From Streptomyces sp. NBC_00569 (GTDB taxonomy: Bacteria; Actinomycetota; Actinomycetes; Streptomycetales; Streptomycetaceae), in NCBI RefSeq assembly GCF_036345255.1, contig NZ_CP107783.1, forward strand, positions 620,001-684,000: 64,000 bases of DNA. Direction: 5' to 3'. A model generated the notes under the pieces. The model had not been told where the DNA came from. It ran no database searches and saw only the letters and a list, made by a program, of their open reading frames with translations. Of the stretch, positions 1-64,000 are shown in pieces. Position numbers and translations under genes: made by a program. Positions within the stretch are counted from its first letter, which is position 1, and every line of letters starts with the position of its first letter.

Positions 1-28
1 AGCCGAGCGCACACGCGGACACCTGAGG

Positions 29-721
29 TCAGCTGTTCCCGCCGTAAGCCGCCGCGATCTCCTCCGACTGCGCCCACCGGCTGTACGTCGGCTGCTGCGG
101 CCAGCCCTCCGGCGAGTCCTGCCACTCCTCCTGGCGGCCGTACGGCAGCAGGTCGACCAGGCCGAACAGGAAGCTCAACTGCTCGACGCCCCGGCCGTCG
201 GTGTGCCAGGTCCGGTACACCTTGTCGCCGTCGCGCAGGAACACGTTGACCCCGAATCCACCGTTCGGAGGGGCGCCGACGTCGCTGCCGAACGAGCTGT
301 TCGCCGTCGAGTACCACGTCATCTCGTTCCCGACCTTGCGCTTGTAGGCGAGCGCCTCGTCGATCGGGCCCTGGGTGACGATCACGAATCGGGCGTCGAA
401 CTTCTTCAATCCCATCAGCCGGGTGAACTGGGTCGTGAAGCCGGTGCAGCCGCTGCACTGCCACTCCGCGTCCTCGAACCACATGTGGTTGTAGACGATG
501 AGCTGCGGGCGGTCGCCGAAGATCTCCACGAGGCGGACCCGGCCGTCCTCGCCCTCCAGTACGTAGTCGGGCATCTCGACCATCGGCAGCCGACGGCGCT
601 GGGCGGCGATGGCGTCGAGCTCCCGGGTGGCGGCCTTCTCCCGGACGCGCAGCGCCGCCAGCTCCTTCTGCCAGGTGGCCGCGTCGACGACGGACGGCAG
701 GGCGTTTTCGGTGGTGGACAT
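29..721 (-). CDS. DUF899 family (thioredoxin-like fold) protein
   Basis: A 230-residue protein recognised as DUF899, a family distantly related to thioredoxin-like proteins whose biochemical role is not established. The N-terminus has a helical segment rich in Arg and Glu. The central core carries the motif VYNHMWF and then ECSGCT-like residues (WQCSGCTGF, about residues 87-95), where the paired cysteines resemble a redox motif. The C-terminus has the family-typical WHTDGRG and LLPYGRQEEW strings. The start is supported by GGAGGCACC just upstream of the ATG. It is on the same strand as the next gene but 181 bases separate them, so co-transcription is uncertain. Confidence 0.85.
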   Translation of the reverse strand: MSTTENALPSVVDAATWQKELAALRVREKAATRELDAIAAQRRRLPMVEMPDYVLEGEDGRVRLVEIFGDRPQLIVYNHMWFEDAEWQCSGCTGFTTQFTRLMGLKKFDARFVIVTQGPIDEALAYKRKVGNEMTWYSTANSSFGSDVGAPPNGGFGVNVFLRDGDKVYRTWHTDGRGVEQLSFLFGLVDLLPYGRQEEWQDSPEGWPQQPTYSRWAQSEEIAAAYGGNS

Positions 722-902
722 GGTGCCTCCGGACGGATCAGGTGCCTGTCTGGGAGTACTGACTCCCTGGGCGGCCGGAAGTCATCGGTCGCCCCCAGCA
801 AGATCGCACCGGCGACGGCAGCCGGCATCTCCAAGGCCCGCACGATCAGCCGACTGGCCGGACCACTGCCCTGCCGTTGCCCCCCCCCAGGCGCCGTCGC
901 CG

Positions 903-2054
903 CTACTTGTTCGGGCCCCGGAGGCGGCCGAACGCCTTCGTGAGGGCGGTCAGCGGCGAGCCGTCCAGTCTGACCGAGCCCGGATCGGCCGGCCGGGGCA
1001 CACCCGCGCCACCGGTCACCTCCGCCAGCGCGGCCTGCGCCGCCTCGGCCGCCTCCCGGTACAGGTCACAGGACTTCGTCATGGCCTCCAGCGCCTCCGC
1101 GTACCTGGCGACCATGCCCTGGGCGTGAACCAGCTCCTCGTCCGGGGTCAGCAGGTGCCAGCCCTGACGCAGCCGTGTCAGGGCCCGCTCGGCGTCGGCG
1201 GGCAGCGGCCTGGGCAGCGCGGCGAACTCCTTGATCCTGTCGAGGAGTTCGGTCGGTTCGGAACCGTCCAGGAAGACGCTGCGCACCGTGAGGCGCTCCG
1301 CCTCGTAGCCCGGGACAGGCGGCACCGTGGGCAGGACGACGGCCCCGCCGCGCGGCATCCGCACGCTCAGCTCCCGCTTCATCGCGAAGTCGGCGATCTG
1401 CGCCTGGTCCGGCGTGCCCCGGTGCTCGACCACCCGGTGCCGCAGGCTGGGCGGCAGGAACGCCGAGACAGGCTTCTGCCCCATCGCGTCCGGCGTCATC
1501 GCCTCGTGCACCACGACATGGATGAACCAGCTGTTCCGGGTGCAGTCCCGCAGCCGGTGGCGCAGCTCGTCGTCGTCCTTGGGCAGATGGTTCGCCGCCC
1601 GCAGGCGCACGCCGGGCACCGTGTCGTGATCCCAGTCGACCCGGTCGCTGTCGGGCCAGAACATGGTGGCGGGCGAGGGCCAGTGCGCGTCCCACGCCCG
1701 CTCCGCCTCGGCGGCGAGGACCCAGGTGACGCCCTCGCCCTCCTTGCGGCGGGCCTCGGGGTCGTACGTCGTCAGCTGTGCGCGCACGGTGACGTCGTCG
1801 GCGACGCGCCAGCGGGCCTCGAAGAGGCGGCGGGCCGCCGGACCGAGGTCGGCGGATTCGTCCCGCGGGTGCAGGGTGGTGGAGCGGGCCGCCTCGACGG
1901 GGTCGAGGTCCAGGAAGTCGTCGAGCACCCCGGCCGCCTTGAGGGCGATCAGGTTGCGCCGGACGTCCTGCTCGGGCTCGGGCCCGAGGTGGCGCCCGCG
2001 CCCCAGCCACGCGGTGTCGGGGGCGATGGTCGAGGAGCTGCTGTTCTTGGCCAT
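903..2054 (-). CDS. Hypothetical protein, 383 residues
   Basis: I do not recognise a family. The reading frame is long, strongly GC3-biased and has ordinary Streptomyces composition, so it is very likely a real gene. It is soluble, with no signal peptide or membrane segment. The middle is rich in Trp, Asp and Pro (for example MFWPDSDRVDWDHD), and the C-terminal 90 residues are helical and Ala-rich. No Shine-Dalgarno sequence stands out before the ATG, so the start is tentative. It lies downstream of and on the same strand as the SpoIIE-type phosphatase, 117 bases away, and could be carried on its transcript. Confidence 0.6.
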   Translation of the reverse strand: MAKNSSSSTIAPDTAWLGRGRHLGPEPEQDVRRNLIALKAAGVLDDFLDLDPVEAARSTTLHPRDESADLGPAARRLFEARWRVADDVTVRAQLTTYDPEARRKEGEGVTWVLAAEAERAWDAHWPSPATMFWPDSDRVDWDHDTVPGVRLRAANHLPKDDDELRHRLRDCTRNSWFIHVVVHEAMTPDAMGQKPVSAFLPPSLRHRVVEHRGTPDQAQIADFAMKRELSVRMPRGGAVVLPTVPPVPGYEAERLTVRSVFLDGSEPTELLDRIKEFAALPRPLPADAERALTRLRQGWHLLTPDEELVHAQGMVARYAEALEAMTKSCDLYREAAEAAQAALAEVTGGAGVPRPADPGSVRLDGSPLTALTKAFGRLRGPNK

Positions 2055-2171
2055 GGAATCGTTCTGTGGGTGATCGGGGGCTCGACCAGTATGGTCCCTG
2101 CACCTGTCGATGGAAGGGCAACCCCGTCCCCGACTTGCATCAATCGCGTGGGAGCGGGACGAACCCCGACG

Positions 2172-4058
2172 TCAGCCGCAGGGTGGCGGCTCCGGAGCGT
2201 GGCTCGTGCGCGCGTCGACCGCCGGCGCCTGGAGCACCAGTACCGACAGGTCGTCCTCGACCGGGCCCGTCCCGAAGTCGTGTGCCGCTCGCCGCACATG
2301 CTCCGCGAGCGCCTTGGCACCGAGTCCCATGCCCTGGCGGAGCACATCCGCGAGGCCGTCGTCGTCGTCCAACTGCCAGTTGCCTCGGCGTCGTTCGGTG
2401 ACGCCGTCGGTCACACACAGCAGCGTTTCGCCGGGCGCGAGATGGAAGGTGCTGGCACGGAATTCGGCGCCCTCGTCGATACCGAGCAGCATCCGCGGCT
2501 CGCAAGCCGGTTCCACTCTGCCGTCGGTGAACAGATGGAGGGGCGGGGGGTGGCCGGCGCTGGCGACCCGGCAGCGGGCTCCCGCCACGCCCGGTTCGAC
2601 GGCCAGCTCCCCGTACAGCAGGCTCAGGAACCGGGTGGCCGCCTGCTCGCCCTCGTCCGTGAGTGCTTCCGCGCTCTCCTCCGCCATGGCGGTGTTCAGC
2701 CGGTCGAGCACCGATTCGACGCCGTGGCCTTCGCGCGCCAGGAGACGCACCAGATGCCGGGCGAGGCCGGTGACGGACATCGCCTCCGGGTCCTTCCCCT
2801 GCACGTCCCCGAGCAGGAAGCACCAGCGTCCCTCGCCCTTCGGGAAGATGTCGTAGAAGTCGCCGCCGACGGTCTGGCCCTCGCCGTGCGGCTCGTACAC
2901 GATCGCGCTGTCGATTCCCGCGATGCGGGCCAGGCTCGTCGGCAGCTGCCTGCGCTGGAGCGCGACGCTGATGGTCGTCTGTCTCGTGTACTGGCGGGCC
3001 GTGTACACGGCCTGCGCCACGCGGCGGGCCACGTCGTCCACCATTCGCACCACCGCGTCGGTCATGTGCAGCTGCCCCGTCCGGCCGAGCAGGAGTACGC
3101 CCACGTCGGAGTCACGGACGGTGAGCGGGAAGGCGAATGCCGACCCGCCCGCACGGTCGGACCCGCCGCTCTCCGGCCAGGGCCAGGGCGTGCCGCCGGC
3201 GCGGATGCCGGCGGACGGCGGGATCCGCCCCAGTTCCTCGCGCAACGGCACGATGCGCCGCTCGTCGACGTGCCAGACCCGGGCGAGCTGCAGCCCTCCC
3301 CCCTGGGTCCGCAGCCAGATGCCGCACCAGTCGGCCAGGCGGGGTACGAGCAGCTGGGCCGCGAGGGCCGCGACCATGCCCTGGTCCAGCTGCCCGGCCA
3401 GGAGCTCACTGGTCTCGGCGAGGAACGAGGGGCCGCTGTGGTCCACCCATTCGGCGGCGTACCCGTGGCTGCGCGCGGGGTGGTTCGGCGGCCTCGCGTC
3501 ATCGGGCGCGGCCGGTACGGTCCCGGGTGCACCGGTCTCGCCGGTACGGGCCGGGGTGGCGTCGGCGGCAGGGTGTCCCGGCTCCGTCGAGGAGGACTCG
3601 AGCCGGAACCACACCCGCTTCTCCGACCGGCGGTAGGTCACGCCCCAGGCCTGGGAGAGCGCGCTCACCAGCTGGAGGCCGTAGCCGGGCTCACCGTGCC
3701 GGGCGTCCGCCGCGCCTCGTACGCCTCTGGAGGGGTGGCGGTCCGCGACCTCGACGACGACGGCCATTCCGGCATTCGGGTGCCGCTCCAGGCGGCAGAC
3801 GACGTCGATGTCGGTGCCGGCGTACACGACGGCGTTGGTGACCAGCTCGCTGACCAGCAGAACGGCGTTGTCGACAAGCCCCTGCGGGACCGTCCCGGGA
3901 GCGGGGATCGGGTCCTGGCCGGGCGGCGTCGCGGTGGACGTCATCCGGCCCGATAGCACGTCACGCAGGAATCGTCGCGCCTGTGCGGACGCGAGCTGGT
4001 TCGCCGGCAACTCCTTGCTGCACACGAAATCAGCCGAGTGTGCGGGCAACGGGATCAC
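2172..4058 (-). CDS. SpoIIE-type PP2C phosphatase with N-terminal HATPase and GAF domains
   Basis: A multi-domain regulator. The N-terminal part (about residues 1-160) is an anti-sigma-factor-type HATPase_c domain with the N-box [10 protein letters not shown] and a GYGLQLV glycine loop. A GAF-like sensor follows (about 205-385). The C-terminal PP2C/SpoIIE domain (about 390-605) has GGDFYD, GDVQGK and DGVTE metal-binding motifs. Such proteins both phosphorylate and dephosphorylate STAS anti-anti-sigma partners. No STAS gene is visible nearby. I chose the GTG at 4058, which has GGGGG five bases upstream, over a TTG seven codons earlier. It is divergent from the HAMP-array kinase at 4179, which suggests a shared signalling theme. 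Confidence 0.88.
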
Positions 4059-4105
4059 GACGCCCCCTGTGTGCGCCAACAGCTGGCGGGAGAAGTATTT
4101 TCGCG

Positions 4106-4131
4106 CCCCTTATAATATGACAAACATGCGC
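4106..4131. promoter_or_regulatory. AT-rich divergent promoter region with a TATAAT hexamer
   Basis: The 120-base gap between the phosphatase and the HAMP-array kinase contains an AT-rich island in otherwise high-GC DNA, including a perfect TATAAT at 4111-4116. I could not place a convincing -35 box at the right spacing on either strand, so this is only a likely promoter area. Confidence 0.3.
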
Positions 4132-4178
4132 AAACAGGCCGCTGGTGTGCACGACGAACTCCGGGCGGAGGGTGGTTC

Positions 4179-7100
4179 ATGACCATGGACACGACTCGGC
4201 CCGACGTGGCCGGCCCCACCACGACGGACTCCGGACAATGGGTCCGTACGAGTGAGCTGCGCCCGCTTCTCGCCACGATGAGGGCCCTGTGCGAAGGCGA
4301 TTTCACGGCGCGCGCGGACGGTTCACCGGAAGAGGGCGAAGCGGCCCCCAAGGACCCGGTCGTCGCCGAGATGGGCGCGGTCCTCAACCAGATCATCGCG
4401 CGGAACGACCACCTCGCCACGGAGCTCCAGCGCGTCCGGCACGAGATCATCCGGCGGGGCCGGCTGGACGAGCGCATCTCGGCGAGTCCCGGGGCAGGCA
4501 CCTGGACGACGAACGTCGAGGCAGCCAACACGGCGATCGAGGCGCTGGTGGGCCCCGTCGCCAAGGCCACCCGGGTCCTCGACGCCGTCGCGGACGGCGA
4601 TCTGACCCAGCACGTCGATCTGCACGACGGAAGCCGCCAGCTCCGCGGCGACCTGCGCCGCCTCGGCATCGGCGTGAACCGCATGGTGGACCAGCTCTCG
4701 CTGTTCACCGGAGAGGTGACCCGGGTCGCCCGCGAGGTCGGCACCGAGGGGCGTCTGGGGGGCCGTGCGAAGGCGCAGGGCCTGTCCGGAGACTGGCTCC
4801 ACGTGACCGAGGCGGTCAACACCATGGCGTCGCGGCTGACGGCGCAGGTGCGGGACATCGCGGTGGTGACGACCGCCGTGGCCCGCGGCGACCTGACGCA
4901 GCAGGTGACCGTCGAGGCCACGGGAGAGCTGCTGGAGCTGAAGCTCACCGTCAACACGATGGTGGACCAGCTGCGGGCGTTCGCCGACGAGGTCACCAGG
5001 GTCGCCCGCGAGGTCGGCACCGAGGGCCAGCTCGGCGGCCGCGCCCAGGTCAGGGGCGTGTCCGGGGTCTGGAAAGACCTCACCGACAACGTGAACTTCA
5101 TGGCGTCGAACCTGACCTCCCAGGTCCGCAACATCGCCCAGGTCACCACCGCCGTCGCCAACGGAGACCTGAGCCAGAAGATCACCGTCGACGCGCGGGG
5201 CGAGATCCTTCAGCTGAAGTCGACGATCAACACGATGGTCGACCAGCTCTCCGCCTTCGCCGACGAGGTCACGCGTGTGGCCCGCGAGGTCGGCACCGAG
5301 GGCCAGCTCGGCGGCCGCGCCCAGGTCAGGGGCGTGTCCGGGGTCTGGAAGGACCTCACCGAGAGCGTCAACTTCATGGCCGACAACCTCACGTCGCAGG
5401 TCCGCAACATCGCTCAGGTCGCCACCGCCGTCGCCGAGGGCGACCTCGGCAAGACGATCACCGTGGAGGCCAAGGGAGAGATCCTCGAGCTGAAGTCGAC
5501 GATCAACACGATGGTCGACCAGCTCTCCGCCTTCGCCGACGAGGTCACGCGTGTGGCCCGCGAGGTCGGCACCGAGGGCAACCTGGGCGGCCAGGCCCAG
5601 GTCAGGGGCGCGTCCGGGGTCTGGAAGGACCTCACCGACAACGTGAACTTCATGGCGCTCAACCTGACCTCCCAGGTCCGCAACATCGCCCAGGTCACCA
5701 CCGCCGTCGCCAACGGAGACCTGTCGAAGAAGATCGACGTCGACGCCCGTGGCGAGATCCTGGAGCTCAAGGACACCATCAACTCGATGGTCCAGCAGCT
5801 GAGGGCGTTCGCGGACGAGGTGACCCGCGTGGCCCGCGAGGTCGGCACCGAGGGGCGGCTCGGCGGCCGCGCCCAGGTCCACGGCGCCTCCGGGGTCTGG
5901 GAGAACCTCACCGACAACGTGAACTTCATGGCCGACAACCTCACCTCCCAGGTCCGCAACATCGCCCAGGTCGCCACCGCCGTCGCGCGCGGTGACCTGT
6001 CGAAGAAGATCGACGTCGACGCCCGCGGCGAGATCCTGGAACTCAAGACCACGATCAACACGATGGTCGACACGCTGTCCTCGTTCGCCTCCGAGGTCAC
6101 ACGTGTGGCCCGTGAGGTCGGCTCCGAGGGGCAGCTGGGCGGCCAGGCCCGCGTGGAGGGCGTCTACGGGACGTGGAAGCGCCTGACCACCAGCGTCAAC
6201 GACCTGGCCCTGAACCTGACCACCCAGGTGCGCGCCATCGCCGAGGTCGCCAGCGCCGTCACACAGGGAGACATGTCCGGCTCCATCTCCGTGGAGGCCC
6301 AGGGCGAGGTCGCCACCCTCAAGGACAACATCAACCTCATGGTGGCGAACCTCCGTGAGACGACCCGGGCCAAGGACTGGCTGGAGTCCAACCTGACCCG
6401 TATCGCGGGACTCATGCAGGGCCACCGCGACCTGGTCGAGGTCGCCGACCTGATCCTGCGCGAGCTGACCCCTCTGGTGAACGCCCAGTACGGTGCGTTC
6501 TTCCTGGCCGAGGCAGCTGCGGAACCGGGCGAGGACCTCGAGCTCCTGGCCGGTTACGGCACCGGCCAGGAAGAAGACCACAGGCCACGCCCCCGGCTCA
6601 GCCTCGGCGCGCCCGGCTGGGGTCTCATCTCCCAGGCCGCCGCGGAGAAACGGCGGATCCTCGTCGACGCGGTCCCCCCGGACTACATCACCATCAGCTC
6701 CGGCCTCGGCGCCGCGCCGCCGGCCAGCGTCGTCATCCTGCCGATCCTCTTCGAGGACCGGGTGCTCGGCGTGATCGAACTCGCCTCGTTCAGTCGCTTC
6801 AGCGAGGTCCACCTCGCCTTCGTCGACCAGTTCGTGAACACCATCGGCGTTTCCATCAACACCATCATCGCCAACTCCCGTACCGAGTCGCTCCTTTCCG
6901 AGTCGCAGCGCCTCACCGCCGAACTGCGCCAGCGCTCCGACGAGTTGCAGACCACCAACGCCGAACTGGAGGAGAAGGCGGCGCTGCTCGCCACGTCCTC
7001 CCAGTACAAGTCCGAGTTCCTGGCGAACATGTCGCACGAGTTGCGCACACCCCTCAACTCGCTCCTCGTACTGTCCCGGCTTCTCGCCGACAATCCCTCC

Positions 7101-8411
7101 GGCCGGCTCTCCACGGAGGAGGTGGAGTTCGCCGTCACCATTCACCAGGCGGGCTCCGACCTGCTGCAACTGATCAACGACATTCTCGACCTGTCGAAGA
7201 TCGAGGCGGGCCGGATGGATGTGCACCCCAAGAAGCTGCCGCTGAACAAACTGCTCGACTATGTGCGGGCGACGTTCCAGCCGCTCTCCGGAGACCGGGG
7301 CCTGTCGTTCGACATCAAGGTCGGCGAGGACGTCCCCCTCGAGCTCTACTCCGACGAGCAGCGCCTCCAGCAGATCCTGCGCAACCTTCTCTCGAACGCG
7401 GTGAAGTTCACCTCGTCCGGCGGGGTGGAACTGCTCGTCGAGCGCGCGACGCCCGCGGACTTCGAGGAGGAGACACTGCGCGACGCGGACGAAATCATCG
7501 CCCTCTCCGTCAAGGACACCGGAATCGGCATCCAGCCGGAGCTGCTCAGCGGGATCTTCGAGGCGTTCCAGCAGTCCGACGGCGCCACCAACCGCAAGTA
7601 CGGCGGCACCGGCCTCGGCCTCTCCATCAGCCGTGACATGGCGGCCCTGCTCGGCGGCAGGATCACGGCCGAGAGCGAGCCGGGCGTCGGCTCCACCTTC
7701 ACCCTCTACGTCCCTGTGCACTACACGACCCCCGCGGTGGAACCGCTCCCCACGGCCGGCGAAGTGCAGGCCATCTCCGGGCCGGGCTCGCCGGCCCGTC
7801 GGCCCACGGCCCGCGCAGAGACCCCCGCGGAGATCGACGTGTTCACCGACCCGGCGTCCGTGCCCCGCACGGCAACCCGTGCCTCCGTGGACGTCGCCGA
7901 CCTCATGGACGAGCACGCGAGCTGGCCGGAGACGACCCGGCTCAAGGAATGGCTGACCGGCAGCACCGCCGGGGTGCTGGCCAACCGCCGCATCCTGATC
8001 GTCGACGACGACATCCGGAACGTGTTCGCGCTCACCCATGTGCTGGGCCGCGTCGGTATCACCGTCAAATACGCCGAGAACGGCCGCGAGGGCCTGGAGG
8101 TCCTCGACCGGACACCCGACGTGTCCCTGGTCCTGATGGACATCATGATGCCCGAGATGGATGGTTACGAGATGATCGCGGCGATGCGGCGCACACCCCG
8201 GTTCGCGAACCTGCCGGTCATCGCACTGACCGCCAAGGCCATGCCCGGCGACCGCGAAAAGGCCATCGAGAGCGGCGCGAACGACTACATCCCCAAGCCG
8301 GTGGACGTCGACCGGCTTTTGTCGGTGATCTGCCGGCTGCTCGACCCGCACACCCCCTCGCAATCGCCTTCGCCCACGTCCGGCGACGACACCCCGGGGC
8401 GGGCACAGTGA
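4179..8411 (+). CDS. HAMP-array hybrid histidine kinase (HAMP repeats-GAF-HisKA-HATPase-REC)
   Basis: A 1410-residue cytoplasmic hybrid sensor kinase with no membrane segments. After about 110 N-terminal residues it carries a long poly-HAMP array: six copies of an about 92-residue unit containing VTRAREVG-type cores ([13 protein letters not shown]). A GAF domain (about 745-900) and a short coiled coil follow. The HisKA domain has SHELRTP with phospho-acceptor His953. The HATPase has N, G1 and G2 boxes ([22 protein letters not shown]). A C-terminal receiver has phospho-acceptor Asp1321 in [13 protein letters not shown]. The architecture recalls group III (Nik1/Os1) fungal kinases and actinobacterial relatives. 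GGAGGG precedes the ATG. The stop overlaps the next gene by GTGA, so they are co-translated. Confidence 0.95.
4600..6350 (+). repeat. Six tandem 276-bp in-frame repeats encoding the HAMP array
   Basis: A conserved core encoding EVGTEG recurs at 4734, 5010, 5286, 5562, 5838 and 6114, exactly 276 bases apart each time. The unit encodes 92 residues, plausibly one canonical plus one divergent HAMP. Near-identical nucleotide stretches between units 2-4 suggest recent duplication or gene conversion. Confidence 0.9.
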
Positions 8412-9046
8412 CGGCGCCGCAGGGAGCGGCGGCGGACGCCTCCAGCATCCTCATCGTGGACGACATGGAGGAGAACCTGGTCGCGCTCGAAGCCGTGCTC
8501 GGCTCACTCGCCCGCGTGGTGCGCGCACACTCGGGCGAGGCGGCGCTCAAGGCGATGCTTCGGCAGGAGTTCGCCGTCGCGCTCATCGACGTCCTGATGC
8601 CGGGCATGAACGGCTTCGAGACCGCCGCCAACATCAAGGGCCTCGACCAGACCAAGGACATCCCGATCATCCTGCTGACCGGGGCGGCGGTCGACCCGAA
8701 CTACGCGTATCGCGGCTACACGGTCGGCGCGGCGGACTTCCTGATCAAGCCGTTCGACCCCTGGCTGCTGCGGACCAAGGTCAACGTCTTCCTGGAGCTG
8801 CACCGCAAGAACCGTCAACTTGCCGAGCAGGCGGAGCAGCTGACACGCCTACTGGCGGTCGACGTGCCCACGAAACCCGCCGAGGAACAGCACCGCCTCG
8901 TCGAAGTGGAACACCAACTGGCCCAGGTGCAAAGCCTGCTGCGCGAGCGGGAGGGTACGGACGCCCTCGATGCGGCGGACCTCGCCGACCGGATCGCCGT
9001 ACTCGAAAGGGCGGTTGGACGGCTCGTGGAAAGCCGGGACCAGTAG
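8408..9046 (+). CDS. Response regulator with C-terminal coiled coil
   Basis: A 212-residue protein beginning at a GTG that overlaps the kinase stop (GTGA). Residues 12-125 form a receiver domain with the acidic pocket VDDME, phospho-acceptor Asp61 in LIDVLMPGMNG, and the conserved Lys114 in FLIKPF. The remainder (about 128-212) has no DNA-binding or enzymatic output domain. It is Glu/Gln/Leu-rich and looks like a coiled coil, so it probably acts by protein-protein contacts. The overlap with the hybrid kinase strongly suggests it is part of the same phosphorelay, probably the receiver fed by the kinase HisKA domain. Confidence 0.9.
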   Translation: MTAPQGAAADASSILIVDDMEENLVALEAVLGSLARVVRAHSGEAALKAMLRQEFAVALIDVLMPGMNGFETAANIKGLDQTKDIPIILLTGAAVDPNYAYRGYTVGAADFLIKPFDPWLLRTKVNVFLELHRKNRQLAEQAEQLTRLLAVDVPTKPAEEQHRLVEVEHQLAQVQSLLREREGTDALDAADLADRIAVLERAVGRLVESRDQ

Positions 9047-9106
9047 GTGCAGGCCCGGCGCGCCCTGCCGGACGCGGCGAACCGCCCGGCAGAGCCCCGC
9101 GTCGGC

Positions 9107-9199
9107 TCAGGACACGTCGGCCGGCGCCTGCTCGGCGGCCTCCAGCTCTTCCTCCGGGTCCAGCGGCTTCAAGCCCGGCTCCTCTCGTCGGATGCCCAT
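9107..9199 (-). CDS. Possible small acidic protein, 30 residues
   Basis: A short frame in the 231-base gap between the response regulator and the thioesterase. It encodes a peptide beginning MGIRREEP and ending in an acidic Glu-rich stretch (LDPEEELEAAEQ). The composition looks protein-like and codon use is GC3-rich, but the upstream GGGGTG is a weak ribosome site and I know no family. Chance occurrence in high-GC DNA is possible. Confidence 0.25.
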   Translation of the reverse strand: MGIRREEPGLKPLDPEEELEAAEQAPADVS

Positions 9200-9277
9200 C
9201 GAGGCACCCCGCGCGAGCGAACCGTGACAGTCAGAGCATGTGATCAGTTCACGACACGGATCCGGTGCACCAGCGGA

Positions 9278-9724
9278 TCACGCCGACGTCGGCGCTTGGC
9301 CGAGGGGGATGACGCGGGCCGTGGCATCGGCGGTGGCGATGACCACCCCGTCGGAGTCGGTGAGGCCGGCTTCCAAGAAGGCGATGTCGCCCGCCCGGTG
9401 CACCACACGCCCCTTGCCGATGATCCGGCCCGGGCGGACGGGCCTCAGGAAACGCGTGTGGAGCTCCAGCGTGGACTGGAACTGGTCCGGTTCGAGCGTG
9501 GCCAGGAGCGCGGGACCGACGGTGTCGTAGAGCATGGCCGCGAGAAATGCGCCCAGCACGTTCCCGGCCGGGTTGGTGAAGTCCTCGGTCGCGGTGAAGG
9601 CCAGCTCGACGGTGCCGCTGTCGCCGTCCGCGTCGAGGACCTCCATCCCCAGCGTGGCCGCCGCCCGGGGCAGCGGGGCGCGCCCCTCCACGGCATCCCA
9701 GAACGGCCCGGATCGTCCTGTCAT
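9278..9724 (-). CDS. PaaI-family hotdog thioesterase
   Basis: A 148-residue hotdog-fold acyl-CoA thioesterase. The typical PaaI/4HBT pattern is visible: NPAGNVLGAFLAAMLYDTVGPAL (helix with the N-x-x-G-x-x-G-G-like loop and a catalytic acidic position), then LHTRFLRPVRPGRIIGKGRVVHRAG and a C-terminal strand with TADATARV. It hydrolyses small-chain or aromatic acyl-CoA; the substrate cannot be read from sequence. The start at 9724 has GGAGGTGTGCG directly upstream; longer in-frame extensions lack this and look non-coding. It is divergent from the acetyltransferase at 10008. Confidence 0.85.
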   Translation of the reverse strand: MTGRSGPFWDAVEGRAPLPRAAATLGMEVLDADGDSGTVELAFTATEDFTNPAGNVLGAFLAAMLYDTVGPALLATLEPDQFQSTLELHTRFLRPVRPGRIIGKGRVVHRAGDIAFLEAGLTDSDGVVIATADATARVIPLGQAPTSA

Positions 9725-10007
9725 CGCACACCTCCCAGGTCGAGAGTTCTGTCGGGATTTCTCCTGCCGTGCACATTCCCCCTGTCCGTCTCCCCCATCG
9801 GCCCCGCACCTTCCCCTGCGTGTGGCGATCAGCAGCGGCCGACGGGACGAGCCAGTCGCAAGAGCGACCCGGGACGGGACGACGGAGATCGCAGAAGAAT
9901 GCGGGCACCAGACACCTGATGCATGCCACACCCGCAACGAGGCGGCCGGCCTTTCACCCGAGCGGCCGCCGGACTCGTCACACGGCACATGTGTCAGACT
10001 CCGCCGC

Positions 10008-10472
10008 ATGACACATGATCAGACCCGCGAGACGCTGAGCATCGGGCAGCGCGACTCCGAGCTCAACGAGCGCCTGTCGCAGGGCCTGGACGAGGTCAAC
10101 TTCCCCGCCACCGGAACCACTGCCGCAGATCAGAGTTCGCTGTCGGTGAAGGTGGTCGACGAGGCCGGTGAGCTGCTCGGGGGCCTTTCCGGCTGGACGT
10201 GGGCCGGGCTGCTCGGCATCGAGATGCTGTGGATCCGTGAGAGGAGCCGTAAGGACGGGTGGGGATCGAAGATCCTCCTGGCCGCGGAGGCGGAGGCGCG
10301 CCGGCGAGGCTGCGACCGCGCCTGCGTGTCGTCCTTCACCTTCCAGGCACCGGAGTTCTACCAGCGCCACGGATATGTCGAGACCGGCCGGACCCTGGGA
10401 ATCCCGGGCGGCGCCGAGGATGTCCACATGTTCAAGAAGCTGGAACAGGCCTCGAAGAAGAGTGAAGGGTGA
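10008..10472 (+). CDS. GNAT family N-acetyltransferase
   Basis: A 154-residue GNAT protein. The acetyl-CoA-binding core appears as IRERSRKDGWGSKILLAAEAEARRRGC, corresponding to the R/Q-x-x-G-x-G/A motif followed by the alpha-helix. The YQRHGYVETG motif near residue 125 is the usual C-terminal catalytic Tyr strand. The substrate is unknown. The ATG at 10008 was chosen because the domain begins soon after and upstream residues look non-coding. The gene faces the thioesterase divergently and converges with the anti-sigma gene, with a strong hairpin between. Confidence 0.88.
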   Translation: MTHDQTRETLSIGQRDSELNERLSQGLDEVNFPATGTTAADQSSLSVKVVDEAGELLGGLSGWTWAGLLGIEMLWIRERSRKDGWGSKILLAAEAEARRRGCDRACVSSFTFQAPEFYQRHGYVETGRTLGIPGGAEDVHMFKKLEQASKKSEG

Positions 10473-10673
10473 CGCGGTCCCGCGCTGCGCGACCATGCGG
10501 TCAGCCGTGTGCGTGATCAGCCGACGGCCTCACCCGAGGCGAGGCCGCGCCGGCGCTTGACCGAAGCATCGCCGCCGCGGCGTCTCGCGTCTCCCCGTCT
10601 GTACTCACCCCGGCCATTCGGAGCGGCGACCCGGTGAGGATCGGTCTCCCACACGATCGGGGGAGAACTTCCG

Positions 10674-10699
10674 CGGCGAGGCATTCCCATGCCTCGCCG
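10674..10699 (-). terminator. Hairpin terminator downstream of the anti-sigma gene
   Basis: An 11-bp perfect stem (GGCGAGGCAT paired with ATGCCTCGCC, plus one outer C-G pair) with a four-base TCCC loop lies 14 bases past the anti-sigma stop. It lacks a T-tract, as usual in Streptomyces, and may serve both converging genes. Confidence 0.55.
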
Positions 10700-10712
10700 G
10701 TGCCGTGGACGC

Positions 10713-11465
10713 TCAGGCAGGGAAGTTCATCAGGGCCACCGGCGCGGAGGTGGGTTTGGGCGATCCGCCCGCCGGTTCGACCGTGATGCCCATACCGGAC
10801 GCCTTGGCGACGGGGCCGTCCAGGAGGACGGCCTGCGCCCGCGAGGCGGGGTCGAGCAGGCCGGCCGGACGCATCGTGTCGCCGTCGGCGAACCACAGCT
10901 GGTAGACCTTGCCGGACGGCGGCGTGGCCAGCCCGGCCGACACGAACGCCGCCTTGTCGCGGCTCTTGGAGACGACCACCGTGGCGCTCGCACCGCCGCC
11001 GAGGCGCGCGCTGCCGGCCTTGGCGTCGGGCGCCCCCAGGACTGCCGCGAGCTCCGCCGACCGCCGTTGCTCCGCGCCGGCCTCGGCCCGCGCGTCCCGT
11101 GCCTCCTCGTGCTGCCACACCGCGATGCCGCCGAACCCGGCGGCGGCCGCGAGGCACGCGGCGAGTGCCCAGCGCGACGCACGGCGGCCCCGCGCCGGGT
11201 TACCGCCGCCCCGCGAGGGCCGCTTCGGGAGCGGCGACTCCTGGCGGACATTGGGGATCCGTCCCATCACCCGGGCCTTGAGCTCGGGCGGCGGGGCCTC
11301 ACTCACTGCGAGCCCCAACCGGCCTGCTGTCGCTGTCAGTTCGGCGACTTCCTGGGTGCAGGCCTCGCAGACCCCGAGGTGACGCTCGAACGCGGCCAGC
11401 TCGTCGTCGGACAGCGCGTGGAGCACGTAGGCACCCGTCAGCGTGTGGACATCGGCGTTCGTCAT
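10713..11465 (-). CDS. rskA: RskA-type zinc-associated anti-sigma factor
   Basis: A 250-residue single-pass membrane anti-sigma factor. The cytoplasmic N-terminus has the ZAS zinc motif H-x3-C-x2-C (His29, Cys33, Cys36) in a Leu-rich helical domain. A Pro/Arg linker is followed by one membrane helix (about 98-117). The extracytoplasmic C-terminal RskA domain ends with the usual VYQLWF-D-G and G-I-TVEPAGGSPKPTSAPV strings. It sequesters the adjacent sigma factor at the membrane and is expected to release it on regulated proteolysis. Its ATG overlaps the sigma stop (ATGA), giving translational coupling. The family name RskA is well supported; orthology to mycobacterial RskA is inferred. Confidence 0.9.
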   Translation of the reverse strand: MTNADVHTLTGAYVLHALSDDELAAFERHLGVCEACTQEVAELTATAGRLGLAVSEAPPPELKARVMGRIPNVRQESPLPKRPSRGGGNPARGRRASRWALAACLAAAAGFGGIAVWQHEEARDARAEAGAEQRRSAELAAVLGAPDAKAGSARLGGGASATVVVSKSRDKAAFVSAGLATPPSGKVYQLWFADGDTMRPAGLLDPASRAQAVLLDGPVAKASGMGITVEPAGGSPKPTSAPVALMNFPA

Positions 11466-12046
11466 GCGTTCACCCCCAGGCAGTCGCGCAGACGGATCAG
11501 ACCGTCCCGCAGTCGCGTCTTGACCGTGCCGAGAGGCAGCGCGAGCAGCTCGGCCACTTCCCGGTACGTGAGTCCGCGGTAGTAGGCCAGCGTCACGGAC
11601 TGACGCTGGAGCTCCGTGAGGCCGCGCAGACAGCGGCGTACCTGTTCGCGTTCGAGGCGGTGCTCCACCTGCTCGGTCACCTCGTCGAACTCGGGGGTGC
11701 GCTCCAGCATGGCGGCCTGCCGCTCCCTGGCGGCGGAGGCCTCGACCGATCGGACCCTGTCGATGGCCCGCCGGTGGGCGAGCGTGAGTACCCAGTTCAT
11801 GGCCGTACCGCGGTCCGGGCGGTAGCGGGCGGCGCTGCGCCACACCTCGATCAGGACCTCCTGGGCCACCTCCTCGGACTGCGCGTGGTCGCGCAGCACG
11901 CTGCGCACCACTCCGAAGACCGGCCCGGCCACCCGGTCGTACACGGCGGCGAAGGCCTCATGGCTGCCCTTTGCGGTCCGGCCCATGAGCGCCTGGAGAT
12001 CGGGCTCCGGCGCGGGTGACGGCCCAAGGGGTGCGATTCGGTTCAC
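11462..12046 (-). CDS. sigK: SigK-type ECF RNA polymerase sigma factor
   Basis: A 194-residue ECF sigma factor with region 2 (about 20-90, including EVLIEVWRSAARYRPDRGTAMNWVLTLAHRRAID) and region 4 (about 130-190, LTELQRQSVTLAYYRGLTYREVAELLALPLGTVKTRLRDGL). The protein matches the SigK/ECF19-like group, which is paired with RskA. The GTG at 12046 is preceded by GGAAG and gives a normal-length N-terminus. It is first in a two-gene operon with the anti-sigma gene and divergent from the lipid operon. A -35/-10-like pair upstream (12081-12112) is nearly identical to one in front of the divergent operon, so autoregulation is likely. Confidence 0.9.
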   Translation of the reverse strand: MNRIAPLGPSPAPEPDLQALMGRTAKGSHEAFAAVYDRVAGPVFGVVRSVLRDHAQSEEVAQEVLIEVWRSAARYRPDRGTAMNWVLTLAHRRAIDRVRSVEASAARERQAAMLERTPEFDEVTEQVEHRLEREQVRRCLRGLTELQRQSVTLAYYRGLTYREVAELLALPLGTVKTRLRDGLIRLRDCLGVNA

Positions 12047-12080
12047 GTGGCGATCTTCCGGGAGGGAACGGCGGGACACC

Positions 12081-12112
12081 GGTAATGCGTAGCAAGGGCG
12101 CCGACGGATTGG
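12081..12112 (-). promoter_or_regulatory. Putative SigK promoter for the sigma/anti-sigma operon
   Basis: On the minus strand CCAATCCGTC (12103-12112) is followed by CGCATTACC (12081-12089). The spacer from CCAATCC to CGCATT is 16 bases. The same two blocks at the same spacing occur on the other strand in front of the lipid operon. They resemble the CCATCC-type -35 of mycobacterial SigK promoters. The predicted transcript would have a leader of about 30 bases. Confidence 0.7.
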
Positions 12113-12193
12113 TGCTGATGCGGACGAGTTTTCCACGCGGTACGCGCTCCGCATCCATGTCCTGTGTCGCCGGTGCCGCGGCGAACATCTCGG

Positions 12194-12225
12194 CCAATCC
12201 GTCCCCGCCTCGGCTCCGGATTACC
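12194..12225 (+). promoter_or_regulatory. Putative SigK promoter for the lipid-modification operon
   Basis: CCAATCCGTC (12194-12203) and CGGATTACC (12217-12225) with 16 bases between CCAATCC and CGGATT. Except for one base in the -10 block, these equal the elements before sigK. The GTG of the first operon gene lies about 55 bases downstream. Confidence 0.7.
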
Positions 12226-12280
12226 CATGAGTCCTCCGAGCGGGCAGTCGAGCGGAGGCGCGGAGCATGAGGAGTGGATC

Positions 12281-13555
12281 GTGACGCGTGCGGCACAGGG
12301 CATACGGACGGCGGTCGTGGGGAGCGGCGTGGCGGGTCTCACCGCCGCACACGTCCTTGCGCGTCGCCACGACGTGGTGATGTACGAGGCCGACGACAGG
12401 ACCGGCGGTCACGCGCACACCCACGACGTGCCCTCGGCCGACGGCAGCCTGCACCGGGTCGACTCGGGGTTCATCGTCCACAACCGCCGCACCTACCCGA
12501 ACCTGCTGCGGCTCTTCCGCGAACTCGGCGTCGCCACGCAGGAGTCGGAGATGAGCATGTCGGTACGGTGCGAAGGGTGCGGCCTGGAGTACGCCGGGGC
12601 CCTGGGGCCTTCGGGCCTGCTCGCCCAGCCGCGCAACGTGGCGCGCGGGCGCTATCTGCGCATGCTGGCCGAAGTGCCCGCCTTCCACCGGGCCGCTCGC
12701 CGACTGCTGGCCGAGAGCGGCGACGACGCCCTCACTCTCGGCGAGTTCCTGACCCGGGGCCGCTTCTCCGCGTACTTCGTCGCCCACTTCATGACGCCCC
12801 TCGTCGCCGCCGTCTGGTCCTGCGACGCCGCCACGGCCCGGCGCGCTCCGGCGCGTTACCTGTTCCGGTTCCTGGCGCACCACGGTCTGCTGTCGGTCAC
12901 CGGCTCGCCGGTCTGGCGCACGGTGACCGGCGGCTCACGCAGCTACGTCGACCGCGTCGTGAAGCAGCTGGGCGCCGTCCACACCGCCACGCCCGTACGG
13001 TCCGTGCGCCGGCACCCCGACGGCGTCGAACTCACGACCGAGGACGGCCTGACGACGGCGTACGACTCCGTCGTCATCGCCACCCACCCCGACCAGGCCC
13101 TGCGCCTCCTCGCCGACCCCACTCCCGAGGAGAGCCGCGTCCTCGGCGCCTTCCGCTACTCGCGCAACAGCACCGTCCTCCACACCGACACCGGCGTCCT
13201 GCCCAAAGCGGCGAGGGCGCGCGCCGCCTGGAACTACCTCATGCCGACCTGCGACGTCGCGGCCGACCGGGTCCGCGTCAGCTACGACATGAACCGTCTG
13301 CAGCGCCTCACCGCACCCGAGACCTTCGTCGTCACCCTCGGTGGCGAGGGCCGCGTCGACCCAGGCCGGGTGCTGGCCCGCATGACGTACGAACATCCGG
13401 TCCTCACCCCGCAGTCGGTGGCCGCCCAGCAGCGTCTCCCCGCCCTCAGCGGGCCGCGCACCGCCTATGCGGGGGCCTATCACGGCTGGGGCTTCCACGA
13501 GGACGGCTGCCGCTCCGGCGCGGCGGCGGCCGCGGCGCTGGGGGTGGTCTGGTGA
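12281..13555 (+). CDS. FAD-dependent oxidoreductase of the amine-oxidase/desaturase type
   Basis: A 424-residue flavoprotein. The N-terminal dinucleotide-binding fold shows VVGSGVAGLTAA (residues 12-23) and the following acidic MYEADDRTGGHAHT. The C-terminus has the typical AYAGAYHGWGFHEDG strand that contacts FAD. This is the same family as mycobacterial Rv0449c. It is the first gene of an operon with DUF1365, a cyclopropane-synthase-like methyltransferase and DUF1295, implying oxidation or reduction of a membrane acyl chain; the exact reaction is not known to me. The GTG at 12281 is preceded by GAGGAG at six bases. The stop overlaps the next start (GTGA). Confidence 0.88.
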   Translation: MTRAAQGIRTAVVGSGVAGLTAAHVLARRHDVVMYEADDRTGGHAHTHDVPSADGSLHRVDSGFIVHNRRTYPNLLRLFRELGVATQESEMSMSVRCEGCGLEYAGALGPSGLLAQPRNVARGRYLRMLAEVPAFHRAARRLLAESGDDALTLGEFLTRGRFSAYFVAHFMTPLVAAVWSCDAATARRAPARYLFRFLAHHGLLSVTGSPVWRTVTGGSRSYVDRVVKQLGAVHTATPVRSVRRHPDGVELTTEDGLTTAYDSVVIATHPDQALRLLADPTPEESRVLGAFRYSRNSTVLHTDTGVLPKAARARAAWNYLMPTCDVAADRVRVSYDMNRLQRLTAPETFVVTLGGEGRVDPGRVLARMTYEHPVLTPQSVAAQQRLPALSGPRTAYAGAYHGWGFHEDGCRSGAAAAAALGVVW

Positions 13556-14349
13556 TCCCCGCCCCCCGGTCCTCGTCCGCCCCGGCAGATGTTCTCCCGC
13601 CCGGCCCTGCGCCCGCGCTGTATCCGTGCCTGGTCACACACGTGCGCTCCGCACCCAGGCGCCACGTGGTGCGGCACCGCACCTACCTGTGGCTGATCGA
13701 TGTGGACCGCCCTCCCCGTCTCCCCGCCCCGCTGCGTCCCCTGGCCCGCTTCGAGGCGCGGGACCACTTCGGCGGAACGGGGCCCACGATCCGGGCGGGC
13801 CTGGAGAAATTCCTGGCCGCGCACGGTGTCGCGCCCCCGACCGGGTCCGTCGTCATGCTCGCTCAGGCCCGCGTCCTGGGTCACGTCTTCAACCCGCTCA
13901 GCCTCTTCTGGTGCCACGACCGGGACGGCGAACTGCGCTGTGTGGTGGCCGAGGTCCACAACACGTACGGCGAACGGCACTGCTACCTGCTGAGCCCGGA
14001 CGAGGCGCTCCGCGAAGGGTTCCACGAGGAATTCCGCGTGGACAAAGAGTTCTACGTCTCGCCGTTCTTCCCCGTCGACGGGCAGTACCGGATGCGTCTT
14101 CCCCTGCCCGGGGAGCGGCTCGATCTCGCCGTGCATCTGGAGCGGGCGGACGGGCGGCCGTTCACGGCGACCGTCCGGGGCCGCCGGCTCGAAGCCACCT
14201 CGGGAGCGCTGGTCCGCGCCGCGCTGCGGCACCCGTGGCCCACGCTCGCCGTCTCGACCGCCATCCGAGCGCAAGGCATCCGCCTGTATCTGAAGGGGCT
14301 GCCCTTGCAGCCCCGCCCCCGACACCGCGTACAGAAAGGCATGGATTGA
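13552..14349 (+). CDS. DUF1365 family protein
   Basis: A 265-residue DUF1365 protein. Hallmark strings are present: HVRSAPRRHVVRHRTYLWLIDVD near the N-terminus, LGHVFNPLSLFWCHD and VAEVHNTYGERHCYLL in the middle, and DKEFYVSPFFPVDGQYR. The biochemical role is unproven, but the family is almost always encoded beside FAD oxidoreductase and cyclopropane-synthase genes. GTG start overlaps the upstream stop. An insertion element begins right at its 3' end. The TGA stop lies within the TTGAC that probably marks the element boundary, so the last residues (KGMD) may differ from the ancestral C-terminus. Confidence 0.88.
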   Translation: MIPAPRSSSAPADVLPPGPAPALYPCLVTHVRSAPRRHVVRHRTYLWLIDVDRPPRLPAPLRPLARFEARDHFGGTGPTIRAGLEKFLAAHGVAPPTGSVVMLAQARVLGHVFNPLSLFWCHDRDGELRCVVAEVHNTYGERHCYLLSPDEALREGFHEEFRVDKEFYVSPFFPVDGQYRMRLPLPGERLDLAVHLERADGRPFTATVRGRRLEATSGALVRAALRHPWPTLAVSTAIRAQGIRLYLKGLPLQPRPRHRVQKGMD

Positions 14350-14432
14350 CTCCTCCCCCCTGTCAAACGAGGGGGATTCCTAGCTCACGTCGCCTGCCCC
14401 CCGGCGGGGGTGCAGGTCTTACACGATCAGCA
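14346..14432 (-). ncRNA. Candidate omega-RNA 3' region (right end of the TnpB element)
   Basis: Immediately past the tnpB stop, the minus strand folds into two strong hairpins. One has CCTGC/GCAGG arms (14393-14397, 14412-14416) with inner CCCCC/GGGGG. The second is the 6-bp stem at 14356-14375 followed by GAGGAGTCAA. In this family the guide-RNA scaffold spans the tnpB 3' end and the right end, so this position and structure suit an omega-RNA. A guide would read into the 3' end of the DUF1365 gene. Expression is unproven. Confidence 0.45.
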
Positions 14433-15605
14433 CTAGCCGGGTGGAAGACCAGCCCGGACCAGCATCACGCGGGCGGAGTTCTTGTCTCTCGGTGAGACGG
14501 CTCCGCATGCGGTGCAGGTATACGTTCGTTCGGAAAGAGGTAGTGCGTGCTTGGTTCTCGCTCCGCACTGCGCGAAGTCCGTCGTGGTGTGCGCGGGGTG
14601 TACCAGATGGACGGTCCGGCCGTGCTTCCTGGCCATCTCGACAAGCGCCGCCTTGGTGGCGCCGATCGCGGCATCTGCCGCCTTCCTGGCCATGGTCGAC
14701 TTCGCGAGGAACTTCGGCTTGAAGTCCTCGATGGCCAAGGCGTCGTGGTCGCGGACGACCTTCTTGGCCCACTTGCGGCCGGTGTCCTGCCGCTGGGCCG
14801 CGACCTTGCGTTGCAGTTTCGCCCTCTGCCGCTTTGCCTCGCGGTATCCCTTCGATCCGGCCTGTCCCTTCGCAGGGCGGCGCCGGGCCATCATCCGCTG
14901 ATAGCGGGCAAGTCTTTGCGCGGCTGTCCGCCCGTGCTGGGAGTGGGGAAGGTCGTGGTCGTCGGATGTGGTGGTCGCGGTCTCCTTGACGCCCCAGTCG
15001 ATGCCGATCACGCGACCGGTTGCGGGCAGCTTCTCAGTCTGTGCGGGGACGTCGAAGGACGCCCACCAGTGCCCCACCGCATCGCGGTACACACGCACCG
15101 ACGAGGGAGGCTTGGGCAGCTCGCGCGACCACACCGGCCGCACCACGATGTGGCCGGCCAGATGCAGACGGCCGTCCTTGAGGCGGAACCCTCGCTTGGT
15201 GTATTCGAGTGTGGGCAGCGCTTCACGCTACTTCTTGTACTTCGGCATCCCGGCCCGCTGCCGCATCGGCAACCGCGCCTTGATGTCCTTGAGGGCCTTC
15301 GCGCGCGACTTGCCGAAGTCGCGTATCAGCTGCTGCTGAGGAACGCAGGCACCATCGGCCAGCCACGGCGTGCGCGATCGGGCCTCGGTCAGCATCGCCG
15401 CGAGCTGGACCGGCCCACACGTCGTCTTCTCGCCGGTCGCCTGGTTGTGCGCGTGGACGGCCTTGGACTTGGCGACGCACTCATTCCACACCCAACGCGC
15501 CCGGTCCCACTCAGCTTCGAGCGCAGTGCGGGCCGACGCCGACAGACGCACGCGGTAGGTGTACCGGCAATGGCCGGCCGCCTGCGTGGTCGCTTCTGTC
15601 GTCAC
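14433..15605 (-). pseudogene. tnpB: TnpB-like RuvC nuclease, interrupted by one amber codon
   Basis: Reading from the GTG at 15605 gives one continuous TnpB-length frame of 391 codons broken only by TAG at 15228-15230 (codon 126), right after GMPKYKK. Downstream the same frame continues (REALPTLEYTKRGFRLKDGRL). RuvC residues remain: Asp203 in GIDWG, Glu293 in AIEDFKPKFL, and Asp374 in RDKNSA. In the zinc ribbon the expected first Cys is Phe344 (TTDFAQCG), one base from a Cys codon; the later CTACG pair is intact. A downstream GTG at 15146 could start a shortened protein. Two lesions suggest decay. It is antisense to the surrounding operon. Confidence 0.8.
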
Positions 15606-15722
15606 GCATCGGAACCTACCTGGGAGGACTGACAGTTGAGCCCCATTTGCTCTTTGTGGTGTCCCTCGCCAGCGGTTTCGGTGTATGCCGATCCGCCCCT
15701 GGCAGCGAATCTGCTTTCCCTG

Positions 15723-15767
15723 CCCGCTCACGCGGGAGCTTCATTTCCTCCCCCGGCTAAAGCCGGG
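15723..15767 (-). repeat. Left-end hairpins of the TnpB element
   Basis: Two small palindromes: CCCGC-TCAC-GCGGG at 15723-15736 and CCCGGC-TAAA-GCCGGG at 15752-15767. Such subterminal hairpins are the recognition structures in IS200/IS605-like ends. The second is followed on the minus strand by GGGGGAGGA, as at the right end. Confidence 0.55.
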
Positions 15768-15788
15768 CGTATCCACGAAGGAGAAACG

Positions 15789-17120
15789 ATGAACTTCCCG
15801 GTGACCCACCGCGGCAACGCCGAGCGGCGGGCCGACAGCACGGCCGTGGACGCGGCCGTGGACGCGACCCGATGGCCGGACGTCGCGTCGCCGCCCCCGT
15901 CCTCGCGCGCGAGAACCGCCGTCTCCCAGGCCGTCGTGCGCGGCGCGCTTGACCGCCTCCCGATGCATGTGCGACTCGCGGACAGCAGTCGACTCGGCCG
16001 GGGCGGGCCCCTTTTGAGGATCCATGACCCGGAGGCCTTCTACCGCCGCATCGGAGTGAACGGCCTCGTCGGCTTCGGTGAGTCCTACATGGCCGGGGAG
16101 TGGGACGCCCCCGACCTCGTGGCCGCCCTGAGCGTGCTCGCCGGCCACGCCGCCGAACTGATCCCCCGCCCCCTTCAGCGGCTGCGCGGAGTCTGGGCAC
16201 CACGGCAGCCGGCCGCCCAGCGCAACACCCCGGTCGGTGCCCGCGACAACATCAGCCGCCACTACGACCTGTCGAACGACCTGTTCGCCCTGTTCCTCGA
16301 CGCATCGCTCAGCTACTCCTCCGCCGTCTTCCGCGGATTCCCCGCGACCTGGCGGCACCTCGAAGCGGCACAGCACGCCAAGATCGACCGCCTGCTCGAC
16401 CTCGCCGAAGTCACCTCCGGCACCCGCCTGCTGGAGATCGGCACCGGCTGGGGCGAGCTGGCGATCAGGGCCGCCAGGCGTGGCGCCCGCGTCACCACGC
16501 TCACTCTCTCCGCCGAACAGCGTGACCTGGCGCGTGAGCGCATCCGCGCCGCGGGGGCGGCCGACCGGGTCTCCGTGGAGCTGTGCGACTACCGGGAGGC
16601 CCAGGGAACGTACGACGCCGTGGTGAGTGTCGAGATGGTCGAGGCGGTGGGCGTGGAGTTCTGGCCCGTCTACTTCAGGACGCTCGACGAACGGCTCGCG
16701 CCGGGCGGCCGCGCCGCCCTCCAGGCCATCACCATGCCGCACGACCGGATGCTCGCGAGCCGTGGCACGTTCACCTGGATCCACAAGTACATCTTCCCCG
16801 GCGGTCAGCTGCCCTCCGTGGAAGCGATCGAGGAGACGGTCCGCGACCGCACCGGCCTGCGCACCGCCCGCCGCGACGGCTTCGGCGCCCACTACGCCGA
16901 GACGTTGCGGCTGTGGCGCGAACGGTTCACCGAGCGCGCCGACGAGGTCGCAGAGCTCGGCTTCGACGACATGTTCCGCCGCATGTGGACCTTCTACCTC
17001 GCGTACTCCGAGGCGGGGTTCCGTGCGGGCTACCTGGACGTCCAGCAGTACCTGTTCACGAAGGACGGCCACCGCGGGGGTTCGGCGACCGTTCCCCGGC
17101 CGGGTGGTGGTGGACGGTGA
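15789..17120 (+). CDS. Cyclopropane-fatty-acyl-phospholipid synthase-like methyltransferase
   Basis: A 443-residue SAM-dependent methyltransferase acting on unsaturated acyl chains of phospholipids. An N-terminal Cfa domain (about 40-150, with GLVGFGESYMAGEWD) is followed by the Rossmann methyltransferase core (LLEIGTGWGELAIRAARRGARVTTLTLS) and the Cfa signature NISRHYDLSNDLFALFLD upstream of it. Close functional analogues are mycobacterial UfaA1 (Rv0447c) and CfaA in alphaproteobacterial singlet-oxygen regulons. Products could be cyclopropane or methyl-branched chains. AAGGAG five bases before the ATG at 15789 supports this start; the site lies just outside the insertion element, so translation survived the insertion. 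Stop overlaps the next start. Confidence 0.9.
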   Translation: MNFPVTHRGNAERRADSTAVDAAVDATRWPDVASPPPSSRARTAVSQAVVRGALDRLPMHVRLADSSRLGRGGPLLRIHDPEAFYRRIGVNGLVGFGESYMAGEWDAPDLVAALSVLAGHAAELIPRPLQRLRGVWAPRQPAAQRNTPVGARDNISRHYDLSNDLFALFLDASLSYSSAVFRGFPATWRHLEAAQHAKIDRLLDLAEVTSGTRLLEIGTGWGELAIRAARRGARVTTLTLSAEQRDLARERIRAAGAADRVSVELCDYREAQGTYDAVVSVEMVEAVGVEFWPVYFRTLDERLAPGGRAALQAITMPHDRMLASRGTFTWIHKYIFPGGQLPSVEAIEETVRDRTGLRTARRDGFGAHYAETLRLWRERFTERADEVAELGFDDMFRRMWTFYLAYSEAGFRAGYLDVQQYLFTKDGHRGGSATVPRPGGGGR

Positions 17121-17926
17121 ACGGGTTCGAGTGGGCCGCCTTCGCCGGGAACCTCGCACCGGCCGCGGGCGCGGCGCTCTTCGTCATGGCGGTCACCTTC
17201 GCCGTCGCCCTGCGCACGGGTCTGCACCGGATCGTTGACGTGGCCTGGGGCGTCGGCTTCACGGCCGTCGCTCTCGTGTCCTACGTGATGTCGGCCGGCG
17301 ACGGCGACCCGGGACGGCGCCTGCTGGTCAGCGTGCTCACGGGGGTGTGGGGCCTGCGGCTCGCGCTGCACATCGCACGGCGAGGCCGCGGCCACGGCGA
17401 GGACCCGCGTTACGAGGCACTGCTCGCCAGAGCCCGCGGCAACCGCGACCTGTACGCCCTGCGCGTCGTCTATCTGCTCCAAGGCGCCCTGGTCTGGCTG
17501 GTGTCGCTGCCGGTCCAGGCAGCGCAGTACGGCACACGGCCCCTGTCCGCCTTCGCGGTGGCCGGAGCCGCGCTCTGGGCGGTGGGACTCTTCTTCGAGG
17601 CGGTCGGTGACCATCAGCTCGCCCGCTTCAAGTCCGACCCGGCCCACCGGGGACGCGTCATGGACCGCGGTCTGTGGAGGCTCACACGGCACCCGAACTA
17701 CTTCGGTGACTTCTGCGTGTGGTGGGGCGTCTTCCTCGTCGCCTGCGACGCGGGGGCTGCCGCGGCCGCCGTCGCCGTGGTCTCCCCGCTCACGATGAGC
17801 TTCCTGCTGCTCAGGGGCAGCGGAAAGCCGCTCCTGGAACGGCACATGGCCGAGCGCCCCGGATACGCCGCGTACGCCGCCCGCACGAGTGGATTCTTCC
17901 CTCGCCCGCCGAAACGGGGACCCTGA
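17117..17926 (+). CDS. DUF1295 integral membrane protein (steroid-reductase-like fold)
   Basis: A 269-residue polytopic membrane protein with about six hydrophobic helices. It belongs to DUF1295, related to the isoprenylcysteine methyltransferase/steroid 5-alpha-reductase group. The C-terminal signature GLWRLTRHPNYFGDFCVWWG and the ERPGYAAYAARTSGFFP tail are typical. The matching mycobacterial gene is Rv0446c. It is last in the four-gene operon and may reduce the product of the methyltransferase; this is inference. The GTG start overlaps the preceding stop (GTGA). It converges with the photolyase, 23 bases away. Confidence 0.88.
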   Translation: MNGFEWAAFAGNLAPAAGAALFVMAVTFAVALRTGLHRIVDVAWGVGFTAVALVSYVMSAGDGDPGRRLLVSVLTGVWGLRLALHIARRGRGHGEDPRYEALLARARGNRDLYALRVVYLLQGALVWLVSLPVQAAQYGTRPLSAFAVAGAALWAVGLFFEAVGDHQLARFKSDPAHRGRVMDRGLWRLTRHPNYFGDFCVWWGVFLVACDAGAAAAAVAVVSPLTMSFLLLRGSGKPLLERHMAERPGYAAYAARTSGFFPRPPKRGP

Positions 17927-17949
17927 CACGGACCCCGCGTCGAGAGGAC

Positions 17950-19323
17950 TCAGTCCCGTCCGCGTGCCCGCCTGAACCGTTCGAGCCCTTCGGCGAGTTC
18001 GACGATCGGGTCCGGGTACGCGTACTTCTCGCGCTCGGTTCGGGGCTGCTTCCACGGCTCGTGCACGGCGGACCCGGCGAGACCCGCGAGTTCCGGGACC
18101 CAGCGGCGCACGTACGCGCCGTCCGGGTCGTAACGCTTCGCCTGCGTCACGGGGTTGAGGACACGGTTGGGGCGCGAGTCGGTGCCGGTCCCCGCCATCC
18201 ACTGCCAATTGAGCTGGTTGTTCGCGATGTCGCCGTCGACGAGGAGGTCCAGGAAGTGACGGGCGCCGACGCGCCAGTCCACGTACAGCGTCTTCGTGAG
18301 GAAGCTCGCGGTCAGGAGGCGGCCACGGTTGTGCATCCAGCCCTCGTGGCTCAGTTGCCGCATGGCCGCGTCGATCACCGGACAGCCCGTGCGCCCCTCG
18401 CGCCACGCCTCGATGTCCCGGGCCGCCGCTCGTCCGGAGCGCCAACGGTCGTGGCGGGTGCGGTAGTCGTGCGCCGCGGCGGCCGGGCGCGCGGCGAGGA
18501 CCTGGTGGTGGAAGTCGCGCCAGGCGAGCTGGCGTACGAACGCGTCGGCGCCGGGACCACCGGCTCCACGCGCGCGATGGATGATTTCGACCGGGGAGAG
18601 CGTGCCGAAGTGCAGGTGGGGCGACAGGCGTGACGTCGCGTCGCCGGGCAGGTCGTCGTGCCTGTCCCCGTAATCTGCGACGCCACGCCGTAGCCATGCG
18701 GTCAGCTGTTTGCGGCCCGTCCTCTCCCCGCCCGTCGCGAGGCCCGGCGAGGTCCCGGAGACCCGCGCGCGTGACGGCGTCCCCTCCGTGGCCACGCCGT
18801 CCGGGACCCGGATCGATCGCGGCGCCGCGAGGACGTCGCGCAGACGCTGCTCCGACCAGCGCCGGAAGTACGGGGTGAACACGGCGAAGTGGTCCGACGA
18901 CGCCGGAGTGACGGCGCCCGGCGCCACCGCGGTCACGACCGCGTCGTGGACGATCAGCCTCCGCCCCTGCGCCTCCAGGGCGTTCCTCAGCCGCTCCTCA
19001 CGCCGCTGCGCGTACGCGCTGACGCCGCCCGCCATGTGTACCGCGTCCGCGCCGGTCTCGGCCGCGACGCCGGCCACGGCATCGGCCACGTCCCCCGACC
19101 GCACCACGAGGCGCCCGCCGCACGCGCGCAGCGCCGCGTCGAGGTCACCCAGGCAGTCCGCGAGGAACGCTTCCCGGTTGGGCGCCACATACCCGGCGGA
19201 CGCGATCCCCGTGTCCCGTACGAACAGCGGCACCACCTCACTCGACGTGCGGAGCGCCGCCCGTAGAGGCGGGTGGTCGTGCACGCGGAGGTCGGACGTG
19301 AACAGCACGATCGAGACGCTCAC
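17950..19323 (-). CDS. phr: Deoxyribodipyrimidine (CPD) photolyase
   Basis: A 457-residue class I photolyase repairing UV-induced cyclobutane pyrimidine dimers with blue light. The N-terminal antenna-binding domain starts IVLFTSDLRVHDHPPL. The C-terminal FAD domain carries the conserved GWMHNRGRLLTASFLTK, WRVGARHFLDLLVDGDIANNQLNWQW and RVLNPVTQAKRYDPDGAYVRRWVPEL strings, including the electron-transfer Trp residues. It converges with the SigK-linked lipid operon. In alphaproteobacteria, photolyase and Cfa genes are controlled together by a singlet-oxygen ECF sigma factor, so the neighbourhood suggests a light-damage response. I see no copy of the SigK-like promoter in front of it. Confidence 0.95.
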   Translation of the reverse strand: MSVSIVLFTSDLRVHDHPPLRAALRTSSEVVPLFVRDTGIASAGYVAPNREAFLADCLGDLDAALRACGGRLVVRSGDVADAVAGVAAETGADAVHMAGGVSAYAQRREERLRNALEAQGRRLIVHDAVVTAVAPGAVTPASSDHFAVFTPYFRRWSEQRLRDVLAAPRSIRVPDGVATEGTPSRARVSGTSPGLATGGERTGRKQLTAWLRRGVADYGDRHDDLPGDATSRLSPHLHFGTLSPVEIIHRARGAGGPGADAFVRQLAWRDFHHQVLAARPAAAAHDYRTRHDRWRSGRAAARDIEAWREGRTGCPVIDAAMRQLSHEGWMHNRGRLLTASFLTKTLYVDWRVGARHFLDLLVDGDIANNQLNWQWMAGTGTDSRPNRVLNPVTQAKRYDPDGAYVRRWVPELAGLAGSAVHEPWKQPRTEREKYAYPDPIVELAEGLERFRRARGRD

Positions 19324-19562
19324 GCAGCGGCCCCAGGACGGGCCGGGCCGGGATCACCGGCGGCTGTGCACTTCGCTGCCGCCCGGGCGGTGTGACGAAC
19401 CATGGCCCTGGACTCTACGACGTGGAACGGCGGAACTCTTCGACGTGGACAGTGCCGCCGCGCGCCCCCTCTTGCGATCAACAATCGTCACCCTGAGCAA
19501 TCAGTGCAGGTGAGGACTCGCTCGATGCCCACGTCACGCTCCGAGGGTGCAGAGTAGATGAC

Positions 19563-20696
19563 GTGGGCCTACAGAGGCGCATGGGAGGTCTGTGGCAGCG
19601 GTGGCAGCCGAGTCACGCGCTGGTGATGATTCCGCTCGCGCTCATCCTGGTGATCACGGTCATCGACATCCTGGTGCCGGCCGACGTGCATCTGGGGCCG
19701 CTGCTGGTCGTGGCGCCCGCGCTCACCGCGTCCTTCGCAGGACCGCGCCTGACGGCATTCGTCGGGGCCCTGGCGATCGGGGCCCAGGTGTTCATCGGCG
19801 TCCATTTCGGCGTTCTCAATACACGCAATGTGATGGTGCAGGTCTTCTCCCTCACCCTGCTCTCCGCTCTGATCGTGTTCATCTGCGGCGTGCGCGAGCG
19901 CCGGAGGCGGGAACTGGCCAGAGTGCGGTCCGTGGCCGAGGCCGCGCAGAAGGCCCTGCTGCGGCCGCTCCCCCACCGCATCGGCCCGTTGCGGATCGCC
20001 TCGCTGTACCTGGCGGCGGAGCACGAGGCCGAGATCGGCGGCGACCTCTACACGGCGACCGGCACCGGCGACGGCGTACGGATGATCATCGGTGACGTAC
20101 GGGGACACGGGCTGTCGGCCGTCGGCGAGTCGGCGCTGCTGCTCGGTGCGTTCCGCGTGGTCGCCGACCAGCACGACACGCTGCCCGAGCTCGCCGGCGC
20201 CCTGGACCGGAGCGTGTCCCGCTACCTCGCCGATTTCGTCGAGGTGGCGGACGAGGTCGGCGAGCACTTCATCACCGCCCTGCTGCTGGAAATCCCCCGT
20301 GACGGGCACATGACCCGCATGACCTGCTGCGGACATCCCCCGCCATTACTGCTGCACGAGCATCACGTCCGCACCCTCACCAGTCCCCAGCCGGCCCCGC
20401 CTCTCGGCGTGGCCGGGCTTCAGGTCACACAGTTTCCCGTCGACGAGTTCGCCTTCGTCGCCGGTGACACCCTGATCCTCTACACGGACGGGGTCACCGA
20501 GGCCCGCGATGAGGGCGGGACCTTCTATCCGTTGGCGCAGCGGGTCGGGCAGTGGACCACGAGCAGCCCGGAAGCACTCCTGGATCACATCCGCCGGGAC
20601 CTCCTCGCCCACTGCCGAGGACACCTCGGCGACGACGCCGCCATCATCGCCATCCAGCGCCGTCCGGCCCCTCGGCCCAGTGGCACCGACGGGTAG
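19563..20696 (+). CDS. Membrane-anchored SpoIIE-type PP2C phosphatase with a TTA codon
   Basis: A 377-residue protein with about three N-terminal membrane helices (about 18-100) and a cytosolic SpoIIE/PP2C domain with EIGGDLYTA, IGDVRGHGL and LYTDGVTEARDE metal sites. It probably dephosphorylates an anti-anti-sigma protein; the partner is unknown. A rare in-frame TTA Leu codon at 20346-20348 makes translation potentially dependent on the bldA tRNA. The GTG at 19563 has a weak ribosome site, and an ATG at 19581 with GAGG upstream is an alternative. It converges closely with the MarR gene. Confidence 0.88.
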   Translation: MGLQRRMGGLWQRWQPSHALVMIPLALILVITVIDILVPADVHLGPLLVVAPALTASFAGPRLTAFVGALAIGAQVFIGVHFGVLNTRNVMVQVFSLTLLSALIVFICGVRERRRRELARVRSVAEAAQKALLRPLPHRIGPLRIASLYLAAEHEAEIGGDLYTATGTGDGVRMIIGDVRGHGLSAVGESALLLGAFRVVADQHDTLPELAGALDRSVSRYLADFVEVADEVGEHFITALLLEIPRDGHMTRMTCCGHPPPLLLHEHHVRTLTSPQPAPPLGVAGLQVTQFPVDEFAFVAGDTLILYTDGVTEARDEGGTFYPLAQRVGQWTTSSPEALLDHIRRDLLAHCRGHLGDDAAIIAIQRRPAPRPSGTDG

Positions 20697-20699
20697 GCC

Positions 20700-21233
20700 C
20701 TAGCGTCGGCCGGTCCCCGGCGGTTCGGCGGGGCGCTGCGCGGAGAGGGCTTCCAGGGCCGGCAGGGCGTCGCGCAGGGAGTGCTGGTGGTCGGCGGTGA
20801 GCTGGTCGATCCGTTCGGCGAGACGGGTGGCTGCCTGGCGGCGTGTGGAGTCGAGCAGCGCCTGGCCCGTGTCGTTGAGGGCGATCAGGGTGGCCCGCTG
20901 GTCCTTCGGGTCCGCCTCGCGTTCGATCCACCCGAAGCCGTCGAGCAGGTCCACCATGCGGGAGACGGTGGACAGGGCGATGCCCATGCGGGTGGCGAGG
21001 TCGCTGATGCGCAGCGGCCCGTGCGCGGAGAGGGCCGCCAGCGCGGCCATCCGGCTGGGGGTGAGCTGGCTCTGCATGCCGTGGGCGCGCAGTTCGGGGA
21101 GGAGCTGCTGGATCGCGCCACGGAGCCGTTCGGCGAGCTCCGCCGACTGCTCGGAGTCGAGGGGATCAGAGTCAGAGGAATCAAAGGCGACAGCGTCACA
21201 GTCAGCGGCGTCGGAGTCGGAGGAAGAGGTCAT
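20700..21233 (-). CDS. MarR family transcriptional regulator
   Basis: A 177-residue winged-helix MarR regulator. After an acidic Ser/Asp-rich N-terminal tail (about 1-30), the domain shows LTPSRMAALAALSAHGPLRISDLATRMGIALSTVSRMVDLLDGFGWIERE and the wing DPKDQRATLIALNDTG. It lies downstream of an MFS exporter with overlapping codons (TGATG), so the two form an operon. A near-perfect palindrome upstream of the exporter is its likely operator, giving substrate-induced autoregulated efflux. Confidence 0.9.
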   Translation of the reverse strand: MTSSSDSDAADCDAVAFDSSDSDPLDSEQSAELAERLRGAIQQLLPELRAHGMQSQLTPSRMAALAALSAHGPLRISDLATRMGIALSTVSRMVDLLDGFGWIEREADPKDQRATLIALNDTGQALLDSTRRQAATRLAERIDQLTADHQHSLRDALPALEALSAQRPAEPPGTGRR

Positions 21234-23041
21234 CACGGCCCCTCGGATCGGGGCGTCGGCGGGGCGGCCGGAGGCGAGGCCGTCTGCGCGGGCGGGGCGG
21301 GCGCGAGAAGCGGGGCGGGTCGGGCCAGGACCCGGTCGTCGTGGATGTAGCGGCCGCCGCGCAGCATGGAGGCGATGGCGGCGACGACGCACGCGGCGAT
21401 CGCGAAGTCGAAGGCCACGGACAGGCCGTCGGCGAACGGCTGGGAGATCAGCTCCGGGAAGAAGCCGCGCCCGGTGAGGTAGTGGGCGTGTCCCGGGGGC
21501 AGTTGAGCGAGGACGTGCGGGCCGAGCAGGGTCTGGACCGGGTTGTAGCCGAGGAGCGAGGCGAACAGCACGCCGACCGGCGGGAGGGCGGCGACCTTGG
21601 CGGCGTCGGCGGCGGGGACCCCCTGCGCGGTCAGGCCGTGGTTGAGGGCTGCGGGGAGCGCGCCGGCCAGGCCCGCGATCATCAGGGAGAAGAAGATGCC
21701 GATGGACAGCACGGTGGCCGAGTTCTGGAACGTGGTGCTGATCCCGGCGCCCACCCCGCGCTGGTCGGGCGGCAGGCTGTTCATGATGGCCGCCCGGTTG
21801 GGTGCCGCGAAGAGGCCCATGCCGAGCCCATTCAACAGCAGGACGAGGGCGAACACCGGGTAGGTGAAGTCGACCGGCAGCGCCTGGAGGGCCAGGAAGG
21901 TGGCGGCGGCCAGCAGCATGCCTCCGGTGGCGAAAGCCCTGGCCCCGAACCGGTCCGAGGCCCAGCCGGAGAAGGGCCCCGCGACCAGGAACCCGACCGT
22001 CAGCGGGAGCATGTAGATGCCGGCCCACAACGGGGTCTGCTCGAAGCCGTAGCCGTGGCGGGGCAGCCAGATGCCCTGGAGCCAGATGATCAGGATGAAC
22101 ATCAGGCCGCCGCGCCCGAGCGCCGCCAGCAGACTCGCCACGTTCCCCGCGGTGAACGCGCGGATCCGGAACAGCGACAGGTGGAACATGGGCTCGGGGA
22201 CCCTGGTCTCCACCACGCAGAAGACGACCAGCATCGCCATGCCGCCGGCGATCGCGGCGATCACCCATGGATCGGCCCAGCCCATGATGTCGCCGCCGTA
22301 GGGCTGGATGCCGTACGTGATGCCGGCCAGTACGGCGATCAGGCCCACGGCGAAGGTGAGGTTGCCCCACCAGTCCAGCCGTGCCCCCGCCCGAACGCCA
22401 GTGTCGTGCAGCTTCAGATAGGCCCACACGGTGCCGAACAGGCCGAACGGTACGGACACGAGGAACACCAGATGCCAGTTGAGGGGCCCGAGCAGTCCTC
22501 CGAGGACGAGGCCGATGAAGGATCCGGTGATACCGGCCACCTGGTTCAGCCCCAGTGCGAGGCCGCGCTGACGGGCGGGGAAGGCGTCGGTGAGGATGGC
22601 GTTGGAGTTCGCCATCAGCATCGCCCCGCCGACACCTTGCAGGACCCGCATGCCGATCAGCCACAGGGCGCCCGCCGTGCCGTGCATCCAGGTCACCGAC
22701 AACAGCACCGAGAACACGGTGAACACCGCGAACCCCATGTTGTACATCCGGACCCTGCCGTACATGTCACCGAGGCGGCCGAAGCTGACCACCAGCACGG
22801 CGGTGACCACCATGTAGCTCATGATCAGCCACAGCAGCAGGCTCGTGTTGCCGGGCTGCAGCGGGTCCACACCGATCCCCCGGAAGATGTCCGGCAACGC
22901 GATCAGCATGATCGACATGTTGATCGTCGCGATCAGGACACCCAGCGTGGTGTTGGAGAGCGCGATCCACTTGTAGCGCGGTCCCGGCTCACGGAGACCA
23001 CCCCGACGTGCGGCGGTCGACTCTGCGGTTGTCCTTGCCAC
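21233..23041 (-). CDS. DHA2-type MFS multidrug efflux transporter
   Basis: A 602-residue major-facilitator protein with 14 predicted membrane helices, typical of the DHA2 drug:H+ antiporter family. Motif A appears as GRLGDMYGRVRMY, and the motif C region as GLALGLNQVAGITGSFIGLVLGGLLG. It exports drugs or endogenous metabolites, presumably inducing MarR release. It is the first gene of an operon with the MarR regulator. GTG start with GGGAG upstream; the operator is about 30 bases before the start. Confidence 0.9.
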   Translation of the reverse strand: MARTTAESTAARRGGLREPGPRYKWIALSNTTLGVLIATINMSIMLIALPDIFRGIGVDPLQPGNTSLLLWLIMSYMVVTAVLVVSFGRLGDMYGRVRMYNMGFAVFTVFSVLLSVTWMHGTAGALWLIGMRVLQGVGGAMLMANSNAILTDAFPARQRGLALGLNQVAGITGSFIGLVLGGLLGPLNWHLVFLVSVPFGLFGTVWAYLKLHDTGVRAGARLDWWGNLTFAVGLIAVLAGITYGIQPYGGDIMGWADPWVIAAIAGGMAMLVVFCVVETRVPEPMFHLSLFRIRAFTAGNVASLLAALGRGGLMFILIIWLQGIWLPRHGYGFEQTPLWAGIYMLPLTVGFLVAGPFSGWASDRFGARAFATGGMLLAAATFLALQALPVDFTYPVFALVLLLNGLGMGLFAAPNRAAIMNSLPPDQRGVGAGISTTFQNSATVLSIGIFFSLMIAGLAGALPAALNHGLTAQGVPAADAAKVAALPPVGVLFASLLGYNPVQTLLGPHVLAQLPPGHAHYLTGRGFFPELISQPFADGLSVAFDFAIAACVVAAIASMLRGGRYIHDDRVLARPAPLLAPAPPAQTASPPAAPPTPRSEGP

Positions 23042-23066
23042 AAGGCATCACTCCCGCCGGAGTCAG

Positions 23067-23084
23067 TTGCTTGACATCAACCAA
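23067..23084. promoter_or_regulatory. MarR operator upstream of the MFS exporter
   Basis: TTGCTTGACATCAACCAA: 8-bp half-sites TTGCTTGA and TCAACCAA around CA, with one mismatch. The size and TTG...CAA ends match MarR-family operators, and it sits 26 bases upstream of the transporter start. Confidence 0.7.
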
Positions 23085-23340
23085 TCTACTCCCGGCAGCC
23101 TGATGCGGCCACGGCTCCTGACCTGGGCAAACAGGCCACCGATGGGTTGACTCCATCGCTGCGTCTCTCCGCTCTTCGCCCCCGGAGAATCGACCGCGCG
23201 TCCTCTGATCCGGTGACGTCTTCGCGGCGGACGGTGCGAGTGATGGCCACCGAGGCGACGGAGCAGCACCAGCGGCCCAGGTTCGGGAACCGCCCGGCGC
23301 CGCTGCGGAGTTGATCGCGAGAGAGCTGGCCCTCATGCCC

Positions 23341-24951
23341 CTAGAACACTCGCTCGGCTGACGGATCCGTTCGGAGATGGGCTGCGCCCGAGCGCACCGC
23401 CCATACGAAGACCGCGAGGGCCAGGACGCCGACCACGACGGTGTCGTACGGGGCCGGCAGACGTCCGGAGCCGCCGAACGTGCCGAGCCATGACAGCAGG
23501 GTCAGCGCCGCCAGATGGAAGACGATCCAGGCCCCCTGACTCAGTTCCTCGCGTACGGGCCGTCCCGCCGTCCGGCCCTGTTGCAGCAGGTACAGCGGGA
23601 CACCCGCCAGGACCAGGGGCAGAGCGAGCCGCAGGTGTTCCCAGCCGGACCAGTAGATGAACTCGGTGGACACGGCGAAGCTGACCGGCGCGATCCAGCG
23701 CACGCCCGGCACCTGACCGTCCGCGAGGGGCACTCCGCGCTCCCGGTCGTGCGCCCGGAAGGACGCGACGGCGACCGCCGAGGCGGCGTAGATGAGGAGG
23801 TACATGTCCCCCATCACGCTCACGATGTCCTGCCAGCCGCCGAACGGCAGCATGAACAGGATGATGACGACGAGGTTGAGGACCAGGGCACGGCGCGCGA
23901 TACCGGAGCGGGGGTCGATGCGCATGAAGAAACGGGGCACCAGACCGTTCTTCGCGAGGGCGTACGTGTGGCGGGCGTCGAGGGCGACGCCCACGTAGGC
24001 CGAACCGCCCGGGGAGACCACCGCGTCGGCGTAGAGCAGCGTGGCCAGCCAGTGCAGGTTGAGCACGAGGGCGAGCTGGCCGAACGGCGAATCGAAGTTC
24101 ACGCCCTGCCAGCCGTGCGTGAGGAGCGAGTCGGGCACCGTGTACAGGAAAGCGAGTTGGAGCCCGAGGTAGACCAGCACCGCGAGGGCGATGCCGGTGA
24201 GCACGGCCGCGGGTACGTTGCGGCGGGGATTGCGGGCTTCGCCGGAGAAGTCCAGGGGGGCCTGGAAACCGTTCACGGAGTACACGATGCCGCCGCCGGC
24301 GAGCGCGGTCAGGCACGCGGCGAAGCCGTAAGGGGCGAAGCCGCCGTGCTCGGTGAGACGGCCCGAGTGGGTGCCGGACAGGAAGAGCGCGACGATGGTG
24401 ACCACGGGGACGACGACCTTGAACACCGACACCAGGTTGTTCAGGCGGGCGAACATCCGTACCGCGAACCAGTTCAGCGCGGTGAGCAGCACGCTGAGCG
24501 CGGAGGCGACGCCCAGGCCCGACGCGGTGAGCCTGCCACCTTCGTAGAGCCCGGGCACGTAGTGGGCGGCGTACTGCATGATCGCGCTGATCTCGGCGGC
24601 GGTGCCGCCCACGGAGAGCAGGACCGACCAGCCGACGACCGTGCCGACCAGCCGGCCGCTCGCGTACAGCGGCCACCGGACGGTGCCGCCGCCCTCCGGC
24701 CTGGTGGCGCCGAGTTCGACCATGACCAGGGCCACCAGTGCGCAGAGCGCGCCGGCCGCGATCCAGGACAGCAGTGCGGCGGGGCCGGCGGTCTGGGCGG
24801 CGTACAGGGCGGCGAACAACCAGCCCGAGCCGAGGATGTTGGAGAAGCCGATCGCGGTCAGGCCCCAGAAACCGAGGTCCTTGCGGAGCCGGTTCTCCTC
24901 TGCCCGGGCGTCCGCGTCGCCCACGGTCCCCGCCGGCTGATACTGCGCCAC
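23341..24951 (-). CDS. APC superfamily amino acid/amine permease
   Basis: A 536-residue polytopic transporter with about 12-14 membrane helices of the amino acid-polyamine-organocation superfamily. The N-terminal GFWGLTAIGFSNILGSGWLFAALYAAQTAGPAALLSWIAAG holds the substrate-binding GSG-like break in helix 1, and NGFQAPLDFSGEARNPRRNVPAA marks the helix 6-7 region. Substrate unknown. The GTG start has GGGAGG upstream. No regulator adjoins it; the 299-base gap to the MFS gene holds the MarR operator and nothing else I recognise. Confidence 0.88.
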   Translation of the reverse strand: MAQYQPAGTVGDADARAEENRLRKDLGFWGLTAIGFSNILGSGWLFAALYAAQTAGPAALLSWIAAGALCALVALVMVELGATRPEGGGTVRWPLYASGRLVGTVVGWSVLLSVGGTAAEISAIMQYAAHYVPGLYEGGRLTASGLGVASALSVLLTALNWFAVRMFARLNNLVSVFKVVVPVVTIVALFLSGTHSGRLTEHGGFAPYGFAACLTALAGGGIVYSVNGFQAPLDFSGEARNPRRNVPAAVLTGIALAVLVYLGLQLAFLYTVPDSLLTHGWQGVNFDSPFGQLALVLNLHWLATLLYADAVVSPGGSAYVGVALDARHTYALAKNGLVPRFFMRIDPRSGIARRALVLNLVVIILFMLPFGGWQDIVSVMGDMYLLIYAASAVAVASFRAHDRERGVPLADGQVPGVRWIAPVSFAVSTEFIYWSGWEHLRLALPLVLAGVPLYLLQQGRTAGRPVREELSQGAWIVFHLAALTLLSWLGTFGGSGRLPAPYDTVVVGVLALAVFVWAVRSGAAHLRTDPSAERVF

Positions 24952-25033
24952 GTGGCAACCTCCCAGACGATCACAGACCCAGGGGGCTCAGCGTGCCATG
25001 CGGCGCGTCACCTTCGAAGGAGCGCTGCCGTGG

Positions 25034-25273
25034 TCAGCCGCCGCTCTTGCGTCGGAACGACTTCTGGCTCGACGCCGGACCGTGCGCGCCGCGGATCTTC
25101 GAACCGGTCTTCGCGGCGCCGCCGGCGGCGTCCGCCTGCATGCCACGCTTACGGTCCAGCGCCTCGCGGAACTTGCGCTTCAGGTCGTACTGGCCGTCGG
25201 CGTCGGGCGTCAGGCCTTCGTTCGCGGCCTCGATCGGCTCCGAACCTTCCTGCGATGCAGACTCTGCAGCCAT
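25034..25273 (-). CDS. DUF5302 small basic/acidic protein
   Basis: A 79-residue protein of the actinobacterial DUF5302 family, function unknown. The N-terminal third is acidic, the middle has the family core DLKRKFREALDRKRG, and the C-terminus is Ser/Lys/Arg-rich (SSQKSFRRKSGG), as usual for these proteins. AGGAGGTCACC directly precedes the ATG, one of the strongest ribosome sites in the window. This suggests abundant expression. Confidence 0.85.
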   Translation of the reverse strand: MAAESASQEGSEPIEAANEGLTPDADGQYDLKRKFREALDRKRGMQADAAGGAAKTGSKIRGAHGPASSQKSFRRKSGG

Positions 25274-25809
25274 GGTGACCTCCTGGGTTCGGGCAATGGG
25301 AAGGACAGCTTGTCATGCCCGTCAGCCCTTGTGCGCCTGCGCCCGGTGGCGCGGGTGGACGGGCATGTCTGTGCGACGACTGCTTCGAGGGCTGTGACGA
25401 AGGCGGTCCGGTCGGGGTCGGAGCGGCTGAGCGGGGCGGCCTGCCCGGCTGTCGTCGCGGCCGCCGTGTCGACGAGCCGGGGCGCGGTCCGCGGCAGCGC
25501 CGTCACTCCGGCCGGGTCGGCGCGGTTCTCCGACGGGGTCAGGTCCGGATTGCGCATCGCGCCGAGCCCACCGGTCAGCAGGTGGGCGACCACTCCGTAG
25601 GGGTTGCCGGCCGTGGCGGTGCGGGCCGGTGCGGCGTACCGGGCCCGTGCGGCGTCGACCGGTATCGGGATGAGGAGGGCGTCCAGGAGCTGCCAATCGG
25701 CCACCATGTGTCCGGCGAGCCAGCCGAACAGACGCTCGTACTCGTCGACGGCCGCTTCGAACCGCCCCTTCATCACAGCCGGTTCGGCCGGTTCCATGGC
25801 ATCTGCCAT
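25210..25809 (-). CDS. Hypothetical protein (possible 3' part of a frameshifted gene)
   Basis: I recognise no family. The frame has high GC3 and a protein-like middle (VDEYERLFGWLAGHMVADWQLLDALLIPIPVD). The C-terminal 20-30 residues are low-complexity Arg/Ser and overlap the DUF5302 gene, so the true end may lie earlier. Coding bias continues upstream of the ATG at 25809 in this frame, while a well-formed gene start at 26081 is in another frame, which suggests one gene broken by a frameshift near 25960-25990. Confidence 0.4.
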   Translation of the reverse strand: MADAMEPAEPAVMKGRFEAAVDEYERLFGWLAGHMVADWQLLDALLIPIPVDAARARYAAPARTATAGNPYGVVAHLLTGGLGAMRNPDLTPSENRADPAGVTALPRTAPRLVDTAAATTAGQAAPLSRSDPDRTAFVTALEAVVAQTCPSTRATGRRRTRADGHDKLSFPLPEPRRSPWLQSLHRRKVRSRSRPRTKA

Positions 25810-25946
25810 GAGGGACGCCGGTGGTGTCGCGCCGCTGTCGTACGGTCGCTGAGGTCCGGGCAGTCGGGCCGCGGCAAAGGTCGGGTCGCCCGGCTCCGCC
25901 GGTGCCGGGCAGATCCCGGCCTCCGGCCGGCGGTCGGCCGGCCTGT

Positions 25947-26081
25947 TCAGGGTGTTGGCGTCCTCCGCAGGCTGACGGCGTGTTCGAGCTCGAACAGGGA
26001 GTGGTCCCGCCCTTCGCCCTGTGGGCGCGCGACCGCCCACACGGCCTGCAGCTGCGCGTGCTCAGGCAGTTCATCGGTCAC
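25947..26081 (-). CDS. Short frame with a strong start; probable 5' part of a frameshifted gene
   Basis: A 44-residue frame starting at GTG 26081 with ATGGAGG seven bases upstream. It begins MTDELPEH and includes WAVARPQGEGRDHSLFELEHAV before a TGA. The start signal and composition look real. After this stop, good coding character continues in the frame of the neighbouring hypothetical. It may be a genuine short protein, but a frameshift or sequence error joining the two is the simpler reading. Confidence 0.35.
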   Translation of the reverse strand: MTDELPEHAQLQAVWAVARPQGEGRDHSLFELEHAVSLRRTPTP

Positions 26082-26299
26082 GGCTGCACCTCCATGCCGG
26101 GGGCTGTACGGCGCGGACTCTGAATGACTTCGCGTCAACTCCCCCCGGGCTGGGGTCTGTTCGACATTTCGACCACCATCGGTCGGGCATCGGTGTGACG
26201 GATTCCGGTCGTCTCCCGTTCCCCGAACGTCCAGCATCCGTCCCCGCTTGAGTCGTGTGCCGTCCCTAAGATCCTCGGAGGTTTCCAAGGAAGGCACTC

Positions 26300-27241
26300 A
26301 TGGACGAAAGCCTGGCAATACGGGCTCGCGGGATCACCAAGTGTTTCGGCGACGTCGTCGCGCTCGACGGCATCGATCTGGATGTGGCGCAGGGGCAGAT
26401 CCACGGCCTGGTCGGGCCGAACGGCGCCGGGAAGACGACGCTGCTCGGCCTGCTGCTCGGCCTGGCCGTCGCCGACGACGGCCAACTGGACATCCTGGGT
26501 ACGCCCATCGGGCGGGCGCTCGCCGCTCCCGAGGGTGTCGCCGGCTTCGTGGACGGTCCCGGTCTCTACCCCTCGCTCACCGCCAGGCAGAACCTGGCCG
26601 CGCTGGCCGCCCTGCGCGGCCTCGACGCACGGGCGTCGGGGATCGACGACGTGCTCGGGCAGGTCGGGCTCACCGATGTCGCCGACGACCGCACCCGCGG
26701 CTTCTCCCTCGGCATGCGTCAGCGGCTCGGACTCGCCGCGGCCCTGCTCACCAAGCCCCGGCTCCTCGTGCTCGACGAACCGTCCAACGGCCTCGACCCG
26801 GCAGGAAAGAAGCACGTACACCGCGTCCTGGCCGACCTCGCGGCGGAGGGGACCGGCGTCGTGCTGTCGAGCCACCGCATGGACGACGTCGAGGCGCTGT
26901 GCTCGGAGGTCACCATCCTCGCCACCGGGCGGATCGCCTTCTCCGGCCCGCTGAGCAAGCTGGCCGCCGAGAACAGCGATCTCGACTACCGGCTGCTGAC
27001 CTCCGACCCGCAGGCCGCGCGCCGCCTTGCGGCCGACACCTCCGGGATCCGCGTCGTCGACGACGCCGTGGGACGGCACGACACCGAGGCGCTCGTCGTG
27101 CGCGCGCTGGTGCCCGCCCTCGACGAACTGGTGGTGCGGCTCGTGCACGCGGACATCGCGCTGCGCGAGCTCTCGCCCGTGGTGTCGCCGCTCGAAGCGG
27201 CGTTTCTCGCCCTCACCGAGCAGCAGGAGAACAGCAGATGA
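26300..27241 (+). CDS. ABC transporter ATP-binding protein
   Basis: A 313-residue ATPase of the DrrA/CcmA-like exporter group. Walker A is GPNGAGKTT (about 38-46), the signature is FSLGMRQRLGLA (usually LSGGQ; here SLGMR), and Walker B is LLVLDEPSNGLDP, followed by SSHRMDDVE as the H-loop. About 95 C-terminal residues form an accessory domain. AAGGAAGG precedes the ATG. Its stop overlaps the permease start (ATGA), so the two subunits are translationally coupled. Confidence 0.92.
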   Translation: MDESLAIRARGITKCFGDVVALDGIDLDVAQGQIHGLVGPNGAGKTTLLGLLLGLAVADDGQLDILGTPIGRALAAPEGVAGFVDGPGLYPSLTARQNLAALAALRGLDARASGIDDVLGQVGLTDVADDRTRGFSLGMRQRLGLAAALLTKPRLLVLDEPSNGLDPAGKKHVHRVLADLAAEGTGVVLSSHRMDDVEALCSEVTILATGRIAFSGPLSKLAAENSDLDYRLLTSDPQAARRLAADTSGIRVVDDAVGRHDTEALVVRALVPALDELVVRLVHADIALRELSPVVSPLEAAFLALTEQQENSR

Positions 27242-28596
27242 CCGCAACCGTCGCCGCCGGCCCCGACGCCGCTGCCGCCCCGCGTGTCTCGGTGGCGCGC
27301 GGCTACCGTTTCGAGCTGGTCAAGCTGGTCTCGCAATGGCGGATCCGGCTGCTGGTCCTCGCCTGCTGGATCGCGCCGGCGCTCTTCGTCGCCGCCGTGA
27401 GTCAGCAGAGTTCGCTCCCCGTCGACACGCTCTTCGGCCGCTGGATGCACGCCACGGGATGGGCCGGTTCGCTGGTGGTCCTCGGATTCTCGGGCACCTG
27501 GGCGCTCCCGCTGCTGACTTCGGTGGTCGCCGGTGACGTGTTCGCCTCCGAGGACCGGCTCGGCACCTGGCGCCATCTGCTCGTCGCGGTCCGCTCGCCC
27601 CGCCGGATCTTCGCGGCGAAGGCACTGGCCAGCCTCACCGTCATCCTGCTGCTCGTGGCCGGGCTGGCCTGTTCCGGCGCGGCCGGCGGGGTCGTGACGG
27701 TCGGCAACCAGCCGCTGGTCGGGCTCGACGGCCACCTGTTGTCGCCGGGAGACGCGGCCGTTCAGGTTCTGCTCGCCTGGGTCTGTGTCCTCGCCCCGAC
27801 GCTGGCCTTCGCCGCGATCGGACTGCTCGGGTCCGTCGCGCTCGGGCGCTCACCGATGGGGCTCCTGCTGCCCATGCTCGTCGCGCTCACGACGCAGCTC
27901 GCCCAGATGCTGCCGCTCCCCGTCTCCGTACGCCTCGCTCTGCCGAGCTACGCCTTCATCGCCTGGAACGGTCTGTTCACCAGCCCGGCACAGCTCGGTC
28001 CACTGCTCATTGGCATCGTTGTCAGCCTGCTGTGGGCGGTGACCGCGACCGCGCTGGCCTATGTCCTGTTCCTGAGGCGGGACTTCACCGATCTGACGCA
28101 CGACGGCTCGGGGCGCCGCGCCGTCACCGTCGGAGCCCTGCCGCTCGTCGGTCTCCTCGTTCTGACGGCCGTCGTCGTCGCCCCGGCGACCTCGGCCACG
28201 GGCTCCGGGATCGAGCAGGACAAGGTGCAGCGCTCGGTCGCCACGGCATTCGCTCATCTCTACCGCCTGCAGACCGAGCAGCTCAACCGACCCGCCGTCA
28301 CCGAAGCCCAGCTCAAGGCGAGCGCTGCGTGCACCAAGGGCAGCGTCGGTGTCGCGGCCGAGGGGCCGGGCAACGACTGGCGCTGCGTCGTGTCCTGGCA
28401 TCTCCCCGACGTCGAGGCCACCGGGTCGGCCATCTATCAGCTCGACATCACCGCTGACGGGCGGTTCATGGCCGACGGCGATGGACCGAAGGAAGTGAAC
28501 GGCTACTTCCTGGTGCGGACCCCGACCGGGGACGGACCGAACCCGCTCTGGCAGTTCGACGGCAACGTCGAGCTGTTCTCTACCTCGAAGGGATAA
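27238..28596 (+). CDS. ABC transporter permease with a C-terminal extracytoplasmic domain
   Basis: A 452-residue membrane subunit. About six helices span residues 30-315, with the characteristic LVKLVSQWRIRLLVL entry and the EDRLGTWRHLLVAVRSPRRI cytoplasmic loop. After a last helix (about 298-315), about 135 residues appear to lie outside the membrane. These include two Cys (ACTKGS, DWRCVV) and a strand-rich region resembling small secreted beta domains. Such a tail is unusual for this permease class. It is followed after four bases by the beta-propeller phosphoesterase, so the three genes form an operon. Confidence 0.88.
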   Translation: MTATVAAGPDAAAAPRVSVARGYRFELVKLVSQWRIRLLVLACWIAPALFVAAVSQQSSLPVDTLFGRWMHATGWAGSLVVLGFSGTWALPLLTSVVAGDVFASEDRLGTWRHLLVAVRSPRRIFAAKALASLTVILLLVAGLACSGAAGGVVTVGNQPLVGLDGHLLSPGDAAVQVLLAWVCVLAPTLAFAAIGLLGSVALGRSPMGLLLPMLVALTTQLAQMLPLPVSVRLALPSYAFIAWNGLFTSPAQLGPLLIGIVVSLLWAVTATALAYVLFLRRDFTDLTHDGSGRRAVTVGALPLVGLLVLTAVVVAPATSATGSGIEQDKVQRSVATAFAHLYRLQTEQLNRPAVTEAQLKASAACTKGSVGVAAEGPGNDWRCVVSWHLPDVEATGSAIYQLDITADGRFMADGDGPKEVNGYFLVRTPTGDGPNPLWQFDGNVELFSTSKG

Positions 28597-28600
28597 GTTC

Positions 28601-31363
28601 ATGCAGGTCACACGCCGTCGCAGGCGTGCCGCGAAGGCCCGATCCGGTCTTCTCGGCAGACGCATCGGCCGCCGGACGCCGCTGGCCACGGCCGGTATCA
28701 CGGCTCTGGCCCTCACCGCCGCGGGCACCGCTTTCGCCCAGACGCACCAGTTCGGCACCGACCAGGTCGGCCAGACGACGCGTCAGGGCCAGGTCATCTC
28801 CAGCGACCAGTACATCGCCCCGTACGGGGACCGTCTCGTCGTCGACAACGGCAAGATCATGTCGTCCTCGGTCAGCCCGGACGGCACCCACCTCGCGGCC
28901 TCGATCACCGACGGCGGCATGGCGCTGTCGATCGTGGACCTCAAGAGCTGGAAGGTGCAGCAGCTCGTCGGCAACTCCGCCTCGGCCGACCTGCGGATCA
29001 GCGGCAACGACGTGGGCCAGGAAGGCCCCACGTATTCGCCCGACGGTTCGCAGCTGTGGCTGGGCCAGATCGACGGATACACCAGGTTCACCGTGAACCC
29101 GGACGGCAGCGTCGCCGATCCGACGTCCGTCAAGATCCCGGCGGACGGGCCCAAGCACGCGCTGGTGGGCGAGCCGGTGTTCTCGCCCGACGGCTCCACC
29201 GTGTACTCGGCGGTCAACGGCCAGAACCGCGTCGTCGCCATCGACGCCGCGACCGGCACCGTCCGGCAGAGCTGGTCCGTGGGCAACGCCCCGCGTGACA
29301 TGGCCGAGGTCGGCGGCAAGCTCTACGTCAGCAACGAGGGCGGGCGTCCTGCGAAGCCCGGCGACACCACGATCAACTCGTACAACACCCAGGTGCCCGC
29401 CGACCAGGTGACCGCCTCCACCACCACCGGCACGGTCAGCGTCATCGACCTGGCGAACCCGGATGCCGCCGTATCGAGCATCAAGGTCGGTCTCCACCCG
29501 ACCGCGCTGTACGCCAAGAAGAACGCGCTGTTCGTCACCAACACGGCCACCAACGACGTGTCGGTCATCGACACGACCAAGAACAAGGTCGTGCAGACCG
29601 TCGCCACGCAGCCGTGGCCGGAGTCGTCGGTCGGATACGAGCCCGACGCGGTGACGCTCACCGACGACGGTCATCTGCTGGTGACGCTCGGCCGCGCCAA
29701 CGCGGTCGCCGTCTACCGGTACACGACCCCGCAGGAGCCGGTCAGTTACGTCGGCCTGCTCCCGACGGACTACTTCCCCGCCGAGATCGCCACCGTCGGC
29801 AAGCAGGTGGTCGTCTCCAACACCCGTGGAATCGACGCCCGCCGCCCCACGAGCGGCGCCGGCCACGCCACCCACGACACGACGTCGAGCGTGCAGCGGT
29901 TCACCCTGCCGAACGACCGCGTCATCAAGTCCGAGACGGCCAAGGTCTTCCAGCAGAACGGCTGGACCCGCGGCTCGGTCACACTGGCCCACGGCAAGGA
30001 CAAGAAGAAGCCGAAGCCCGTGCCGGTCCCTCAGCGGCTCGGAGACCCGTCGACGATCAAGCACGTGTTCCTGATCGTCAAGGAGAACCGGACCTACGAC
30101 CAGGTCCTGGGTGACGTCCCGGAGGGCAACGGCGACCCGTCGCTCGCTCAGTTCGGCGAGAACGTGACGCCGAACCAGCACGCCCTGGCCAAGCAGTTCG
30201 GCCTGTACGACAACACGTACGACATCGGCACGAACTCCGCCGAGGGCCACAACTGGCTGATGCAGGCCGACAATCCGGAGTACACCGAGTCCTCGGCCGG
30301 CGAGTACGCGCGCAGTTACGACACCGAGGACGACGCACTCGGCCACCAGCGCACCGGCTTCATCTGGACCGGCGCCCAGGCGGCCGGGAAGTCCGTACGG
30401 GACTTCGGCGAGTTCCAGCAGTTCCTGACGAAGCCGGCGGACGCGAGCTGGCAGAACCTGTACTGCGACTCCAAGAACATGGGGGCGACCGGGCAGGACA
30501 CCGCCTACCCCCTGATGTCGTCCTCGCCCATCCCGTCCCTCAACTCGGTGTCGGTGCACGGGTTCCCGAAGTTCGACACGAGCGTCCCGGACATCTACCG
30601 GTCCGAGATCTGGAAGCGTGACTTCGAGAAGAACGGGCCGGCCAACCTGAACATGTTCTGGCTGTCCAGCGACCACACCGGCGGTCCGGCGAACGCCGCC
30701 GCCCAGGTCGCGGACAACGACCTCGCGGTCGGCAGGATGGTCGACGAGATCTCGCACAGCAAGTACTGGAAGGACTCGGCGATCTTCGTCGTCGAGGACG
30801 ACTCCCAGGCCGGCCTCGACCACGTCGACGGCCACCGCGCCCCGATCCAGATCATCAGCCCGTGGGCCAGGCACGGTGTGGTCGACAGCCACTACTACTC
30901 GCAGATCACGATGATCCGCACCATCGAGCAGATCCTCGGGGTCCACCCGATGAACCAGAAGGACAGCGCGGCCAGCCCGATGCGTGGGGCGTTCAGCCAG
31001 AAGGCGGACGTCACGCCGTTCAAGGCGCTGCCCAACCGGACCTCGCTCACCGGGGGCCTGAAGACCCCGCCCTCCTGCGGTCTGGACACCCCGGCCCCGC
31101 AGAACCCCGATGCCGCTCCGGCGCCCTCGGCGAAGGTGCCGGCGGACAAGCAGAAGCTCGCGGCGCAGTGGGACGCCTGGAAGTCGCAGCAGCGGCTGAC
31201 CGGGCGTGACGCCAAGCCCGACTTCGCGAACCCCGCGCAGATGAACCACTTCACGTGGTACCAGACGCACGAGTGGTCGAAGCCGTACCCCGGCGAGAGC
31301 AAGATCTTCGCCCCGAAGGACGTGCCGGGCGCCTACATCCCGTCACCGGAATCCGACGGGTGA
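28601..31363 (+). CDS. Secreted bifunctional YncE-type beta-propeller / phosphoesterase
   Basis: A 920-residue exported protein. It has an Arg-rich signal segment and hydrophobic stretch ending TAAGTAFAQ (about 25-47). A seven-bladed YncE-like propeller (about 60-460) has repeated SPDGS and VIDLAN motifs. A C-terminal alkaline-phosphatase-superfamily phosphoesterase (about 480-800) has KHVFLIVKENRTYDQVLGD, EGHNWLMQADNPEY and VVEDDSQAGLDHVDGHR metal-site regions. Likely hydrolyses a phosphate ester outside the cell; substrate unknown. It is the last gene of the ABC operon and is followed by a strong hairpin. Confidence 0.9.
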   Translation: MQVTRRRRRAAKARSGLLGRRIGRRTPLATAGITALALTAAGTAFAQTHQFGTDQVGQTTRQGQVISSDQYIAPYGDRLVVDNGKIMSSSVSPDGTHLAASITDGGMALSIVDLKSWKVQQLVGNSASADLRISGNDVGQEGPTYSPDGSQLWLGQIDGYTRFTVNPDGSVADPTSVKIPADGPKHALVGEPVFSPDGSTVYSAVNGQNRVVAIDAATGTVRQSWSVGNAPRDMAEVGGKLYVSNEGGRPAKPGDTTINSYNTQVPADQVTASTTTGTVSVIDLANPDAAVSSIKVGLHPTALYAKKNALFVTNTATNDVSVIDTTKNKVVQTVATQPWPESSVGYEPDAVTLTDDGHLLVTLGRANAVAVYRYTTPQEPVSYVGLLPTDYFPAEIATVGKQVVVSNTRGIDARRPTSGAGHATHDTTSSVQRFTLPNDRVIKSETAKVFQQNGWTRGSVTLAHGKDKKKPKPVPVPQRLGDPSTIKHVFLIVKENRTYDQVLGDVPEGNGDPSLAQFGENVTPNQHALAKQFGLYDNTYDIGTNSAEGHNWLMQADNPEYTESSAGEYARSYDTEDDALGHQRTGFIWTGAQAAGKSVRDFGEFQQFLTKPADASWQNLYCDSKNMGATGQDTAYPLMSSSPIPSLNSVSVHGFPKFDTSVPDIYRSEIWKRDFEKNGPANLNMFWLSSDHTGGPANAAAQVADNDLAVGRMVDEISHSKYWKDSAIFVVEDDSQAGLDHVDGHRAPIQIISPWARHGVVDSHYYSQITMIRTIEQILGVHPMNQKDSAASPMRGAFSQKADVTPFKALPNRTSLTGGLKTPPSCGLDTPAPQNPDAAPAPSAKVPADKQKLAAQWDAWKSQQRLTGRDAKPDFANPAQMNHFTWYQTHEWSKPYPGESKIFAPKDVPGAYIPSPESDG

Positions 31364-31390
31364 CTTAGGCGGAGCGCAGACTGAACCAAG

Positions 31391-31424
31391 GGCCCCTGAC
31401 CGGCGTCACCGCCGGCCGGGGGCC
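31391..31424. terminator. Bidirectional terminator hairpin
   Basis: GGCCCC-TGA-CCGGCG pairs with CGCCGG-CC-GGGGGCC around a short TCAC loop, giving two stacked stems. It lies 27 bases after the phosphoesterase stop and overlaps the end of the converging HxlR gene. Confidence 0.6.
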
Positions 31425-31795
31425 TCTTCCGTCCCCTCGGCGCCTGTCTCCTCCGCCCAGCGTCGGCTCCAGGCATGCAGGGGGGCGAGCGCCTCGACGA
31501 GATTCTCACCGAGCGGGGTGAGGTGATACGCGTCGTCCTTGAGAGCGAGCAGACGGGCGCCGGTCAACTCGTCGAGCCGGGTGCTGAGCACGCTGGAGGA
31601 CATGCGATCGCACCGCCGCTGCAGTTCACGGAACCCTGCCGGGGTGCGGCTCAGCTCCCACAGGATGCGCAGCGTCCAACGCCGCCCGAGGAGATCGAGT
31701 GCGGCCATGACCGGGCGACCCGACTCGGACCCTCGTACGGGTACGCCGGGCCTCGGCGTTCCCGCTTCCTTGCCCACTTCTTGTTCCCTGGCCAC
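31406..31795 (-). CDS. HxlR family transcriptional regulator
   Basis: A 129-residue winged-helix protein of the HxlR (DUF24) family. The core is MAALDLLGRRWTLRILWELSRTPAGFRELQRRCDRMSSSVLSTRLDELTGARLL with the usual LTPLGENLVEALAPLHAWSRRW end. The canonical N-terminal Cys near the helix start is not evident. Three GTG codons within repeated CAAGAAGTG units compete as starts; 31795 is preceded by GAGGAG at six bases. It is divergent from a carboxymuconolactone decarboxylase-like gene across a perfect palindrome. Confidence 0.85.
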   Translation of the reverse strand: MAREQEVGKEAGTPRPGVPVRGSESGRPVMAALDLLGRRWTLRILWELSRTPAGFRELQRRCDRMSSSVLSTRLDELTGARLLALKDDAYHLTPLGENLVEALAPLHAWSRRWAEETGAEGTEEAPGRR

Positions 31796-31822
31796 TTCTT
31801 GCTCCTCCTCGCCCACTTCTTG

Positions 31823-31864
31823 CGCTTCGATTTCAGAAGCATCATAGTGATTCTGAAATCGAAG
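31823..31864. promoter_or_regulatory. Perfect 15-bp inverted repeat, HxlR operator and divergent promoter
   Basis: GCTTCGATTTCAGAA (31823-31837) and its exact complement TTCTGAAATCGAAGC (31850-31864) flank a 12-base AT-rich spacer. The spacer contains TATGAT on the minus strand and CATAGT on the plus strand, both -10-like. Repressor binding would block both divergent genes. Confidence 0.75.
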
Positions 31865-31891
31865 CACGAGGGATGTAGGAGGCACGAAGGA

Positions 31892-32452
31892 ATGCCGCGC
31901 ATCGAACCGCTCACGCCGCCGTACCCCGACTCCATCGACCGCGCGCTCCGCCGATGGATGCCGCCCGGCGTGCCGCACGAACCGCTGACTCTCTTCCGGG
32001 TCCTGCACCGCAACCCGGAACTGGCCTCACGCATGTTCGCCCTGGGGGCCGGACTGCTGGGGCACGGACTCCTCCCCGACATCGATCGCGAGATCGTCAT
32101 CGCACGGGTGACCGCTCGCACCGGCTGCGCCTACGAGTGGGGCGTGCATGCCGCGGTCCTCGCCCAGCAGGCCGGACTCAGCCCGGAACAGCTCCGGGCG
32201 ACCACCGACATGGACACCAGCGTCACCGGTGCGTGGCCGCCGCGCCATGCGGCCCTGATCGACGCGATCGACGAACTGCACGACACGGCGCGCCTCTCGG
32301 AGTCCGCCTGGGGCGCCCTGCGCGAACACTACGAGGACGCCCAGCTCCTGGAGTTCCTCGTACTCGCCGGCTGGTACCGGACCATCAGCTGTCTGGCCAA
32401 CGGGCTGCTCCTGGAGGAGGAGAACTGGGGCGTGCCGTTCCCGGCGCGGTGA
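31892..32452 (+). CDS. Carboxymuconolactone decarboxylase family protein
   Basis: A 186-residue CMD/AhpD-like protein. The family core appears as LFRVLHRNPELASRMFALGAGLLGHGLLPDIDREIVIARVTARTGCAYEWGVHAAVLAQQAGLS. The single Cys of TGCAYEWGVHA occupies the position of the usual C-x-x-C-x-x-x-H, so only one of the two redox Cys is present; a peroxidase role is therefore doubtful. The fold also occurs in decarboxylases and unknown enzymes. The ATG at 31892 has GAAGGA upstream. It is divergent from HxlR and is its likely target. Confidence 0.85.
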   Translation: MPRIEPLTPPYPDSIDRALRRWMPPGVPHEPLTLFRVLHRNPELASRMFALGAGLLGHGLLPDIDREIVIARVTARTGCAYEWGVHAAVLAQQAGLSPEQLRATTDMDTSVTGAWPPRHAALIDAIDELHDTARLSESAWGALREHYEDAQLLEFLVLAGWYRTISCLANGLLLEEENWGVPFPAR

Positions 32453-32543
32453 CCACGAGCTGCCTGACCGACGGGGCCGGCTCGGTCCTCGCGAGTTGCC
32501 GGGCGGCTCCACGACCGGTCCGCCGTCGAGCCGGACAGACTCT

Positions 32544-34001
32544 TCAGACACCGGGCCGGTCGGCCGTCGCACGCCGCCGACGGAGCATCAGTCCCGCGTA
32601 GACCAGGGCTCCCAGGGACATTCCGACGGCTGCGGACAGGTCGGCGCCGCCGAGGGCGGCTGCGACCGGGCCGGTGTAGATGCCCGTGTTGGCGCACAGG
32701 AGCGCCGCCCCGACACCGATGGCCATCGCGGCGGCTCCGGCGGGATTCACGCCGTGCCAGTACCAGAAACGGCTGTGGGAGCTCTGGTCCTGCAACGCGA
32801 CTCCGTCGTAGCGGTTGCGGCGCAGCAGGATGTCCACGGCGTAGATCGTGAACCCTGGGCCGAGAAAGGCGACGGAGAGCTCCAGACCGCTGTTCATGGT
32901 GTCCAGGAAGTCGGACACGAACAGGGAGTAGAAGGTGAGGCCGAGCGCGATGGAGGCGTCGAAGATGACGGTGAACGCGCGGCTCCAGGGGATCCCGCCG
33001 GATTGAAGGGCCAGGCCGCCGCTGTACGCCGTGAGTACGTTGTTCGTGATCGAGCCGAAGATGACGATCAGCAGAAAGACCGGATAGAACCAGCCGGGCA
33101 CGACCGCCCTCAGTGACGTCTGCGCGTCGGTCATGTCCACCGCCGTCCCGGCCAGGACGCCGAGTCCGCTGAGCAGGACGGCGGGCACGAAACCGCCGAC
33201 GGCCGTCCACCAGCACACCGCCTTGCGTGACGCATCGGCGGGCAGATAGCGGGCGTAGTCGGCGCCGCTGCTCCAAGACAGGGGGCCACCCACCATGATC
33301 GTGAATCCCGAGGCGAGGACCACCCACAGCTCGTGGCCGTGGACCGCGGTGGCGGCAGGTGTGCGGTAGCCCCAGTCCGTGTGACGCAGCACGTAGTACG
33401 CCAGGACCACGACGCAGGCGGTCAGCGCCCAGGTGAACCAGATGCTGCACCGCATGATGGTGGCGTGCCCGTACACGCTGATGGAGAACGTCACGACGGC
33501 GGTGACCAGCACGATCGCCACCTTGACCGGGGTGTTCACGTCGATACCCAACTGCTCGGCAAGCGCGAACCCGGCGAGGGATCCCAGGGCCAGGCCGATC
33601 GCCTCGTAGGCCACCGCGACGGTCCACCCGAGCGTCACGTTGAGGAATCTGTTGCCGCGGACTCCGAACATCGCCCGCGTCACCACCCAGCTCGGCGTTC
33701 CGGAGCTTGGGCCGCTCGTCGCGAGGTACCCCACGCCCGCCCACAGCAGATTGCCGGCCACGATCACCGCGAAGGACTGCCAGATGTCGAGGCCGAGCAG
33801 CACCATCGCGCCACCCAGCACGATGTACAGGTAGCTCATGTTGGAGGCCGCCCACACCGCGAACAGGGAGCGTGGCCGACCGTGGCGGTCGGAGTCGGGG
33901 ATGTGGTCGACGCCGTGGGTCTCCACATGGCCGGCGCGGTCGGTGACCGGCTCGCCCGGCTCGGGTCCCTCACTGGTGCCGCCAGTTGCCCTCAACGCCA
34001 T
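32544..34001 (-). CDS. NCS1 family cytosine/purine permease
   Basis: A 485-residue polytopic protein of the nucleobase:cation symporter-1 family (CodB-like). About 12 helices are visible. Early motifs are FAVWAASNMSYLYIVLGGAMVLLGLDIWQSFAVIVAGNLLW and SGPSSGTPSWVVTRAMFGVRGNRF; DYARYLPADASRK in the middle is a strong NCS1 signature. The substrate is probably a nucleobase or a related heterocycle. GGAGGTCAGG directly precedes the ATG. It is divergent from a TetR gene, likely its regulator. Confidence 0.9.
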   Translation of the reverse strand: MALRATGGTSEGPEPGEPVTDRAGHVETHGVDHIPDSDRHGRPRSLFAVWAASNMSYLYIVLGGAMVLLGLDIWQSFAVIVAGNLLWAGVGYLATSGPSSGTPSWVVTRAMFGVRGNRFLNVTLGWTVAVAYEAIGLALGSLAGFALAEQLGIDVNTPVKVAIVLVTAVVTFSISVYGHATIMRCSIWFTWALTACVVVLAYYVLRHTDWGYRTPAATAVHGHELWVVLASGFTIMVGGPLSWSSGADYARYLPADASRKAVCWWTAVGGFVPAVLLSGLGVLAGTAVDMTDAQTSLRAVVPGWFYPVFLLIVIFGSITNNVLTAYSGGLALQSGGIPWSRAFTVIFDASIALGLTFYSLFVSDFLDTMNSGLELSVAFLGPGFTIYAVDILLRRNRYDGVALQDQSSHSRFWYWHGVNPAGAAAMAIGVGAALLCANTGIYTGPVAAALGGADLSAAVGMSLGALVYAGLMLRRRRATADRPGV

Positions 34002-34076
34002 CCTGACCTCCGGAAACCCGCTATTGGGACGCGCACCAGTTGCTTGTTGGGGCGGGAGTCAATAGCATCCCAGGTC

Positions 34077-34730
34077 ATGACGTCAACCTCACGGACCGGA
34101 CGACGCCGCTTGCCCGCCGGCGAGCGGCGCGCGGAGATATTGCGGGCCGCGAGCGAGATCGCCGTGAGCGAGGGCCTGGACAAGCTGACGGCGAAACGGG
34201 TCGCCCAGGCCGTGGGCGTCGTCCCGGGCCTGGTGGACTATCACTTCAAGTCCGCCGACGAACTCGTCGCCGCGGCCTTCAGCCACGCCGCGACCGCCGA
34301 CAACGACACGGTCTTCGAGCACGCGGCGCGATCGGACCACCCGGTGGACCAGGTGCGGCACTTGATGCAGGCGTGGCTGCACGAGGACCGCGACCCCGTC
34401 AGCCTGTTGTGGCTGGACGCCTGGCAGGCGAGCCGGCGCCGCCCCGCGCTGCTCACCGCGGTCACACGGCAGATGAAAGCCGCCCAGGACCGTCTGGAGG
34501 CACACATCGAGGCCGGCGTCTCACAAGGCTGCTTCCGCGTCGACAACGCCGGTTACGCCGCGATGCACATCCTCGTCCTCATCGACGGCCTCAGCCCGCA
34601 GGCCGCCATGCGCACGAAGATCGACTACGCCGAGGTCCGCGAGCTGATCACCGCGACCGCGGAACGCATCCTCGGGCTCGGCGAAGGCGCCCTCGCCGCG
34701 GCGCGGGACCACGACAGGACCGACACGTAG
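34077..34730 (+). CDS. TetR family transcriptional regulator
   Basis: A 217-residue TetR regulator. The N-terminal HTH is ILRAASEIAVSEGLDKLTAKRVAQAVGVVPGLVDYHFKSADELVAAAF, and the C-terminal ligand-binding region (about 80-205) includes WLDAWQASRRRPALLTAVTRQMKAAQDRLEAHIEAG, similar to the BetI-like C-terminal group. It is divergent from the NCS1 permease with a 75-base gap; partial CTATTG/CAATAG repeats there (34021-34026, 34060-34065) are weak operator candidates. A hairpin follows the stop. Confidence 0.88.
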   Translation: MTSTSRTGRRRLPAGERRAEILRAASEIAVSEGLDKLTAKRVAQAVGVVPGLVDYHFKSADELVAAAFSHAATADNDTVFEHAARSDHPVDQVRHLMQAWLHEDRDPVSLLWLDAWQASRRRPALLTAVTRQMKAAQDRLEAHIEAGVSQGCFRVDNAGYAAMHILVLIDGLSPQAAMRTKIDYAEVRELITATAERILGLGEGALAAARDHDRTDT

Positions 34731-34756
34731 CCAGGCGATCGGCCGACGCCACGCCC

Positions 34757-34781
34757 GGCCCGTCGGTCACGCCGACGGGCC
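34757..34781 (+). terminator. Terminator hairpin after the TetR gene
   Basis: GGCCCGTCGG and CCGACGGGCC form a perfect 10-bp stem around a five-base TCACG loop, 26 bases past the TetR stop and before the metallo-hydrolase. It should reduce readthrough. Confidence 0.55.
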
Positions 34782-34797
34782 CTGGACCCAAGGACAC

Positions 34798-35610
34798 ATG
34801 ATGGCAACCCATCCGGCACTCCCCGTGGTCCACGACTGGTTCAGGGTCACCACGATCGACAGCACCCTCACACTGATCGACGAACCCCACGTCCATGAAC
34901 TGCTCGACGCCAACACGTGGTTGGTCCGCGGCCGCGATCGCGATCTCCTCGTCGACTGCGGTCTGGGAGTGGGCGACCTTCCGGCGCTCCTGGCACGGCT
35001 CACCGATCGCGAACCGACCGTCGTCCTGACGCACGCCCACCTGGACCACATGGGTGGGGCCCACGCGTTCGCCCATTGCTGGGCACACCCGCTGGAAGCC
35101 GTGGAGTCACCGGAACTCGGATCGCTGCTCGGCTCTGTATGGGCCGCCCAAGGCGGCCTCCAGGACTTCGACCTGCCCCCGCTGCTGATCTCCGCGGTCC
35201 CGCACGCAGGCTACGACCCGTCGACGTACGAACTGCGCCCCGCACACGTCACGCGTCACCTCCCCGACGGTGACCGCATCGATCTCGGTGACCGCGCGCT
35301 GGCCGTGCTGCATCTGCCGGGCCACAGTCCGGGCGGCATCGCCCTCTTCGACGCATCCGACGGGACTCTGTTCAGCGGCGACGTCGTGTACGACGACGTA
35401 CTCCTCGACGAGCTGCCGGGTTCCGACCGTGAGAAGTACGTCCGCACCATGAGACGCCTGCGCGAGCTGCCGGTCCGGATCGTCCGCCCGGGCCACGGTC
35501 CCAGCTTCGACCGGCAGCGGCTCTGCCGGATCGTCGACAACTACATCGCCTCGGCGAAGGCGCGGGCCGAAGGCGGCTCGCAGGAGCCGGAGTTCGGCCG
35601 GGAGACCTAG
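34798..35610 (+). CDS. MBL-fold metallo-hydrolase
   Basis: A 270-residue metallo-beta-lactamase-fold hydrolase. The zinc site is THAHLDHMGG (His79, His81, Asp83, His84), followed by LPGHSPGGIALFD, the metal ligand in LFSGDVVYDD, and the final PGHGPSFDR histidine. Substrate unknown; family members cleave thioesters, lactones or phosphoesters. AAGGA precedes tandem ATG codons, so the start may be 34798 or 34801. It is downstream of TetR and near the NCS1 permease, so it may process the transported compound. Confidence 0.88.
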   Translation: MMATHPALPVVHDWFRVTTIDSTLTLIDEPHVHELLDANTWLVRGRDRDLLVDCGLGVGDLPALLARLTDREPTVVLTHAHLDHMGGAHAFAHCWAHPLEAVESPELGSLLGSVWAAQGGLQDFDLPPLLISAVPHAGYDPSTYELRPAHVTRHLPDGDRIDLGDRALAVLHLPGHSPGGIALFDASDGTLFSGDVVYDDVLLDELPGSDREKYVRTMRRLRELPVRIVRPGHGPSFDRQRLCRIVDNYIASAKARAEGGSQEPEFGRET

Positions 35611-35706
35611 GACGTGCGCCGGATGGGCGAAAGATCGCTTGCTCGTTAGGCTCGGCGTACGACCTGCCAGTTGGAAAGAAGTTCTCACCCATCAGGAGTT
35701 GACACG

Positions 35707-36117
35707 ATGCCGGCCAACGCCGCGGCTCATGTACGCATCGCCCGTCCGTCGCGTGACCTCGCAGCGGCGGAGCGCTTCTGGATCTCGGGACTCGGCCTCG
35801 ACGTCCTGTACCGGCATGCGTCGGACGGCACGCCTGACGACCACTCACTTCTCATGGCCGGCTGGCCTGATGCGGCCTGGCACCTGGAACTCGTCCACGA
35901 TCCCGCCGCACCCGTGGAGCCGCGGCCGACCGCCGAGGATCTACTGGTGATCTACCTCGGCGAACCGGTACCGGACTCCCTCGTGGAACGCCTCGAACAG
36001 CACGGCGGCAAGCGGGTTCCGGCGCACAACCCTTACTGGGACACGTGGGGTGTGGCGATCCAGGACCCGGACGGCTACCTGCTGGTGCTGTCCACCCGCG
36101 ACTGGTCCAACTCCTAG
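35707..36117 (+). CDS. VOC (glyoxalase/bleomycin-resistance) family protein
   Basis: A 136-residue VOC-fold protein with two beta-alpha-beta-beta-beta units: AHVRIARPSRDLAAAERFWISGLGLDVL opens the first, and GGKRVPAHNPYWDTWGVAIQDPDGYLLVLS closes the second with the usual DPDGY. Substrate unknown. AGGAG nine bases before the ATG at 35707 supports this start. It converges with the GntP permease 12 bases away. Confidence 0.85.
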   Translation: MPANAAAHVRIARPSRDLAAAERFWISGLGLDVLYRHASDGTPDDHSLLMAGWPDAAWHLELVHDPAAPVEPRPTAEDLLVIYLGEPVPDSLVERLEQHGGKRVPAHNPYWDTWGVAIQDPDGYLLVLSTRDWSNS

Positions 36118-36129
36118 CGCTCGCTCCCG

Positions 36130-37575
36130 TCAGGCGAGGACGGACAGGAGCAGGGCCATCCCGAGGCCCATCACACTGACGAGCGTCTGCACGACGGTCT
36201 GTGTCTTGGCGGCCTGGCCGAGGTCCATGCCGAAGGACTCCTTCACCAGCCAGAACCCGGCATGGTTGACGTAGTTGAGGCCCAGGGAGCCGGCGCCGAT
36301 GGCGACCACCAGGAGCGAGGCCTCCAGCCCGCCGGCCGTGCCGATCAGCGGGGCGACGATACCGGTGGCCGAGACGATGCCGACGGTGGCCGAACCGGTG
36401 GTCAGGGACAGGAGCAGCGCGATCAGCCAGCCCAGCACGATCACGTTGAGGTGGGCTCCCTCGGCCGCGGAGGCGATGGCGTCACCGATACCGGAGTCCT
36501 GAAGCACCTGCTTGAACGCGCCGCCGCCACCGATGATGAGCAGGATCGCGGCGATGGACTTGAGGCTGTCCGTCAGGGAGGAGCGCGTCGCCTCGCTGGA
36601 GCGGCCACCGCGTACGAGGGTCACACCGAGCGCGAAGAGGAAACCGGCGAGCATCGCCACCAGCGGTTCACCGACGAACGTGAGCGCCGCACGCACGGTG
36701 CTGGACTCGTCGAGGACGGTTTCGGCGAGAGTGCGCAGCAGCATCAGGGCGACGGGTATGAGAACCGAGGTGACGGCCAGTCCCGTGGACACACCGGCGC
36801 GTTGCAGAGTGTCGGTGTACGTCCCCTCGGCCGGGCCGGTGGAAGAGGTGTGGGTGGTGGTGCCGGCCGCGTCGTTCCGGTCGGCTCCGGTGAACTGGGC
36901 CACGAGCACGGGGTCGGGGCGTACGTCGGCCAGGCGGGGCGCGATCCAGCGGGCGTACACGGGGCCGGCCAGGATGACGGTCGGGATCGAGCAGATGATG
37001 CCGACGCCGAGGGTCAGACCGAGGTCGGCGTGAAGGCCTGTCATGGCGGTCAGCGGTCCGGGGTGGGGCGGCACCATGCCGTGCAGGGTGGACAGCGCGG
37101 CGATGGCCGGCACGCCGAGCAGTACGTACGGAGAGCCCTTCGTGGCGCCGTCGTCCTCCAGGCGGCGGGCGACGCTGAAGATCAGCGGCAGCAGCACGAT
37201 GAGGCCGACCTCGAAGAACATCGGAATGCCGATGACGAATGCCGCGGCGGCGACGAGCCAGGGGAGCCTGCGGTTGCTGGAGCGGTCGACGATGGCGTGG
37301 GCGATGGCGTCGGTGGCGCCGGAGTCGGACAGCAGGCGGCCGAGCATGGCTCCGAGGGCGAGAGTGAGACCGATGTCGCCGAGTGTGCCGCCCGCTCCCT
37401 CCTCGATGGACCCGGTCAGTTTCGCCACGGGTTCACCGGCGGCGAGCCCGGTGCCGATGGTCACCACTACGAGGGCGATGAACGGGTGGATGCGGAGCCG
37501 GGAGTTGATCAAGTAGATCAGCAGCCCGATCGCCACGGTGAGGACGAGCAACAGGTACCAGGTGTGCGAGGTCAT
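36130..37575 (-). CDS. GntP family gluconate/organic acid permease
   Basis: A 481-residue polytopic transporter of the GntP family. About 12 helices; signatures include RIHPFIALVVVTIGTGLAAG, GLTLALGAMLGRLLSDSG, HGMVPPHPGPLTAMT, and GGGGAFKQVLQDSGIGDAIA near the C-terminal half. It probably imports gluconate or another small sugar acid by proton symport. The ATG at 37575 is chosen because upstream residues are not membrane-like. It is followed on the same strand by nothing, and preceded by the TctC gene 172 bases upstream. Confidence 0.9.
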   Translation of the reverse strand: MTSHTWYLLLVLTVAIGLLIYLINSRLRIHPFIALVVVTIGTGLAAGEPVAKLTGSIEEGAGGTLGDIGLTLALGAMLGRLLSDSGATDAIAHAIVDRSSNRRLPWLVAAAAFVIGIPMFFEVGLIVLLPLIFSVARRLEDDGATKGSPYVLLGVPAIAALSTLHGMVPPHPGPLTAMTGLHADLGLTLGVGIICSIPTVILAGPVYARWIAPRLADVRPDPVLVAQFTGADRNDAAGTTTHTSSTGPAEGTYTDTLQRAGVSTGLAVTSVLIPVALMLLRTLAETVLDESSTVRAALTFVGEPLVAMLAGFLFALGVTLVRGGRSSEATRSSLTDSLKSIAAILLIIGGGGAFKQVLQDSGIGDAIASAAEGAHLNVIVLGWLIALLLSLTTGSATVGIVSATGIVAPLIGTAGGLEASLLVVAIGAGSLGLNYVNHAGFWLVKESFGMDLGQAAKTQTVVQTLVSVMGLGMALLLSVLA

Positions 37576-37747
37576 ACGGGCGGAGTGCCTTTCGGGGTCT
37601 GGCCGGGGGGAAACGGGCATGGCTCGGCGAGCCCGCGCGCACAGGGGCTGGACCGTCCCGGTCATGGGTGGGTGGGATGACGTCGGGCAGTTGCCCGTGG
37701 TGAAGGCCGTCGGTGTCGAAGCGGGCCGTCGGTGGACGACCGCCAGG

Positions 37748-38737
37748 TCACTCCCGTCCGAGGGAGGCCGCGAGGTCGGCGACGAGCTTGTCCTGCTGGA
37801 TGAGGTAGGCCGCGAACGTGTCTCCGGTGGCGAACGCGTCGGTCCAGCCGTGCCGGTCGAGCTCGGCCTGCCACCGCCTGGACCGGTGCAACTCGGTCAG
37901 CACGTCGACCCAGCGCTTCCTGTCGGTGTCGCTGATGCCGGGCGGCGCGACGATGCCCCGCCAGTTGCTGAAGACCAGGTCGATGCCCGACGACTTGAGC
38001 GTCGGGACCTTGGCCAGAGGCTCGACCGGATGCTCGCCGGTGACGGCGAGAACACGCAGCTGGCCGCTGTCGACCTGGTCGAGGAACTCCCCCAGGCCGC
38101 TGGTGGCGAAGTCGACCTCGCCGTCGAGCAGCGCCGGCAGCAGGTCACCGCCACCGCCGCCGTAGCCGACGTAGTCGACCTGCTTGGGGTCGATGCCGAC
38201 TGTCTTCGCCAGCTCCATGGGCAGCAGGTAATCCGGTCCGCCGGGTGATGATCCGCCACCGACGGCGAGACGTTCAGGAGCCCTTCGCCACGCGGTGATG
38301 AGGTCGCCTACCGTTCTGTACGGCGAGTCCTTGCGGACGACGACCGCACCTGCCTCCTCGATGAGACGGGCGATCGGTGTGGTCCTGGCGACCGTCACCT
38401 TCGCCTTCGCCTCATGCGAGGCTCCCACGACGCCGAGGCCCATCTGGAGCGCCAGGTCGCCATTGCCTCGTTCGTCGACGATGCGCTGCAGGCCGACCGT
38501 GCCGCCCGCACCGGGAAGGTTGAACACCTGCACGTCCGGCGCGATGCGCGTCTCGTCCATGACCCGGGCCGCGGTCCGGGCCGTGGTGTCGTAGCCGCCA
38601 CCGGGTGTGTTGGGCACCACGATCCGCAGATCGCCGTCCGGCTGCGCCTGTCCGCCCGGAAACACCCCGCATGCGCTGACGGTGAGGAGCGTCAGTACGG
38701 CGACGGTGCCACGAAGGGCACGTGCGGGACCTCTCAT
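37748..38737 (-). CDS. TctC/Bug-type substrate-binding lipoprotein
   Basis: A 329-residue periplasmic-type binding protein of the tripartite tricarboxylate transporter family. A lipoprotein signal ends in the lipobox LTVSAC with Cys23. Family strings include LRIVVPNTPGGGYDTTARTAARVM, FNLPGAGGTVGLQRI, and the C-terminal WVDVLTELHRS. It should bind a carboxylic acid. Neither the TctA nor TctB membrane component is in the window, so it is an orphan here. It is divergent from a CitA-type kinase, which fits a role in ligand sensing or recruitment. Confidence 0.9.
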   Translation of the reverse strand: MRGPARALRGTVAVLTLLTVSACGVFPGGQAQPDGDLRIVVPNTPGGGYDTTARTAARVMDETRIAPDVQVFNLPGAGGTVGLQRIVDERGNGDLALQMGLGVVGASHEAKAKVTVARTTPIARLIEEAGAVVVRKDSPYRTVGDLITAWRRAPERLAVGGGSSPGGPDYLLPMELAKTVGIDPKQVDYVGYGGGGGDLLPALLDGEVDFATSGLGEFLDQVDSGQLRVLAVTGEHPVEPLAKVPTLKSSGIDLVFSNWRGIVAPPGISDTDRKRWVDVLTELHRSRRWQAELDRHGWTDAFATGDTFAAYLIQQDKLVADLAASLGRE

Positions 38738-38834
38738 GGCACCTCGCTTTCGATTTCAACGGCCGGGCGTCATGATTGTCCGACATGGCACGCGAGCCGC
38801 CCACGTTGTGTCAGTAGCGAAGATTGAGTTAATT

Positions 38835-40481
38835 GTGGTCACGACCTTCCGCCGCCATACCCTCGCGGGCCAGATGCTGGTGCTCCAGCTCGCCATCGTC
38901 GTGGTGGTGCTGCTGGCGGTCGCGGGGGTCTCGCTCGCCCAGTCCGAGGCCACCTTCCAGCGGGTCGAAGGCCGCAAGGTCGACGCGCTGGCCGAGCAAC
39001 TGGGCGCCAACCCCCTGGTCCGCAGCCAGCTCGTGAGGCCCGTCCCCGAGGAGGCGCTGGCCCCGCTGGTGCACTCCACACTGGCGCAGTCGGGCGTCAC
39101 ATCGGTGACCGTGGCCGACGCGCAGGGCCGCATCGTCTCGTCCACCAACCCCACGGTGGTGGGTGAACGGCTGAGCCTGGGAGCGGGGGTTGCCCGGGGC
39201 CGCAGCTGGTCCGGCGATCTGACGCTGGACGGAAGCCATGAGCTGGTGGCCCAGGTGCCCGTCCTGAGCGCCGCGCCGCAAACCCTGGGGCGGCAGCTCG
39301 GCACCGTCATGATCGGAGAGGCCTCCCCCACCGTGTGGCAGCGGCTCAGCGGCGCCTCGTCGTACCTGCTCGCCTATCTGGGCATCGCGAGCGGGCTCGG
39401 TGTGATGGGTTCCTGGCTCCTTGCCCGGCGGGTCAAACGCCAGACGTACGGCCTGGAGCCGCGCGAGATCGCCGGCCTCGCCGAGCACCGCGAGGCGATG
39501 CTGTACGGCATCGCGGAGGGCGTCGTCGCACTCGACCCGCAACTCCGTCTGACACTGGTCAACGACGTGGGCCGGCGCCTCCTCGACCTGCCCGAGGACT
39601 GCGTGGGGCAGAGCATCGACGACCTGGGTTTCGAGGGGCGGCTGCGGGACGTACTCGCGGGGGCCCGGCACGGCGCGGCCGACCGGCACGACCAGGTGGT
39701 GATCCGCCGTGGACGCCTGCTGGTGATGAACCGGATGACCGTCACGAAGGACGGCCGCCTGCTCGGTTCGGTCACGACGCTGCGTGATCGCACCGAACTG
39801 GCCGAACTGGAACGGGAGATCGGCTCCTTCCGCAGCTCCTCCGAGCTGCTGCGCGCGCAGGCCCACGAGTTCGCGAACCAGCTCCACACCATCTCCGGTC
39901 TGATCCAGATCGGAGAGCAGGACGAAGTGGTCCGCTACATCCGCGCCCTCAACAAGCGCCGCCAATCGCTCGATGTGACACTCGCCCGGCGCGTGCGCGA
40001 CACCGCCATCGCCGCGTTGCTGATGGCGAAGTCCTCTCTCGCCGCCGAACGCAAGGTCAGCCTGCGGATGTCCGCGGGGACCGCGCTCGACCGGCTGGCA
40101 CCGGAGGACGCGGCCGATCTGGCCACCGTGATCGGCAACCTCGTCGACAACGCGGTGGACGCCGCCGCTTCCGATGACGACACCGGTGACGCGTGGGTCG
40201 AGGTGGAGCTGCGGCAGGACGCGTCCAGCGTGGAGGTCGTGGTCCGGGACTCCGGCCCCGGCCTGCCGCCCGAGGTCGCTCGGGAGGTCTTCGCGCACGG
40301 CTTCACCACCAAGGCCGCCCGGGAGGGCGAGCGCGGGATCGGCCTGGCCCTCACCAAGCTCGTCTGCGAGCGCCACAGCGGCGAGATATCGGTGGCCAAC
40401 ACCGTCGACGGCGCCATGTTCACCGCCCACATGCCGCTCGGCCGTCCCGCCGATGTGGCGCCCGAAGGAGTCGCCGGATGA
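38835..40481 (+). CDS. CitA/DcuS-type sensor histidine kinase
   Basis: A 548-residue membrane sensor kinase. An N-terminal helix (about 10-35) and a second (about 172-195) flank an extracytoplasmic PAS/CHASE-like domain. A cytoplasmic PAS domain follows (about 215-315). The dimerisation helix has AHEFANQLHTISGLIQIGE, where His344 is the phospho-acceptor. The HATPase shows NLVDNAVDAA, DSGPGLP and RGIGLALTK. This class senses C4-dicarboxylates, citrate or similar acids. The GTG at 38835 lacks a strong ribosome site. Its stop overlaps the response regulator start (ATGA). Confidence 0.88.
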   Translation: MVTTFRRHTLAGQMLVLQLAIVVVVLLAVAGVSLAQSEATFQRVEGRKVDALAEQLGANPLVRSQLVRPVPEEALAPLVHSTLAQSGVTSVTVADAQGRIVSSTNPTVVGERLSLGAGVARGRSWSGDLTLDGSHELVAQVPVLSAAPQTLGRQLGTVMIGEASPTVWQRLSGASSYLLAYLGIASGLGVMGSWLLARRVKRQTYGLEPREIAGLAEHREAMLYGIAEGVVALDPQLRLTLVNDVGRRLLDLPEDCVGQSIDDLGFEGRLRDVLAGARHGAADRHDQVVIRRGRLLVMNRMTVTKDGRLLGSVTTLRDRTELAELEREIGSFRSSSELLRAQAHEFANQLHTISGLIQIGEQDEVVRYIRALNKRRQSLDVTLARRVRDTAIAALLMAKSSLAAERKVSLRMSAGTALDRLAPEDAADLATVIGNLVDNAVDAAASDDDTGDAWVEVELRQDASSVEVVVRDSGPGLPPEVAREVFAHGFTTKAAREGERGIGLALTKLVCERHSGEISVANTVDGAMFTAHMPLGRPADVAPEGVAG

Positions 40482-41188
40482 CCGCCCCGCACGACACGGC
40501 CGCAGGAGACGACTCGATCGACGTGCTCGTCGTGGACGACGACTTCATGGTGGCCCGGGTGCACCGCACCTTCGTCGAGCGCGTCGAGCCGTTCCGTGTC
40601 ATCGGCACGGCTCACACCGGGCAACAGGCGATCGACGCCGTCGAGGAACTGCGCCCCGACCTCATCCTGCTCGACCTGTACCTGCCGGACGTCTTCGGCC
40701 TCGATCTCATCCCCCGGCTGCGCTCCGCGGGCCACGACTGCGACATCATGGTCATCAGCGCCGCCCAGGAAGCGGAGACGGTGCGCCGCGCGGTCCGCCG
40801 CGGCGTGGTCGACTACCTGCTCAAGCCGTTCGACTTCGAGGACCTGCTCCCCCGCCTCGAGCGGTACGCCGCCCGACGCCGCAGGCTGCTCTCCGCGGTC
40901 GTACGGGGCCAGGCCGACGTGGACCGCGTGCTGGGCGGAACTGCTTTGGCCGCTCCGGGCGGTGGTCTGCCCAAGGGCATGAGTGTCGAGACCGCCGCGA
41001 TGGTCGAACGCGCCCTGCGCGAGGCCGCCGGCACTCTGTCCGCCACCGAATGCGCCGCCCTGACCGGCATCTCCCGCGTCAGCGCCCGCCGTTACCTCGA
41101 ATATTTCCACGGCACCGGCAGCGCCGGCGTGTCACTGCGTTACGGCGTCGCCGGCCGACCGGAGCGCCGCTACGACTGGCAGGGGTGA
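40478..41188 (+). CDS. CitB/DcuR-type response regulator
   Basis: A 236-residue regulator. The receiver (about 14-130) has VVDDD, the phospho-acceptor Asp66 in LILLDLYLPDVFGLDL, and the Lys of DYLLKPFDF. The C-terminus has a helix-turn-helix of the CitB family, TLSATECAALTGISRVSARRYLEYF. With the upstream kinase it forms a two-component system expected to control the adjacent TctC and perhaps the GntP permease. Overlapping start with the kinase shows co-translation. Two strong hairpins follow. Confidence 0.9.
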   Translation: MTAPHDTAAGDDSIDVLVVDDDFMVARVHRTFVERVEPFRVIGTAHTGQQAIDAVEELRPDLILLDLYLPDVFGLDLIPRLRSAGHDCDIMVISAAQEAETVRRAVRRGVVDYLLKPFDFEDLLPRLERYAARRRRLLSAVVRGQADVDRVLGGTALAAPGGGLPKGMSVETAAMVERALREAAGTLSATECAALTGISRVSARRYLEYFHGTGSAGVSLRYGVAGRPERRYDWQG

Positions 41189-41226
41189 CGTCGCGGCGGC
41201 GTCCGTACTTTCGGCGGCAGCCGAAA

Positions 41227-41260
41227 GGGGCGTCCCGCAGACCGTGCTGCGGAACGCCCC
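41227..41260. terminator. Strong hairpin terminator 1
   Basis: GGGGCGTCCCGCAG (41227-41240) pairs with CTGCGGAACGCCCC (41247-41260) with a single C/A mismatch and a six-base loop. It lies between the converging response regulator and lamin-tail genes. Confidence 0.7.
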
Positions 41261-41276
41261 CTGTGGCGGGTCATCG

Positions 41277-41306
41277 CTGCCCGCGGGCTGGGAGTCCCGC
41301 GGGCAG
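41277..41306. terminator. Strong hairpin terminator 2
   Basis: CTGCCCGCGGG (41277-41287) and CCCGCGGGCAG (41296-41306) form a perfect 11-bp stem with an eight-base loop. It is a second terminator in tandem, just before the end of the lamin-tail gene. Confidence 0.7.
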
Positions 41307-41318
41307 GTTCAGGTCAGG

Positions 41319-41819
41319 TCAGCGGTGGCCGCCGTGTCCGTGGCCGCGGTCGTCGCGGTGGCCGCCCCAGGAAAGGGTGTCGACCCTCCGGTTGCGGTCG
41401 TCGCGCAGCGTGGCGGTGTCCGAGCGGTTGTCCCACGCGTACCTGCGACGGTCCTGGTACACGTCACGGCCGCTGTCGCGTCCGACACCGGTGTGGACGC
41501 GGACCGTCGAGCGGGCCGCCAGACGGTAGTGATGGAAGGTGTAGGTGCGGCCGTCCCTGGCCGACAGCGTCCACCCATCGAGGTTCACGGCGTGCCGGGA
41601 CGTGTTGGTGACATCGACCCACTCCTTGTTGAGGGAGCGGTTGGTGCCGTTGTCCCAGCCCGGGGAGTCGTACTGCGCGCCGGAGATCTCGACACGGTCG
41701 CGGCCCGGGCGGACGGCGGCGTCGGCCGATGCCGACGCGGCGAACGTTCCGACCAGCGCGCCGGCCGCGAGAGCGGCGGCAGCCGTACGGCGGGCGACAA
41801 CTGACATGAAAGCGGACAT
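41319..41819 (-). CDS. Secreted lamin-tail domain protein
   Basis: A 166-residue exported protein. A signal peptide (about 1-33) ends in ASASADA. The rest is a lamin-tail (LTD) beta-sandwich: EISGAQYDSPGWDNGTNRSLNKEWVDVTNTSRHAVNLDGWTLSARDGRTYTFHHYRLAARSTV is the diagnostic string split over strands. The end is His/Gly/Arg-rich (RDDRGHGHGGHR). LTD domains mediate extracellular protein or DNA contacts; role unknown. AAGGGG precedes the ATG at 41819, and a second ATG four codons later is possible. Confidence 0.85.
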   Translation of the reverse strand: MSAFMSVVARRTAAAALAAGALVGTFAASASADAAVRPGRDRVEISGAQYDSPGWDNGTNRSLNKEWVDVTNTSRHAVNLDGWTLSARDGRTYTFHHYRLAARSTVRVHTGVGRDSGRDVYQDRRRYAWDNRSDTATLRDDRNRRVDTLSWGGHRDDRGHGHGGHR

Positions 41820-42238
41820 GAATGCCCCTTCACTTTGTACTGCAGACCCGTGTACCGGCGTGATGTGCCGCAGGTCTGCGATGTGCGGGTCCCGGCCCGA
41901 TGGCCGAGAACGCACAACTTGCCAACAGATCGTCCTGAATGTGCGCAAGACGTGAAGGCCGTTACGCGTCGCCCATATTTCTGTTGCTCTCATATGTATC
42001 GTCCATTTATGTACTGAAGGCACCAGGTTGACGTCTCGGCCGTTACCCCGCACGGCTCCGGCCCCGCTTCCGTCACGCCTCGTCTACGTCCCGTCACCCA
42101 GAAGCGCGTAACAGTCCTACCGCTTCCCACCCGTTCGGCCCCACTTCCGAGCCCTCGGACATCACCGGGGGTCCGCGAGCGGGAAGAGTCTCGTGACGAC
42201 CTGCCGATCACCCACCCATTCCAGTAAGGGACCACGAC
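41820..42238. other. 419-base divergent intergenic region
   Basis: This gap holds the promoters of the lamin-tail and SDR genes. An AT-rich patch at about 41980-42020 stands out and could be promoter or binding-site DNA for either gene. I see no convincing small gene, tRNA or terminator. Confidence 0.4.
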
Positions 42239-43033
42239 GTGCACCTGGATCTTTCGGGCCGGACCGCTCTGGTGACGGGCTCCACACAAGGCATCGGAGC
42301 CGCGATCGCGACCGGACTCGCACGCGCCGGCGCGCGGGTCGGGGTCAACGGACGCGACCAGGGCAGGGTGGAGGCGGCCGTCGAGCAGCTCAGAGCCGGC
42401 GTGCCGGACGGTGACTTCGTTCCGGTCGCCGCCGATGTCGGTTCCGAGGAGGGCGCTCGACGCGCCTGGGAAACGTTGCCTGACGTGGACATCCTCATCA
42501 ACAATCTCGGCATCTTCGACGCGAAGAACCCCTTGGACATCACTGACGACGAATGGCGCCGCTACTTCGAGGTGAACGTGCTGGCCGCCGTCCGGCTCAC
42601 GCGGCTGTACCTGCCGCGGATGACCGAACGCGGCCGGGGGCGTGTCCAGTACATCGCGAGCGACTCCGCGGTGGTGATCCCCGCCGAGATGATCCACTAC
42701 GGCATGTCGAAGACCGCTCTGCTCGCGGTCAGCCGCGGCTTCGCCAAGCATGCGGCGGGGACCGGCGTCACCGTGAACTGCGTCATCGCGGGCCCTACGC
42801 ACACCCGTGGCGTCGAAGACTTCGTGTACCAACTCGTCGACCGCGACCTGCCCTGGGACGAGGCGCAGCGGGTCTTCATGCGCGAGTACCGCCCGCAGTC
42901 GCTGTTGCAGCGCCTGATCGAACCCGAGGAGATCGCCAACATGGTGGTGTACCTGAGCTCCGACCTGGCGTCCGCGACCACGGGTGGCGCGCTGCGGGTC
43001 GACGGCGGATACATCGACGCCATCCTCCCGTAA
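42239..43033 (+). CDS. SDR family oxidoreductase
   Basis: A 264-residue short-chain dehydrogenase. Cofactor motif TGSTQGIG (Gly14, Gly18, Gly20), NNLG near residue 90, and the catalytic Tyr154-x-x-x-Lys158 in IHYGMSK; Ser141 is the likely third residue. The RD after the second strand (NGRD) suggests NADP(H). The end has the usual SDLASATTGGALRVDGGYIDA. Substrate unknown. The GTG start has AAGGGA seven bases upstream. It converges with the RiPP P450, so no operon link is implied. Confidence 0.88.
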   Translation: MHLDLSGRTALVTGSTQGIGAAIATGLARAGARVGVNGRDQGRVEAAVEQLRAGVPDGDFVPVAADVGSEEGARRAWETLPDVDILINNLGIFDAKNPLDITDDEWRRYFEVNVLAAVRLTRLYLPRMTERGRGRVQYIASDSAVVIPAEMIHYGMSKTALLAVSRGFAKHAAGTGVTVNCVIAGPTHTRGVEDFVYQLVDRDLPWDEAQRVFMREYRPQSLLQRLIEPEEIANMVVYLSSDLASATTGGALRVDGGYIDAILP

Positions 43034-43155
43034 GGCGGCGCCCTACGATCGTGCACCTCGGGCCGGAAGACTCTTGGTTGTGCCTCTCCGCAACATCGCC
43101 AAGTAGGCTTGGATTCCAGGAAGTTCAACGGTCCGGCGACAACTCATGGCGTTCG

Positions 43156-44208
43156 TCAGGCTTTTCGCGTTTTCGTCAGACGTACTTCCTCGACCCCCAG
43201 CAGGCCGAGCAGCGGAACCCTGCCGGTGCGCTGGTCGGGATCAACGACGAGCCCTGAGCTGCGGATCCGGTCCAGCAGAAGTTCGGCGAGCGGCATCACC
43301 AAGTGCCGTCCCCAGCAGCGCTCAGAGGCATGCCCGAAGGGCAGATAGCCCGGCGTGGTGTCGGGGTCTAGTTCGTCCCAGCGCTCGGGCCGGAAGGCGG
43401 GCGCGTCCTCCCACAGCGCCGGGTCGCGGTGCGAGAGCAGCGGAAGCAGCAGGACGTCGTCGTCATCCCGGATCCGGCTGTCGATCGCGGGGTACTCCGG
43501 GGAGGCGTTGCGGAGGATGTTCCACGAGGGCGGCAGCAGTCGCAGGGCCTCGTAGATGATGTTGCGGTTCGGCGTGCTGTCGTCGAAGGGGGAGCCGAGC
43601 CACAGTGCGTTCGCGACGAGGGTCGAGACCGTGAAACACACCGGGGCGGCCGCTCGCCGGTAGACACCCATCGCGTACCTGCGGTCCTGGTAGCCGACGG
43701 CCTCGGCCGCCCGCCCCGCAAGACCGGTGAGGTGGGCGCCGGGTCGCGGCCAGCCGGGCAGCGCGGCGCCTGCGGCGATCACGGACCAGGTCAGCTTGGG
43801 TGTCAGTTCGAGGTTACGGCTCATCAATAACCGCAGACGGAGGGGGTCTTGGCCGAGGATGAGGTCCCTCAGGAGGAGGTGTCCGGTGAGAGGCCAAGGA
43901 CCCGACAGGTCGACGTCCGGCGGCAAGGGGTGCCTCAGCGCCTCGCGGACGTCGTTGCCTGTCGTCCGGGTGACCGAGGAGGCTTCGTTGCGCGAGATCG
44001 AGCGGCCGTGCAGCGGCTTGAACGTCGGCCGCTCGGTCTCCGTCGCCCGGCGCGCGGCGAGGATCCGGTCGGTGACGTCGTGTCCGGCCACTCCGACGGT
44101 GTCGCTCTCGAGCCGGAAGACGTCCCGGCCCAGGTGGTCGTCCAGGAGGGCTGTCAGTCGCGGGGCGAACACGGTGCGGCGCGTGCGCGGCGCGGAGGTG
44201 AGCGACAC
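43156..44208 (-). CDS. Cytochrome P450 of the precursor-P450 (atropopeptide-type) RiPP locus
   Basis: A P450 of about 350 residues, shorter than the usual 400. The heme loop is PFGHASERCWG with Cys298 as axial ligand. The K-helix ExxR is EALR (Glu220-Arg223), and FRPERW precedes the loop. I cannot find a normal I-helix AGxxT motif in the expected region. A TTA Leu codon lies at 43828-43830 (residue 127). The GTG at 44208 with GGAGAA upstream is my start; upstream GTGs would extend it. It lies 107 bases after the precursor stop on the same strand. Expected role: oxidative aryl-aryl and aryl-amine cross-linking of the AWYLWY core. Confidence 0.85.
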   Translation of the reverse strand: MSLTSAPRTRRTVFAPRLTALLDDHLGRDVFRLESDTVGVAGHDVTDRILAARRATETERPTFKPLHGRSISRNEASSVTRTTGNDVREALRHPLPPDVDLSGPWPLTGHLLLRDLILGQDPLRLRLLMSRNLELTPKLTWSVIAAGAALPGWPRPGAHLTGLAGRAAEAVGYQDRRYAMGVYRRAAAPVCFTVSTLVANALWLGSPFDDSTPNRNIIYEALRLLPPSWNILRNASPEYPAIDSRIRDDDDVLLLPLLSHRDPALWEDAPAFRPERWDELDPDTTPGYLPFGHASERCWGRHLVMPLAELLLDRIRSSGLVVDPDQRTGRVPLLGLLGVEEVRLTKTRKA

Positions 44209-44315
44209 GGGTTCTCCGGTGGCGGTGGGGGCGGAACCCCCCGCTGTACGGCAGCCGGCGTCGGGCGCGACGCTCGCTGCCACCGCACAGCGGGGGCGGG
44301 TGGAGGCGTGCCGGA

Positions 44316-44396
44316 TCAGTACCAGAGATACCAGGCGTTCGCCTTCAGGGACTTTCGGGCCGCGGCCTTGTTGCGGATAGCGAAGAGAAGCTTCAT
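44316..44396 (-). CDS. Atropopeptide-type RiPP precursor peptide, core AWYLWY
   Basis: A 26-residue peptide. The leader starts MKLLFAIRNK, is rich in Lys and Arg, and ends KSLKAN; the last six residues are AWYLWY, followed by TGA. Tryptorubin A derives from the hexapeptide AWYIWY, so this core differs only by Leu for Ile. AGGGGG sits seven bases before the ATG, a good ribosome site. One P450 follows on the same strand, the minimal gene set known for atropopeptides. Predicted product: a cross-linked, non-canonically folded hexapeptide after leader removal. What I see: peptide, spacing and P450. What I infer: family and modification. Confidence 0.88.
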   Translation of the reverse strand: MKLLFAIRNKAAARKSLKANAWYLWY

Positions 44397-44791
44397 CACT
44401 GCACCCCCTCTCAGGGCGGACGGAAGACACGCGACGGGTGCCGGGGTGAGCCGGTGAAGATCGCGTGCCGGTGGCGCGGTGAACCTTCCCTGCCGTGATC
44501 ACCGGCCAATCCATCAATTCACCGAAGAGCGTTTCGCATATCCACTTTCAGACGATGCGTTTCCCTGCGTGTGCGGCGCTCTGCGGGAACCGTGTGCGGC
44601 CTCGAAAGGGGGCCGGGTTCGCCTCATGGCCTGGTCGCGGCGCTGCGGGTGAGACCGGGAAAGGGGGTGGCGCAACGCGCCGGATTGCGGAACGCGTCGT
44701 TCCCGCCAAGGCCGGTTTGGCCGGATGGGCAGCCCTCGCCGCCGAGCAGGCAGCGCTCTGAGCTGCGTGAGAAAATGGCGGGAGGCTCTCC
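44397..44791. other. 395-base divergent intergenic region upstream of the RiPP precursor
   Basis: This gap separates the precursor from the DUF5996 gene and should contain the RiPP promoter. A relatively AT-rich stretch (about 44500-44560, including AATTGATGG on the minus strand) is the most promoter-like part, but I could not assign -35/-10 boxes. No additional small gene is convincing. Confidence 0.4.
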
Positions 44792-45745
44792 ATGAGCGAA
44801 CGACTCAACGCATGGCCGTCGCTGGTCTACGAGGACCTGGCGCCCATGGTCGACTACGTGAACCGGCTGGTGCAGGTCGGAGGCAAGTACACCCTGGACG
44901 AGCCCTTCGAGGCCGGCTGGGGAAACATCGTTCTCGATGTCACCCCCCGCGGTCTGCGGACGCCGACTTTTCGGCGCCAGGGAGTCACCTTCGAGGTGCA
45001 CTACCGGCTGCTCGACGGTGACGTGGTCGTCGAGTCCGATCAGGGTTCGGTGACGGTGCCCGTGTCCGACGGATCAGTCGCGGCCTTCTACGCGTCGTTC
45101 TGCGACGCGGTGGCCGACCTCGGTGTGCGCCCGCCGCGCACCTCGCTGATCTGCGAGATCCCTGGTGCGCCACGGCAGTTCGAGGACGATCAGGTCGAAC
45201 GCATCTGGGACGGCGACGCCGCCCGGCTGATGTGGACGGCCTTCGACCTCGCGGCCGGCGGACTCGAAACGTGGCAGGCCCCCTTCCAGGGGCATCGTCC
45301 CCGGGTCGGTGTGATGTGGGGCGGTTTCGATCTGTCCGCCACCCGATACCGGGCACATCCGGCCACCCCGGAGGCCGACCGTCCGGCGTTCATGCAGAAC
45401 GCCGCGCGCGACGAGTACGTATCGGTCGGGTTCACCTTCGGCGACGCCAAGTCGCCGAACGCCGGTATGTACGCCTACATCTGGCCCGAACCGGGCGGTC
45501 TCGAAGGCCGGTCCTGGGGTGTCGACGGCGCGGCCTGGAATCCCGGCGCGGGTCTCGCCCTGCTGCCGTGGTCCACGCTCAGGGAGACGGCCGACCCTCG
45601 CCAGGCCATCGTGGCGTTCGGCGACGCCGTCTACGAGGCGGCCGTGGACACCGCGGGCTGGCCGACCGATGTGATCGGACCTCGCTGCGACGGCTGGCGC
45701 ATGAGTACGACACCACCAGCGGTCCGGGGCAGCCGAGATCAATGA
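44792..45745 (+). CDS. DUF5996 family protein
   Basis: A 317-residue protein of the DUF5996 family, function unknown. Recognisable strings: WPSLVYEDLAPMVDYVNRLVQVGGKY at the start, VTFEVHYRLLDGDV, PFQGHRPRVGVMWGGFDLSATRY, and AYIWPEPGGLEGRSWG with WNPGAGLALLPW toward the end. It is soluble, with no signal peptide. GGGAGG seven bases before the ATG supports the start. It faces away from the RiPP precursor. Confidence 0.85.
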   Translation: MSERLNAWPSLVYEDLAPMVDYVNRLVQVGGKYTLDEPFEAGWGNIVLDVTPRGLRTPTFRRQGVTFEVHYRLLDGDVVVESDQGSVTVPVSDGSVAAFYASFCDAVADLGVRPPRTSLICEIPGAPRQFEDDQVERIWDGDAARLMWTAFDLAAGGLETWQAPFQGHRPRVGVMWGGFDLSATRYRAHPATPEADRPAFMQNAARDEYVSVGFTFGDAKSPNAGMYAYIWPEPGGLEGRSWGVDGAAWNPGAGLALLPWSTLRETADPRQAIVAFGDAVYEAAVDTAGWPTDVIGPRCDGWRMSTTPPAVRGSRDQ

Positions 45746-45797
45746 ACCAACGGTGGCCGGACGGCGCCGATCCGCGCCTTCCTTCCTGGTGGAGACA

Positions 45798-45950
45798 TCA
45801 CCTACCGGAGGCAAGCACGGCCAAGTGGTGCAGCGAGTTGGTGAGATGCTCCGGGCCGAACGGCGGGAACTGGATGTACTCCCGGATGTGCCGCGGCACC
45901 GCCGACCAGCCGTAGGTGAGCGTGACCTCGGTCCTGGACGGACCGATCCC
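45798..45950 (-). pseudogene. C-terminal remnant of an SRPBCC (polyketide cyclase-like) gene
   Basis: Between two genes the minus strand encodes a 50-residue tail containing EVTLTYGWSAVP, EYIQFPPFGPEHL and SLHHLAVLAS before TGA. This is the usual C-terminal end of SRPBCC-superfamily proteins (T-x-V-T-L-T-Y-D-W-S, ...LxNSLxHLAxL). No N-terminal part or start is present. It directly abuts the DUF1707 stop and is in that gene's frame, so it looks like the scar of a deletion. Confidence 0.65.
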
Positions 45951-46493
45951 TCAACGCCGCGCGTGGCGGATCTTCAATCGGCCGAACCCCATGGTCCCGG
46001 AGATCCGAATCCTCGGCCCGCCCGTGCCCGAGTGCCGCGGGGCCTTGTAGCGCAGGTCCTTCCACCCCGTGTGCAGACCCTCCACGTCGACGATCGCGTC
46101 GCGAGGAACCGTGATCTTGGCCCTGCCGGTGCCCACCTGGAGCTCGATGTCGACTGCCGCGTGCTCGAAGACCGCCCGGGACAGGTCCAGGAGCACGCTT
46201 CCGTAGGCGGACTCGACTCTGAGACTCCGAGGGACCTTCCATGCGCCGCGCCGCTTGATCCGTCCGCCGAGGGCGCCGATCGTGGACGACGTGCCCGCGT
46301 CCTCCTCCGGGAGCGAGGCGAGAGCCGGCGCGAGCTCGCTGTGCGTCCTGGCGGTCAGGACCTGCTGCAGACGGCCGTCCATGTCCTCATGCGAGATGTG
46401 CCCCTCGGCGTACGCCTCCTGCACACGTTGCACGGCCGAGTTGCGGTCGTCTTCGCTGATCGGGCGTGCCGGGTTTTCCTGCGGGAGAGTCAC
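45951..46493 (-). CDS. DUF1707 SHOCT-like domain protein
   Basis: A 180-residue protein. The N-terminal DUF1707 domain (about 10-62) reads ISEDDRNSAVQRVQEAYAEGHISHEDMDGRLQQVLTARTHSELAPALASL. The C-terminal part (about 80-180) is a beta-rich LiaF/cell-wall-active-antibiotic-response-like domain with VESAYGSVLLDLSRA and RAKITVPRDAIVDVE. Cell-envelope stress linkage is known for LiaF-type domains; the role here is inferred. Start is a GTG with a weak ribosome site. Its stop abuts an SRPBCC remnant in the same frame. Confidence 0.85.
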   Translation of the reverse strand: MTLPQENPARPISEDDRNSAVQRVQEAYAEGHISHEDMDGRLQQVLTARTHSELAPALASLPEEDAGTSSTIGALGGRIKRRGAWKVPRSLRVESAYGSVLLDLSRAVFEHAAVDIELQVGTGRAKITVPRDAIVDVEGLHTGWKDLRYKAPRHSGTGGPRIRISGTMGFGRLKIRHARR

Positions 46494-46644
46494 CGTTTCA
46501 CTCTAGTGTCGGGAATTCCGCTCCCGCCGAGGAATCCACGCGGCCAAGGCCCGTCCCGGGGAATCGGTCGGCGCCTATCCCGACCGAGCAGGCGGAACGC
46601 GACTAGTGTGCACCCCTGACAAAACGTCACGAAAGGAATCCCTC

Positions 46645-47061
46645 ATGGTCTCTCGACTCAATCCGTACATCAGCTTCGCCGGTGACGCCAAGCAAGCCAT
46701 GGAGTTCTACAAGAGCGTTTTCGGTGGCAACCTGTCGGTGAACACGTACGGAGCGTTCGGTTCCGAGACGCCCCCCGGGTACGCCGACAAGGTCATGCAC
46801 GGCATGCTGGAGGCCCCGAACGGCTTCATGCTCATGGGCGCCGACAACCCGCCGGGCATGGAGCTCAAGCAGGGCAACAACTTCTCGGTGAGCCTGAGCG
46901 GCGACGACGCCGACGAGCTGCGCGGCTACTGGGAGAAGCTGTCCGCCGGCGGCAACGTGGCGGTCCCGCTGGAGAAGCAGATGTGGGGTGACGTGTTCGG
47001 CATGTGTACCGACAAGTTCGGCATCACCTGGATGGTCAACATCAGCGAGGCCAGGGCCTGA
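46645..47061 (+). CDS. PhnB-like VOC family protein
   Basis: A 138-residue VOC protein of the PhnB/glyoxalase type. It begins with the typical LNPYISFAGDAKQAMEFYKSVFGGNLSVNTYG and ends WGDVFGMCTDKFGITWMVNIS. Members of this group bind small molecules; the enzyme activity is often undefined. The ATG at 46645 was chosen because AAAGGA lies eight bases upstream and the domain begins immediately. Confidence 0.88.
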   Translation: MVSRLNPYISFAGDAKQAMEFYKSVFGGNLSVNTYGAFGSETPPGYADKVMHGMLEAPNGFMLMGADNPPGMELKQGNNFSVSLSGDDADELRGYWEKLSAGGNVAVPLEKQMWGDVFGMCTDKFGITWMVNISEARA

Positions 47062-47114
47062 CCCGCATCGCCAAGGAGCGGAACCGGGTGAGTGCCCCGG
47101 TGAGGGTGCCGGAG

Positions 47115-47176
47115 CCGCACGCCGCGTGGAAGGCATTCTCCGAGTCCACACACAAACCCGGTCACGCGGCGTGCGG
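47115..47176. repeat. Perfect 14-bp inverted repeat with a 34-base loop
   Basis: CCGCACGCCGCGTG (47115-47128) and its exact complement (47163-47176) lie between the converging VOC and methyltransferase genes. The loop is long for a classical terminator; it may terminate both transcripts or be the remains of a mobile repeat. Confidence 0.55.
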
Positions 47177-47233
47177 TTGATGCCCCGGCGGGGGTACCCG
47201 CCCTCCCCCAGGGCACGGGCCGGCGGCGTCGCG

Positions 47234-47875
47234 TCAGCTGCCCCTGCGCATCAGCAGACGCCCCTGGCGGAACCGTTCGCCCTCGCTCGGTTCGCGCAGC
47301 ATCCGGCCCACCTCGGCGAAGCCGGCCTCGGCGGCCATCTTCGCCAGGTCCTCGACCGGCCACCGGTAGGCCGTCACCACCTTGTGGTCGAACTCCGTGA
47401 CCGGATCGTCCCCTGACTCGAAGAAGCCGAGCAGAAGATGGCCGCCGGGCGCGAGTACACGGCGGAACTCGTCGAAGTACGAGGGCACGTCCTGCGGTGG
47501 GGTGTGGATGACCGAGTACCAGGACAGGATGCCGTTCAGCGAGCCGTCGGCCAGGCTCAGCGCGTCCATGGAGCCGACCTCGAACCGCAGGTCGGGGTAG
47601 GTCTCGCGGGCCAGGTCGATCATCACCGGCGACAGGTCGACGCCGAAGACATCGAGGCCGAGGTCCCGCAGGTGCGCGGTCACACGTCCCGGGCCGCAGC
47701 CCAGCTCGGCCACGGGCCCGTCCGCGTCCGTCCGCACGAGTTCGGCGAACGCGGCGAGCACCGCGCGGTCCAGCGGCTGTGCGTCCAGCGCATCACGGGT
47801 GACTTCGGCGTAGAGGACGGACACGGCGTCGTAGGCGTCCGCTGTCGCATTGTGGTGTGAGGAAGTTTCAGTCAC
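47234..47875 (-). CDS. Class I SAM-dependent methyltransferase
   Basis: A methyltransferase of about 213 residues. Motif I is VAELGCGPGRVTAHLRDLGLDVFGVDLSPVMIDLAR, with motif II/III around VGSMDALSLADGSLNGILSWYSVIHTPP and FRRVLAPGGHLLLGFFE. Substrate unknown; the Leu/Gly-rich fold resembles methyltransferases of small metabolites. Start choice is uncertain: GTG 47875 (MTETSSHHNA) precedes the domain best, while an ATG at 47908 would add 11 residues. Confidence 0.85.
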   Translation of the reverse strand: MTETSSHHNATADAYDAVSVLYAEVTRDALDAQPLDRAVLAAFAELVRTDADGPVAELGCGPGRVTAHLRDLGLDVFGVDLSPVMIDLARETYPDLRFEVGSMDALSLADGSLNGILSWYSVIHTPPQDVPSYFDEFRRVLAPGGHLLLGFFESGDDPVTEFDHKVVTAYRWPVEDLAKMAAEAGFAEVGRMLREPSEGERFRQGRLLMRRGS

Positions 47876-48032
47876 AAGCGACGAGACTAGGGCCACGCCT
47901 TGTCGCATCGACGAGTGCCCCATGGAACGGGCCACCCTCCCCGCGACGCCTCCTTGTGAGGGTCAACTGCCGTCCCCAGTCCGTCATTTGGCGCTTGCCG
48001 GCCCATGAGGGGGCCGCCGCGCGCCCCATCGG

Positions 48033-48977
48033 TCACCGGCCCCCATTCGGTTCTGTTCGGTGCGCACGCCGCGTCAGTGGGTGGTCGATCGCTTCGACCA
48101 GCCAGTCCAACTCCGCCTGGTCTCCGAGTACGGGGTTCGAGAGCTTCCCGACGCCGTCGACGGTGATCTCGACGACGTCCCCGCCCCGCAGGGTGAAGTC
48201 GAGTCCGGGCACGATGCCGGTGCCGGTGGAGAGCACCGCGCCGTCGGGGAACGGCTGGGAGTGCCAGAGATGGTCCACCAGTCCTTGCGGAGGACGGTGG
48301 AAGGAGGCCGTGGTGGTCGTCGCCGCATAGGCGACAGCGCCGTCCCGCCGCACCTCCAGGGCGATTTTCAGGGCGGTCGCGTCCTCGATCTCCCAGAAGG
48401 GCGCGATGCCCGAGGACACCGCGGCGCTTCCCGCATAGATCTTGGCCTGGGGCAGATAGAGGGGGTTCTCGCCCTCGATCGATCGGGAACTGACGTCGTC
48501 CACGATCACGTAACCGACCGTCTCGCCGTGCCGGTTGAGCACGAGGCCGAGTTCGGGCTCAGGGACGTCGAGGTCCGAGTCGTCCCGTACCGCGATCGGC
48601 TCGCCGTCGGTCACGACCCGCCACGGCTGGGACTTGAAGAACAGCTCAGGGCGCGCGGCGTCGTAGATGCGCTCGTACACCGACTGCTCGGTGCTCTCCG
48701 CGACCCGGGCGTCCCGGGAGCGCTCGTACGTGACACCGGCGGCCCACAGTTCCATCAGGCCGTCGAGCGGCGGGAGCAGCAGCACGTCACGTACGGGAAG
48801 GCCGGGGCCGGCGGAGGCCGCGGTGGCCTCCACCAGCGTGCGCAGGTCGGCTGCCGGCAGTCGCAGCAGGTCGGCGATGCGCGGCGCGCCTTCGAAGGTG
48901 CGGACGGTTCCGGTCTCGTCGGCGACTCCGGCGTGTACGGCCCCGGTGTCGTCAGCGAAGCGCACGATGCGCGTCAT
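48033..48977 (-). CDS. Fumarylacetoacetate hydrolase family protein
   Basis: A 314-residue FAH-fold hydrolase. The metal site is formed by the EPELGLVLN region and the downstream D-x-x-E-like PFWEIEDATALKI; FKSQPWR precedes. The neighbours are an L-fuconate dehydratase, an ACS carrier and a FadR regulator. This suggests it acts on the 2-keto-3-deoxy-fuconate (or its 4-oxo derivative) and releases pyruvate and lactate. GAGAGG eight bases before the ATG supports this start. It overlaps the end of the transporter gene by 26 bases, so the two are one transcript. Confidence 0.85.
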   Translation of the reverse strand: MTRIVRFADDTGAVHAGVADETGTVRTFEGAPRIADLLRLPAADLRTLVEATAASAGPGLPVRDVLLLPPLDGLMELWAAGVTYERSRDARVAESTEQSVYERIYDAARPELFFKSQPWRVVTDGEPIAVRDDSDLDVPEPELGLVLNRHGETVGYVIVDDVSSRSIEGENPLYLPQAKIYAGSAAVSSGIAPFWEIEDATALKIALEVRRDGAVAYAATTTTASFHRPPQGLVDHLWHSQPFPDGAVLSTGTGIVPGLDFTLRGGDVVEITVDGVGKLSNPVLGDQAELDWLVEAIDHPLTRRAHRTEPNGGR

Positions 48978-50277
48978 CTTCGGTCCTCTCTGCGGGAGTT
49001 CGGGTGGTCCGACCCACCCAGTGGAAGCCGGTGACCACGACGGCCCCGGCGGCGGCGATCGCCGCGATGACATAGAGGCCTCCGGCCCCCGAACCGGTAC
49101 CCGACTCGACGGCTCCCATCACATACGGGCCGACGAATCCGCCGAGGTTCCCGAAGCCGGAGATGAGCGGGATGGTGGCGGCGATCTGGATGCCGGCGAG
49201 AATCGTCGGCGGAACCGTCCAGAACACGGGCTGCGCGCCCAGGAAGCCGAAAGCGGCGACGCACAGGGCGGCGACCGCGGGTACCGGCGGCAGGAGCACA
49301 CCGCCGAGCAGTCCGGCTACGGTCAGCACGAGGGCGATGCGCAGCGGCCCGCGCCGGTCGCCGGTGCGGTCGGAGTACCAGGGCAGAATCACCACGCCGA
49401 GCAGGGCGAACACCCAGGGCAGCGCGGAGACGAAGCCGATGCCGACGTCGCCGAGACCGTCGATGCGCCCGACCAGCGCGGGCAGCCAGAACGTGACCCC
49501 GTACACACTGATCTGGATCGCGAAGTAGACGAACATCAGGCGGAGTACCCGGCTGTCGCCGATGACGTCGCGAGCGCGCCGGGGTGAGCGCACGGTCGGG
49601 TCCGGGCGGTCCGCGGCGAGGCGGTCGGTGAGGAGTGCCTTCTCCTCGCCCGTCAGCCAACTCGCCTGCTCCGGGCGGTCGGTGAGGAGCCAGGGGACGG
49701 CTATCGCCAGCAGGACGGTGGGCGCTCCCTCCAGGAGGAACATCCACTTCCACCCGTCGAGGCCGGCCAGCCCGTGGAGCCCGATGAGATAGCCGCCGAG
49801 GGGGTTGCCGATGATGCTGGAGATGGCGACGGCGGACTGGAACATGCCGGTCGCCTTGCCGCGGTCGGCGGCCGGGAACCAGTACGTGATGTAGAGGATC
49901 ACGCCGGGGAAGAAGCCGGCCTCGGCGGCGCCGAGCAGGAAGCGCAGCGCGTAGAAGCTGGTGGGGCTGTTGACGGTCGCCATCGCGCAGGACAGCAGGC
50001 CCCATACGAACATGAGGCCGGCCAGCCAGCGGCGGGCGCCGATCCGGTGCAGAGCGAGGTTGGACGGGACACCCAGCACCGCGTAGCCGACGAAGAAGAC
50101 GCCGGCACCGAGACCGTAGGCGGCGGCGTCGATTCCCACGTCCGCCTCGAGGTGGGGTTTCACCAGCGCCACGTTCGTGCGGTCCAGAAAGCTCAGTACG
50201 AACATCAAGAAGAGTGGGGGGAGCAAGCGCCGGGACACCTTCCGGCGCACGCTCTCCAGGGTGGGCACCATGTTCAT
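48952..50277 (-). CDS. MFS transporter, ACS (anion:cation symporter) family
   Basis: A 441-residue, 12-helix transporter of the anion:cation symporter family used for sugar acids and hexuronates. N-terminal LPPLFLMFVLSFLDRTNVALVKPHLEADVGID and AEAGFFPGVILYITYWFPAADRGKATGMFQSAVAISSIIGNPLGGYLIGLHG are diagnostic. It probably imports L-fuconate or a related sugar acid. AGGAGG four bases before the ATG. It is first in an operon with the FAH hydrolase and divergent from fuconate dehydratase, sharing an intergenic operator cluster. Confidence 0.9.
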   Translation of the reverse strand: MNMVPTLESVRRKVSRRLLPPLFLMFVLSFLDRTNVALVKPHLEADVGIDAAAYGLGAGVFFVGYAVLGVPSNLALHRIGARRWLAGLMFVWGLLSCAMATVNSPTSFYALRFLLGAAEAGFFPGVILYITYWFPAADRGKATGMFQSAVAISSIIGNPLGGYLIGLHGLAGLDGWKWMFLLEGAPTVLLAIAVPWLLTDRPEQASWLTGEEKALLTDRLAADRPDPTVRSPRRARDVIGDSRVLRLMFVYFAIQISVYGVTFWLPALVGRIDGLGDVGIGFVSALPWVFALLGVVILPWYSDRTGDRRGPLRIALVLTVAGLLGGVLLPPVPAVAALCVAAFGFLGAQPVFWTVPPTILAGIQIAATIPLISGFGNLGGFVGPYVMGAVESGTGSGAGGLYVIAAIAAAGAVVVTGFHWVGRTTRTPAERTEDDAHRALR

Positions 50278-50325
50278 CGGACCTCCTGCGGTCCACGCTG
50301 ACTCGCGTAGGGGGTTGCGGCTGTC

Positions 50326-50461
50326 TGTCAGATGTCTAGCCTGGGGGCGCCGTAGACATCTGACCAATGGACCGTAGCGATGGCCCAACTGACGAGCAAT
50401 ACCTGGGAGGCAACCAGATGATCTGAGCGAAACATCTGGCGAGCGCCGCAGACATCTGACA
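50326..50461. promoter_or_regulatory. Repeated FadR/GntR-type operator motifs in the fuconate divergent region
   Basis: TGTCAGATGTCTA (50326-50338) and TAGACATCTGACC (50353-50365) form a 12/13-bp inverted repeat. CAGACATCTGACA recurs at 50449-50461, and related half-sites (CAGATGATCTG at 50415-50425, AACATCTGG at 50431-50439) lie between. The cluster sits in the 272-base gap between transporter and dehydratase, the natural place for the downstream FadR-type regulator to act. Confidence 0.65.
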
Positions 50462-50549
50462 TCTTGGCCATCATTCGCCGGAAGCCCGGAACACGGGTCC
50501 ACCGCGCCTCGTCACCTCGTCCACCCGTCGCACACAGGAGTGACCGCCG

Positions 50550-51881
50550 ATGACTGCTCGTATCGTCGATGTGGAAACGATCGACGTCCGCTTCCCCACC
50601 TCCAAGGACCTCGACGGCTCCGACGCGATGAACGACTCGCCGGACTACTCGGCGGCGTACGTGGTGCTGCGCGTCGGCGGTGGCGACAAGCTCACGGACG
50701 TCTCCGAAGGGCACGGCTTCACCTTCACCATCGGCCGCGGCAACGACCTCGCGGTCCAGGCCGCACGGGCGATCGGCGAGCGGGCCGTAGGTCTGTCCGT
50801 CGCCGAGATCGTCGGCGACCTGGGCGGCTTCTCCCGCCATCTGCTCGGCGACAGTCAGCTGCGCTGGCTGGGCCCCGACAAGGGAGCGATCCATCTCGGC
50901 ACCGCCGCGGTCGTCAACGCCGCCTGGGACCTGGCCGCCAAGCTGGCGGGCAAGCCGGTGTGGAAGCTGCTCGCCGACTTCTCGCCGCAGCAATTGGTGG
51001 ACCTGGTGGACTGGCGTTACCTCAAGGACGCGCTGACCCCGCAGGCCGCGCTCGACATGCTCGAGACCCAGGTGCCGGGTCGCGCCGAACGGGAGGCGTA
51101 CGTGCGCCGGCACGGCTACCCCGCGTACACGACCAGCGCGGGCTGGCTCGGCTACGACGACGCCAAGTTGGCCCGGCTGTGCAAGGAGGCCGTCGCGCAG
51201 GGCTGGGACGCGGTCAAGCTCAAGGTCGGGGCCGACCTCAAGGACGACATACGCCGCTGCCGTATCGCCCGCGAGATCATCGGCCCCGACCGCAGGCTGA
51301 TGATCGACGCCAACCAGACGCTCGGCGTCGAGGAAGCGATCGCCTGGGCGGACGCGCTCGCGGAGTTCGACATCTGGTGGTTCGAGGAGCCGACCAGCCC
51401 TGACGACATCCTGGGTCACGCGGCCATCGCGCGGCGCATCGCGCCGATCCACGTGGCCACCGGTGAACACGCCCACAACGCCGTGATGTTCAAGCAGTTC
51501 CTGCAGAGCGAGGCGATCGGCATCTGCCAGATCGACGCCTGCCGGCTCGGCGGCGTGAACGAGGCGGTCGCCGCCCTGCTGCTCGCCGCCGCGCACGACG
51601 TGCCCGTCTGCCCGCACGCGGGCGGAGTCGGCCTGTGCGAACTGGTACAGCATCTGTCGATCTTCGACTACGTAGCCGTCAGCGGCTCGATGGAAGACCG
51701 CGTGGTGGAGTACGTGGATCACCTCCACGAGCACTTCCACGACCCCGTCCGCATCCGCGGCTCGCGCTACCTGGTGCCGGAGGCTCCGGGCTACAGCGCG
51801 CAGATCCGCCGCGAGACCCTGGAGACCTACCGCTACCCCACCGGTCCGGTCTGGGGCGAGTCCGACCGGATGGGATCCTGA
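50550..51881 (+). CDS. L-fuconate dehydratase (enolase superfamily)
   Basis: A 443-residue mandelate-racemase/enolase-superfamily enzyme converting L-fuconate to 2-keto-3-deoxy-L-fuconate in the cytosol. Catalytic residues can be placed: Lys223 and Lys225 in AVKLKVG, Asp253 in MIDANQ, Glu279 in WFEEP, Glu306 in ATGEHA, and His356 in CPHAGGVGL. Allowing an offset of five, these match the Xanthomonas campestris enzyme's Lys220, Asp248, Glu274, Glu301 and His351. AGGAG nine bases before the ATG. Four bases separate it from the FadR gene. Confidence 0.92.
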
Positions 51882-51885
51882 CCCC

Positions 51886-52620
51886 ATGTCAACCAAGAGA
51901 GACGCGGACGGCTCCGGCGAGAGCGCACTCAGCGTCGTCGACGTGGCAATCAGCCGCCTCAAGAAGCGCATCGAGTCGGGCGAGTTCGCGCCGGGTCAGC
52001 GACTTCCCCCGGAGACCGCGCTCGCGAACGAGCTGGAGCTGTCCCGCCCCTCTCTCCGCGAGGCCGTACGCGCCCTCGCCATGGCCGGGGTTCTCGACGT
52101 GCGCCGAGGTGACGGCACGTTCGTCACGGATCTGCGGCCGGACCGGCTGGTGCGCGCCATCGGCAGCTTCCTGGACCTCGCCAACGACACCGGTCTCGAC
52201 GAGATGCTGGAGTGCCGCAAGGTCATCGAGCCGGGCGCCACCGCGCTCGCGGCGACCCGGATCGACGCGGCCACCCTCGACGCCCTCCACCAGCGCATCG
52301 AGCGCATGCGGACGCTGCACGACCCGGAGGAGCTGGTCCGAGAAGACCTCGCGTTCCACGCCGACATCGTCGCCGCGACAGGCAACCGCACCCTTGAGTC
52401 GCTGCTCTCCTCCGTCACCCAGCAGACGGCCAGGGCCCGCGTCTGGCGAGCGCTCATCAAGTCCGACGTGCTCGCCTGGACCCACGAGCAGCACATGGAC
52501 ATCTACCGCGCCCTGCGCGCCCACGACAGCCTGGCCGCCTTCACGGCGGCCAACCGGCACGTCAACGATGTGGACGCCTGGGTGCGTGACCGCCTCGACG
52601 CGGTGCGGGACCGCGCCTGA
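51886..52620 (+). CDS. FadR/GntR family transcriptional regulator (FCD domain)
   Basis: A 244-residue GntR regulator of the FadR subfamily. N-terminal winged helix (about 15-85): VVDVAISRLKKRIESGEFAPGQRLPPETALANELELSRPSLREAVRALAMAGVLDVRRGDGTFVT. C-terminal FCD ligand-binding domain (about 95-235) has the metal-binding HADIVAATGNR. In an operon with fuconate dehydratase, it likely represses both divergent operons until a sugar acid binds. The operator cluster at 50326-50461 is its likely target. Confidence 0.9.
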   Translation: MSTKRDADGSGESALSVVDVAISRLKKRIESGEFAPGQRLPPETALANELELSRPSLREAVRALAMAGVLDVRRGDGTFVTDLRPDRLVRAIGSFLDLANDTGLDEMLECRKVIEPGATALAATRIDAATLDALHQRIERMRTLHDPEELVREDLAFHADIVAATGNRTLESLLSSVTQQTARARVWRALIKSDVLAWTHEQHMDIYRALRAHDSLAAFTAANRHVNDVDAWVRDRLDAVRDRA

Positions 52621-52650
52621 GGGAGCAGGGAGCTGCCGCCACCGGCCGTG

Positions 52651-53061
52651 TCACGCGCGTCCCAGGACGACGAGCGCGACCAGCAGCACCGTGACGGCAG
52701 CGCTCATCCCGTGGGCGACAACCGCGGTGAGCGGGAAGTTACGTTCGGCGGTGGCATGCCCCTGCGAATGTCTGCCCCGGCTGGGCAGCCAGCGGAAGAG
52801 CATCATGAAGCCGAAAGCTGCCACGATCAGAACGACAGCGCAGGCGGCCCAGGCGGAGCCGCGCGCGTTGCCGACGAGGTACGCCGTCCAGGAGAGAAGT
52901 CCGGCGACGGCGAGCGCGATGTGGCCGAGGACGAGCCACAGCGGCAGCCGCGTCACGCCCGGCGTGCGCTGTTGCAGTCCGCCGTGTCGGATCCACACCG
53001 TGGCCAGATATCCGCCCAGGCTCGCGGTGATCAGCCAGACACACAGCACGGCGACACGCAT
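52651..53061 (-). CDS. Small integral membrane protein, unknown
   Basis: A 136-residue protein with four predicted membrane helices (about 5-24, 40-62, 68-88, 112-134) and a basic cytoplasmic loop (RWLPSRGRHSQGHATAERN). I do not recognise a specific family, though it resembles DUF-type actinobacterial membrane proteins. GAGGGGGAG directly precedes the ATG at 53061. It converges with the FadR gene. Confidence 0.75.
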   Translation of the reverse strand: MRVAVLCVWLITASLGGYLATVWIRHGGLQQRTPGVTRLPLWLVLGHIALAVAGLLSWTAYLVGNARGSAWAACAVVLIVAAFGFMMLFRWLPSRGRHSQGHATAERNFPLTAVVAHGMSAAVTVLLVALVVLGRA

Positions 53062-53261
53062 ACGCTCCCCCTCGGCATCCGTTGCCCTTTGACCCAGCAC
53101 AGCGCACAGCGGGGACGACCGTTCAGACGTCCATTCATCAATTCACTCGTAGGGACGAATAGCGGCGCTAACTCCACCGAACTCGCCGGCCCGCACCTTT
53201 ACGGCGTGAGGCATCAGGCAGCGGCGTCGGCGCAGCCGATCGGTGTGGTTGGCTGCGGCGT

Positions 53262-54296
53262 ATGGGTCTCAGACGATCGTTCCGCAGCCCGACCGGGGAC
53301 CGTGTCCCGGCGCCGAAGGCGGCGCCCCCGTTCGACCTTGAACTGAGCGTCGTACTGGCGGACTTGGACAGAGGGGCGAGGGAGCCTCTCACCCCGGACA
53401 ATCTCGCCGCCCGGCAGCAGCAGGACGCTGCGGCCCGGCCCAGGCCGACCGCCGAGGACCTGTGCGCGGACGGCCGTTTCGAAGTGACGGAGCTGCGCGT
53501 ACCGGGACCGCCCGGCGGGCCGGAGGTCACGCTCGTGAGCGCCCGGCCTTCCGGACTCGTCGGGCCGCTGCCGCTGCTGTACTACATGCACGGCGGCGCG
53601 ATGGTCATGGGCAACGCGTGGTCCGTGCTTCCGCGGATTCTTCGCGAGTGGGCTCTTCCGCTGGACATGGCCGTGATCTCGGTGGAGTACCGGCTGGCGC
53701 CAGGGGCGCAGTACCCGGAGCCTCTTGAGGACTGCTACGCAGGGCTCGTCTGGGTCACCGCGCACGCGGCCGAACTGGACATCGACCCGGACCGCGTCAT
53801 CATCGGCGGGAAGAGCGCGGGCGGCGGACTCGCCGCGGCCCTCGCCCTGCTGGCCCGCGACCGCGGCGGTCCCGAGCCGCTGGGACAACTGCTGCTGTGC
53901 CCCATGCTCGACGACCGCGGCAGCACCTTCTCCAGTCGACAGATGTCGGGCCTCGGGCTGTGGGACCTCACCTCGAACGCCACGGCGTGGCAGGCCCTGC
54001 TGGGTGATCGCCACGGTGCCGAGGACCTGCCCCCGTACGCGGCCCCCTCCCGCGCCGTGGACCTCTCACGGCTCCCCCCGGCGTATGTCGACGTCGGGTC
54101 GGCAGAGATGTTCCGGGACGAGGGCGTCGCCTACGCGGGTGCCATCTGGCAGGCGGGCGGCCAGGCCGAACTGCACGTATGGCCGGGCGCCTACCACGGC
54201 TTCGACAGCGTGGCGCCCAAAGCAACCCTGAGCCAGGACGCGCGCACCGCCCGCACCCGCTGGCTCCGACGCCTGCTCGCCGGCCGCCGTACCTGA
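53262..54296 (+). CDS. Alpha/beta hydrolase of the HSL/acetyl-esterase family
   Basis: A 344-residue esterase of the hormone-sensitive-lipase group. Oxyanion motif HGGAMVMG (110-112 His-Gly-Gly), nucleophile Ser185 in G-K-S-A-G, a likely acid in VDVGSAEMFRDEG and catalytic His in YHGFD. Such enzymes cleave short acyl esters. The start ATG has only a weak ribosome site and the N-terminal 60 residues are Ala/Pro/Arg-rich. It precedes the second hydrolase by 245 bases, so linkage to the downstream cluster is uncertain. Confidence 0.88.
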   Translation: MGLRRSFRSPTGDRVPAPKAAPPFDLELSVVLADLDRGAREPLTPDNLAARQQQDAAARPRPTAEDLCADGRFEVTELRVPGPPGGPEVTLVSARPSGLVGPLPLLYYMHGGAMVMGNAWSVLPRILREWALPLDMAVISVEYRLAPGAQYPEPLEDCYAGLVWVTAHAAELDIDPDRVIIGGKSAGGGLAAALALLARDRGGPEPLGQLLLCPMLDDRGSTFSSRQMSGLGLWDLTSNATAWQALLGDRHGAEDLPPYAAPSRAVDLSRLPPAYVDVGSAEMFRDEGVAYAGAIWQAGGQAELHVWPGAYHGFDSVAPKATLSQDARTARTRWLRRLLAGRRT

Positions 54297-54541
54297 GCCC
54301 GATGCCCCAGCACGCGCGCCACGGCACCGGCTTGGGGGAACAAGTCAGCGAGCTTGGAGAGTTGGTATGCCACGGCTCGACCACTATCCAGCGAATGGAA
54401 CTGAATGTTCCGTTCGGGACGATATCTTGACGGCATGCCAATGTACGGTTTTGTCGGGACCTCGGCCGGATCGACCACGCGGCGACAACGCCGAGGCGGC
54501 CCACCGCTGGACCTGATGCACGGAACGGGGGTCGAGACCCC

Positions 54542-55477
54542 GTGTCGCTGACGCGCCCGGCGCTCGCCGTCCCGAACGCCCGCACCCGATCCCCTCTCGT
54601 ATCCCGCCACGCCTGGGAGGGCTACCGCTGCGAATCGCGGCTGGTGCGTGCGGCCGCGCCGTGTATCGCGCCCTTGGTGCTGGTCGGCGGAGCGTTCCAG
54701 ACCAAGGAGAGCTGGGGCCGTCTGGAGCGTGAACTGCTCGCGCACGTGGACGTGTTCACTGTCGACCTGCCGGGCTGGGGTGCCGGGAACGTTCTCCCCG
54801 ACCGCCATGGCGCGGACTTCCTCGCGGACGCACTGGGTCACATGCTCGACGAGTCGGGTCTGACCTCCGTCAATCTCGTGGGCGGTTCGTACGGCACGGC
54901 GATCGTCTACCGCCTCGCGCAGCGGCGGCCCGAACTGGTCGAGAGGATGGTGCTGGTAGGGACCATGACGTCCATTCCCGGGCACGCCCGGGTCGCCATG
55001 CGCCGGACTCTGGACCTGCTCGTGGACCGGCGTATGGAGGAGTTCGCCGAGGAGACCGTCGCGTTCATGGTCAACGCCGACCGGATCGACTCCGTCACCG
55101 CAGGCTCCCGGGTTCGCCGCTTCCTGATGCGCCGGATGCTCAACCTGAGCGAGGAGGACGTCGCGAAACACCTCGCCAACACGATGCGTCTGCTCAGGCA
55201 CGAGATGCTCGACACGAGCCGGCCGCCGGCCATGCCGGTACTGGTCGCGACCGGGGAACACGACACGTTCACCACTCCGGACCTGTGCCGGGACCTCGCC
55301 GCCACGTGCTCCGACAGCTGGTTCACGCAGGTGGCCGACGCCGACCACATGCTTCCGCTGGAGCGGCCGGTCGAACTCGCCGACCTGATCACACACTTCC
55401 TGACGGACGAGCCGTTGGAACAGCTCACGTACTGCCGCGGGGTGGAGCGGACTTCCCACCCCTGCCCGGCACGGTGA
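54542..55477 (+). CDS. Alpha/beta hydrolase
   Basis: A 311-residue alpha/beta-hydrolase-fold protein. Nucleophile elbow GGSYG with Ser116; LVGGAFQTKESW forms the oxyanion region; GEHDTF and ADADHMLP supply the likely Asp and His. The GTG start has GGGGG upstream. The glycosyltransferase follows after 154 bases and then an acyltransferase, all on one strand, suggesting a small pathway attaching sugar and acyl groups. Substrate unknown. Confidence 0.85.
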   Translation: MSLTRPALAVPNARTRSPLVSRHAWEGYRCESRLVRAAAPCIAPLVLVGGAFQTKESWGRLERELLAHVDVFTVDLPGWGAGNVLPDRHGADFLADALGHMLDESGLTSVNLVGGSYGTAIVYRLAQRRPELVERMVLVGTMTSIPGHARVAMRRTLDLLVDRRMEEFAEETVAFMVNADRIDSVTAGSRVRRFLMRRMLNLSEEDVAKHLANTMRLLRHEMLDTSRPPAMPVLVATGEHDTFTTPDLCRDLAATCSDSWFTQVADADHMLPLERPVELADLITHFLTDEPLEQLTYCRGVERTSHPCPAR

Positions 55478-55631
55478 GCACGCCCGACGGCGTCCCGGGC
55501 AGCACGTGATCATGTGACTCTCGGTCAGCGCGCTCGTTGGTGGCGTATGGACGAACGCGAGTCGCGGCAGCCCAACAACGCGGCAGCGGAACCGGGTTGC
55601 GCGACTCCGGTTGAAAGGGGACCCGCACTCG

Positions 55632-56906
55632 ATGCGCATCCAAGTCATCACGGTGGGTTCGACCGGCTCGGTCGCCCCGTACACCGGCCTCGCCCACCGG
55701 CTGCTGGCCGAGGGGCACACCGTCGAGATCGTCACTCACGCCAAGTTCGCGCCGATGGTTGCCTGTTGTGGACTCCGCATGCAGCCGCTCGAAGCCGATC
55801 CCTTCGAGTCGCTGATCGGCGCCCACAGCAGCCGCAGCAGCGCAGGGCATCCGTCGGACGCCCCTCGTTCACCCCGACGCCAAGCACTCAAGTCGCTACG
55901 GTCACTCTTCCGTACGACCGAACAGGCCATGCTCTCGTTGGTGGACGCCGTCCTCACAGCGGTGGATCCGAAGGCCGACCTCGTCCTGCTGTCGACCATG
56001 GCCGCCCCGATCGGCGCGGCCATCGCGCGCTACCACCGCATTCCCAGCATGGGCGTCTTCCTTCAACCCGATGTGCCCACTGCCGAGTTCGCCCCGTGCA
56101 CGATGGCCTGGCGGAGACCGGGCCGCACCAACGTCCTGCGGGGCCACGCCGCCAACGCCCTCTTCGACACCCTGTTCCGCACGGCGAATCGCGCCGTCCA
56201 CGCCCGTCTGGGTGTCGACCACCGCAGTGCCCATCGCCTGCGCAGCGTCCGTGAGCGCGATCAGTGGCCGATCTGGCACGGCTACAGCCCCTGGGTGGTT
56301 CCACGTCCGGCGGACTGGCGGCCCGGGCTGCACGTGGCCGGGTACTGGTGGCCGCACGAGTGCCCGAACTGGCAACCACCCACCCTGGTGGAGGACTTCC
56401 TTGCGGCCGGACCACCCCCGGTACTCATCGGTTTCGGAAGCATGATGCCCGGCGACCCCGAGGAGCTCGGCCGGATCGCAGCACAGGCGCTGCGCCGCGC
56501 GGGGCTGCGTGGGGTCGTCCAGTCGGGCTGGGCCGGCCTCTCGGTGGTCGACGACGACGTCATCACCGTCGACGAGATCCCGCACAGCTGGCTGATGCCT
56601 CGGACGGCGGCAGTGGTCCACCACGCGGGCGCCGGCACCACGGCGGCCGGTCTTCGGGCGGGTGTTCCGGCGGTACCGGTGCCGGTCATGACCGATCAGC
56701 CCTGGTGGGCCGCCCGCCTCGTGCAGCTCGGGGTGAGCGCGCAAGCACTGCCCTGCACCGAACTGACCGCCGCACGATTGGCCGACGCGCTCACCCGGAC
56801 GACCCAGGACCGTGCGCTGTCGCAAAACGCCGCGGCAGCGGCCGTACGCCTTGCGCAGGAGGACGGAGCGGGGGTGGTGGCCCGCGCGGTCGCCGCGCTC
56901 GGCTGA
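55632..56906 (+). CDS. UGT-type glycosyltransferase (GT1, sterol-glucosyltransferase-like)
   Basis: A 424-residue GT-B glycosyltransferase. The N-terminus MRIQVITVGSTGSVAPYTGLAHRLLAEGHTVEIVTHAKF is the acceptor-side Rossmann domain. The donor domain has VLIGFGSMM and the nucleotide-sugar motif HHAGAGTTAAGLRAGVPAVPVPVMTDQPWWA. It is closest in look to family 1 enzymes that glucosylate sterols and other lipids. AAAGGGG lies 11 bases before the ATG at 55632. It is between the hydrolase and the acyltransferase. Confidence 0.88.
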   Translation: MRIQVITVGSTGSVAPYTGLAHRLLAEGHTVEIVTHAKFAPMVACCGLRMQPLEADPFESLIGAHSSRSSAGHPSDAPRSPRRQALKSLRSLFRTTEQAMLSLVDAVLTAVDPKADLVLLSTMAAPIGAAIARYHRIPSMGVFLQPDVPTAEFAPCTMAWRRPGRTNVLRGHAANALFDTLFRTANRAVHARLGVDHRSAHRLRSVRERDQWPIWHGYSPWVVPRPADWRPGLHVAGYWWPHECPNWQPPTLVEDFLAAGPPPVLIGFGSMMPGDPEELGRIAAQALRRAGLRGVVQSGWAGLSVVDDDVITVDEIPHSWLMPRTAAVVHHAGAGTTAAGLRAGVPAVPVPVMTDQPWWAARLVQLGVSAQALPCTELTAARLADALTRTTQDRALSQNAAAAAVRLAQEDGAGVVARAVAALG

Positions 56907-56995
56907 TCCCCGTCGACCCGCGCATGCGCCGGCCCAGAGCTCGCCCGGACACACCGAACGGGGGGCGCACCCCATCATCGGTTTGAGGACCCCCT

Positions 56996-58324
56996 ATGAC
57001 CCGACCAGCCCCGCCATCACACCTCGCCACCGCGTCGACCGCGTCGGAACACGACAACTCGCGCCCCACCACCGCCATGCCACCGCTGGACGCCTGGATG
57101 CACCGCCAGCAGAGCAGCGGCGGCACCAACATGACGGCCGCGCTGCTCGCCTGGTTCGAGGGGCCCCCGCCCACGCTGTCCGCCCTTCGCTCCTTGGCCG
57201 GGTACCGCCTCGCGCCCTACGAGCGGCTGCGGCAGATGCCGAGCGCGGCCGATCCCGCGGAGAACAGCTGGCCGCTGTGGTCGACCGGCCCGCGCTTCGA
57301 GGCCGCTCACCACATCGTCGAAAGCCCCGGCGCCGCCACGACGGAACTCGAAGCGGACATCTCAGCCCTCTTCACTGCGCCACTCGACCCCCGCCGCCCG
57401 CCCTGGCAGCTGCACCTCATCCCGACCACGGGCGGCTTCGTCCTCCTGTTCCGCGCCCACCACGCGTTGCTCGACGGGAGGTCGATCGCCACGTTGCTCC
57501 GCGCCCTGACCGACGAGACCGCCGTCCTGCGCCCTCCGCGAGCCGGCGGCTCTGCGACAGCGGACTCGCCCTCCCGGGCCCGTCAACTCGTCTGGGCTCT
57601 GGGCGACTTGCTCCCCAAGGGCCGCCCACTCCCCTTTCACGGTCCCGTGGACCCTCACCGCGTCCTGTCCTTCCGCCAGGTGCCGCGCGGGGAACTCGAC
57701 GCCGCCCGCGCCTCGTTGCGCTCCGCTGCGCCGGCCGGGCGCGCGTCCACCAACGCGGTCTTCCTCGCCGCCACCGCGGGTGCGCTGCGGTCCCTGGGCG
57801 TCACCGCCCGCCCCCTGCCGACCGTGCCCGGCATCTGCGCCCTCGTCCCCGTCGACGTACGCACCGACGAGGAATCGCAGCTCCTCGGCAACCACTACGC
57901 CACGGTGCGGGTGCCGCTCCCCCAGCTGAGGGACGCTCGGGAGAGACTCGCCGCCGTCGACTCCTTCGTCCGTCGCGCCGCGATCGGAGCCAGGGCCCGT
58001 GCCCAGGCCGCCGTGGTCTCCTCACGACCACGCAAGATCACCCCTTTGAGCAACGCGGCGGGCCGTTACGTCGATTCGCCTCGCTACTTCTCCCTGCTGT
58101 GCAGCAGCGTGTCCACACACGCCGGTGAACTGACCCTCGGATCAGCGCGGCTCACCGCGATGGCAGGCATCCCACCACTCGGCCCGGGCCACCCCCTCGC
58201 GGTCACCGCCATCCATCACGGCAGCACCTGCGTCGTAACCGCCATCACCGACGACAACCATCGCGAACTGGCACAACCACTCACGGAACGAATCCACGAC
58301 GAGATCCGTGTCCTGGCCGGCTGA
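56996..58324 (+). CDS. WS/DGAT-type acyltransferase
   Basis: A 442-residue acyltransferase of the wax-ester synthase/DGAT and condensation-domain superfamily. The active-site motif HHALLDG is at 155-161, following PPWQLHLI. A second conserved region near ALVPVDVRTDEE and the GNHYATVRVPLP string matches the family. It transfers an acyl group from CoA to an alcohol. The N-terminal about 50 residues are Thr/Ser-rich. With the glycosyltransferase it may build an acylated glycoside. The ATG follows a short leader. Confidence 0.85.
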   Translation: MTRPAPPSHLATASTASEHDNSRPTTAMPPLDAWMHRQQSSGGTNMTAALLAWFEGPPPTLSALRSLAGYRLAPYERLRQMPSAADPAENSWPLWSTGPRFEAAHHIVESPGAATTELEADISALFTAPLDPRRPPWQLHLIPTTGGFVLLFRAHHALLDGRSIATLLRALTDETAVLRPPRAGGSATADSPSRARQLVWALGDLLPKGRPLPFHGPVDPHRVLSFRQVPRGELDAARASLRSAAPAGRASTNAVFLAATAGALRSLGVTARPLPTVPGICALVPVDVRTDEESQLLGNHYATVRVPLPQLRDARERLAAVDSFVRRAAIGARARAQAAVVSSRPRKITPLSNAAGRYVDSPRYFSLLCSSVSTHAGELTLGSARLTAMAGIPPLGPGHPLAVTAIHHGSTCVVTAITDDNHRELAQPLTERIHDEIRVLAG

Positions 58325-58423
58325 ACGAGTCGGGCAGGACGGCGGTCGGCCGGTTGAGGTGAAGCCGCTGTGCCGCGGTCCACGCGTACGTGCACCGCGC
58401 CGGTGCCGACGTCGTGGCTCTGG

Positions 58424-59347
58424 TCAGGCAGTGGTCGTCGGCGCCTGGAAGTAGTGCCCCTTGTCGAGGTCTTCGAGGAGGCCGGGGTGGGTCGGCTCCC
58501 AGGCAAGCAGTCCGCGGGTCAGCGCGTTCGACGCCGGGGCGTCGATGCCGACGAAGGCGGCCAGCCAGGCGAAGTGCTCGGCGGCGTTCTCTGGAGCCAC
58601 GGAGGTCACCGGCACGTCGAGGTGCCGGCCGATCACTTCGGCGACGTCGCGGAGCGCGACCCCCTCTTCCGCGACGCCGTGCAGCACCGATCCTGCGGGG
58701 GCCTTCTCGACCGCGAGGCGGAACAGATGGGCGGCGTCGAGGCGGTGGACGGCGGGCCAGCGGTTGGCGCCGTCGCCGACGTATCCGGAGACGCCCTTGG
58801 CGCGGGCGGTGGCGACCAGCGTCGCCATGAAACCGTTGTCCCCGTCGCCGTGGCAGGTGGCGGAGAGCCGCACGACGGACGAGCGCACGCCCTGCTGGGC
58901 GAGGTCGAGCACCGCCTGAGCGGTGGCAGCGCGGATAGTGATCGGCGAGCCGTTGGCCGTGGCCGTGTCCTGCTCGGTCGACACCCGACCGGGCGCGAGG
59001 CCGGCCACGCCGGAGGCGATGACGAAGGGCCGGTCGGTGCCCACCAGCGCGGTGCCGAGGGCGTCGACGGCGCGGCGATCCGCCTCCGCGGCCCCCTGGA
59101 AGTCGCCGGAGAAGGCGATGTCGTGCTTGAAGGCGAGGTGGATCACCCCGTCCGACGCGGCGGCCGCGTCACGCAGTACGTCGAGGTCGTCGACGGTGCC
59201 GCGGACGACCTCCGCCCCCGCGGCGGTGAGCGCCGCCGCGGAGGCGTCGGAGCGGGCCAGCCCGACGACCTGGTGTCCCGCGTCGATGAGTTCGGGAACG
59301 ACCGCGGAGCCGATCCAGCCGGAAGCGCCGGTCACGAAGATGCGCAT
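58424..59347 (-). CDS. NAD(P)-dependent SDR-type epimerase/oxidoreductase
   Basis: A 307-residue extended short-chain dehydrogenase. Start MRIFVTGASGWIGSAVVPELI gives the G-x-x-G-x-x-G cofactor loop; a second half has HRLDAAHLFRLAVEKAP. The canonical YxxxK is not evident, so its role may be isomerase-like or non-canonical. Substrate unknown. It is divergent from a TetR gene across a 105-base gap with two operator-like sites, so it is probably controlled by that repressor. Confidence 0.85.
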   Translation of the reverse strand: MRIFVTGASGWIGSAVVPELIDAGHQVVGLARSDASAAALTAAGAEVVRGTVDDLDVLRDAAAASDGVIHLAFKHDIAFSGDFQGAAEADRRAVDALGTALVGTDRPFVIASGVAGLAPGRVSTEQDTATANGSPITIRAATAQAVLDLAQQGVRSSVVRLSATCHGDGDNGFMATLVATARAKGVSGYVGDGANRWPAVHRLDAAHLFRLAVEKAPAGSVLHGVAEEGVALRDVAEVIGRHLDVPVTSVAPENAAEHFAWLAAFVGIDAPASNALTRGLLAWEPTHPGLLEDLDKGHYFQAPTTTA

Positions 59348-59386
59348 GAGAAACCCCAGAAGAGTCGATGGCAGATGCTGCCAAGG

Positions 59387-59438
59387 TGATGTCAGTGCCT
59401 GTCATCAACGCTACACCTGATGTCATTCACTGTCATCA
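59387..59438. promoter_or_regulatory. Twin 21-bp TetR operators
   Basis: Two sites, TGATGTCA-N5-TGTCATCA at 59387-59407 and 59418-59438. Each is a near palindrome, and centres are 31 bases apart, about three helical turns, a common layout for TetR dimers. They lie in the SDR/TetR divergent gap. Confidence 0.75.
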
Positions 59439-59452
59439 CGTAAGATCTGCGC

Positions 59453-60019
59453 ATGGGTAGATGGGAGCCGAACGCGCGTGGGCGTCTGGCGAACGCGGCG
59501 TTGGAGCTCTACAGCGAGCGCGGGTTCGAGCAGACGACCGTGGCGGAGATCGCCAAACGGGCCGGGCTCACGGAGCGCACGTTCTTCCGCCACTACGCGG
59601 ACAAGCGCGAGGTCCTTTTCGCCGGTTCCAGCCATCTGGAGGAGGCGTTCGTGAAAGCGGTCGCCGACGTGCCGAAGTCCGCGGCGCCGATCGACGCGGT
59701 GGCCGTGGGCCTCGACGCGCTCGCCGAGTACTTTGCCGACCGCCGCGACTTCGCGCGCCGTCGGCAGGCCGTGATCATGGCGACCACGGAACTCCAGGAG
59801 CGCGAACTCATCAAGCTCGCCTCGATGTCAGCGGCACTCGCCGACACCTTGCGCCGGCGCGGCGTGGCCGAGCCGGCGGCGAGCCTGACCGCCGAGGCGG
59901 GGGTCGCCGTCTTCAAGGTGGGTTTCGAGCGCTGGATCGGCGCGGCGGAGGAAGGTGAGATGTCGCGGTTCATGCGGGAGTCGCTGGACGAGCTCAGGGC
60001 GGCACTGACGGGCCACTAG
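59453..60019 (+). CDS. TetR family transcriptional regulator
   Basis: A 188-residue TetR protein. HTH: LANAALELYSERGFEQTTVAEIAKRAGLTERTFFRHYADKREVLFAG. The ligand domain (about 70-185) is helical without further recognisable motifs. It is divergent from the SDR and probably represses both through the twin operators; the ATG lies 14 bases past the second site. Confidence 0.9.
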   Translation: MGRWEPNARGRLANAALELYSERGFEQTTVAEIAKRAGLTERTFFRHYADKREVLFAGSSHLEEAFVKAVADVPKSAAPIDAVAVGLDALAEYFADRRDFARRRQAVIMATTELQERELIKLASMSAALADTLRRRGVAEPAASLTAEAGVAVFKVGFERWIGAAEEGEMSRFMRESLDELRAALTGH

Positions 60020-60035
60020 CCCGCCTCGCCCCCTC

Positions 60036-61292
60036 TCACGCGCTTTTCCGGCGTACGCGAAGCCCGTGCTTGCGTGCCCACTTCAGTACTTCGGCGAGTG
60101 CCGGGTACCGTTCGTGCAGCTGCTGGGCGTTGCGGTCGAGTTCCTCCATGAGGCGCTGCGAGCGGTGCTCCGTGTCGAGTTCGGCGAGGATGCGGTCGAT
60201 CTCGGTGAGCAGGGCCCCCTGCAGTTGCCAATGGCTCGGGTCCTCCTGGACGGTGTCCAGAAGCAGTCGCGCGACGTGTTCGCGCTGGGCATTGGCGGCG
60301 CCGAGATGGCTGACCAGGCGGTCTTCGGCCACTTCCGATTCCGAACTGGTTCCGGTGGAGACGAGTACGGCGAAGCTGACCACCGCGTCGGCAACGTGCC
60401 CGAGCAGATCGCGCATCGCCATCGACACCTCGGGGTCGAGCAGCCACTCCTCTTCACGCTGTTTGGCCAGGTCCGTCAGGGTCCGGGCGATGACGCGCAG
60501 CACGACGGTGCAGATTTCGAGTGTGTCGAGGCCGGTCCGCAGAACGACGCGGTGCAGACGCCCCTCCCTTACGCGCGGGTTGAGCCGGAGGCTGTCCTCG
60601 GCCTGCCGCAGGGAGGCGTCCACGTCGGCGATGTCCTGATCGAGGCGGCGCGCCTCGTGGAGTCGTTCCGCAGCGAGTGGCCAGGGGGTCTCGTCGTCGA
60701 GCTGGTCGCCGAGCTCGAGGAGCAGGCGGCGCATGCGCCGGGCGAGGTCCTCCAGGGCGTCACCCGCCGTGTCCACCCAGAGGGGCGGCGCGAAGAACAG
60801 GTTGAAGGCGAGCCCGGTCAGGGCTCCGATCAGGGTTTCCAGTACGCGGTCCCATGCGCTCGACGCCACTTGGGTGACGCCGAGTACGAGCATGGCGCTG
60901 ATCGCCACCTCGGGCACGAACTCGTTCGCGCGGACGAAGGGCCCGATGGTGAGGGACGCGAGGATGATCAGCCCCAGGCTCCACCAGCTCAGCCCCACCA
61001 AGGCGCTGAACCCGATGGCGATGAACACTCCGACGACCACGGCGTTGATGCGGCGGATGCTCATCTTCACGGTCGCGTACAGGGTCACCTCTACGACAAG
61101 GAGAGCGGTCAGCGGCGCGGTCAGCGGGACCGGTTCGCGGCTGAGGCGCAGGGCGATGACGTAGGCGATCGTCGCGGCGACGGTGGCCCGTAGCGTCTGC
61201 ACCGCGGCCGGGTGCTTCAGCCGTTTCACGAGCCGGCTGCCGCTGGGGACACGGCTCAGCAGCTTCGTCAGCCGCTCGGGGAACAGACGCAT
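60036..61292 (-). CDS. FUSC family membrane protein (aromatic acid exporter-like)
   Basis: A 418-residue protein with an N-terminal block of about six helices (about 30-180), containing VQTLRATVAATIAYVIALRLS and LTIGPFVRANEFVPEVAISAMLVLG, then a long helical cytoplasmic domain (about 180-418) rich in Arg, Glu and Leu. This matches the fusaric acid resistance/aromatic acid exporter (FUSC/ArAE) group. GAAGGGACTGAGG precedes the ATG at 61292; an upstream ATG is possible. It converges closely with the TetR gene. Confidence 0.85.
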   Translation of the reverse strand: MRLFPERLTKLLSRVPSGSRLVKRLKHPAAVQTLRATVAATIAYVIALRLSREPVPLTAPLTALLVVEVTLYATVKMSIRRINAVVVGVFIAIGFSALVGLSWWSLGLIILASLTIGPFVRANEFVPEVAISAMLVLGVTQVASSAWDRVLETLIGALTGLAFNLFFAPPLWVDTAGDALEDLARRMRRLLLELGDQLDDETPWPLAAERLHEARRLDQDIADVDASLRQAEDSLRLNPRVREGRLHRVVLRTGLDTLEICTVVLRVIARTLTDLAKQREEEWLLDPEVSMAMRDLLGHVADAVVSFAVLVSTGTSSESEVAEDRLVSHLGAANAQREHVARLLLDTVQEDPSHWQLQGALLTEIDRILAELDTEHRSQRLMEELDRNAQQLHERYPALAEVLKWARKHGLRVRRKSA

Positions 61293-61414
61293 CCTCAGTC
61301 CCTTCCCCGATCCGTGCGGCACCTCCCGGCCGCGTAGCCCGCCCGGGTCACGCCGAACGGCATCGGGGCGGTCGGCGCTCGCGCTTCATGCCCGTATCCG
61401 TTCGCCTCGCCGCG

Positions 61415-62128
61415 TCATCCCCGTCGCGTCCCCGAAAGCTTCGGCTGGTCGGTCGGCTGTCGACCGGCGGTGATTCCGGTGAGGATGAGGTCGATGCCGG
61501 CGAGGAACTCTTCTCGGTCGTCGTGATCGCGCAGTGGGCCGGCGACGCTGCGGGTGAACGCGTACTCGTCGGGATCGAGGTTGGCCCATACCGCCGAGAC
61601 AGCACCCAGGAACGCGGCCCGGTCCGTGTCCGGCGGGGCCGAACGGGCGTTGGCCGCGTTCTGTCCGGCCACTCCGAGGATGTAATTCCACAGCGCGGAC
61701 GCGACGGTGAACTGATCGGCGGCGGGCACCCCGAGCGCTTGCACCTGGCGCCCGATGTGTTCGAAGACCCGCAGCATCGGCGACTGCCCAGGGGCTCGGG
61801 TGAGTTGGGCGCCGATCCACGGGTGATCGTCGATCGCGTCGAACGCCCCGAGCGCAAGTGCTCGGATCGCGTCCTGCGGCGTGGCGTCGGCGGTGTCGGC
61901 GGTCATGGCTCCGGCGACGACGGCGTCGGTGGCGGCACTGAGGAGTTCGTCCTTGCCCGCGACGTGCCAGTAGATCGCGCCCGGCCCGGTGGCGAGCCGT
62001 TCGGCCAGCGCGCGGAACGTGAGTCCGCTCTCGCCCGCCGCGTCGAGAAGCCCGATCGCGGCCTCGACGATGCGCTCACGGGAGAGCGGCTTCTCCCGTC
62101 GCTCCGGACGACGCGCCCTGGTTGCCAT
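61415..62128 (-). CDS. TetR family transcriptional regulator
   Basis: A 237-residue TetR protein with an HTH: ERIVEAAIGLLDAAGESGLTFRALAERLATGPGAIYWHVAGKDELLSAATD. The larger C-terminal domain (about 70-215) belongs to the TetR_C type found in tetracycline-like repressors. It is divergent from a TetX-type monooxygenase with three operators in the gap, so it should repress both genes. Confidence 0.9.
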   Translation of the reverse strand: MATRARRPERREKPLSRERIVEAAIGLLDAAGESGLTFRALAERLATGPGAIYWHVAGKDELLSAATDAVVAGAMTADTADATPQDAIRALALGAFDAIDDHPWIGAQLTRAPGQSPMLRVFEHIGRQVQALGVPAADQFTVASALWNYILGVAGQNAANARSAPPDTDRAAFLGAVSAVWANLDPDEYAFTRSVAGPLRDHDDREEFLAGIDLILTGITAGRQPTDQPKLSGTRRG

Positions 62129-62148
62129 GCGCCCATCCTGACATACGT

Positions 62149-62216
62149 CTGGAACCCCGTTCCAGCTTGACATCTCTGGAACAGAGTTCCAGTCTGACTC
62201 TGGAACAACATTCCAG
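62149..62216. promoter_or_regulatory. Triple 17-bp palindromic TetR operators
   Basis: CTGGAACCCCGTTCCAG (62149-62165) and CTGGAACAGAGTTCCAG (62176-62192) have perfect 7-bp arms around three bases. CTGGAACAACATTCCAG (62200-62216) differs by one base. Spacing between starts is 27 and 24 bases. Confidence 0.85.
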
Positions 62217-62273
62217 AGATGAGATGACCTGCCGGATCCCCGCCCGGCAGTCGTGCACAGGCAAGGAATCACC

Positions 62274-63392
62274 ATGACCACACCCGTAACGATCATCGGC
62301 GCAGGCCTCGGAGGGCTGACCCTCGCCCGCGTCCTCCACGTCCACGGCATACCCGCGACGGTCTACGAGGCCGAGCCCTCGGCCGAGGCCCGCGCGCAGG
62401 GCGGCCAACTCGACATCCACGAGCACAACGGGCAGCTCGCACTGGAAGCGGCCGGCCTCACCGCCGAATTCCGCGCGATCATCCATGCGGGCGGCGAGGC
62501 CACGCGCGCGCTCGACCAGCGCGGAAAGGTGCTCCTCGACGAACCCGACGACGGCAACGGCGGGCGGCCCGAGGTACTCCGCGGAGACCTGCGGCGCATC
62601 CTCTTCGACTCCGTGCCCGCGGGGACGGTCCAGTGGGGAAAGAAGCTCACCGGCGTCACGGCCCTCGGCGACGGGCTGCACGAACTGACGTTCATGGACG
62701 GATCCACCGTGCGCACCGAACTCCTCGTAGGCGCTGACGGCGCCTGGTCAAAGGTCAGGCCGCTGCTCTCCGACGCCGAGCCCGAGTACGTCGGCACGAC
62801 GTTCATCGAGACCTACCTGTACGACGCCGACGAGCGGCACTCCGCGGCGGCCGAGGCGGTCGGCGGCGGCGCGATGTTCGCTCTCGCCCCGGGAAAGGGC
62901 ATCTCCACCCACCGCGAGGCGGGGAACATCCTGCACACGTACGTGCAACTGAACTGCCCCGCCGAGTGGATCGCCGGCATCGACTTCACGGACGCCGCCG
63001 CGGCGACCGCTCGGGTCGCGGCCGAGTTCGACGGGTGGGCGCCGGAACTCACCGCGCTGATCACCGACGGCGAAACCGCACCGGTACCGCGCACCATCCA
63101 CACGCTCCCGGACCGCCACCGGTGGGACCGCGTTCCCGGGGTGACGCTCCTCGGTGACGCCGCCCACCTCATGCCGCCGTCCGGCGAGGGCGCGAACCTG
63201 GCGATGCTCGACGGCGCCGAGCTCGGGCAGGCGATCGCCGCGCACCCCGACGACCTCGAAGCGGCACTCACCACCTATGAAGAGGCGATGTTCCCGCGCA
63301 GCGAGTCGGAAGCCGTGGATGCGCACCGGCTCATGGCGCTCTGCCTCGACGAACGGGCACCGCACAGCCTCATCGACTTCCTCACCGGCTGA
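62274..63392 (+). CDS. FAD-dependent monooxygenase of the TetX/p-hydroxybenzoate-hydroxylase type
   Basis: A 372-residue flavin monooxygenase. N-terminal FAD fold TIIGAGLGGLTLARVLHVHG, the family GG-x-x-D-like DIHEHNG with RAQGGQLD, the VGADGAWSKVR motif, and the second FAD motif GVTLLGDAAHLMPPSGEGANLAMLDGAELGQAI. These match TetX-like oxygenases, which can inactivate tetracyclines or hydroxylate aromatics. AAGGAA precedes the ATG at 62274. It is divergent from TetR and likely inducible by a drug-like ligand. Confidence 0.9.
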   Translation: MTTPVTIIGAGLGGLTLARVLHVHGIPATVYEAEPSAEARAQGGQLDIHEHNGQLALEAAGLTAEFRAIIHAGGEATRALDQRGKVLLDEPDDGNGGRPEVLRGDLRRILFDSVPAGTVQWGKKLTGVTALGDGLHELTFMDGSTVRTELLVGADGAWSKVRPLLSDAEPEYVGTTFIETYLYDADERHSAAAEAVGGGAMFALAPGKGISTHREAGNILHTYVQLNCPAEWIAGIDFTDAAAATARVAAEFDGWAPELTALITDGETAPVPRTIHTLPDRHRWDRVPGVTLLGDAAHLMPPSGEGANLAMLDGAELGQAIAAHPDDLEAALTTYEEAMFPRSESEAVDAHRLMALCLDERAPHSLIDFLTG

Positions 63393-63416
63393 GACGACCG
63401 GCCGCGCGGGGCCGGC

Positions 63417-64000
63417 TCAGGACGGGGCGCCGGTCAGGACTTCCACCTTGCCGGTGTCGAGAGAGTAGTAGGCGCCCACGACGGCGAGGTCGCCCTTTCC
63501 CACGAGTGGGGAAAGGTCGCCGTTGGTGCGCAGATCTGTTGCGGTCAAGGTGACCTGCGCGCGGGCCATGGTCTCGACGGGGTCCCCTCCACCCTTGCGG
63601 ACCGCCTGTCGATAAGCCGGTTCCAGAGCCTTGACGATCGCCTGCAGGTTGCCCGGCAGCGGTTTGTCGTCACGCAGGGACTCGTACGCCGCCTTGACAG
63701 CGCCGCACCGCTGATGGCCGAGGACCACGATGAGCGGGGTGCCACTCGTCATGGGCCCGTATTCGACGGAACCGGTGACGACCGGCCCGATCGCCTCCCC
63801 GCCCGTGCGCATCACGTAGAGGTCGCCGAGCCCGGTGTCGAAGAGGAGTTCAGGCGGTACGCGGGAGTCGATGCACGAGAGGACCGACCCGTACGGCTCC
63901 TGCTCCTGAGCCACCAGCTCACGACGGTCCGGATCCCTGTCGGGGTGCTGAAGGTCCCCGCTCACCCAGCGCTTGTTGCCCTCCATCAGCCTCGCGAATG
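63417..64000 (-). CDS. Beta-carbonic anhydrase, 5' end beyond the window
   Basis: At least 194 residues of a beta-class carbonic anhydrase. The zinc ligands are Cys in SCIDSR and the His and Cys of GHQRCGAV, with the Asp/Arg pair of SCIDSRVPPE. It interconverts carbon dioxide and bicarbonate. An internal Met sits at 63986, but the frame continues upstream (FARL-MEGNKRW), which is the usual sequence before this motif, so the true start lies past the right edge. It converges with the monooxygenase. Confidence 0.88.
   Translation of the reverse strand, partial: FARLMEGNKRWVSGDLQHPDRDPDRRELVAQEQEPYGSVLSCIDSRVPPELLFDTGLGDLYVMRTGGEAIGPVVTGSVEYGPMTSGTPLIVVLGHQRCGAVKAAYESLRDDKPLPGNLQAIVKALEPAYRQAVRKGGGDPVETMARAQVTLTATDLRTNGDLSPLVGKGDLAVVGAYYSLDTGKVEVLTGAPS

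Follow-up and report, generated by a model that had tools for sequence, protein, structure and literature searches.

We found that the window, a stretch of 64,000 nucleotides of Streptomyces DNA, carries on its minus strand a precursor gene and a cytochrome P450 gene of the atropopeptide family, and that the gap between the two genes holds a stem-loop that is conserved in most of the relatives examined, with covariation in relatives (Table 1). We read this as a two-gene atropopeptide locus: the P450 would introduce cross-links between aromatic residues of the core AWYLWY, and the stem-loop would hold the enzyme below the peptide. We assign this reading a probability of about 85%. The locus itself is a real, ordinary member of its family, and other genomes have the same core. 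The only feature lacking in the available parts of two atropopeptide papers (PMC11450843 and PMC12352619), to which all citations of these papers refer, is the stem-loop: a stem between precursor and P450 is not mentioned there, and neither main text contains the word "hairpin" or "terminator". A literature search for intergenic elements of atropopeptide loci gave no match, one for terminators in this family listed a single paper (PMC11373092), and a search for stem-loops in RiPP operons gave no title on point among the matches listed.

Table 1. Features of the atropopeptide locus, in window coordinates
Feature	Position	Strand	Description
Upstream element GATCTTCAC	44454..44462	(-)	~60 bases upstream of the precursor start
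Likely precursor ribosome site GAGGGGG	44404..44410	(-)	From sequence; ends seven bases before ATG
Atropopeptide precursor gene	44316..44396	(-)	26 aa, MKLLFAIRNKAAARKSLKANAWYLWY; ATG 44396 to TGA 44316
Intergenic stem-loop, precursor/P450 gap	44238..44296	(-)	CCCCCGCTGTGCGGTGGC...GCTGCCGTACAGCGGGGG; 18-nt arms 44296-44279 and 44255-44238
Likely P450 ribosome site GGAG	44214..44217	(-)	From sequence; outside the stem
Cytochrome P450, atropopeptide-modifying family	43156..44208	(-)	350 aa, GTG start; E220xxR223, heme Cys298

The precursor gene and its P450

Atropopeptides are a published family of more than 650 clusters, in which a precursor of 10-40 aa consists of a leader and a C-terminal core with two consecutive aromatic residues, the leader contains KSLK or a listed variant, and a Trp is conserved at core position 2 (PMC11450843). 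Translation of the precursor gene gave a leader of residues 1-20, with KSLK at 15-18 and the ending KSLKAN, followed by the core at residues 21-26; with its 26 aa, its leader, its C-terminal core of consecutive aromatics and Trp at core position 2 (A-W-Y-L-W-Y), the peptide has the family's layout, and the nearby P450 belongs to the atropopeptide-modifying clade. The peptide scored 50.2 bits (E 2.2e-13) against NCBIfam NF038372, the model of the tryptorubin family RiPP precursor, above the curated cut-off of 33 bits. A purine-rich stretch similar to its likely ribosome site occupies the same position in 20 aligned upstream regions. The sequence-only reading had described a 26-residue minus-strand ORF with a ribosome site, a leader ending in KSLKAN and a C-terminal AWYLWY, which sequence and translation bear out, and had taken it for a tryptorubin-type precursor beside its P450, on which model score, P450 homologues and tree agree. 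Its claim that precursor and P450 stand together beyond chance holds as well, given the NF038372 score, the occurrence of the pair in 56 non-identical loci and the matches to the model within the genus.

These 56 pairs, the window's copy included (L017), were kept from 62 locus records examined; we dropped two copies of L017 (the window and L001), L002 and L003, which hold other P450s of that genome, L059, whose pair is identical to that of L021 (Streptomyces sp. CB01635), and L046 (KNLK, outside the search pattern). The precursor model matched 16 of the 199 related genomes. Within the genus it matched 43 of 392 at E ≤ 0.001, and 41 of these scored above the cut-off; the own genome is part of both counts. 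Among named genomes, a scan yielded 12 loci, including three from Xanthomonas and two from Dyella.

Upstream of the precursor, an element of the form GATCTTCA was present in 12 of the 20 aligned upstream regions (counted by eye), the window carrying GATCTTCA(C), and this element may belong to a common promoter or operator. A search pattern for the element, whose spacing was wrong, hit two sites with 3 mismatches in other parts of the own genome but not the site in the window. No promoter-like site was found at the locus.

The P450 gene most likely starts at GTG 44208, because its homologues are mostly ~350 aa long and align from this codon. Among 7994 candidates scored, 420 homologues were found at E ≤ 1e-3, the best with 96% identity; the 120 listed range from 336 to 397 aa, and the named ones are mostly from Streptomyces. 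An alignment of 33 sequences shows no variation at C298, E220 or R223. Pfam p450 matches residues 216-312 only, and none of the NCBIfam P450 models scored above its cut-off (best 61 of 525 bits). A truncated or decayed P450 was considered and rejected in view of the same layout in the 33 aligned sequences and the lengths of the 120 listed homologues; since the aligned homologues share layout and length, the short P450 looks normal for its family. The structure model had a moderate mean pLDDT of 63.2 and was not counted as evidence.

Place of the P450 among characterised enzymes

The grouping of the P450 had been set beforehand as a test that could overturn the sequence-only reading, and the tree put it with known precursor-modifying P450s and not apart from them. 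The enzyme lies within a starred clade (100/98) of 19 rows together with the P450s of S. jumonjinensis and S. clavuligerus, while the P450 of S. laurentii falls in the neighbouring starred clade, the join of the two (93/88) being unstarred. The jum cluster of S. jumonjinensis gives amyxirubin B, and lauA with lauB1 gives tryptorubin B (PMC11450843); from the species names, we infer that P0039 is the jum enzyme and P0095 the lau enzyme. P0095 is 75% identical to the window's P450, and the P450s of amyxirubin B clusters, P0039 and P0068, are 79% identical and stand in the same supported clade. The authors caution that P450 phylogeny may be an unreliable predictor of new structures (PMC11450843).

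Like the clusters of tryptorubin A and B (try; lau of S. laurentii), the locus has the precursor plan with KSLK and an adjacent P450; unlike them, it carries Leu at core position 4, with an isomer as the predicted product. The core of LauA, WYIWY, is one residue apart from that of the window (PMC12352619), and the lau cluster has a second P450 (PMC11450843), none being seen beside the window's pair. The S. clavuligerus locus, taken from its name to be that of clavorubin, also has a stem-loop ahead of the P450, but its precursor ends in AWYIWW and not in AWYLWY, and it lies on a plasmid, whose record has 706,856 bases. Loci of the scabrirubin type (Embleya, core TWFIWYS) resemble the window's in the precursor plan and, in L065 and L066, in the stem-loop before the P450, but their P450s are only 59-60% identical to that of the window, and scabrirubin as published carries a single Trp-Trp C-N bond (PMC11450843). 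Biarylitides (P450Blt) likewise combine a small RiPP precursor with a cross-linking P450, but their precursor has five residues and comes from an 18-bp gene (available part of PMC13417212) versus 26 aa here, which sets the locus outside that group.

In S. clavuligerus (L064), a GTG-start frame at ~1299-1382 (+) ends in KSLKGYAWYIWW just before the P450. The precursor is missing from the plasmid collection's S. clavuligerus gene table, which is incomplete but does contain the P450.

Predicted product

A mark of atropopeptides is a set of C-C and C-N aryl cross-links that the P450 makes in a single atropisomer. In the family, the KSLK leader is thought to dock on the P450, which forms the bonds, and a host protease to free the core (PMC11450843). 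Precursor and P450 would be co-transcribed here. By family membership, the translated 26-residue precursor would dock through its KSLK leader on the P450, which would build a cage of the tryptorubin A type through aryl C-C and C-N bonds, and host peptidases would then cut off the leader and perhaps the first Ala too. Varsorubin B1 carries the three bonds of the tryptorubin pattern with a loss of four H, and laurentirubin B four bonds with a loss of six H (PMC11450843). Counting three bonds as four H lost, as in varsorubin B1, AWYLWY with tryptorubin's three bonds would give [M+H]+ 897.393 and be an isomer of tryptorubin A. That Leu for Ile would give an isomer of the tryptorubin core had been anticipated from the sequence, and the residue masses are the same. 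Since the AWYIWY product has an equal mass, mass alone cannot tell the Leu form from tryptorubin A. The locus thereby offers a natural test of whether the change of Ile to Leu at core position 4 alters the tryptorubin-type bridging pattern.

A conserved stem-loop between precursor and P450

The stem-loop of the window has a folding energy (MFE) z of -3.0, with 1 of 200 shuffles as good, and a stem score that none of 100 shuffles reached. For the comparison across loci, the gap was taken to end at the start codon closest to where the P450 start aligned; if no such codon lay nearby, the expected place was used. Among the 56 loci, which are related and not independent, 46 had a best stem that no more than 5 of 100 shuffles equalled, and in 33 no shuffle did so. 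Equal-length control stretches passed far less often, namely 7/56 upstream of the precursor, 6/56 inside the P450 and 11/56 after the P450 stop. The S. clavuligerus locus and two Embleya loci (TWFIWYS core) all had stems that 0/100 shuffles reached, and both Dyella loci carry a stem with different sequences. The stem test failed in 10 of the 56 loci; stems were at chance level in three Xanthomonas loci (L027, L030 and L031) and in L008, and weak in L018, L019 and L023.

In the clade of L010, L011 and L043, which make up the rest of these ten, precursor and P450 are separated by a 49-nt gap without a stem, a natural contrast for the effect of the stem.

We looked for covariation in clade alignments that were picked by eye, each counted structure being taken from one aligned sequence, which favours that structure. 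In alignment A3 (10 loci), six of 16 pairs had changes on both sides and the covariation score was reached by 0/500 shuffles. In A6 (6 loci), 2/500 shuffles reached the covariation score and 21/500 the number of pairs changed on both sides, and in A5 (9 loci) covariation was not beyond shuffles (80/500). Pair counts cover A3, A5 and A6 only, without the window's clade; A2 (13 loci, with the window's clade) and A4 (4 loci) were left out. Covariation supports the stem in two of the three clade alignments, neither of which holds the window's copy.

A T-tract after the stem is absent and the number of terminator-like sites was 0; with none found at the stem, a classical terminator was rejected. 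A microRNA match from Rfam over the stem was taken as chance, its 21 bits comparing with a gathering threshold of 100.

Putative role of the stem-loop

The stem stops 29 nt short of the P450 start and leaves the ribosome site of the P450 free, and it is therefore not read as a lid on this site but either as a partial terminator or as a protective 3' end of the short precursor message. In either role it would provide many peptide substrates per P450; it is thus likely that the stem keeps the peptide in excess over the enzyme. Lantibiotic operons such as nisA-nisB, with a stem between precursor and enzyme genes, are a precedent for such an arrangement. Addition of a ribosome site before svaB gave a 100-fold higher yield (PMC11450843); this gain fits a limiting P450, the stem itself not being addressed by it, and may be due to the vector as much as to the native locus. 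If the stem works as proposed, it explains how a 26-residue substrate is kept in excess over its enzyme in a two-gene cluster, and it offers a handle for raising yields in expression work.

The wider proposition is that atropopeptide loci of Streptomyces, Embleya and Dyella share a fast-changing, structurally conserved stem-loop that sets the substrate-to-enzyme ratio, a general control part so far undescribed. We consider its chances to be even. If true, the stem-loop is a usable landmark for finding the tiny precursor genes of atropopeptides.

Alternative explanations

The stem might have no regulatory role and reflect the folding that is usual in GC-rich intergenic DNA, or a chance repeat. 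Other gaps, defined by a crude gene call, also passed the stem test (6/14 co-directional, 6/13 convergent and 1/13 divergent), and the share among co-directional gaps, like the ten atropopeptide loci that did not pass, speaks for this explanation. Against it stand the 46/56 precursor-P450 gaps that pass, as compared with 6-11/56 matched stretches of the same loci, the changes on both sides of pairs in the relatives of A3, and the stems of other sequences in S. clavuligerus, Embleya and both Dyella loci, and we regard a stem devoid of function as unlikely, albeit the most serious of the competing explanations. Far less credible is that the precursor is a chance small ORF and that the P450 truly begins further upstream. 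The sequence-only reading had pointed to a longer frame of the P450 strand covering the precursor, and this frame exists: it is open from TTG 44517 (43156-44517, 453 aa) and runs across the precursor. With the precursor model match over its cut-off, the pair found in 56 loci and homologous P450s of mostly ~350 aa, we give a start at this TTG next to no weight.

The three-bond tryptorubin cage predicted above also has a competitor. Products of bitryptides and the cihunamide type contain a single Trp-Trp bridge, and a simpler product of this kind, or of the scabrirubin type, is improbable here, slightly more so than a stem without function. AWYLWY, with W2 and W5, also fits the pattern xWxxW, which marks the bitryptide/cihunamide-type subgroup (PMC11450843); ScaB gave single-bridge products even from LauA, WYIWY (PMC12352619), and in the varsorubins one P450 made two bridging patterns from one core (PMC11450843). 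On the other side, the P450 of the window stands in the tree near the S. laurentii enzyme, which is linked to tryptorubin B (PMC11450843), an argument to which the authors' caution on phylogeny applies.

Neighbouring genes and distribution of cores

Comparison of 14 window genes with relatives, from which L027-L031 were omitted, showed that L021 has all 14 and L020 has 13 (three partial), and that L022-L026 share only the P450. Additional tailoring genes were rejected on this ground, and the cluster is taken as two genes; the genes encoding DUF5996 (44792-45745) and an SDR (42239-43033) are taken as neighbours and not as cluster parts.

At core position 4, Ile is the commonest residue (23 of the 56 loci), ahead of Leu (13, the window's copy among them), Phe (9), Gly (6) and His (5). 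AWYLWY had been put forward as a new core, a claim that fell, since the precursor ends in AWYLWY in 13/56 loci, that is, in 12/55 other than the window. The Leu label on the tree needs five gains or losses, at least two of them forced by starred branches; L033 and L034 carry the Leu core within a clade of His cores, apart from the window's clade. A literature search for AWYLWY, which did not extend to supplementary lists, gave no match, and WYLWY occurred only inside words under unrelated titles.

The precursor motif also varies, with KNLK in L046 (1498-1578 (-)) and KSMK in L018 and L019. The published CoreFinder requires a motif from its list (PMC11450843); KNLK and KSMK lie outside this list, so CoreFinder may overlook clusters of this kind. 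Genome G435 carries two separate atropopeptide loci (L046 and L058), with the cores AWYIWY and AWYGWI.
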